Shown: one piece after another, positions 1 to 32,172 of the stretch | Layout of the letters: the number at the start of each line of letters is the position of its first letter | Position numbering within the stretch: the first letter of the stretch is position 1 | NCBI GenBank assembly: GCA_028532905.1 | Contig: JAQQAM010000217.1 | Span: 1 to 32,172, forward strand | Reading direction: 5' to 3' | Length of the DNA stretch: 32,172 bases | Origin: Spirochaetales bacterium | GTDB lineage: Bacteria > Spirochaetota > Spirochaetia > DSM-2461 | The notes under the pieces: model-generated | Seen by the model: the letters and a program-made list of their open reading frames with translations, nothing else | Told to the model about the DNA's origin: nothing | Databases searched by the model: none | Made by a program: the position numbers and the translations under genes

Positions 1-775
1 TGATGAGAATACCCAGAATCAGACAGAAGACAAAGGGGGGAATATGCAGACCGGCTCCTTTACCCATGTCTCCCAGCCAGCTGCCGGCACTCGCCGTAAG
101 GGCCACAAGAAAGAGACTGGAAAGGAGTGAATTATAGTCAATTGATTTTTCCTCCCGGAAGCTGTCACCCAGTCCGACGGTCTGAACCTCATCATGACTG
201 CCGGAAAGCCCGTTTTTCCGGATCAGATAAGTACCCACCGGACCTCCTGCCAGTCCCCCCAGAATAAGACCGAAGGTAGCGGCCACAGCCCCGAACACAT
301 GGGAGGCGGGCATGCCGTACTCCTGTTCAAACACTGTGGACCAGGCCATAGCGGTACCATGACCTCCTGTCAGAGAAATGCTGCCTCCAATCAGGCCGGC
401 AACAGGATTGACCCCGAAGGCCAGAGCAATGCCGACTCCCACAAAATTCTGCAGAAAGAGGTACACAGCAGCCAGGAAAAGCAGAAACAGAATACTCCTG
501 CCCCCGGCGATCAGCTTTGAAATACTGGAGGACAGTCCTATGGTTGAAAAGAAACCGAGAAGCAGAAGATTCTTCAGCTCATCATTGAAATCAATGTCTG
601 TATTGAAGATGAGTTCTACCGCAATAAGAAGTACAGAAAAGAGGAGCCCCCCGCTTATGGCTTCGGGAATATGGAATTTATTCAGAAAAGGGATTTTCCG
701 GTTCAGCCAGCCCCCGGCAAAAAGAACCGGAAAAGCCAGAATAATTGTCATACCCGCATCTATAAGCAAAGCCAT
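1..775 (-). CDS. gltS: Sodium/glutamate symporter GltS (partial, C-terminus beyond window)
   Basis: Reading the minus strand from the ATG at 775 gives an open frame that runs off the left edge, so only about 258 N-terminal residues are present. The protein is almost entirely hydrophobic and contains the GltS-family signature GGHGTAMAW, followed by glycine-rich membrane segments. GltS proteins import glutamate with sodium across the inner membrane. The start is supported by a GGGAGG ribosome site just upstream. It lies downstream of the sulfonate operon but is separated from it by a terminator at 861-900, so it is probably transcribed on its own. The family is clear; the substrate could be another acidic amino acid. 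Confidence 0.88.
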   Translation of the reverse strand, partial: MALLIDAGMTIILAFPVLFAGGWLNRKIPFLNKFHIPEAISGGLLFSVLLIAVELIFNTDIDFNDELKNLLLLGFFSTIGLSSSISKLIAGGRSILFLLFLAAVYLFLQNFVGVGIALAFGVNPVAGLIGGSISLTGGHGTAMAWSTVFEQEYGMPASHVFGAVAATFGLILGGLAGGPVGTYLIRKNGLSGSHDEVQTVGLGDSFREEKSIDYNSLLSSLFLVALTASAGSWLGDMGKGAGLHIPPFVFCLILGILI

Positions 776-860
776 ATCCTCCCGCCGTCAAAGAATGAAC
801 AGTTACAGAAATCATAATATGAAAATGAATCCAGTTCAAAAACTGATATTCTTAAATATA

Positions 861-900
861 AAAAAGGGACTGCCCCATTTCCATGAGACAATCCCTTTCT
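861..900 (-). terminator. Rho-independent terminator of the cysD-to-cysH operon
   Basis: On the minus strand AAGGGATTG and CAGTCCCTT pair (one G-T wobble) around a 16-nt loop and are followed by TTTTTATATTT. It sits just after the stop of the reductase gene and before gltS, so it marks the end of the operon. Confidence 0.75.
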
Positions 901-930
901 TAAACATAATAGTTATTTTAATCCGCAGAA

Positions 931-1638
931 TCAATCTTTCTTATGAAGACCGCACTCCTTGCTTTCGGGGTTTTCCCACCACCAGCGGCCGCTGCGGATA
1001 TCTTCGCCCTCTTTGACCGCACGGGTACAGGGGGCGCAGCCTATGGAAGGGAACCCTTTCTTGTGGAGGCTGTGGACGGGCACGGAGTTCTCTTTGATAT
1101 ACTCCTTGCACTGCTCCTCGCTCCAGAAGGCCAGAGGATTGATCTTCACCAGGCCGAAGGCCTCATCCCATTCCACAGGTTCAACAGCGCCGCGGGTGAC
1201 CGACTGATCCCGTCTGAGGCCGCAGATCCAGGCATCCTGAGTGTCCAGAGCCCTCTTCAAGGGGTCAATTTTCCGAATGCGGCAGCACTCTTTCCTGTTT
1301 TCCAGACTGTAGTAGAAGGAGTTGGGCCCTTTTGTGCCCATCAGCTCCTCCACCGCCCCGCTGTCAGGGAAATAAACCGTAAAAGGCTTCTTCCACCTGA
1401 TCCGGGCTTCCTCCAGAAGATCATAGCTCTCCTGAAACAGACGCCCCGTATCCAGGGTGAAGATTTCACAGTCTGATGAGATTTTCCGGATCATATCGGT
1501 GATGACCATATCCTCCAGTCCGAGACTGGAGGACTGACAGATCCTGTCCGTATTAAATGTATTCAGAGCCCAGGCAATAACCTCCTGAGGCTCCCTGCCG
1601 GCCAGCTCTTTCTGCCAGCCGGGAATTCTGTCTTTCAT
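931..1638 (-). CDS. cysH: Assimilatory adenylyl-sulfate (APS) reductase, CysH family
   Basis: The 235-residue product belongs to the PAPS/APS reductase family, which reduces activated sulfate to sulfite with thioredoxin as donor. It has the paired cysteines C118-C119 (ECCRIRKIDPLKRAL) and C201/C204 (GCAPCTRAV) that hold the [4Fe-4S] cluster of the APS-using subgroup, plus the catalytic C229 in KECGLH near the C-terminus. PAPS-only enzymes lack the cluster cysteines, so APS is the expected substrate. The start lies 1 nt after the stop of the upstream alpha-oxoamine synthase gene, indicating translational coupling. No sulfite reductase is present nearby. With cysteate synthase in the same operon, its sulfite is probably used for cysteate, which is inference. 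Confidence 0.92.
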   Translation of the reverse strand: MKDRIPGWQKELAGREPQEVIAWALNTFNTDRICQSSSLGLEDMVITDMIRKISSDCEIFTLDTGRLFQESYDLLEEARIRWKKPFTVYFPDSGAVEELMGTKGPNSFYYSLENRKECCRIRKIDPLKRALDTQDAWICGLRRDQSVTRGAVEPVEWDEAFGLVKINPLAFWSEEQCKEYIKENSVPVHSLHKKGFPSIGCAPCTRAVKEGEDIRSGRWWWENPESKECGLHKKD

Positions 1639-1639
1639 A

Positions 1640-2923
1640 TTACTTCTTTACGTTTCTGTAGACCTTGGTGATCTTGGCGATATCGTCATCGGTCACAGAG
1701 TCCATCAGGTCCATATCCTTCTTCATATCTCTAAAGGCTTCAATGGTCTGCTGAATTTCCGCATCCGTATGGGACGTGGTGGGGATCATTCTGAACATAC
1801 AGAGTCCGGGAGGAATGACAGGATAGACAACTGCGGTAACAAAAATGTTTTTGGATCGCAGGTATTTAACCATCCGGGCACCCACGCCGTTTACATCATC
1901 ACTTCCGGTGGGAGTGAAAACAGAACAGATGGGAGATTCACCGGGGCCGATGTAGTATCCCAGCTCCTTGAGTCCCTCTTTCAGTTTGTTGGAGTTTTCC
2001 CACATTTTCTTTCTGCGGTCTTCTCCTTCGATGATCAGATCCAGAGTCTTGTCCAGGGCTTTGACATAGACCATGGGGAGGCTCTTGGCAAATACCTGGG
2101 TTCGGGCATTAAAGGCGATCCAGTCGATAACATCCTGATCGGCAGCTACAAATCCACCGATAGAGGCAAAAGACTTGGCAAATGTACCGAAGTAGAGGTC
2201 AATCTTGTCCTGAACACCCAGATAATCTCCGGCACCCCGGCCCTGCTCTCCCACAACACCCACACCATGGGCATCGTCGATAAACAGACGGGCATTGTAT
2301 TTGTCTTTCAGCTCACAGATTCCGGGCAGATCCGCCAGGTCTCCGGTCATACCGTATACACCTTCGATCAGGATGATGACTCCCCCTTCTCTTTTGGCAT
2401 TTACCTGCTGAAGAACATTTTCCAGATCCTTCATATTGTTGTGCTTGAAATAGCGGATGGTGGAACCGGAAGCCTTGGCCATACCGGCGGCATCCAGAAT
2501 ACAGGCGTGAGCCAGTCTGTCTACAATAACCGTATCTTTGGGGCCGCAGAGGGAGGAGATGATTCCCAGTACACCCATATAGCCGAAGTTGAACAGGTAG
2601 GCCGCTTCCTTCTGAGACCAGGCAGCCAGCTTCTTTTCCAGATCCTGGTGGAACTGGGTGTTACCGCTCATCATTCTGGAACCCATGGGGGCGGACGTTC
2701 CGTACTCAGCCAGAGCTTCGGCAGCAACAGCCTTGATCTCTTCGTTTTCAGCCAGACCGATGTAGTTGTTCACTGACCACATGACAACTTCATTGCCGTT
2801 GTAGGTCATTCTCTTGCCGGGTTTGGGGTCCATGGTGGGTCTTGTCAGATCCCGTTCTCCCATCTTTCTGAACTGACCGAAATAACCGGCATCGGTCTTA
2901 CACTTATCAAAAATATCTTCCAT
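1640..2923 (-). CDS. Alpha-oxoamine synthase, probable cysteate fatty-acyltransferase (sulfonolipid first step)
   Basis: This is a 427-residue PLP enzyme of the alpha-oxoamine synthase family (serine palmitoyltransferase, KBL, BioF), which condenses an amino acid with an acyl thioester and releases CO2. Visible marks are H139 that stacks on PLP, the FIDDAHGVG motif at 214-222 and the PLP lysine K250 in FGTFAKSF. Stretches such as PMGSRMMSGNT and VFAKSLPM, as I remember them, typify the Bacteroidota subgroup that includes cysteate acyltransferases. Its direct neighbours make sulfite and cysteate, so cysteate plus acyl-CoA or acyl-ACP to 3-ketocapnine is the likely reaction (inference). A GAGGAG site precedes the ATG. 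Automatic pipelines would call it glycine C-acetyltransferase or BioF; no threonine-degradation or biotin genes are nearby. Confidence 0.85.
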   Translation of the reverse strand: MEDIFDKCKTDAGYFGQFRKMGERDLTRPTMDPKPGKRMTYNGNEVVMWSVNNYIGLAENEEIKAVAAEALAEYGTSAPMGSRMMSGNTQFHQDLEKKLAAWSQKEAAYLFNFGYMGVLGIISSLCGPKDTVIVDRLAHACILDAAGMAKASGSTIRYFKHNNMKDLENVLQQVNAKREGGVIILIEGVYGMTGDLADLPGICELKDKYNARLFIDDAHGVGVVGEQGRGAGDYLGVQDKIDLYFGTFAKSFASIGGFVAADQDVIDWIAFNARTQVFAKSLPMVYVKALDKTLDLIIEGEDRRKKMWENSNKLKEGLKELGYYIGPGESPICSVFTPTGSDDVNGVGARMVKYLRSKNIFVTAVVYPVIPPGLCMFRMIPTTSHTDAEIQQTIEAFRDMKKDMDLMDSVTDDDIAKITKVYRNVKK

Positions 2924-2981
2924 TGTTTTTGCTCCTCAATATGGACTAGATTCTTTATGTTTCTTTTTTATTCACACCGAA

Positions 2982-2999
2982 AGCCCCTTTCAGGGGGCA
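2982..2999 (-). terminator. Short hairpin between cysteate synthase and acyltransferase genes
   Basis: The minus strand reads GCCCC, a short loop, then GGGGC in the 84-nt gap after the cysteate synthase stop. It lacks a proper T-run, so it is at most a weak attenuator or RNA-processing point rather than an operon end. Confidence 0.35.
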
Positions 3000-3007
3000 T
3001 CGGGATA

Positions 3008-4300
3008 TTAAAACAGTTTACCAACCTGTTCAATCACATCCGCCGCATCGGCATCTGCAGAAAAAACAAGATCCGCTTTGGAGGGACCGGTGGTGTGCTC
3101 TTTCTTAAAGAGCTCCATGCCCCCTCCTGTAATGTTCAGCATAATCGCTGCATCGGTCTCCACACGGCCGGCTTTGACAGCCTTCACCAGAGAGGCTACA
3201 GCCACAGCTGCCGCCGGAGAAATATCAATTCCCTCTTTCTCAAGGAACAGGGCACCTGCTGATGCGGCTTCCTCATTGTCGGCAAGGATCACATCTCCCC
3301 CGGTTGCCTTCAGGGCGTCATATAAACCGCCGGGCAGGGAATAAGGGGGCTTTCTGTTGGAAAGAACCTTGGCATTGATAATATGAGCCTGCTCGCGGGC
3401 GGCGTCATCATCCAGTTCCACCAGGGGCCGGCTGTCGGCCTTCCAGCTGTCATAGATTATCTGAAAAGGTTCGTTCTGGGATACCATGAGCTTCATGGTA
3501 TTGGCCCCGTAGCTGCCGTCTGCCTCCAGCCGTAAAGCCGCTTCCCAGGCGGCGATGGCTCCCGTACCGCTTCCCACAGCCTGGAAGTAGTAATCCGGCA
3601 GGCGGCCCATTTCTGTGGCCGCAGAGAGAACAGTGGTTCCCATACCGTCCCGGCGGGCCGGATTTTTGGCGCCCCCCTCGGGATAAAACTGCTCACCCGA
3701 ACAGACCTTGTTGGACAGAGCAATGGCATCAAAATAATCGGACCCCGATGCGGAGGCCACAATTTTGACACAGTCCGCCCGGCCCTCATCAGACCACAGG
3801 GCATTCAGATTGTCTTCGGGAACCACAACCACCAGAGGAATATTATTCTCAGAGCAGACCCGGATAAAGGCCCGGGCTGTATTTCCGGCGGAAGCCACAA
3901 CCAGAACCTTGCCTGTATGATCAGGAATACGGGCACAGACTGAATAGGCTTCGCACTCTTTGAAGGTTCCCGTCTTCATGGCCGCACCCTTTGCAGGCCA
4001 CCAACCGTTGAAGGTGATCCACAGGTTCTCCAGACCCAGCTCTGCAGCCAGGGCTTCACTTTTATAGGTAACAGGAGAGGCGGAGCCCTTCAGCTCCCGC
4101 TGTATGGGCAACCAGTCTGAAAAACGGTAGAGTCCTTCTTCCAAGGGACCGGCCTCCAGCTTGACCGCTGCATAATCGGCCCTCAGAAAATGAGGTTCAC
4201 TGCAGTCGGGACAGGAGAGAAGAGTCCCTGTGTCCTCAAGGGTTTTTCCGCAGCACATGGCTTTCAGTTTGTAATGACTTCCGTCCTTTTTACCACTCAT
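3008..4300 (-). CDS. Cysteate synthase (threonine-synthase-like PLP enzyme)
   Basis: The 430-residue product is a fold-type II PLP enzyme that looks like threonine synthase but matches archaeal cysteate synthase in many long-range features as I remember that family. These are RFSDWLP at 59-65, the PLP lysine K114 in [20 protein letters not shown] at 137-145, a [14 protein letters not shown] block, [24 protein letters not shown]-like SQNEPF and the late LNITGGG. Cysteate synthase joins O-phosphoserine and sulfite to give L-cysteate. The N-terminus carries C16/C17 and C30/C33, possibly a small zinc site. Its start overlaps the cysN stop (ATGA) with GGGAG upstream. The neighbouring sulfite-producing enzymes support cysteate over threonine as product. 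Confidence 0.85.
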
Positions 4301-6111
4301 TTAATGTCTCCCATCAGTTCCCAGTCTTCCATGATTTTATTTACCTGCTCCATATGCTCCACCACCGCTTCGGGCCGTTTCACATGCCAGTCGGGAACGA
4401 TATCTGTGGTGATCTCTTTACCCACCCAGACTGTCTTGAGCCGGGAGGAACCGATCAGAAGCTGTATCAGATCTCTCTCTTCATAGGTGAGTTTGTCAAT
4501 TTTGACAATAAAGAACATACCCGCATCCATCATAATATGGGATATTTCGGAAATACGCCTGATATGTTCCTCTCTGATCACCTGGGTTCTTCTGAACTGG
4601 CGGCCGTCCCTGAGGTCAGAGTCTAAACCGAATTGCAGACTTCGATAACCCAAATAGTAAACATTCTTTTTCAGGTCAAAGAGTTTTTTCTCAAGGTGCT
4701 CTGCAAATTCCTTTTTACCGCCTCCCAGCTCACCTGTTACCAGGATCAGAGCCGGTCTCTGCTGATTCTGCTGCATCCGGTCCAGCTCGGTGACAATACC
4801 GTTTTCCCACTCCAGCTGCCGTTTGACAAGCTTTTCACCATACTCGGATTGTCTGTGGTCATCCACATCACGGATAATACCGCCGCCGGCAATCTCATAC
4901 TCGTCCACAAGAACAAAACGGCTGGTCTGGGGCAGATCCATAACAAGGTCAAAAGCAATAGCCTTCTGGAGAGTAAACACACAGTCCGCCACCTCATGGC
5001 GCTCCACCTGCTGCTTCTTGTTCTGGGAATCCAGTGAGGAGGCATCAATGACCTGTACAATTTCCGACAGCTGGCAGCGGACCTTGGAGGTACCGGTTTT
5101 AAGATAGTACTCCTTCCCGATCACCAGAGGCTCCCGTCCCAGCCAGAAAAGGCTGACCTTCAGACAGTTCCCCACCTTGGGAGGCATTTCGTCACTCCGG
5201 CAGGCCAGAGCCCCCCGGGTCAGATAAATCTGCTCTTCCATGGTAAAGCCGGTGGCCATACCTGCATAGGCTTCTGTTTTCTCTGGAGTATTAAAGCTCT
5301 CAATGGTTTTAACCCGGCTCTTCTTTCCTGAAGGATAGAAGATAATCTCATCCCCTTTCTTAAAGGAACCGGTCTCCACTGTTCCGGCAATGATCCGGCG
5401 GCTGTCGCCGTAGTTGGTAAACTTGTAGATATCGGTAACAGGCATTCTCAAAGGAAGTTTTTCCAGAGTTTCAGCCTTTTTAAAGTTATCCAGAATATCC
5501 AGTACCGTGGGTCCCTTCCACCAGTTCATTCTGTCCTGACGGTGGTAGACCATGTCTCCCTCCCGGCCGCTGACAGGAACAAACTCCACATCGTGCAGAT
5601 TGATGGACCGGAGAAAGCGTGTAAACTTCCGGACGATCTTGTTGTAGACCTGCTGATTGTAATCCACCAGGTCCATTTTGTTCACAACAACACAGACCTG
5701 CCGGATGCCCAGCATGGACAGAAGGTAGCCGTGACGCCGTGAGTTCTCCTGAATTCCCTCCTCTGCATCAATACAGAGAAAGGCGCATTCCGCCCGGGCC
5801 GCACCGGTAATCATATTCTTCAGAAACTCGATATGACCGGGAGCGTCAATAATAATATAATCCCGCTTCTCCGATTTGAAAAACACACGGGCCGCATCAA
5901 TGGTAATTCCCTGGGACTGTTCATCCTTCAGGGCATCCAGTAAAAAGGCGTACTCAAAGGGTTTTGAGTTCCGCTCACAGTCCTTGCGGATCTGCTCCAG
6001 CTTTCCATCGGGAAGACTGCCTGTATCCGCCAGAAGACGTCCTACAACGGTGGATTTTCCATGATCCACATGACCGGTAAAAACTATATTCATCTGTTCG
6101 CGCTGCTGCAT
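4297..6111 (-). CDS. cysN: Sulfate adenylyltransferase large subunit CysN with degenerate APS-kinase tail
   Basis: The 604-residue protein starts with an EF-Tu-like GTPase: GHVDHGKST at 13-21, DAPGH at 89-93 and NKMD at 144-147, followed by two beta-barrel domains to about 430. With CysD it couples GTP hydrolysis to formation of APS from sulfate and ATP. Residues from about 450 to 604 align with the APS kinase of CysNC fusions ([11 protein letters not shown] matches the kinase helix), but the P-loop reads GELGGGKK at 460-467, with Lys where Ser/Thr is needed. The usual DGDN motif is replaced around 487-491. The kinase half is therefore probably dead. The start overlaps the cysD stop by one base. 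Confidence 0.93.
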
Positions 6112-6992
6112 TACATGTACCCGTCCCGTCTTAAGGTTTCCAGACCGCCGCCGTCATCCTTGTCCTGGGCACGCCCGGACCTCTCGGCAATATTGGCAAA
6201 CTTACCGGTCTGCAGTTCTTCAATGATTTCACGCACATTATGAGCGTCTGACTGTACCGCAGTTGTACAGGGACCGCAGCCCAGCGACCTGTATCTCTCG
6301 CCGCTGCCCTGGTTGTAATAAAGGCTAACTGTGGGGATTTTCTCCCGCTCGATATACTCCCAGATATTGGTCTCCGTCCAGTCCAGAAGGGGATGAATCC
6401 GCACATGGGACCCCGGAGCGAAATCGGTCTTGAACTGATTCCAGAACTCAGGGGGCTGATCCCCCACATCCCAGATATTCTCCTTGTCCCGGGGGCTGAA
6501 GTAACGCTCCTTGGAACGGGAACCCTCTTCATCCGCACGGACCCCTACGATGACACCGGTGTACATTTCCGTATCCGTGTCCACCTCGTACTGATCTGTC
6601 TTGTGGTTGAAGCGGTAGCGGGTCCAGCTGCCGTTCAGAGTGTTTTTCAACGCTTCCGCCTTCAGCAGCCGGCAGCAGGTAAGCCGGTCAACATTCCCGT
6701 CGGGGAAGGTCTGTTTTGCATTGATCGCATCAACATTCTGACCGTACACCATGGGGAGATTCCACTCCCGGGTCAGCTTGTCCCGGTACTCGATCATCTC
6801 AGGTATTTTGTAACTCGTATCGATGTGTACCAGGGGAAAGGGAACATGACCGTAAAATGCTTTACGGGCCAGCCAAAGAAGAACCGTACTGTCTTTGCCG
6901 ATTGACCAGAGCATGCACAGGTTCTTGAAATTCGAGTAGGCTTCCCGGAGTATCCGGACGCCAATTGCTTCTAATTCGTCTAGTTGGTCCAT
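6111..6992 (-). CDS. cysD: Sulfate adenylyltransferase small subunit CysD
   Basis: CysD is the ATP-pyrophosphatase subunit that adenylates sulfate to APS in complex with CysN. The sequence shows the family P-loop [18 protein letters not shown], the PFPLVHIDT strand and the C-terminal run [18 protein letters not shown] with an arginine-rich tail. I chose the ATG at 6992, because the protein then begins [11 protein letters not shown] like other CysD proteins. An in-frame TTG at 7001 with AGGGA about 9 nt upstream is the alternative. It is the first gene of the operon, and a TTGACA element lies at 7022-7027. The length (about 293 residues) is normal. Confidence 0.93.
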
Positions 6993-6997
6993 GGCAT

Positions 6998-7027
6998 ACA
7001 ATAGATAGCATCCCTAGGGAGTGTCAA
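6998..7027 (-). promoter_or_regulatory. Candidate promoter for the cysD operon
   Basis: The minus strand has a perfect TTGACA (7027-7022), an 18-nt spacer and TATTGT (7003-6998, 4 of 6 matches to TATAAT). If used, the transcript would begin within a few bases of the ATG at 6992, giving an almost leaderless mRNA. The element position is seen; its use is inference. Confidence 0.45.
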
Positions 7028-7112
7028 AAAGAATAGTCCATTATTAATAAATCTTAATTTTCTACCCCCTCTCTCATACAAGCTGAACAGAGCTCTAACA
7101 CCCTCCTCATCA

Positions 7113-7210
7113 TTCCGGCGGAATCCCTCCCGTCTCCGCCGGGAGGGCCGGGTCTTCCGGGGCTCCGCTGCCGCTCCGGCTCTTCCCGTCGGTCCTCGGG
7201 CCCGCCGGAA
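7113..7210. repeat. GC-rich element bounded by a 9-bp inverted repeat
   Basis: A 98-bp GC-rich block lies between the divergent cysD operon and the lipoprotein gene. Its ends are TTCCGGCGG (7113-7121) and CCGCCGGAA (7202-7210), a perfect inverted pair. Inside is a hairpin CCTCCCG/CGGGAGG (7126-7146). The surroundings are AT-rich by comparison. It could be an intergenic palindromic repeat family or a structured RNA; a single copy is visible here so neither can be proved. Confidence 0.5.
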
Positions 7211-7253
7211 AGGATCAGCTGACGCTCCCCTCCAACCCCTTTCCGGCAAACTC

Positions 7254-7283
7254 TTAACAAATAATGAAAAACAGGTGTATAAT
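7254..7283 (+). promoter_or_regulatory. Candidate promoter for the lipoprotein gene
   Basis: TTAACA (7254-7259), an 18-nt spacer and a perfect TATAAT (7278-7283) form a near-consensus sigma-70-type promoter. Transcription would start near 7290, so translation from the ATG at 7264 would be impossible and the ATG at 7291 would be leaderless or nearly so. Confidence 0.5.
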
Positions 7284-7290
7284 ATTCGGT

Positions 7291-8550
7291 ATGAAAACCC
7301 TTCTGTACACGTCGGTTATTCTTATTATCCCACTCCTTCTCAGCTCCTGTTTTTTATACGAGGAGCACGTTTACGACAATCCTTATGATCCTGACTCCAC
7401 AGATGGGATCACTCTGGAATACAGGACCATGCAGATAGACGGAGATACCTCCGACTGGGATGATGTGCCGGTAATCCGTACAGATAACACAGGTGAGTTA
7501 GCAAGTAGTGGAGACGACCTGATAGCAGGAAGTGATCTTTACGAAATAAAGATGGTTCAGGATGTAGAGAATATCTATTTTTATTATTCAACAATTGATG
7601 GAGCTCCTCTTTCTACAACAGGAATTGAATTACATAATAGTTTCTCGGGCGATGAATACAATATTCAATTTAATATTTCCCATAGTTGGGAAGGGGATAT
7701 CCAAAACCAAATTTCATCAGGAGTTTACGGGGTTTGGGGTAATTTTGATTACTGGGGAGACGAGCCGGATGTAGCAGAAGGAAATATTCCGGATCCAGCT
7801 ATCCGTTTTGCTGGTATAGATCCCAATAGCAACAGTATGGAGTATGCAATATCAAAACGACACTATTGGGATTATGCATATGACAATGAATTACGATTTA
7901 ATACTGGTACATGGTTAAAATACTATGAGTATTTGTATACGGATGGTGGCGGCGACAATCTGGATGAAACTAGTGAACTCATAATACGTGTAAAAGACAG
8001 CAGTGCGCAGGAGCCGAGTTTTGATCTACCTTTATTACAGTTTAAAGCTCCCTCATCAGCACTTAATATCGATGGAAGTAATAGTGATCTATCTATCTGG
8101 ACGGAAACAGGCGCATGGTTCCGAGACTTTTCTACAGATGATCTTGAACTTTCAGAATCCAACACCAATATTGAAAGTATCTATATAAAACAGGACTCAG
8201 CCAATATTTACATTTTGTTATTATTGGCAGATGCGGCAACATTTAATGCCTCTGGTTTTCCAGTTCAATATATATTTAATGTGGAACAGGATGGAGGTAC
8301 ACATTATCACCAATTAGTCGCAAGCCATGATGGTGCTACAACATGGACTTTTGGTGTTGATTATGAATTTCAGGGAGTTGATGGAACAGGATGTAATGTG
8401 CAAGAGTCTGATGGCTATGTTGAAATGACATTTGCAAAATCAGGTCCATGGGGAGCAATCCCTGATGGAAATTACAGCTTCAATCTGGAAGTTTATGACT
8501 CTGTATCAGATCGTGTGGATTCGGCAAGTTTTCTTGGTTATTATAACTGA
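7291..8550 (+). CDS. Predicted lipoprotein with two carbohydrate-binding-like repeats, function unknown
   Basis: The product (419 residues from the ATG at 7291; 428 if the in-frame ATG at 7264 is used) starts with a lysine, a hydrophobic run and the lipobox LLSSC, so it is probably a lipoprotein anchored at its cysteine. Two stretches have the look of beta-sandwich modules similar to family-9 carbohydrate-binding or DOMON-like domains: one beginning IDGDTSDWDDVP and a second beginning NIDGSNSDLSIW about 200 residues later. No catalytic motif was found. The 5' end has GC-rich codon use and the rest is distinctly AT-rich, which may mark recombination or transfer. It stands alone, convergent with the ATPase gene. 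Function is not recognised. Confidence 0.75.
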   Translation: MKTLLYTSVILIIPLLLSSCFLYEEHVYDNPYDPDSTDGITLEYRTMQIDGDTSDWDDVPVIRTDNTGELASSGDDLIAGSDLYEIKMVQDVENIYFYYSTIDGAPLSTTGIELHNSFSGDEYNIQFNISHSWEGDIQNQISSGVYGVWGNFDYWGDEPDVAEGNIPDPAIRFAGIDPNSNSMEYAISKRHYWDYAYDNELRFNTGTWLKYYEYLYTDGGGDNLDETSELIIRVKDSSAQEPSFDLPLLQFKAPSSALNIDGSNSDLSIWTETGAWFRDFSTDDLELSESNTNIESIYIKQDSANIYILLLLADAATFNASGFPVQYIFNVEQDGGTHYHQLVASHDGATTWTFGVDYEFQGVDGTGCNVQESDGYVEMTFAKSGPWGAIPDGNYSFNLEVYDSVSDRVDSASFLGYYN

Positions 8551-8557
8551 TAAAATT

Positions 8558-8573
8558 AAAGCCGCCGTATCAC
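8558..8573 (+). repeat. 16-bp near-copy of half of the leuB terminator (left copy)
   Basis: AAAGCCGCCGTATCAC here differs at one base from 10042-10057, the left arm and loop start of the terminator near leuB. The two copies flank the ATPase gene in direct orientation. No second hairpin arm follows, so this copy is not a terminator. Confidence 0.5.
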
Positions 8574-8628
8574 CTCAATCAGCGTTCTCATCTTTACAGT
8601 GATATACTTAATGATTGTGCCCCTTTGC

Positions 8629-9846
8629 TCAGAAAGAACCTGAACAAAGAAAATCCTCACAGTTCATCCATTCGATTCCGTCGCCTAGTCCAATGGGAAT
8701 TTTGTCCATGGAAATGACGATTTTTCTGTGGTTATCTTTGATAACTTTCAGGGGGTGGTATTCCCGTTCAATAACCTCTTCCGTTGCCAGCAGGTAGCAG
8801 ACCTGAATATATACTTTCTGGTCCTGCTTCTCGGCAATAAAATCAACTTCATATTCACCCTCTTTCCCTACACAGACAGAAAATCCTCTCCTCCTTAATT
8901 CCATGTAAATGATATTTTCCAGAAGCTGTGAAATATCATTATCTCTATAACCAATAAGAGCATAACGCAACCCCAGATCAGCAACAAAATACTTTTCCAG
9001 CCTCTGCAGATACTTCTTGCCTTTAATATCATAGCGCCGGGCCGAATGAATAATCATGCCATTCTCCAGTGCCTTCAGGTGACTGTATACAGTTTCCACA
9101 CTGATTTTGTGTCCCTGGTTTTTCAGATAGTCTGCAATTTTCTTCCCACTGAAAAGCTGTCCGACATTATCAAGAATATAAAGGAAGATTCTTTCCAACA
9201 GCTCCGAATCTCTAATACCGAACCTCTGTATTACATCCTTTAAAACAACGGAGTTGTAAATTCCTAAAATATACTGCCTTATGACTTCATCATCTGCAGG
9301 CAAATGATAAAGTCCGGGGAATCCACCCTGTTTCAACCAGGACAAAAAGGCCTCTTCCCGGTTTCCACTCTTATTCTTGTCAATATTATTGAATGTCATA
9401 TATTCAAGAAATGAAAGTGTGTATAACGGGATTTCAACAAAACGACCGGCCAGATAAGTGGCCAGTTCACCGGAAAGGAGATGGGCGTTGGATCCGGTTA
9501 AATATATATCGCAATCCAAATCAACAAGAAATGAGCGGATGGCCTTTTCCCAACCGGAGACTTCCTGTATTTCATCGATCAGGATATAGATTTTACCGGA
9601 AACTGATTCTGCTTTATTTCTGACATAATCATATAAGGATTTATAATTACTGTATTCTTTTATAGAAAGAGATTCAAAATCCATCCTCAGAATATTGCTC
9701 TGCTTTACACCTTTACTCAGCAGGTCCTGTTCAAGCAGTCTAAGGAGGTAGGATTTCCCACTTCTTCTGATCCCGATTATGATCTTTACAAGAGGAGTAT
9801 CAATAAACCGTTCCAATAACAATTCATACAGTTCCCGTTTTTTCAT
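8629..9846 (-). CDS. AAA-type ATPase with DUF4143-like C-terminal domain
   Basis: The 405-residue protein has Walker A GIRRSGKS (25-32), Walker B ILIDEIQEV and the sensor TGSNAHLLSGELATYLAGR, followed by a winged-helix part and a nuclease-like C-terminal region (EYEVDFIAEKQDQKVYIQVCY). This is the AAA_14/DUF4143 architecture, which is common, often multicopy and patchily distributed, with no agreed cellular role. The motif E-x-D-F-I-x(9)-Y-I-Q-V resembles the Holliday-resolvase-like core of that domain. AAGGTG precedes the ATG. Codon use is AT-rich compared with the leucine genes next door, and near-identical 16-bp sequences flank it, both hinting at insertion. Confidence 0.88.
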   Translation of the reverse strand: MKKRELYELLLERFIDTPLVKIIIGIRRSGKSYLLRLLEQDLLSKGVKQSNILRMDFESLSIKEYSNYKSLYDYVRNKAESVSGKIYILIDEIQEVSGWEKAIRSFLVDLDCDIYLTGSNAHLLSGELATYLAGRFVEIPLYTLSFLEYMTFNNIDKNKSGNREEAFLSWLKQGGFPGLYHLPADDEVIRQYILGIYNSVVLKDVIQRFGIRDSELLERIFLYILDNVGQLFSGKKIADYLKNQGHKISVETVYSHLKALENGMIIHSARRYDIKGKKYLQRLEKYFVADLGLRYALIGYRDNDISQLLENIIYMELRRRGFSVCVGKEGEYEVDFIAEKQDQKVYIQVCYLLATEEVIEREYHPLKVIKDNHRKIVISMDKIPIGLGDGIEWMNCEDFLCSGSF

Positions 9847-10039
9847 CTCAACACCTTAATTCTCATATAGTAGAACTAATGCAATGAAATTTGAAATAGT
9901 TCCCCTACAATGGAATTATATATCACAAAATAGAAAAACACAATAATTCTTCTGTACTGGAATAACCTGCAAGAAAAGAATTTTAATTCTCTTATACCGA
10001 AACTAGTCAATTTAAATAATTCCTTACTCCCCATAACCC

Positions 10040-10072
10040 AAAAAGCCGCCGGATCACTCCAGGCGGCTTTTG
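10040..10072 (-). terminator. Terminator downstream of leuB
   Basis: AAAGCCGCC and GGCGGCTTT form a perfect 9-bp stem with runs of A and T on both sides, so it can act in both directions. It sits just past the leuB stop and probably ends the leuA-leuB transcript. Confidence 0.85.
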
Positions 10073-10098
10073 ATATAATTGGGATGGGACGATAAAAA

Positions 10099-11160
10099 TC
10101 AGATTCTGCTGATAATCGCTTCGGTCATCTCTTTGGTGGAGACGGGTTTCATACCCGGATCGATGATGTCTCCGGTTCTGATGCCCCCTTTCACGCAGGC
10201 ATCAACGGCACTGCGGATGGCAGAGGCCGCTTCAGTCAGATCAAAGGAGATCTCCAGCATCATGGCCAGGGAGAGAATCTGGGCGATGGGGTTGGCAATG
10301 CCTTTGCCGGCGATATCGGGAGCAGAGCCTCCGGAGGGTTCAAAGAGGCTGATTTCCTCACCCAGAGAGGCGGAGGGGAGCATGCCCAGAGAACCGCAGA
10401 TAGCGGCAGACTCATCAGAGAGGATATCTCCAAAAAGGTTTGAAGTCACAATAACATCAAACTGCAGGGGGTTGAGCATCAGCTGCATGGCCGCGTTGTC
10501 CACATACATATGGCTCAGTTCCACATCCGGGTAGTCGGCAGCCATTTCTGTAACAACCTTTCTCCAGAGCTTGGATGAGGAAAGGACATTGGCTTTGTCT
10601 ACAGAGCAGAGTTTTTTGTTCCGGCGCTGAGCCGCTTCAAAACCCTGTTTGGCAATTCTCTGCACCTGCTCCTTTGTGTAGACCATGGTATCCAGACCCA
10701 TAGTGTCTGTAAGCTCTTTGGGTTCGCCGAAGTAGATGCCGTGGGCCAGCTCTCTGACAGTGAGAAGATCCACTTTTTCAGAAAGGACCTTTTCGGAAAG
10801 GGGGCTCATGGCTTTGAGCTCTTCATAAATAACCGCCGGTCTGAGGTTGGCGTAAAGTTTGAGCATTTTTCTTAAAGCCAGAAGTCCGCCCAGTTCGGGA
10901 GTTTTTTCAGGGGGCAGACCGTCCCATTTGGGTCCGCCGATGGACCCCAGAAGGACGGCATCCGCTTCCTGGCAGATTTTTTTTGTTTCTTCAGGCAGGG
11001 GAGAACCTGTCTCATCATAGGCACATCCGCCGATCAGACCGTTGGTCAGTTCCAGTTTGAAACCGAATTTTTCTTCCACTTTGGCAAGGACTTCCAGAGC
11101 GGAGTCCATTACTTCTGGTCCGATTCCGTCACCGGGAAGGACAGCTACTTTCATTGACAT
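10099..11160 (-). CDS. leuB: 3-isopropylmalate dehydrogenase
   Basis: LeuB oxidises and decarboxylates 3-isopropylmalate to 2-oxoisocaproate in leucine biosynthesis, in the cytoplasm. The 353-residue sequence has the family start VAVLPGDGIGPEVM, the substrate arginines in LRKMLKLYANLRPA, VRELAHGIYFGEPK, the metal-binding DVIVTSNLFGDILSDE and the NAD-site block EPSGGSAPDIAGKGIANP. Length is typical. AGGAGAATTAT precedes the ATG. It follows leuA in the same direction after a 105-nt gap holding two hairpins, so the two are probably partly co-transcribed. leuC and leuD are not in the window. Confidence 0.96.
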   Translation of the reverse strand: MSMKVAVLPGDGIGPEVMDSALEVLAKVEEKFGFKLELTNGLIGGCAYDETGSPLPEETKKICQEADAVLLGSIGGPKWDGLPPEKTPELGGLLALRKMLKLYANLRPAVIYEELKAMSPLSEKVLSEKVDLLTVRELAHGIYFGEPKELTDTMGLDTMVYTKEQVQRIAKQGFEAAQRRNKKLCSVDKANVLSSSKLWRKVVTEMAADYPDVELSHMYVDNAAMQLMLNPLQFDVIVTSNLFGDILSDESAAICGSLGMLPSASLGEEISLFEPSGGSAPDIAGKGIANPIAQILSLAMMLEISFDLTEAASAIRSAVDACVKGGIRTGDIIDPGMKPVSTKEMTEAIISRI

Positions 11161-11186
11161 ATAATTCTCCTGTATTGCAGTGTTCA

Positions 11187-11202
11187 GAGCCCCTGAGGGC
11201 TC
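11187..11202 (-). other. Small hairpin in the leuA-leuB gap
   Basis: GAGCCC-CTGA-GGGCTC is a perfect 6-bp stem with a tetraloop about 26 nt before leuB. It may form an mRNA 5' end structure after processing; it has no T-run. Confidence 0.4.
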
Positions 11203-11222
11203 ATCATTATTGAAATGTGAAA

Positions 11223-11246
11223 ACCTGCCGGTATATCCCGGCAGGT
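11223..11246 (-). terminator. Hairpin after leuA, probable partial terminator
   Basis: ACCTGCCGG and CCGGCAGGT form a perfect 9-bp stem with a 6-nt loop, followed on the minus strand by TTTTCACATTTC. It sits 20 nt after the leuA stop and would reduce or end transcription before leuB. Confidence 0.65.
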
Positions 11247-11265
11247 ATGAATTAACAAGTAAAGA

Positions 11266-12957
11266 TCAGCCCTGGGCTTCAATTCTGTTCAGAGCACAGA
11301 GGAGAGCTTTCAGTGAGGCTGCATTGATGCTGTTGTCCACACCCACACCGTAAATAGAGCGTCCCTTGCTGTCGGCTGCCTGTATATAGCAGACCGCCTG
11401 AGAATCGGCACCTTCGCTCAAGGCATGCTCATCATAGGAAAGGAAATGGACCTTGGGAGCGTCTGTAGACTGGAGGGCATGGAAGAAGGCATCGATGGGT
11501 CCGTTTCCGTGGCCCGTGATTTTCAGCTCCTCACCTTTGTATTTCAGAGTACAGCTGATGCCCACATTGTGCTTCTCCTGACCATCGGCATCCACATCCA
11601 GACGGGCATTGATCTCGTAGTTCATAAGAGACCAGGGAGCATTCACTTCCAGGTATTCTTTGCTGAAAACATCAAAGATCTCCTGCCCTTTCAGCTCCTT
11701 ACCGGTATCGTCGGTAATCTTCTGGATCTTTCTGGAAAACTCGGGATGCATGGCTTTGGGCAGTTTGTAACCGAACTGGGAATCCAGAATATAGGCCACA
11801 CCGCCCTTTCCGGACTGACTGTTGATGCGGATAATCGCTTCATACTCCCGTCCCAGATCTGCCGGATCAAGAGGCAGGTAGGGAATATCCCAGAAGTCTG
11901 CCTTGATAGCCTTGTAGTTATCCAGACCTTTCTTGATGGCATCCTGATGGGAGCCGGAAAAGGCTGTGTACACAAGCTCACCCACATAGGGATGACGCTC
12001 ATGAACGTTCATCCTGGTGCATCGTTTATAGATCTCAATAATTTTGTTGATATCTGAAAAATCCAGACCTGTATCGATTCCCTGGGAATACATATTCAGA
12101 GCCATGGTAATCAGGTCGGTATTTCCGGTTCTTTCTCCGTTCCCGAAGAGGGTTCCTTCCACACGGTCGGCACCTGCAAGCACTGCCAGCTCGGCAGCAG
12201 CCACGCCGGTTCCTCTGTCGTTGTGAGTATGGAGACTGATCAGAACAGAGTCCCTGTTCTTGATGTTCCGGCAGAACCATTCGATCTGGTCGGCGTGAAC
12301 ATTGGGGGTGTGCATTTCAACAGTGGCCGGCAGATTGAGAATCAGTTTATTCTCGGGAGTGGGTTCCAGAACATCCATAACGGCTTCACAAATTTCCAGA
12401 GCAAAATCCAGCTCGGTTCCTGTAAAACTTTCAGGGCTGTATTCATAGCGGATATTGGTATCCGGGTAATCGGCGGCGATTTCCTTGATCAGCTTTGCCC
12501 CTGCAACGGCAATATCAACAATCTCCTTCCTGTCTTTCTTGAACACAACGTCCCGCTGTACGGTAGAGGTGGAATTGTAAAAATGCATAACAACATTCTT
12601 ACAACCTTTAATAGCCTCGAAGGAACGGCGGATCAGGTGCTCTCTGGACTGGGTCAGAAGCTGTATGGTGACATCGTCGGGAATCAGATTCCGGTCGATC
12701 AGGGTTCTGAGATAGTCAAACTCTGTCTGAGATGCGGAGGGGAATCCGATCTCAATTTCTTTAAAACCAATTTTTAGGAGTAGATCAAATAGTTCCAGTT
12801 TTTCTTCCACACTCATGGGAATGGGAAGGGCCTGGTTTCCGTCTCGTAGGTCGACGCTGCACCAGATGGGTGCTTGTGTAATGGTCTTTTCAGGCCATGT
12901 CCGGTCAGGCAATTGAACTGGGGGGAAGGGTTTATACTTCCTGTGATCGTAACTCAT
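11266..12957 (-). CDS. leuA: 2-isopropylmalate synthase (LeuA type 2)
   Basis: LeuA condenses acetyl-CoA with 2-oxoisovalerate, the first committed step of leucine synthesis. The protein has the catalytic-domain opening WCSVDLRDGNQALPIPM, the ISLHTHNDRGTGVAAAELA metal-binding motif, the GNGERTGNTDL loop and a C-terminal regulatory domain ending with VGVDNSINAASLKALLCALNR, which normally mediates leucine feedback. The long form (563 residues) is the LeuA2 type. I placed the start at 12957 because AAGGAG (12969-12964) lies 6 nt upstream and the family begins MxYxHRKYKPF. A longer in-frame ATG at 12990 sits in the loop of a hairpin and has no ribosome site. Confidence 0.95.
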   Translation of the reverse strand: MSYDHRKYKPFPPVQLPDRTWPEKTITQAPIWCSVDLRDGNQALPIPMSVEEKLELFDLLLKIGFKEIEIGFPSASQTEFDYLRTLIDRNLIPDDVTIQLLTQSREHLIRRSFEAIKGCKNVVMHFYNSTSTVQRDVVFKKDRKEIVDIAVAGAKLIKEIAADYPDTNIRYEYSPESFTGTELDFALEICEAVMDVLEPTPENKLILNLPATVEMHTPNVHADQIEWFCRNIKNRDSVLISLHTHNDRGTGVAAAELAVLAGADRVEGTLFGNGERTGNTDLITMALNMYSQGIDTGLDFSDINKIIEIYKRCTRMNVHERHPYVGELVYTAFSGSHQDAIKKGLDNYKAIKADFWDIPYLPLDPADLGREYEAIIRINSQSGKGGVAYILDSQFGYKLPKAMHPEFSRKIQKITDDTGKELKGQEIFDVFSKEYLEVNAPWSLMNYEINARLDVDADGQEKHNVGISCTLKYKGEELKITGHGNGPIDAFFHALQSTDAPKVHFLSYDEHALSEGADSQAVCYIQAADSKGRSIYGVGVDNSINAASLKALLCALNRIEAQG

Positions 12958-12975
12958 TGAGTACTCCTTATAATG

Positions 12976-13003
12976 GGCAGTCCCTTTCATAAGGGATTCT
13001 GCC
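12976..13003 (-). promoter_or_regulatory. Stable leader hairpin just upstream of the leuA ribosome site
   Basis: On the minus strand GGCAG-AA-TCCCTT pairs with AAGGGA-CTGCC around ATGA: 11 base pairs with a 2-nt bulge, ending 6 nt before AAGGAG. There is no T-run, so it is not a terminator. It could control access to the ribosome site or mRNA stability. Confidence 0.5.
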
Positions 13004-13136
13004 TTTAAAAAATAAATTGGTTAGCACAAATACTATATCAATCCAGTAAGGGAAGTCTACACATCCGGCATTTTTGTCATAATATTTGGCGTTGATAATT
13101 TTGCATCACTGAATTGCTTTACCTGATGCCGGGCAA

Positions 13137-14090
13137 ATGCTACAAATACAGGCTATGAGTGTACTTTTTTTTGTTTTCCAGGGTGTGTTTCCCGTATTTC
13201 TGCTGATCGTCATCGGTGCCGTTTTGAAAAGGCGTTCTGTCATAGGCTCTGAGTTCAGCAAGAGTGCCTCTGCTCTCAGTTTCAAACTGGCTCTGCCGGC
13301 TCTGGGTTTCTCCAAAATAGCCGTTCTGGATTTTTCTGAAGTCTTCTTCCTGAATGAAATCATCATTATTGCCGTTCTTACCCTGCTGACAGCCGGTCTT
13401 TCCACGCTGATCAGTCTGAAATTCAAAGACCCTACCCAAAAAGGGGCTTTTATACAGGGCTCTTTCCGGGGAAATATCGTTATTATAGCCATAGCCCTGG
13501 TCATGAATCTGTACGGCGAAGCCATGGCCGCCAGAGCAGCAATGATTCTTGCCTTTATGCTTCCCCTTTTCAATATTCTGGCAGTCATTGTACTCACCCT
13601 TCCCCTCCATGGACTGAGCACCGAAGGGCTTCTCCGCTCCCTGAAAGGCATTATTACCAATCCCATTATTCTCTGTGTTGTGGCGGGTATGATTTTTTCC
13701 CTGTTCCGGATCCCCGTTCCCCCGGCTCTGGGTAAACTCCTGGGTTATCTGGCTGACCTGGCCCTGCCTCTGGCACTCATCAACATCGGGGCTTCCCTGA
13801 CAGCCCAGGGCCTGAAAGACAAGGGGAAACTGGCTCTGATATCTTCACTCATAAAAATTCTGATTTTACCTGTTGCAGCGGTAATTCTTTTCTATACTTT
13901 AGGGTACAGACAGGAAGAACTGGGAATGGTATTCCTCATATGCGGAGCTCCGGCGGCTGTCTCCAGCCATATTATGGCGGAATCCATGGGAAATGACGGA
14001 GACCTGGCGGCTCTGATCGTCATGATCAGTACAGCACTGGCCGCCATAACAGCCATGGTCGGAATCAGCATAATACAAAGTTATCTGTAG
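13137..14090 (+). CDS. AEC-family membrane transporter (auxin efflux carrier/malate permease type)
   Basis: The 317-residue protein is almost wholly hydrophobic with about ten predicted membrane spans and family landmarks FPVFLLIVIGAVLKRR near the start, ALPALGF, a mid-protein SFRGNIVIIAIAL and the late GAPAAVSSHIMAESMGNDGDLAA. AEC transporters move small organic anions or auxin-like acids across the inner membrane; the substrate cannot be told from sequence. No clear ribosome site precedes the ATG at 13137, and a second in-frame ATG at 13155 is possible. It lies 42 nt upstream of a cysteine/methionine-related lyase in the same direction, so the pair may be an operon. Confidence 0.85.
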   Translation: MLQIQAMSVLFFVFQGVFPVFLLIVIGAVLKRRSVIGSEFSKSASALSFKLALPALGFSKIAVLDFSEVFFLNEIIIIAVLTLLTAGLSTLISLKFKDPTQKGAFIQGSFRGNIVIIAIALVMNLYGEAMAARAAMILAFMLPLFNILAVIVLTLPLHGLSTEGLLRSLKGIITNPIILCVVAGMIFSLFRIPVPPALGKLLGYLADLALPLALINIGASLTAQGLKDKGKLALISSLIKILILPVAAVILFYTLGYRQEELGMVFLICGAPAAVSSHIMAESMGNDGDLAALIVMISTALAAITAMVGISIIQSYL

Positions 14091-14132
14091 GACCTGTCTG
14101 AAAACGACAGTACTGATACAGGGGAGATTCAA

Positions 14133-15317
14133 ATGGACTTTGACAAAATAATTGACAGAAAAAACAGCAATGCCGCCAAATGGGATGAAAAGGTTCTCAA
14201 AGCGCGTTTCGGCAATGAAGATATGCTTCCCTTCTGGGTAGCGGATATGGACTTTGCCTCTCCCCTGATTGTAACAGAAACCCTGAAATCCCGGGCGGAC
14301 CATGGGGTATTCGGCTATCCGGCCAGTGACAGAGGCTTTCTGAAAGCCTGGCAGAAATGGGCTGAGGCCGAACACAACTGGGATGTTCCTCTCAGCAAGA
14401 TCTGTTTTACCCCCGGTATTGTGAGTGCCATGAGTCTGGGGGTCCACCTTTTTACCGAACCCGGTGATTCTGTAATTCTCCAGGAACCGGTCTACCAGCC
14501 CTTCCGGAATATGATCATCCGGAATCACAGAAATCCGCTTGTCAACGAACTGGTAATGGACGGCGCCCGGTATGCCATGGATTTTGAAGATCTGGAAGAA
14601 AAGGCATCCCGTCCCGACTGTTCTCTTCTTCTTCTCTGCAGCCCCCACAATCCGGGGGGCAGAGTCTGGACGAAAGAAGAACTGGAAAAGGTATCGGATA
14701 TCTGTGTCCGAAATGATGTATTTGTCATATCCGACGAAATCCATGCCGACCTTGTTCTGGGTGAGCGCCCTCATATTCCCTTTGCCTCTCTCTCCGATAT
14801 TGCCGCGGAAAACTCGATGACCCTGATGGCTCCCTCCAAAACCTTTAATATTGCCGGCGAGAAACTCTCTGTTGCGGTGTTCGGTTCTCAGAAGAGAAGG
14901 CAAACCTACATAGACGGGCAGCTGGCATTCAGCATTCAGGAAGGATCGGCCCTGGCCCTGGCCATTGGAGAAGCAGTCTACAACGAGGGAGCCGAATGGC
15001 TGATTGCCCTGAAAATCTATTTACGGGAAAACATCGCCTTCATTGAGGACTACCTGGCAAAGAATCTTCCCGGAGTCAAACTGATGAAACCGGATGCCGG
15101 ATTTATTGGATGGATCGATTTTCGGGAGCTTGGTCTGAGCCACAGGGAAATACAGGACCGTCTTCAGGAAAAGGGAAAAATAGCCCTTGTGGAAGGCACC
15201 TGGTTCGGACAGGGGGGAGAAGGATTCTTCAGACTTAACTACGGCTGTCCCCGGTCTCTGCTCCGGGAAGGTCTGGAGCGCCTGTCAATTTCTCTGGCGG
15301 ATGACCTCATACATTAG
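14133..15317 (+). CDS. patB: MalY/PatB-type PLP aminotransferase (probable cystathionine beta-lyase)
   Basis: The 394-residue product is a fold-type I PLP enzyme of the MalY/PatB group, which cleaves C-S bonds in cystathionine or related compounds. Signature parts are LPFWVADMDFASP near the N-terminus, VFGYP, CSPHNPGGRVWTKEEL, SDEIHADLVL and the PLP-lysine stretch MAPSKTFNIAGEK. AGGGGAGATTCAA lies before the ATG. The 3' end overlaps the end of the opposing rlmB gene by 33 bp. An exact substrate is not assignable, and a plain aminotransferase role remains possible. Confidence 0.88.
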   Translation: MDFDKIIDRKNSNAAKWDEKVLKARFGNEDMLPFWVADMDFASPLIVTETLKSRADHGVFGYPASDRGFLKAWQKWAEAEHNWDVPLSKICFTPGIVSAMSLGVHLFTEPGDSVILQEPVYQPFRNMIIRNHRNPLVNELVMDGARYAMDFEDLEEKASRPDCSLLLLCSPHNPGGRVWTKEELEKVSDICVRNDVFVISDEIHADLVLGERPHIPFASLSDIAAENSMTLMAPSKTFNIAGEKLSVAVFGSQKRRQTYIDGQLAFSIQEGSALALAIGEAVYNEGAEWLIALKIYLRENIAFIEDYLAKNLPGVKLMKPDAGFIGWIDFRELGLSHREIQDRLQEKGKIALVEGTWFGQGGEGFFRLNYGCPRSLLREGLERLSISLADDLIH

Positions 15318-16025
15318 GATTCCCGCGGCAACCGAAACATTCAGTGAGTCCACATGACCATTCATGGGAATACTGACCATGGTGTCGCATTTATCCTTGA
15401 GAAGACGGGAAATTCCCTTTCCTTCAGAACCCATAACGATGCAGGTGCGGCCGCGTAAATCCGTCTGAGCAGCTGTGGAGCCGCCCATATCGGCCCCGTA
15501 AATCCAGAATCCCGCATCCTTTAAAGCGTCGAGAGACCGGGCGGCATTGCTGATCTGAAGGGTGGGAACCCAGGCATGAGCCCCTACAGACACTTTGGCG
15601 ACGGTGGAATTGATAGAGGCTGATCTGTTGGCCGGCAGAAGAATAAGATCCACGGAAAACTGATCGGCAGACCGGAGAATGGCTCCCAGATTGTGGGGGT
15701 CGGTTATACCGTCCAGAAGGAGAACCAGAAGCTGATCATCCCCCTCCCGGGCATTGATAAAAGCTTTAAGATCCTTGAAACGCGTAGCTGAACCGCTTTT
15801 GTCAGCAGGGCTTGACTTTTGAACAAATACAGAGCCTTTATGGCCGTCGGAGCCGCTCATATTATCCATTTCCACCGGAGTAATTGTCTCCACGGGTATT
15901 CCCCGCCGTCCGGCTTCTTCTTCCAGCTGTCCGATCCGTTTATTGGATCTGCTGACATATAAAGTACCGTCAGCCGTTTTCATACTTTCCATAATGCTGT
16001 GATAGGATGTGACAACCCGTCCCAT
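15285..16025 (-). CDS. rlmB: 23S rRNA (guanosine-2'-O-)-methyltransferase RlmB / TrmH family
   Basis: This SPOUT-fold methyltransferase uses S-adenosylmethionine to methylate a ribose in 23S rRNA. The three family motifs are all present: LDGITDPHNLGAILRSA, IVMGSEGKGISRL and IPMNGHVDSLNVSVAAGILMYE. An N-terminal substrate-binding part (HSIMESMKTADGTLYVSR) precedes them, as in RlmB. I start at the ATG at 16025, which has GGAGAG just upstream and fits the family N-terminus; an in-frame ATG at 16046 adds seven residues. It ends inside the 3' end of the opposing lyase gene and starts 79 nt from the end of the kinase gene upstream of it. Confidence 0.9.
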   Translation of the reverse strand: MGRVVTSYHSIMESMKTADGTLYVSRSNKRIGQLEEEAGRRGIPVETITPVEMDNMSGSDGHKGSVFVQKSSPADKSGSATRFKDLKAFINAREGDDQLLVLLLDGITDPHNLGAILRSADQFSVDLILLPANRSASINSTVAKVSVGAHAWVPTLQISNAARSLDALKDAGFWIYGADMGGSTAAQTDLRGRTCIVMGSEGKGISRLLKDKCDTMVSIPMNGHVDSLNVSVAAGILMYEVIRQRN

Positions 16026-16103
16026 AGACTCTCCATTTCCCGGCATCTGACTCCGGGATTGTATCCAATTTTATCTGTTTTGCCCTTTAGTATCTGCAAT
16101 GGC

Positions 16104-19100
16104 TCAGAAGGACTGAATCTTCTCAATAAGATCCTTCATTGTAAAGGGCTTATGAATCAAAGAGGCATTTTTCAATTCTGCAATATTCTTCAGCCGCTCC
16201 TCAGTATAACCGCTCATAAAAAGAACCGGAACATCATACCCCAGAGATCTGAGAGACTGAAAGGCCTGTTCCCCGCCCATTTCAGGCATTATAACATCCA
16301 GGAGGAACAGCCTGATACTGTCCCTGGGGGGATGTTCTTTCTTAAGATTTTTGATCAGTTCGCTTCCATTGACAAAGCTTTTGATTTCAAAACCGTTCTT
16401 TCTGAGCATGGTTTCTGCCAGCTGCCTTACCATGGGATCATCTTCAGCCATATAGATAAGGCCCTTGTTTTCATGAGTCTCTTCCTGTCCGGCTGTCTCG
16501 ACCTCGGGACCTGCCGCATTTCCGCTGCCGGTTCGCGGCAGATACACATGAAATGAGGTTCCCCTGCTGCGGTCTGTTTCAATATTCAGATACCCCTTAT
16601 GCTGACTGATGATTCCATACACGATGGACAGCCCCAGGCCAGTCCCCTTGTCTTTGTCTTTGGTTGTAAAAAAGGGATCAAATATCCGGGGCAGGATATC
16701 CTCATTTATCCCTGTTCCGCTGTCCTGTACTGTTAGCTCCACATACTCACCGGCGGGTATTGACCCATCAAGACCGGGAAAAGAATGGGAGGCCATATGT
16801 ATGGACTGGGAAATACGGAGAACTCCCCCGCCCTCCATGGCATCCCTGGAGTTGAGGCTCAGATTGATCAGCACCTGTTCGATCTGCCGTTTATCGGCAT
16901 AAACCCAGTCCTCATCCCCCTCAAGGCTGGATTCCAGTTCAATATTCTCTTCCAGAAGACGTCCCAGTATGGGAAGAAGGTTATGAATCAGGGAAGACAT
17001 GGAAAATGTCTCCATATTCATCTGTTCGGTCCGGCTGAACAAAAGGAGCTGACGGGTCAGATTCCGGGCACTGGCAGCGGTTTTGATTATGGGCTCCACA
17101 TACTCCATTTCCGGCTTTCCGGAGCACTCGTCTCTTAATAACTGACTGTATCCGAGTATAATCTGCAGCAGATTGTTGAACTCGTGGGAGATTCCCCCGG
17201 CCAGTTTACCCACAGCCTCCATTCTGGCAGCCTGCCGCAGCTGATCCTGGCTGGCTTTGAGAGCGGCTCTGGTCTGAGAGAGTTCAGAGAAGTCCTGAAT
17301 AATACCGGTTACAATAAGCTTACCGGTTTCAGGATTCTCTGCCTGCCGGGCAATCAGATGGAGTATCCGGTTCTCCCCATTCTCTCCCGGAACCGTCATG
17401 ATGGATTTCACACGGCTGTAGGACTGTTTCAATTCATCCGGGAGATCACTGCCCTTGGCCCAGGAAGGAAAGATTTTCATCATAAAATCAAGAACCGGAG
17501 GGGGATCGGAGGTTTTCGGATCCACAGAAACGAGGGTATACACCTCCCGGGAGTACCAGTAGGCATCCTTATGGGGATCATATTCCCAGTTTCCCACCAT
17601 AGCCATAGCCTGAGCATCCCGCAGACGCCGCTGTTCGTTCTGCAGAACCTGCTGGATTTTCTCCGTATCTGTTATATCGCGGAATACGATAATAACCCCG
17701 ATAAGTGTCTCATCCCTGGGATCCCTGATAGGAGAGGCACTGTCGGAAATATGAAATTTCTGCCCCTTTCTGCTGATAAGCACCGTATTGGCATCCATAA
17801 AAACCCGGTCATTCTTTTCCAGAACCTGTTTAACCGGGTTGTCCACAGCCTCGCCGCTGAAGCCGTTCTCCAGTTGAAGAATATCTGAAACCGGGCGGCC
17901 TCCGGCTTCTTCAAGGGTCCAGCCTGTCATTGTCTGGGCAACTTTATTCATAAATACAATACGGGACTCACCATCAGTTGAGATGACCGCATCACCGATG
18001 GAGCTGAGAGTTGTATACAACTCATTTTTCTGACGGGAGAGATGGCCTGTGGATTTATTGAGTAGCCATGACTGACGGATCAGCAGAATAATCAGCAGAA
18101 GCAGCCCCAGAAGGGCGGAGGAAAGGAGCTGAACAGTCACCCGGTAACTGCTGGCAGAAACGGGGTTTAGCAGAACAGCATTTTTCGGAAGTTTTTTCTC
18201 ACTGAAATTCCAGTACCTGAAGCGCTGCTGGTCTATGGCATAGACAGCTGTATCATCCTCATTAACGGGTATGGATGAGGCCCTGGTGCCGTTCAGAATC
18301 TGTCTGATCTGTTCAATAGCGATTTGAGCCTGTACAGCTCCGGAAGTGACCTTACCACCCAGAACACCCGTCCGGAGATGGAGAAGGTTGAATACAGGAA
18401 CGGCAGTGACCTCAGACAATCTGGAAATAAACTCCTTCTCAGAGAAATATTCTCCGGATTTATCCCTGTACCAGCTGGTCAGTAGGAGAATGGCATCATC
18501 CGGCAGGGAAGAACTCCATTTCAGCAGTTCATCAGTTGTGAGTTTATCTTCTCCCGTATATTGAATATCAAGAAGCCCCAGCTCTCCCCTCAGCTGAGAA
18601 CGCTGTTTCTCTATCATCTGAATATTACCGTAACCCGTCGGGGTGGCATCCACTATGACATAAACCGTATTCAGAGAAGGAATGATAGTTTTGGCCAGAG
18701 CCAGAGTATCCGGAAGATTGACTTTACTGATAACACCTGTATGTTCCGGCCGGAGGGTATCAAGAACCGCCCCGTAATCGTTAACACCGCAGAAAACAAC
18801 AGGTGCCGAGGGAAACAGAGTCTGTCCCCTGCCGGCAAGGAACTGCAGGGCATTATCATCCACAGCAACGATCAGGGAAAAAGCATCTGGTTGGTACAGA
18901 GAAAGATCCCGATAAATCCGGTCTTCCATTTTAGAATAAGGATTCCGCTTTGTATCCATATACTCAATGGTGATTTCCGTTCCGGGAAGAATTTCTATCA
19001 AACCCTCCAGAAGGGTTGTATAGATACTGTCTTCCCACAAGTGGCCGGGGTGATAGGAGAACAGAAGAAGAACTGAATCTTCCGGGTCTTCAGATTGCTC

Positions 19101-19163
19101 TGTGTCTGCAAAAACAGCCAGAGGGACAAGAAGTATTAGAATAACTAGATATATTCGTCTCAT
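16104..19163 (-). CDS. Hybrid sensor histidine kinase with periplasmic binding-protein-like sensor
   Basis: Domain order in the 1019 residues: signal peptide 1-19 (ending AVFAD), an extracytoplasmic region at about 28-310 resembling ABC-type substrate-binding sensor domains, one membrane span at 345-363, a PAS domain at about 385-500, a second PAS-like region at about 515-630, a dimerisation domain with phospho-acceptor H660 ([11 protein letters not shown]), an ATPase domain with N767/N771, DSGTGI (814-819) and [11 protein letters not shown], and a C-terminal receiver with D908-D909, phospho-acceptor D956 (LLDVIMP) and K1005. It should sense a small ligand outside the membrane and pass phosphate to its own receiver. 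No separate output regulator lies nearby. Ligand unknown. Confidence 0.92.
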
Positions 19164-19284
19164 TTATCCCCCGTGTTTAGATTTCTCTGATATCTTATCA
19201 TGTCTTGCGGCCAATAGGGAATCTCAATATTACTTTTGCCATACACAGAGATCAGGAATCTGCTGAATAAAAATAATTATTAAT

Positions 19285-19314
19285 TTGACAGATCCGAGAA
19301 TCACCGTTTATTCT
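19285..19314 (+). promoter_or_regulatory. Promoter of the LacI-type regulator gene
   Basis: A perfect TTGACA (19285-19290), an 18-nt spacer and TATTCT (19309-19314) fit a sigma-70-type promoter. The predicted transcription start, near 19321, falls just before the palindrome at 19325-19340. Confidence 0.55.
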
Positions 19315-19324
19315 GAAAAAAGAT

Positions 19325-19340
19325 ATGAAAGTACTTTCAT
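19325..19340. promoter_or_regulatory. Perfect 16-bp palindrome, likely LacI-family operator
   Basis: ATGAAAGTACTTTCAT is a perfect palindrome with the TGAAA...TTTCA half-sites common to LacI-family operators, though with TA rather than CG at the centre. It lies between the predicted transcription start and the regulator gene, a position expected for autorepression. Confidence 0.65.
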
Positions 19341-19377
19341 CAAAGTTCTTTCTTTATTCAACAGGTGTTCATATTAG

Positions 19378-20379
19378 ATGAAGAAAAGAGCAACCATATA
19401 CGATGTGGCAAAGGAAGCTGAAGTCAGTATCACCACAGTGTCCCGCTATCTCAACAATCCGGAAAGTGTAAAGTCGGATACGGGAAAACAGATTGCCGCA
19501 TCCATAGAAAAACTCGATTACATACGCCAGGGGAATGCAGGAACAGCTGCAGGACGTTCGGTCAGGAGAGTGGGAGTACTCACACCCTTTTTCCCGGCTC
19601 CTTCCTTTGTTGACAGACTCCGGGGAATGATCCCCTTTTTCAAAGAGAAAAACTATGAAGTCATCATATATACAATCGAGAGCCCTGATCAGCTGGATGA
19701 ATATCTGAGTTCTGTCCCCTTTACCCGCAGAATTGACGGCCTGATACTGATGTCCGTCTACCTGACACCCGAACAGAACAGGAGCCTGAAGGCGTCGGGT
19801 CTTCATGTGGTGATGATTGAATCGGATGACGAAAACTACACCAGAGTACTGACAGACGATATCAGAGGCGGGCAGATAGCCGCAGAGCTTTTCATCAGCA
19901 AAGGATACAGAAACTGTGCTTTTATGGGTGACAGAAACAGAAATCTCTCCTACAGCTGTCATCCCTCAGAACTGAGGTTTCAGGGGTTCAGCAGTACTCT
20001 TACAGAAAAAGGCAGCGGTCTTGCCGAAAAAATGGTTCTGGAATCGGATACAACTGTAGAAAGTGCCCGGGAGGTTTTTTCTGATTTCCTGCAGCACTCC
20101 GCAGCTCCCAGAGCAGTGTTCGCCATGTGCGATGTCCAGGCAGTCGGAATTATTAAAGCAGCAAGAGAACAGGGGCTGAAGGTACCCGAAGATCTGGCGG
20201 TCCTGGGATTCGACAACATCGAATCTGCCGACTGGATGGGTTTATCCACTATAACACAGCATCTTGGAGACTCCGGAAGAATTGCCGCAGGCCTTCTGCT
20301 GGATCAGATTCAAGAGAAAAACCATGCCATACAGAAAGTGAATCTTCAGGTAGAACTGATTGAAAGGTCTACAACTTAG
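19378..20379 (+). CDS. LacI-family transcriptional regulator
   Basis: The 333-residue protein opens with the LacI-type helix-turn-helix (ATIYDVAKEAEVSITTVSRYLN), has the hinge region and then a periplasmic-binding-protein-like ligand domain (VGVLTPFFPAPSFV, MCDVQAVGIIKAA, LAVLGFDNIESADWMGLSTI). It should bind a sugar or sugar phosphate and repress the adjacent importer and phosphorylase genes. A palindromic operator lies in its own leader. AGGTG lies about 10 nt before the ATG. Read-through into the transporter is possible, because no T-run terminator lies between them. The effector is inferred to be an alpha-glucoside-type sugar. Confidence 0.93.
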   Translation: MKKRATIYDVAKEAEVSITTVSRYLNNPESVKSDTGKQIAASIEKLDYIRQGNAGTAAGRSVRRVGVLTPFFPAPSFVDRLRGMIPFFKEKNYEVIIYTIESPDQLDEYLSSVPFTRRIDGLILMSVYLTPEQNRSLKASGLHVVMIESDDENYTRVLTDDIRGGQIAAELFISKGYRNCAFMGDRNRNLSYSCHPSELRFQGFSSTLTEKGSGLAEKMVLESDTTVESAREVFSDFLQHSAAPRAVFAMCDVQAVGIIKAAREQGLKVPEDLAVLGFDNIESADWMGLSTITQHLGDSGRIAAGLLLDQIQEKNHAIQKVNLQVELIERSTT

Positions 20380-20390
20380 TTTGGAATCCT

Positions 20391-20455
20391 CAGCCTCCGG
20401 GCTGGTATGAAGGTGTTAGGAACCTTCAGGATAAATTATCAGGACCGAGTCCTGA
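20391..20455 (+). promoter_or_regulatory. Three tandem hairpins in the leader of the binding-protein gene
   Basis: CAGCC/GGCTG (20391-20404), TGAAGGT/ACCTTCA (20408-20428) and TCAGGAC/GTCCTGA (20439-20455) are perfect short stems in a row, ending 9 nt before the AAGGAG ribosome site. None is followed by a T-run. They may protect the 5' end of the binding-protein message or mark a processing site. Confidence 0.5.
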
Positions 20456-20474
20456 AAAGTACAAGGAGAACACT

Positions 20475-21812
20475 ATGAAAAAAGTTGTTTGGGGAGCAGT
20501 AGCATTTCTGATGATTGCCTCACTGTCATTTATGAGCTGCCAGAAAAAGGAAGAACCCGCAGCGGCAGCACCGGCTGAAGAAAAAACAATGGACGACCCC
20601 TATGCGGACGTACGGGGCAAAGTTGTCACCATGGCCGGTCCTTTTGTGGACAACGACGCCATCAAGTTTGAACAGTCTGTCAAAGCTTTTGAAGAAATGA
20701 CTGGAATCGACATTCAGTATGAAGGTTCCAAGGAATTTGAAGCCTCCATCGGCATCAGCATCGAAGGCGGAAACGCTCCGGACATCGTCGACTTTCCTCA
20801 GCCCGGTCTCCTTAAGAACTTTGTTGCCAAAGGCTATGTTGTTGACCTGAACAAGGCTCTTGATATGAATAAAGTAAAATCCAACTATATTGAAAGCTGG
20901 CTGGATATGGCTACCATGGACTCTCCTGACGGACCTATCATGGCGGGCATCTGGGGCCGTGTAAACGGTAAATCCCTTGTATGGTACAACAAGAAAGAAT
21001 TTGATGCAGCCGGATACGAAGTTCCCGAAACATGGGAAGAACTGGTGGCTCTGCAGGATATGATCCTCTCTGACGGAGACGCTCCCTGGGCCATCGGTAT
21101 TGAATCCGGTGCGGCTACCGGATGGGCTGCAACAGACTGGATCGAAGAAATGATGCTCAGAACCACTAGCCTTGAAAACTATGACAAATGGGTCGCCGGA
21201 GAACTTAAGTTCAACAGCCCCGAAGTCCGTGCCGCCATCGAAGCCATGGCCTCCATATGGTTTGCCGACGGTATGGTATACGGCGGACGTAAAGGTATCG
21301 CCACAACCAGCTTTGGAGATGCTCCCAAGGTTATGTTTGAGAATCCTCCCAAAGCATGGCTCCACAAACAGGGTAACTTCATTACATCCTTCTTCCCCGA
21401 AAACCTGACGGCCGGTACAGATTATGACTTCTTCTACCTGCCCAGCGTTGATCCTTCTCTGGGAAGACCTGTTCTGGTTGCCGGTGATATCTATGCCATG
21501 TTTGACGACAGACCCGAAGTCCGCATGGTTATGCAGTACTTTGCTACTGGTGCTTCAGTAGAAGGCTGGGTCAAAGCGGGCGGAGCCATTTCTCCCCATA
21601 AAGACTCTCAGCTCAGCTGGTATACCAATGAGGTGGACAGAAAAGTTGCTGAAGTTATTCAGAATGCAACCAGTGTCCGCTTTGACGGTTCTGACCTGAT
21701 GCCCGGTGCCGTCGGTGCGGGTTCCTTCTGGAAAGAGATGACCGCCTATGTTTCCGGAGCTAAAACTCTGGATGAAGCCCTTGATGCCATTGATGCCTCC
21801 TGGCCTAAGTGA
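20475..21812 (+). CDS. aglE: ABC sugar transporter substrate-binding lipoprotein (alpha-glucoside type)
   Basis: This 445-residue CUT1-family binding protein captures sugar outside the membrane and delivers it to the two permeases downstream. The N-terminus has two lysines, a hydrophobic run and FMSC, a spirochaete-tolerant lipobox with C22. The mature part begins with an alanine/proline/glutamate-rich linker. Later segments (VDFPQPGLLKNFVAKGYVVDL, NGKSLVWYNKKEFDAAGYEVPETWEEL, PHKDSQLSWY-like end) resemble AglE of alpha-glucoside importers as I know them. AAGGAG is 7 nt upstream. Hairpins bracket the gene on both sides, which would favour a stable, abundant message. Confidence 0.88.
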   Translation: MKKVVWGAVAFLMIASLSFMSCQKKEEPAAAAPAEEKTMDDPYADVRGKVVTMAGPFVDNDAIKFEQSVKAFEEMTGIDIQYEGSKEFEASIGISIEGGNAPDIVDFPQPGLLKNFVAKGYVVDLNKALDMNKVKSNYIESWLDMATMDSPDGPIMAGIWGRVNGKSLVWYNKKEFDAAGYEVPETWEELVALQDMILSDGDAPWAIGIESGAATGWAATDWIEEMMLRTTSLENYDKWVAGELKFNSPEVRAAIEAMASIWFADGMVYGGRKGIATTSFGDAPKVMFENPPKAWLHKQGNFITSFFPENLTAGTDYDFFYLPSVDPSLGRPVLVAGDIYAMFDDRPEVRMVMQYFATGASVEGWVKAGGAISPHKDSQLSWYTNEVDRKVAEVIQNATSVRFDGSDLMPGAVGAGSFWKEMTAYVSGAKTLDEALDAIDASWPK

Positions 21813-21838
21813 TTAAAAACTTAGTGAAATAAAATACA

Positions 21839-21867
21839 GGGCAGAGGTCCGTGAGAAGCCTCTGCCC
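21839..21867 (+). terminator. Intercistronic hairpin between binding protein and permease genes
   Basis: GGGCAGAGG and CCTCTGCCC form a perfect 9-bp stem with an 11-nt loop, followed by TCCTTTAC. It probably gives partial termination or 3'-end protection, leaving more binding-protein than permease message. Confidence 0.65.
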
Positions 21868-21950
21868 TCCTTTACAGACCCCACCTGTAAACAACACGGG
21901 TCTGATTACACAAACTGCCCATATGCCATTGGCAGAAAAGGGAGGATAAA

Positions 21951-23033
21951 ATGAGCCAGGATATAGATTCCAAATGGAATCCTCTAACTCTGATAATTCT
22001 GATTGCGGTCACCGCAGTCATACTGATTGGCGGATTCGTGCTGCTCCAGAATATGCAGGACAGCAAAGTACTAATGACCATAACCGCCGTTACATGGGGG
22101 CTGGGTTCTGTGGCCCTCCTCTACTTCGTACTCAATGCCATAGCTGAATCCATGCCCCGGAAAATCCGGTCCATCGCAGTGGCTGTGGTCTTCGCCGGTC
22201 CTGCGGTACTCATGCTGGTCTGGGCTCTGGTTCTGCCGACCCTGCGGTCTTTGCGCCTCAGTTTTGCCGATGCCCATGGAAGAGGATTCGTCTTCCTGGA
22301 CAACTATAAATTTGCCTTTACCGACCCCATAATGCTGGAAGCCTTCCGGAACAATCTGCTGTGGATGATTTTCGGGACATCCTTCTGCGTCATAATGGGT
22401 CTGATCATAGCCGTTCTGGCCGACAAAAGCCGGGCGGAGAAAGTCTTTAAATCTCTGATTTTCATGCCCATGGCCATCTCTTTTGTGGGAGCCGGGGTCA
22501 TCTGGAAGTTCATCTACGCCTATAAGGGTGAAGGAGTGAATATAACCGAAATCGGTTTGCTGAATGCCATTGTCACCGCCCTGGGCGGAGAGGCGCAGGC
22601 CTGGCTCCTCCTCCCCTTCTGGAACAATTTCTTCCTGATTGTCATCATGGTCTGGCTGCAGACGGGATACGCCATGGTCATCCTCTCCTCCGCCATCAAG
22701 GCGATACCGGAAGAGATCAATGAGGAAGCCCGGGTAGACGGTGCCAATGCCTTTACCATTTTCTTCAGAATAACCGTTCCCTATATCATGCCCACCATCA
22801 TAACAGTAACCACGACCATACTGATCTTCAGCCTGAAGCTCTTTGATGTGGTCAGGGTTATGACCGGCGGAAATTTCGGTACCAATGTTATAGCCAACGA
22901 GTTCTATCTCAGACAGTTCACCTACGGCCACTCCGGTCAGGCTTCGGCCATTGCGGTTGTTCTGCTTGTGGTCATTATCCCCGTTCTGGCCTATAACCTC
23001 AAAGAATTCAGAAACAGGGAGGTACTGAAATGA
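21951..23033 (+). CDS. aglF: ABC sugar transporter permease, MalF/AglF-like
   Basis: The 360-residue inner-membrane protein has two hydrophobic segments near the N-terminus (residues about 10-30 and 37-57), then a core of about six spans and the ATPase-contact EAA loop EEARVDGANAFTIFFRITVP. It forms the channel of a CUT1 importer with the next gene. GGGAGG lies 7 nt upstream of the ATG. Its last codons overlap the start of the second permease (ATGA at 23030-23033), so the two are translationally coupled. The AglF assignment rests on the AglE- and AglG-like neighbours. Confidence 0.9.
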   Translation: MSQDIDSKWNPLTLIILIAVTAVILIGGFVLLQNMQDSKVLMTITAVTWGLGSVALLYFVLNAIAESMPRKIRSIAVAVVFAGPAVLMLVWALVLPTLRSLRLSFADAHGRGFVFLDNYKFAFTDPIMLEAFRNNLLWMIFGTSFCVIMGLIIAVLADKSRAEKVFKSLIFMPMAISFVGAGVIWKFIYAYKGEGVNITEIGLLNAIVTALGGEAQAWLLLPFWNNFFLIVIMVWLQTGYAMVILSSAIKAIPEEINEEARVDGANAFTIFFRITVPYIMPTIITVTTTILIFSLKLFDVVRVMTGGNFGTNVIANEFYLRQFTYGHSGQASAIAVVLLVVIIPVLAYNLKEFRNREVLK

Positions 23034-24133
23034 CAAAATCGGAAAAACTGAAAACATCTCCAGTGGGGAGAATAGCGGTAGCCGTGGTTCTGGTGATTAT
23101 CGTTCTGGCCTGGACCGTTCCGACTCTGGGCATTCTGGTCACCTCCTTCCGGAGTCCCTCTGATATTTATGCGACAGGCTGGTGGTCTGTTCTCCCTCAC
23201 AAGGCCTATGCCAAGACAGATGAGTTTGAACTGCCCCGGGATCTGGACCCCAACGGTCCCATAACCATTGAAGGTGTGACCGCTGAATTCCAGGAGTGGA
23301 GAAACGGTATTGTAGTGCAAGAAGGCCGCCGGCTGCAGTGGTACGGCAACAAACGTTCCCGGAAAATTGAAGTATTTGAAGAGAAATGGGTAGGCTTCGG
23401 AGCCAATCTGACTCTGCAGAATTACAGGGATGTCCTGTCCGGGGGCACTGTGGAGTTCACCGATGCCAATGGAAATGTCATAACCCGGCAGGGAAATAAT
23501 TTTGCCGAAGCCGTACTGAACTCCATTGCGGTCAGTATACCGGCAACGGTGATTCCCATTCTGATTGCCGCCTTTGCAGCCTATGCCTTTGCGTGGATGG
23601 AATTCCCCGGCAGAAAGCCGCTGTTTATTATGGTCGTGGCTCTTCTGGTTGTTCCTCTTCAGATTGCATTGATTCCCATACTCCGGGATTTTACCCGCTG
23701 GGGCCTTACGGGAACCTTTCTGGCTATGTGGATGGCCCATACGGGATTCGGACTGCCCCTTGCGGTATATCTGCTCTACAACTATGTGAGCACCCTGCCC
23801 CGTGATATTTTTGAATCCGCCTACCTGGACGGGGCCACTCCCTTTGTGACCTTTGTGCGCCTTGTTCTGCCCCTCTCCATACCGGCTCTGGCCAGCTTCG
23901 CCATTTTCCAGTTCCTCTGGGTCTGGAACGACTATCTGGTGGCTCTGGTGTTCCTGGGAGATAAAAACAGAGTGGTTACATCGGCACTGGCGGCAATGGT
24001 AGGAGAAAAAGGACAGGACTGGCACCTGCTGACTTCCGGAGCCTTTATGAGTATGATTCTGCCACTAACCGTCTTTTTCGCCTTACAGAGATTCTTTGTA
24101 AGAGGACTTATGGCCGGATCAGTCAAGGGCTGA
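23030..24133 (+). CDS. aglG: ABC sugar transporter permease, MalG/AglG-like with periplasmic insertion
   Basis: The 367-residue protein is the second permease of the importer. It has the EAA loop ESAYLDGATPFVTFVRLVLP and the usual C-terminal end RFFVRGLMAGSVKG. Unlike plain MalG (about 280-300 residues) it has roughly 90 extra residues between the first span and the next (about 45-140, containing charged stretches such as KTDEFELPRDLDPNGP). Such an insert is known in AglG proteins of alpha-glucoside importers. No ATPase gene accompanies the set, so a shared MsmX/UgpC-like ATPase must be encoded elsewhere. Confidence 0.9.
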   Translation: MTKSEKLKTSPVGRIAVAVVLVIIVLAWTVPTLGILVTSFRSPSDIYATGWWSVLPHKAYAKTDEFELPRDLDPNGPITIEGVTAEFQEWRNGIVVQEGRRLQWYGNKRSRKIEVFEEKWVGFGANLTLQNYRDVLSGGTVEFTDANGNVITRQGNNFAEAVLNSIAVSIPATVIPILIAAFAAYAFAWMEFPGRKPLFIMVVALLVVPLQIALIPILRDFTRWGLTGTFLAMWMAHTGFGLPLAVYLLYNYVSTLPRDIFESAYLDGATPFVTFVRLVLPLSIPALASFAIFQFLWVWNDYLVALVFLGDKNRVVTSALAAMVGEKGQDWHLLTSGAFMSMILPLTVFFALQRFFVRGLMAGSVKG

Positions 24134-24154
24134 TCATAAGGGGAGCTGATACAG

Positions 24155-26419
24155 ATGAAGGACAATGAATCTTTCTGGCAATTAACACGTGATTTCAGAA
24201 ACGCCGCCATTCCGGACAGCCTGAAAACGCTTTTTTTCTGCGGAAACGGGTATCTGGGAGTTCAGGCGAATATCCCGGACAGCCGTGATCCGGCAGGAAC
24301 ATTCATCAATGGATTCTTTGAATCAGCTCCCATCACATACGGAGAAAAAGCCTATGGGTTCCCTTTAGTTCAGCAGGTAATGATTCCCCTGGCGGATGTC
24401 CTGGGCTGGGAGATTGAAGAGAAGGGAACCGACCGTTTCCGAAAGCTGAGCATTCCCGAAGGCTCCATTGAAATGGACATGAAGAGGGGAATCCGCAGAA
24501 TTACCTGTACCGTCCCCCTGTCGGGAGGAAGATCTCTGGAGGTGATCAAAGAGACTGTAACTCCCTTTGAGCACCCGAACCGCCTTTATAACAGAATCTG
24601 CCTGAAAGGCCGGGGGGAGTTCAGAATCATCAGAAAACTCCGCTCACCCGGTAAAAACAAAGAAGAGAGTGATGACCCCCGAAAGATGGAATCTCTGGGG
24701 AAAGATCTGTTTAAAGACAGCAGATGCACCATAAAAGAGAAACGCTGCCTTATAGATGAAACAACTTCTTCCAGCGGGCTGCGCTATGTCTGTGCCGTAA
24801 AGGTGGACCGGGACAGGCCGGACAGAGGATATGAAGCCCGTCAGTTTGCAGAGTACACCCATTACATTGACCTGACTGATACTGATGAGATGAGCAGTCT
24901 TCTGACTGCCGTCTATCTCACCGGCAAAGAAGAGGATGATCTGCCCGGGCAGGCGGAAAGGGAACTGAACAAAGCCCTTGAGACAGACTGGGAGACCATC
25001 TGCAGGGAACAGGAAGAGTATTTGAAAGATTTCTGGATCAGGGCGGATATCGTTCTCTCCGGAAAAAATGAATATACCCGGGCACTCCGGTACAACAGCT
25101 TTGCCCTCCTTCAGTCCTGCGGAACCAGCCCGGACAGAAGCGCTGCCGCCAAGGGACTCAGCAGCGGCGGCTACAACGGCCACTACTTCTGGGATGCGGA
25201 CATCTATATTCAGGGAGCCATGAACACGGTTGACCCCCTGCGGGCCAGAAGCCTTGTGGAATACAGAATTAAAAGTCTGAACCGGGCCAGAGAACGGGCC
25301 CGGGAGCTGGACGAGAAAGGCGCCCTCTACCCCTGGCGAACCATAGACGGCCGGGAGTGTTCCGCCTATTTCCCCGCCGGAACCGCCCAGTTTCATATCA
25401 ATGCGGATATTATCTACGGCATGAAAAGCTTTCTGGACAACAGCGGAGAAAGAGACCTTCTCACCGCCGGCGGTGCAGAAATGCTCTTTGAAACCGCCCG
25501 GTTCTGGGCCGGTTTTGCCGTACAGGTTCCCGGCAAGGGATACTGCCTCCACTGTGTCACAGGCCCCGATGAGTATACGGCCCTGGTGAACAACAATTTC
25601 TACACGAACCTGATGGCCCGGGAGCATCTGAGTTATGCCTTTGCCATTGCTATGGAGCTGTTTGAAGAAGCACCGGAGTATATGAAGGATCTGACACAGC
25701 GTATGGATCTTCAAAAAGAAGAAATTGAGAACTGGCAGAAGATCTCCCACGATTTCTATCTGCCCAGGCTGGAAGACTCACAGGTGTTTAAACAGGACGA
25801 CTCCTTTCTGGAAAAGAGCCTCTGGGACTGGGAGAATACCCCCGAAGAGAACAAACCCCTACTCCTCTACTATCACCCCTTGAAGATCTACCGGCACAGA
25901 GTGATGAAGCAGCCCGATGTGATTATGGGCCTCCTGCTCCACAAACAGTATTTCAGCCGGGACGTTTTTGCGGCAAACTATGATTATTACGATCCCCTCA
26001 CCAGCGGAGACTCCTCCCTCTCCTCAGCAGTTCAGTCTGCAGCGGCGGCACTGGCCGGACGGATGGAAGAGGCCGAGAGACATTTCAAGAAAAATCTTTT
26101 TCTGGATCTGGATGATCTGGAAGGGAACACGGATAACGGAGTTCACCTTGCCGCAATGGCCGGTGCCAGAATTGCGGTACTCTACGGATTTGCGGATATG
26201 GAGAATACGGCAGACGGGCTCAGTTTTGATCCGGCCTTTCCTGAAGGATGGGGGGATGTGTCATTTTCTCTGCTCCATAAGGGAATCTTATTGTCAGTGA
26301 CATATTCGGGATCCGGCAAAAGTCTGATCTTCAGAGCTGACGCAGAGATCCAGCTGACAGTAGAGAAACAGCATATTTCCCTGCCCCGGGGGAAAGAGGT
26401 CTCAGTCCCCCTGAACTGA
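24155..26419 (+). CDS. GH65 family glycoside phosphorylase (kojibiose/maltose/trehalose phosphorylase-like)
   Basis: GH65 phosphorylases split alpha-linked glucosides with phosphate to give beta-glucose 1-phosphate. The 754-residue protein has the N-terminal beta-sandwich (FFCGNGYLGVQANIP), the (alpha/alpha)6 barrel with GGYNGHYFWDADIYIQ, YPWRTIDGRECSAYFPAGTA, the general-acid E473 in GPDEYTALVNNNFYTN and KQPDVIMGLLL. The AYFPAGTAQFHINADI run resembles kojibiose-type enzymes more than maltose ones, but the substrate is open. GGGGAG lies about 10 nt upstream. It is last in the aglEFG-like operon, 21 nt after the permease. No beta-phosphoglucomutase is visible in the window. Confidence 0.9.
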   Translation: MKDNESFWQLTRDFRNAAIPDSLKTLFFCGNGYLGVQANIPDSRDPAGTFINGFFESAPITYGEKAYGFPLVQQVMIPLADVLGWEIEEKGTDRFRKLSIPEGSIEMDMKRGIRRITCTVPLSGGRSLEVIKETVTPFEHPNRLYNRICLKGRGEFRIIRKLRSPGKNKEESDDPRKMESLGKDLFKDSRCTIKEKRCLIDETTSSSGLRYVCAVKVDRDRPDRGYEARQFAEYTHYIDLTDTDEMSSLLTAVYLTGKEEDDLPGQAERELNKALETDWETICREQEEYLKDFWIRADIVLSGKNEYTRALRYNSFALLQSCGTSPDRSAAAKGLSSGGYNGHYFWDADIYIQGAMNTVDPLRARSLVEYRIKSLNRARERARELDEKGALYPWRTIDGRECSAYFPAGTAQFHINADIIYGMKSFLDNSGERDLLTAGGAEMLFETARFWAGFAVQVPGKGYCLHCVTGPDEYTALVNNNFYTNLMAREHLSYAFAIAMELFEEAPEYMKDLTQRMDLQKEEIENWQKISHDFYLPRLEDSQVFKQDDSFLEKSLWDWENTPEENKPLLLYYHPLKIYRHRVMKQPDVIMGLLLHKQYFSRDVFAANYDYYDPLTSGDSSLSSAVQSAAAALAGRMEEAERHFKKNLFLDLDDLEGNTDNGVHLAAMAGARIAVLYGFADMENTADGLSFDPAFPEGWGDVSFSLLHKGILLSVTYSGSGKSLIFRADAEIQLTVEKQHISLPRGKEVSVPLN

Positions 26420-26426
26420 CGGACAG

Positions 26427-26876
26427 CTAGTTAATAACCAGCCGGGCGACAATCTCGTCATCTTCCATCTCATCATGCTCTTCAAAGCCCATGGAAGAAT
26501 ACAGATGGCGGGCTCCCTTATTTTCTGAATTGTAGGAGAGGGCAAAGTCAGTATACCCTTTTTCACGGTTCAGCATTTGCAGCGCCCCTTTCACAGCCCT
26601 TCTGCCATACCCCTTACCCTGATACTCCTTGTCAATGGTGATGCCCCCCAGCCAGCAGCTGCCGTCATCCTCATCCACAGCCCACATCATAAACCCGATG
26701 ACCTCATCCTCCAGAAGGATAGCCAGGGGATGCCAGAGATTATCGTAAGTACAAAGGCACAGATAATAACTGCCCGAGGCCACAAACTCCGCCTGATCTT
26801 CATGGACCTCCAGAGTGGCCACCTCTCTCCAGTTTTCGGAATCTACAGGAACCAGGGATATTTTTTTGTCAGACAT
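26427..26876 (-). CDS. GNAT-family N-acetyltransferase
   Basis: The 149-residue protein has the GNAT acetyl-CoA site: the beta-strand WLGGITIDKEYQGKGYGRRAVKGAL contains the Q/R-x-x-G-x-G/A pattern, and a late segment NKGARHLYSSMGFEEHDE fits the family C-terminus. These enzymes move acetyl groups to amines such as polyamines, antibiotics or protein N-termini; the acceptor here is unknown, although the overall look resembles the spermidine/BltD subgroup. AAGGT precedes the ATG. It is convergent with the GH65 gene, with only 7 nt between stops, and appears to be a single-gene unit. Confidence 0.85.
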   Translation of the reverse strand: MSDKKISLVPVDSENWREVATLEVHEDQAEFVASGSYYLCLCTYDNLWHPLAILLEDEVIGFMMWAVDEDDGSCWLGGITIDKEYQGKGYGRRAVKGALQMLNREKGYTDFALSYNSENKGARHLYSSMGFEEHDEMEDDEIVARLVIN

Positions 26877-27069
26877 TTATACCTTCTTTGCCGGCAAGCA
26901 CGGAATACTCACCTGTTTTAAATTGACACTTTATGGAAAGGTCTCTCAAACCATTCCCATTCATATCCTCATTTATTAATCTACAGCAACTTAAATCAGT
27001 ATAACGCCTTTGTACAGTCCGGCACAGGCAGAGAACAGATGAAAACAAAAGAAATACTATAACTGAGGA

Positions 27070-28854
27070 TCAGTCCACTGAGGTAACATAAACATAGTAG
27101 GCTCCACGAACGAACTTCCGACTCTCTTCATCAGAAAGTCTTTTATATTGATAAGAATCATCACTTTCTGTGTAAAACCAGGTCTGAACAACAGTTTCAC
27201 CCGCCGGGAGGTCCAGAATAAATGAGGCAGCCAGGTCATCTGATGAAACAGAGACAGTCTGATCATAGGAGCCGATTCTGATTCTAGCAGTACTGACCGG
27301 CAGAGAATGTCCTCCGGTGTAATATTTCCACTCTTTTTTATCTATGGCATCCCTGCGAAACTCCACATCATCTCCGTCAATTCCAGAGCGGATTCTGATG
27401 GATGACTCACGAGGCCAACGGTAAAGGTCAAACCGGTACAGACCTTTAAACAGAACATCAATTTCCCAATAGCCGTTTGAAATCAGTCCTTCACGGATAT
27501 GATTCTGCTGGTAAGGAGCATGACTCTCTTCATTGCGCCAATCATGACAGCACAGTTTGACAGGGGTATCTTTCAGGATATCAATGGGGATTGTCTCTCC
27601 GAACCGTGTGGAAACAAGCGCCCACCACTCTTCATAAGCCTGACGGTGAGTTTCAACTATATCCGGATACTCATCAGAAAGATCATTCCTCTGTTCCGTA
27701 TCCCTCTGTATATCGTAAAGTTCCCTGCCGTTTATCAGTCTCCATCTTCGGGACATCACCGAGGAGAGCCTCCACTTTTCAGGATGAGTAATCCGCTGTG
27801 AGTCGGTTACAAGGAATCGTTCACTGAACCCTGATCCGTCCCCCCTGATGACCGGTTTCAGACTGGAGCCATGAAAGCCCCTGCCCACCGGTATATCAAT
27901 GCCGCACAAATCAAGTAATGTAGGCATAAAATCAACAGCAGAGGCAAGAACATCTTCATCCCGTCCCTTATCAATCACCCCTGCTGGCCAGTTCATAAAG
28001 AACGGGACTCTGTGTCCTCCCTCATATTCAGAACACTTTCTGCCTCTCATTCCTGCATTAAATCCCTCAGAAACAAACTGATTTTCATCTAAAGTACAAC
28101 CGCAGCTGCTTCCATTATCTGTCATGAAGATAAGAATGGTATTGTCTGTCAAATCCAGTTCATCCAGTTTCCTGCGGAGGAAACCGAAGTTTTCATCAAT
28201 ATTGCTTATCATCCCATAGAATCTGGCCCGATCCTCGGGAACAGAATATCTATAAGGATCAGCATACCGGTTATCAACGTTATATGGTTCATGGGGAGCA
28301 TTCACTGTAATACAGCATAAAAAGGGATTATCCTTAACCTTCTTAATATGCCTGAGAGCTTCTCCGAACCAGACATCTGTGCAGTATCCTTCAAATTTTC
28401 TGGGAATACCGTCCTCCAGGTAGGTATCATCAAAATAGTCATTCCCCCACCAGTCTGAAACCTGGCTGATTCCACCGCCCCCGTGCATTACCACTTTATT
28501 AAAACCCCGATCCTGAGGCCGATAGGGATAATTATCTCCCAGATGCCATTTACCGAAAAGAGAGGTATCGTAACCTGCCTCTCTGAATGCAGATGCCAGA
28601 CTCCACTCATTCCTTCTGAGAAGAGACCGCCCTCCGATGGTATGCCATACTCCAGTACTGTTGGCATGATGCCCTGTCATAAGCATGGAGCGGGAGGGAG
28701 CACAGGTGGGTCCCACATGAAAGTTTGTGAATCTGAGAGATTCTCGATAAAAAGCATCAATCTCGGGTGTCTGAATAACAGGGTTCCCATGACAGCCCAG
28801 GTCTCCATACCCCTGATCATCCGTCAGGACCAATATGACATTCGGTTTATTCAT
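27070..28854 (-). CDS. Sulfatase (formylglycine-dependent, Cys type)
   Basis: The 594-residue protein is an alkaline-phosphatase-fold sulfatase (S1 type) that removes sulfate esters. The N-terminus MNKPNVILVLTDDQG supplies metal-binding aspartates, C51 in CAPSRSMLMTG is the residue converted to formylglycine, GKWHLGD and FMTDNGSSCG carry further active-site residues. About 150 extra C-terminal residues form a beta-rich appendage. No signal peptide is seen, so it should act in the cytoplasm on imported sugars, unless its export is unusual. It is divergent from the second sulfatase with a 135-nt gap. A cysteine-type site in an anaerobe requires a radical-SAM maturase, which is not in the window. 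Confidence 0.93.
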   Translation of the reverse strand: MNKPNVILVLTDDQGYGDLGCHGNPVIQTPEIDAFYRESLRFTNFHVGPTCAPSRSMLMTGHHANSTGVWHTIGGRSLLRRNEWSLASAFREAGYDTSLFGKWHLGDNYPYRPQDRGFNKVVMHGGGGISQVSDWWGNDYFDDTYLEDGIPRKFEGYCTDVWFGEALRHIKKVKDNPFLCCITVNAPHEPYNVDNRYADPYRYSVPEDRARFYGMISNIDENFGFLRRKLDELDLTDNTILIFMTDNGSSCGCTLDENQFVSEGFNAGMRGRKCSEYEGGHRVPFFMNWPAGVIDKGRDEDVLASAVDFMPTLLDLCGIDIPVGRGFHGSSLKPVIRGDGSGFSERFLVTDSQRITHPEKWRLSSVMSRRWRLINGRELYDIQRDTEQRNDLSDEYPDIVETHRQAYEEWWALVSTRFGETIPIDILKDTPVKLCCHDWRNEESHAPYQQNHIREGLISNGYWEIDVLFKGLYRFDLYRWPRESSIRIRSGIDGDDVEFRRDAIDKKEWKYYTGGHSLPVSTARIRIGSYDQTVSVSSDDLAASFILDLPAGETVVQTWFYTESDDSYQYKRLSDEESRKFVRGAYYVYVTSVD

Positions 28855-28860
28855 AACGCC

Positions 28861-28889
28861 ACACTACAGCCTCTCTAATGGGCTGTCAA
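28861..28889 (-). promoter_or_regulatory. Weak candidate promoter of the minus-strand sulfatase
   Basis: The minus strand has a perfect TTGACA (28889-28884), a 17-nt spacer and TAGTGT (28866-28861, only 3 of 6 matches), ending 6 nt before the ATG. If real, the mRNA would be leaderless or nearly so. Confidence 0.3.
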
Positions 28890-28916
28890 AGAAATTACAA
28901 CACTTCCTTTGCATAT

Positions 28917-28986
28917 ATTAATTTCACCCACAACAATATGTAGAACACCCACCATGACTCGAATTTCTCATGATAATTTTTTTGAA
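28917..28986 (+). promoter_or_regulatory. Shared activator-type promoter region, copy A (21-bp periodic boxes)
   Basis: ACCCAC boxes at 28926 and 28947 and a CATGA box (28969) are spaced exactly 21 bp apart and followed by GATAAT (28972-28977) and a T-run. About 50 of 70 bases match copy B at 30549-30618. There is no -35 match, as expected for an activator-dependent promoter. Confidence 0.65.
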
Positions 28987-28989
28987 GTT

Positions 28990-30549
28990 ATGAAAGACAA
29001 AATCAACATTCTGTTTATAACAACAGATCAGCAGCAAAAGAAGACACTGGGAGTTTATGGTAACAAACAGATAAGAACACCCCATCTGGACAATTTGGCA
29101 AATAAGGGAATTGTACTGGACAGAGCTTATTGCGAGAATCCTATATGCATTCCCTCACGGAATACGATGATAACAGGCAGAAAGTCTTTCCATCATGGAG
29201 CCCCCCAGCACAACAGCAGCCTTCCGGACAGCGAAAGCTGTCTGGGAGATGTTTTAAAGCGGGAAGGTTACGACACCCACTTCATTGGCAAACCTCACTT
29301 TAAATCTCAGCAGACCAGAGGTACTGAAGAATCGATAGCAGACTGGCGGGAGGGTCTGTATGATGACTGGAACGGTCCCTATGCCGGATTTGAAACAGTG
29401 GATATTGTACTGGGACACAGCAATCCACTGACCGGTCATTACGGCCAGTGGATGAAGAAGAATCACAGGGATAAAATTGAGTTGTTTTTCGAACAGAATC
29501 TGTCCTCTGCTGATGTGAACTGCGGTCAGGGAGTTTACCGGACTGAGATTCCGGAAGAGGTGCATTCGTCCACCTATGTAGGCAACAGGACAGTGGATTT
29601 TATCAGAAAATCAGCTGAAAGCGGAGAACCTTTCTACTGCTTCAGCAGTTTTCCTGATCCTCACTGGCCTCTGATGACCCCTCCCGCATTCTATGATCTG
29701 TATCGGAATACATCTGTGAAAACAGAATACAATTCCTTTGCCCATGATCCTAACCTGAAAAATTATCCTGAAGTTATGAAAGAATACCTTGTAAGCGGAG
29801 TCTTTCCGGACTATGACGGGGGCGGACACAGGGTTAAGGATGAAAAGGACATTGAAATTATTACCAGAGCCTACTGGGGATCGGTCTCTCTAATAGATAA
29901 AAATGTGGGGCGTATTCTTAAAACTCTTGAGGAAACAGGATTACAGGAGAATACCCTTGTCGTTTTTACTACAGATCATGGAGAGTATATGGGAGCCCAT
30001 GGTATGATGGCCAAGGGCGGTGTCTGCTGGGAGGAGTATATCAATGTTCCGTTCATTGCCTCTTTGCCGGGGAGTATTCCTATGGGAGTCAGGAGCAGCA
30101 GTCTCTTCTCTTTCACTGATATCGTACCGACTTTACTTGAGATTACAGGAATAAAGGCTTCAGACGGGTTACCTCCCCTGCCCTGTGATGGTGTATCACA
30201 GAAGGACCTGCTAACCGGGGACAAAGACAGAATTCGAAAATCACTGACTGTTCATCATGCCAGAGCCAATATGCGCACTCACGTACCGGATCAGCATGTC
30301 CTTATCTGTGATGACGGCTGGAAACTTGTGTATTATGCCGGAGATCAGGGAGGTCAGCTATATAATCTGAATAAAGATCCGGGAGAAACAAAAAATCTCT
30401 ATAATCTCAGTGAATATTCTGTTGTGCAGAAATCAATGGAAAAAGAGCTGTTAGACCGTTTGATCCTGGAGAGTGACCTTGATCCGGTGATCCAGAGAAT
30501 GACAGCTGATCCGACCTGGGGAGCTCATGTTCTTAAGGGGTGGGACTGA
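28990..30549 (+). CDS. Sulfatase (formylglycine-dependent, Cys type)
   Basis: The 519-residue product is a second S1-type sulfatase. It starts MKDKINILFITTDQQQ with metal-binding aspartate, has C53 in CIPSRNTMITGR as the residue turned into formylglycine, then GKPHFK and VVFTTDHGEYMGAHGMMAKG with further active-site residues. I start at 28990 because the frame upstream to 28909 lies inside the shared promoter region and does not look like protein; no strong ribosome site is visible. No signal peptide, so cytoplasmic action on imported sugar sulfates is expected. The sequence differs greatly from the neighbouring sulfatase, suggesting a different sulfate position or sugar. It precedes an importer gene with the same promoter type. 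Confidence 0.92.
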   Translation: MKDKINILFITTDQQQKKTLGVYGNKQIRTPHLDNLANKGIVLDRAYCENPICIPSRNTMITGRKSFHHGAPQHNSSLPDSESCLGDVLKREGYDTHFIGKPHFKSQQTRGTEESIADWREGLYDDWNGPYAGFETVDIVLGHSNPLTGHYGQWMKKNHRDKIELFFEQNLSSADVNCGQGVYRTEIPEEVHSSTYVGNRTVDFIRKSAESGEPFYCFSSFPDPHWPLMTPPAFYDLYRNTSVKTEYNSFAHDPNLKNYPEVMKEYLVSGVFPDYDGGGHRVKDEKDIEIITRAYWGSVSLIDKNVGRILKTLEETGLQENTLVVFTTDHGEYMGAHGMMAKGGVCWEEYINVPFIASLPGSIPMGVRSSSLFSFTDIVPTLLEITGIKASDGLPPLPCDGVSQKDLLTGDKDRIRKSLTVHHARANMRTHVPDQHVLICDDGWKLVYYAGDQGGQLYNLNKDPGETKNLYNLSEYSVVQKSMEKELLDRLILESDLDPVIQRMTADPTWGAHVLKGWD

Positions 30550-30618
30550 TTAATTTTACCCACATTATTGTGTATTTAACCCACCATGAACCAAAATACA
30601 CATGATACGATTTTTTTA
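30549..30618 (+). promoter_or_regulatory. Shared activator-type promoter region, copy B (21-bp periodic boxes)
   Basis: ACCCAC at 30558 and 30579 and CATGA at 30601 repeat the 21-bp layout of copy A, including flanking TTAATTT and ACCCACCATGA. A possible -10 TACGAT lies at 30606-30611. The binding-protein gene follows after a leader with GGAGA, so both copies should be under one regulator, which is not obvious in the window. Confidence 0.65.
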
Positions 30619-30665
30619 AATCAACAAAAAAGTTCATATTTGATGGACTAAAAAAGGAGAAAGAA

Positions 30666-31976
30666 GTGACTTTAAAAAAGTTGAGTTTACTGCTGGCAGG
30701 AATAGCGCTTATGTCGGTTTCAGCATTTGCGGCAGGACAGAGTGATTCCGCCGGATCAGAAGGAAGTGCTGCAGAGAAGACTACGATTACATTCGGCTAT
30801 GCCGGTGGAGATCCTCTGGTTAAACAGCTCACCAACGAAAGAGTTATGAAATTCATGGAGGAAAATCCTCAGTACAATATCATTCAGATGCCCTCCGGTT
30901 CAGGTGCTTATCTTGAGTTTCTCAAAACCAAAGACGCAGTCGGGGAATTCCCTGATATGCTCGATTCAAGAGATACAGCGGTATGGGTCAGAGCAGATAA
31001 ACTGGCAGAACTTCCTGAAAGCGTAAAAAGCCTTGTTAAAGAAGCACCCCAGCTGGATGGAAAATACTATATCGCTCCTATCTCCATAATTCCGGCTGCC
31101 GGAGGAACATACTACAATAAAGCACTTTTCGATGAGCTCGGTCTGAAAGAGCCGAAAACTTATGATGAGTTTCTCAGCAACCTTGAAACAATTAAAAACA
31201 GCGGAACAGCACCTATTGTTGTAGGCGGAAAAGACGGATGGCATATGGGATTTACCTGGGGACACTACTGGGTAAACAATGTTGCATCAAAAAACCCCAA
31301 CTGGATCGCTGACCGCTATAGAGGAAAAGTGAGCTTCTCCGATCCCGACATGAAAGAAAGCTTTACACAGTATGCTGAGCTCTGGGAAAAAGGGTATGTA
31401 GAAAAAGGTTTCCTGAGTACCGGCGACAACCAGATTGCCTCCTTCCTGGTAACAGGAAAAGCCGCCATGTTTATATCCGGAACCTGGATGATCCAGCAGA
31501 TTATGGATGCCGATCCTGAGTTTGAGTTCGGTTGGGCTCCTATTCCCGATGAAGACGGAACTCTGAAACTGATGTTCGGACCTAAACTGCAGGGCTGGGC
31601 TCTCTCAAAGGAAGCAGCCGCAGATCCCAAAAAAGTTGAAGCCTTCGAAGCCTTTATGAAGTTCTGGTATGATCCTGAAAACTATACCGAATATCTGCAG
31701 AAAACGAATATGTTCTCTGCTGCTGCAGCACAGATTGATGTCAAATATGAATCAAATATCCTTTCAGAGGTCAATGAAGCGATGAATGCCAGTGTATTTA
31801 ATGCTGGAAACTGGAATACCAACTGGGGAGAGAATGAACTGCCTGGTTCTTTCAGAAACTTTGCCTACAAAGCATTCCAGGAGTTTGTTTCTTCTGATAT
31901 CACAGTGGATGAGTTTACCGCTAAACTGGATAAAGAATGGGAAGTTGAAGCTGCCCAGTTTAATCCCACAAAATAA
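30666..31976 (+). CDS. ABC sugar transporter substrate-binding protein (CUT1)
   Basis: The 436-residue protein has a signal peptide (MTLKKLSLLLAGIALMSVSAFAAGQ) ending in an AFA cleavage site with no lipobox cysteine, then a typical CUT1 binding-protein body (TITFGYAGGDPL, YYNKALFDELGLKEPKTYDEFLSNL, GKAAMFISGTWMIQQI, MFGPKLQGWALSKEAA). It should bind a sugar for import; sulfatase neighbours and a shared promoter layout suggest a sulfated or desulfated mono/oligosaccharide (inference). The start is GTG with GGAGA 6 nt upstream. The next gene is the first permease of the same importer. Confidence 0.9.
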   Translation: MTLKKLSLLLAGIALMSVSAFAAGQSDSAGSEGSAAEKTTITFGYAGGDPLVKQLTNERVMKFMEENPQYNIIQMPSGSGAYLEFLKTKDAVGEFPDMLDSRDTAVWVRADKLAELPESVKSLVKEAPQLDGKYYIAPISIIPAAGGTYYNKALFDELGLKEPKTYDEFLSNLETIKNSGTAPIVVGGKDGWHMGFTWGHYWVNNVASKNPNWIADRYRGKVSFSDPDMKESFTQYAELWEKGYVEKGFLSTGDNQIASFLVTGKAAMFISGTWMIQQIMDADPEFEFGWAPIPDEDGTLKLMFGPKLQGWALSKEAAADPKKVEAFEAFMKFWYDPENYTEYLQKTNMFSAAAAQIDVKYESNILSEVNEAMNASVFNAGNWNTNWGENELPGSFRNFAYKAFQEFVSSDITVDEFTAKLDKEWEVEAAQFNPTK

Positions 31977-31995
31977 TTATCAACAGATCCTATGG

Positions 31996-32019
31996 CAGGC
32001 TTTCCTGACGGAAAGTCTG
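31996..32019 (+). terminator. Intercistronic hairpin after the second binding-protein gene
   Basis: CAGGCTTTCC and GGAAAGTCTG pair over 10 bp (one G-T wobble) around TGAC. Its place between binding-protein and permease genes matches the hairpin at 21839-21867, suggesting partial termination or message protection. Confidence 0.55.
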
Positions 32020-32061
32020 TCTGTCAATTCAAAATTCAAAAAAACAAAATGAGGAATAAGG

Positions 32062-32172
32062 ATGACAGGACTATTAAAAAAAAGAGAAAACGTGTGCTTA
32101 TTGTTCGTTTTGCCTGCAATCGTATTATTTATCACATTCATAGTGATTCCCGTTCTCAACAGTATTAACCTC
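32062..32172 (+). CDS. ABC sugar transporter permease, MalF-like (partial, cut by window end)
   Basis: An open frame from the ATG at 32062 to the edge gives 37 residues: a short charged start (MTGLLKKREN) followed by a hydrophobic segment (LLFVLPAIVLFITFIVIPV) and NSINL. This is the usual first span of CUT1 permeases of the MalF type. GAGG lies about 7 nt before the ATG. Position directly behind a binding-protein gene supports the call; the rest of the gene lies outside. Confidence 0.8.
   Translation, partial: MTGLLKKRENVCLLFVLPAIVLFITFIVIPVLNSINL

Follow-up and report, generated by a model that had tools for sequence, protein, structure and literature searches.

Sulfonolipids, treated among bacteria as a Bacteroidota trait, have effects on gliding, on choanoflagellate development and on host immunity. 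The capnine pathway of that phylum (capABC) comprises a cysteate synthase (CS), a cysteate fatty-acyltransferase (CFAT, or SulA) and a 3-ketocapnine reductase. Lys281 of SulA is the only clear active-site difference from serine palmitoyltransferase (SPT), which has alanine at this position; the K281A variant loses activity a thousandfold (three orders of magnitude), and neither serine nor phosphoserine is a SulA substrate (PMC9304779). The reductases of Bacteroidota are not linked to the other genes, and Cys, cfat and kcr homologues have been reported in 13 phyla at an E-value cut-off of 1e-20, with Spirochaetota not named in the text (PMC11211663). We do not regard the latter survey as a prior report of the operon described here, because by the scores obtained in this study a cut-off of 1e-20 would also admit KBL- and SPT-like enzymes. 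A search of the open-licence literature for sulfonolipids, capnine or cysteate synthase in spirochaetes returned no report of the pathway or the lipid, in line with the first-pass annotation of this DNA, which knew of no described sulfonolipid pathway in Spirochaetota.

Operon organisation and genomic context

The DNA analysed (the window; 32,172 nucleotides) is the entire contig C217 of the draft genome G000 (4.98 Mb, 95% complete). Five closely packed genes, all intact and on the minus strand, run from 7001 to 931 in the order cysD-cysN-CS-CFAT-cysH, as the first-pass annotation had it, and four of their products score above curated family cut-offs. The first gene, cysD (6111–7001), encodes the sulfate adenylyltransferase small subunit (NF003587, 337.7 bits against a cut-off of 195), with orthologues (77–92%) at syntenic loci. 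It overlaps by one base with cysN (4297–6111), encoding the GTPase of ATP sulfurylase (TIGR02034, 341.7 bits against 336.1), which in turn overlaps by four bases with the putative cysteate synthase gene (3008–4300). An 84-base gap containing a small stem-loop (2983–2998, minus strand, found by eye) precedes the gene for the CFAT/SulA/CapB-like acyltransferase (1640–2923), and a single base separates the latter from cysH (931–1638), encoding an Fe-S type APS reductase (TIGR02055, 250.7 bits against 235.3). Downstream of cysH, a hairpin followed by a T-run resembles a rho-independent terminator (about 862–898, minus strand); this was identified by eye and is absent from the terminator scan, its loop being longer than the scanner limit of 8.

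The next gene downstream (1–775, minus strand) encodes the N-terminal part of a GltS-type sodium/glutamate symporter (PF03616, 236 bits). The gene is cut at window position 1 and its frame carries on at the end of contig C209, with a 6-base overlap; that contig is most likely the left-hand neighbour of the window. Contig C209 holds the gene for a VOC-family protein (L102:8075–9130), discussed below, together with an E1-lipoyl-FabH fusion, the same arrangement as in G001 and G004. We considered the fusion as a pathway-specific component and rejected it, as it is also present in G003, G005, G017 and G019, which have no intact CFAT.

The order of the operon genes is kept in G001, G002, G004, G006, G011 and L015, which represent several genera, and Dive96_bin4.94, a “Spirochaetes bacterium”, is among the genomes with a syntenic operon; at the G006, G011 and L015 loci, cysH was not found next to CFAT. 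Because gene order is conserved in other genomes, the operon is neither a chance assembly nor a binning error: synteny with independent genomes, including others of the same genus and family, rules out contamination of the metagenome-assembled genome and bears out the spirochaete origin proposed at first pass. The hosts of the operon are marine or environmental spirochaetes.

Sulfate activation and APS reduction

The initial description of a plain CysN held for the family but missed a second domain, a degenerate APS-kinase-like region at approximately residues 431–565. The GTPase motif GHVDHGKS is intact, whereas the APS-kinase motifs (P-loop GxxGxGK[ST], DGDN and FISP) are lost in all 11 CysN sequences read (the window protein and ten orthologues); missing are the Lys-Ser/Thr pair of the P-loop, the aspartate site of DGDN, and FISP. 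CysH carries the cysteine pairs for a [4Fe-4S] cluster and the tail motif (CC118, C201xxC and ECG228, within ECGLH). A degenerate APS-kinase domain fits this enzyme, since an APS reductase needs no PAPS.

A search for PF01077 sulfite/nitrite reductases gave hits in 11 of 14 control genomes but none anywhere in this genome, which is 95% complete. At that completeness the absence argues well, if not conclusively, against a reduction of sulfite to sulfide for cysteine, and it strengthens the initial view, taken from the window, that the operon does not serve general cysteine assimilation. The absence of the sulfite reductase family, combined with the degeneracy of the CysN kinase domain, suggests that APS and sulfite are earmarked for cysteate, for which they appear to be reserved. 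A route from sulfate to sulfonate that dispenses with sulfite reductase is an unusual employment of assimilatory genes.

Family assignment of the cysteate synthase and acyltransferase

Among proteins of known structure (PDB), the closest relative of the CS product is the cysteate synthase 9k3c (E = 3.7e-157), far ahead of the threonine synthases (6e-12), and the protein scores 475.9 bits against the TIGR03844 cut-off of 324.9. This PLP enzyme belongs by family to the genuine cysteate synthases of TIGR03844 and not to the threonine synthases, and is predicted to use phosphoserine and sulfite to make cysteate. For the alpha-oxoamine synthase, the best structural matches are 28eh (CFAT, E = 1e-104) and 7u7h (SulA, 4e-95), followed by SPT (3e-69) and KBL; the protein falls below the profile cut-offs of KBL, BioF, SPT and ALAS.

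Phylogenetic analysis of 38 proteins places the window protein and its spirochaete orthologues in a single clade with 28eh, 7u7h, a Legionella lytica protein and two proteins from Bacteroidota plasmids, at a support of 100/99 (UFBoot/SH-aLRT), although the exact root and the position of the long Legionella branch are unsure. The opposite clade, also supported at 100/99, unites SPT, KBL and spirochaete paralogues. The early reading of the synthase as a cysteate acyltransferase is upheld by this grouping apart from KBL and SPT; BioF was compared through profile score only. The window protein has its PLP lysine at K250, and K280 occupies the position of SulA Lys281; both are invariant across the sequences of the CFAT clade, and the latter position is Ala, Asn or Cys in every sequence outside it (SPT/KBL-like). 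On the basis of clade membership and the SulA lysine, we assign the enzyme as a CFAT, predicted to form 3-ketocapnine. The spirochaete CFATs fall into two well-supported groups, each only ~40% identical to the Bacteroidota proteins; recent transfer from Bacteroidota into spirochaetes therefore seems unlikely.

Co-occurrence of CS, CFAT and a VOC protein in Spirochaetota

We surveyed 393 Spirochaetota genomes, counting CS where the match was over the cut-off or the gene was split (G080), and CFAT at 450 bits or above, the next best score being 282 bits. CS and CFAT were found in an identical set of 10 genomes, drawn from four families and more than one class (hypergeometric 5e-20, treating the 393 genomes as independent and ignoring shared ancestry). 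The pair persists in families f29 and f47 even though its members are unlinked and lie far apart there.

Using a profile built from the loci of CFAT- or CS-bearing genomes, we found the VOC protein in 9 of these 10 genomes, and elsewhere among the 393 only as debris in G005, which also holds CFAT debris. The one genome with CS and CFAT but no VOC match, G073, is 60% complete. Four of the nine matches (G035, G047, G066 and G087) are divergent copies, ~28% identical, located at the position that the closer copies take in the syntenic loci of G080 and G058. No VOC protein was found on plasmids.

Within the window's family (26 genomes), VOC and CFAT occur together in 14 genomes and are both missing from 8; VOC alone is found in G010 and G407, CFAT alone in G415, and debris of both in G005 (Fisher p = 3e-4, treating the 26 genomes as independent). 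The three discordant genomes are 71–80% complete, and the G010 contig ends right after the cysteate synthase gene. Two members of the window's own genus illustrate loss: in G003 the operon and VOC are both absent with flanking genes intact, and in G005 fragments of both CFAT and VOC remain. The VOC gene adjoins CFAT or is close to it in G001, G004, G011, G006, G013, L015, G264, G417 and G414. The recurrent shared loss and decay, and the shared presence where the genes are unlinked, hold whether or not the genomes are treated as independent, as the p-values require. The VOC protein is a candidate for an undescribed pathway component, inherited and lost together with CFAT.

The protein belongs to the double-glyoxalase-fold type, with four glyoxalase-type modules in one chain; it scores 48 bits against PF00903, over the cut-off, and less than 30 bits against any solved structure. 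Weak profile matches include methylmalonyl-CoA epimerase. An AlphaFold model built from a two-sequence alignment had a pLDDT of 36.6. Across the 14 proteins compared, Glu is invariant at positions 71 and 308, position 10 holds Gln or His and position 257 holds His or Glu, and comparison with related enzymes suggests that these four residues are metal ligands. We take the pattern to be a metal site of the kind that glyoxalase I and methylmalonyl-CoA epimerase have, and not one of the O2-using dioxygenases. One could guess that the protein isomerises or epimerises a keto intermediate such as 3-ketocapnine.

Proposed pathway and alternatives

The operon very probably encodes a dedicated pathway from sulfate to a sulfonolipid base, of the Bacteroidota capnine type, in Spirochaetota. 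From the gene content, family membership, active-site signature, synteny, co-occurrence and sulfite reductase absence described above, we infer each catalytic step, the lipid product and the VOC role as follows. CysDN would convert sulfate to APS; the pseudo-kinase on CysN would make no PAPS, and the Fe-S APS reductase would turn APS directly to sulfite. Cysteate synthase would then combine sulfite with phosphoserine to give cysteate, which CFAT would condense with an acyl-ACP or acyl-CoA thioester, probably iso-branched in part, to yield 3-ketocapnine. A reductase encoded away from the operon would generate capnine, probably N-acylated and then set in the membrane. The double-VOC metalloprotein encoded on contig C209 may act in the same pathway.

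The first-pass description of a complete pathway holds for the head-group steps as far as the 3-keto intermediate and no further, as neither a ketoreductase nor an N-acyltransferase could be assigned. In G011, G006 and G417 a short-chain reductase (SDR) gene lies directly upstream of the operon, and in six f29/f47 loci a ketopantoate-reductase-like (ApbA) gene adjoins CFAT; each could be the 3-ketocapnine reductase in its own lineage. No operon-linked gene of either type was found in G000. Its best SDR, on contig C36, is 40% identical to the operon-linked enzyme and a similar SDR is present in G003, which lacks CFAT; a dedicated role for this protein in 3-ketocapnine reduction is unsupported. 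Among the loci read, only that of G417 has a PlsC-type acyltransferase gene between CFAT and VOC.

Cysteate might instead be the precursor of a different sulfonate, such as coenzyme M, sulfolactate, a small natural product or an osmolyte that is excreted, with the CFAT-like enzyme making a non-membrane acyl sulfonate. The archaeal enzyme on which TIGR03844 was founded belongs to coenzyme M synthesis, the f29 and f47 genomes carry CS and CFAT at unlinked sites, and a GltS-type carrier for an acidic amino acid adjoins the operon, all of which would suit such a role. However, the phyletic profiles of CS and CFAT match exactly (10 and 10 of 393), the acyltransferase carries the SulA signature and sits in the CFAT clade, and no coenzyme M gene was seen in the operon neighbourhood, so that we consider this explanation improbable. 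It is very unlikely that the locus specifies a sphingolipid-like pathway, with serine rather than cysteate as the substrate of a serine palmitoyltransferase: among families of known structure SPT ranks next, but Lys280 replaces the SPT alanine, SulA uses neither serine nor phosphoserine (PMC9304779), the tree sets CFAT apart from SPT, and cysteate synthase and APS reductase share the operon.

The genes cysD, cysN and cysH are classical assimilation genes, and ordinary assimilatory sulfate reduction for cysteine, with generic KBL/SPT-like and threonine-synthase-like enzymes adjacent by chance, would account for their presence. The lack of a PF01077 sulfite reductase in the 95%-complete genome, the CS score above an equivalog cut-off, the position of CFAT outside KBL and SPT and the gene order conserved in several genera largely refute this explanation, to which we attach scarcely any credence.

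Discussion

We return to the reading of the operon as a sulfonolipid-base pathway. A broader version, which we favour by a little over even chances, is that Spirochaetota possess an old sulfonolipid pathway of their own, in which sulfate reduction is dedicated to the lipid sulfonate and the double-VOC metalloprotein is an undescribed obligatory enzyme, for example for C2 epimerisation of 3-ketocapnine or O2-free processing of the keto intermediate. A published Oceanispirochaeta contains iso-C13:0 and iso-C15:0 fatty acids; its major polar lipids are cardiolipins and glycolipids, with no capnine mentioned (PMC11129491). To the extent that such strains carry the operon, this lipid list counts against the sulfonolipid reading. 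Other points against it are the lack of any spirochaete sulfonolipid in the open-licence literature searched, the unassigned ketoreductase and N-acyltransferase, and the low identity, only ~40%, of CFAT to the Bacteroidota proteins. If spirochaetes do make sulfonolipids, these lipids could not be read as a marker of Bacteroidota alone in anoxic habitats, and the question of sulfonolipids in the spirochaete outer membrane is raised. The VOC protein provides a concrete candidate for an unrecognised pathway step.

In comparison with assimilatory sulfate reduction operons (cysDN, cysH), the window has CysD, CysN and Fe-S APS reductase of the usual families, but its genome lacks sulfite reductase, the CysN kinase domain is degenerate and sulfite would go to cysteate. 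The window CFAT shares the alpha-oxoamine synthase fold and PLP residues with bacterial serine palmitoyltransferase, from which it differs in having Lys for Ala at the SulA Lys281 position and in its separate clade. The VOC protein resembles methylmalonyl-CoA epimerase and glyoxalase I in fold (by profile) and in its four putative metal ligands; unlike these enzymes, it has four modules in one chain and, among the genomes searched, is found only in those with CFAT and CS. The closest parallel is the Bacteroidota capnine pathway, which has homologous CS and CFAT with the diagnostic lysine and the same proposed order of steps. In contrast to that pathway, the window comes from Spirochaetota, its CFAT has only ~40% identity and is encoded in the same operon as the enzymes that activate sulfate and reduce APS, the genome has no linked reductase, and the spirochaetes have a VOC protein inherited with CFAT. 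Thus, the pathway chemistry is already known from Bacteroidota, and what is new is the phylum, the operon architecture, the apparent dedication of sulfate reduction to sulfonate and the candidate VOC partner.

Other genes in the window and around CFAT

The operon has one sizeable gap, between the cysteate synthase and cysteate fatty-acyltransferase (CFAT) genes, and it holds a stem-loop (window 2983-2998) that could tune expression. Divergent from cysD lies a lipoprotein-like gene (7264-8550, forward strand) with no Pfam match; lipoproteins of similar look occupy the matching position in two other Spirochaetota genomes, G004 and G002. Two sulfatase-like genes (27070-28854, reverse strand; 28909-30549, forward strand) both lie close to sugar ABC transporter and GH65-like genes and, reading by eye, may possibly free sulfate from sulfated polysaccharides.

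Contig C209 of the same draft genome, the probable left neighbour of the window, encodes a fusion protein (L102:9262-12609), also seen at L014:10253-13831. The alpha and beta subunits of a 2-oxoacid dehydrogenase E1, a lipoyl domain and FabH (KAS III) form one chain of ~1,110-1,190 aa, which could yield branched fatty-acid primers as its direct product. The fusion is also found in G003, G005, G017 and G019, all of which lack an intact CFAT, and it is therefore not operon-specific. On contig C72 of G005 (L067:5136-9653), the intact E1-FabH gene is flanked by remnants of CFAT and of the co-inherited double-glyoxalase-fold (VOC) gene, both decayed; this is a sulfonolipid locus in the course of being lost.

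In the reduced, 1.4 Mb spirochaete genome G264, the genes for cysteate synthase, CFAT and VOC have been retained as a group (L076), with neither cysDN nor cysH adjoining it. Within families f29 and f47, where CFAT and cysteate synthase lie far apart, a ketopantoate-reductase-like (ApbA/PanE) gene adjoins CFAT at six loci (L153, L155, L157, L158, L159 and L161), and four of these six also have a distantly related GltS-type symporter nearby. A GltS gene likewise follows the operon in the window (1-775, reverse strand).

A CFAT-like gene with sulfonate-gene neighbours also occurs on a Legionella lytica plasmid (NZ_CP071528.1; L107:7986-12857). Its product has the lysine equivalent to SulA Lys281, which marks the CFAT clade, and the gene is adjoined by phosphosulfolactate synthase and phosphosulfolactate phosphatase genes. 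Together, the CFAT-like and phosphosulfolactate genes suggest that Legionella has a sulfonolipid route fed by a different sulfonate source.
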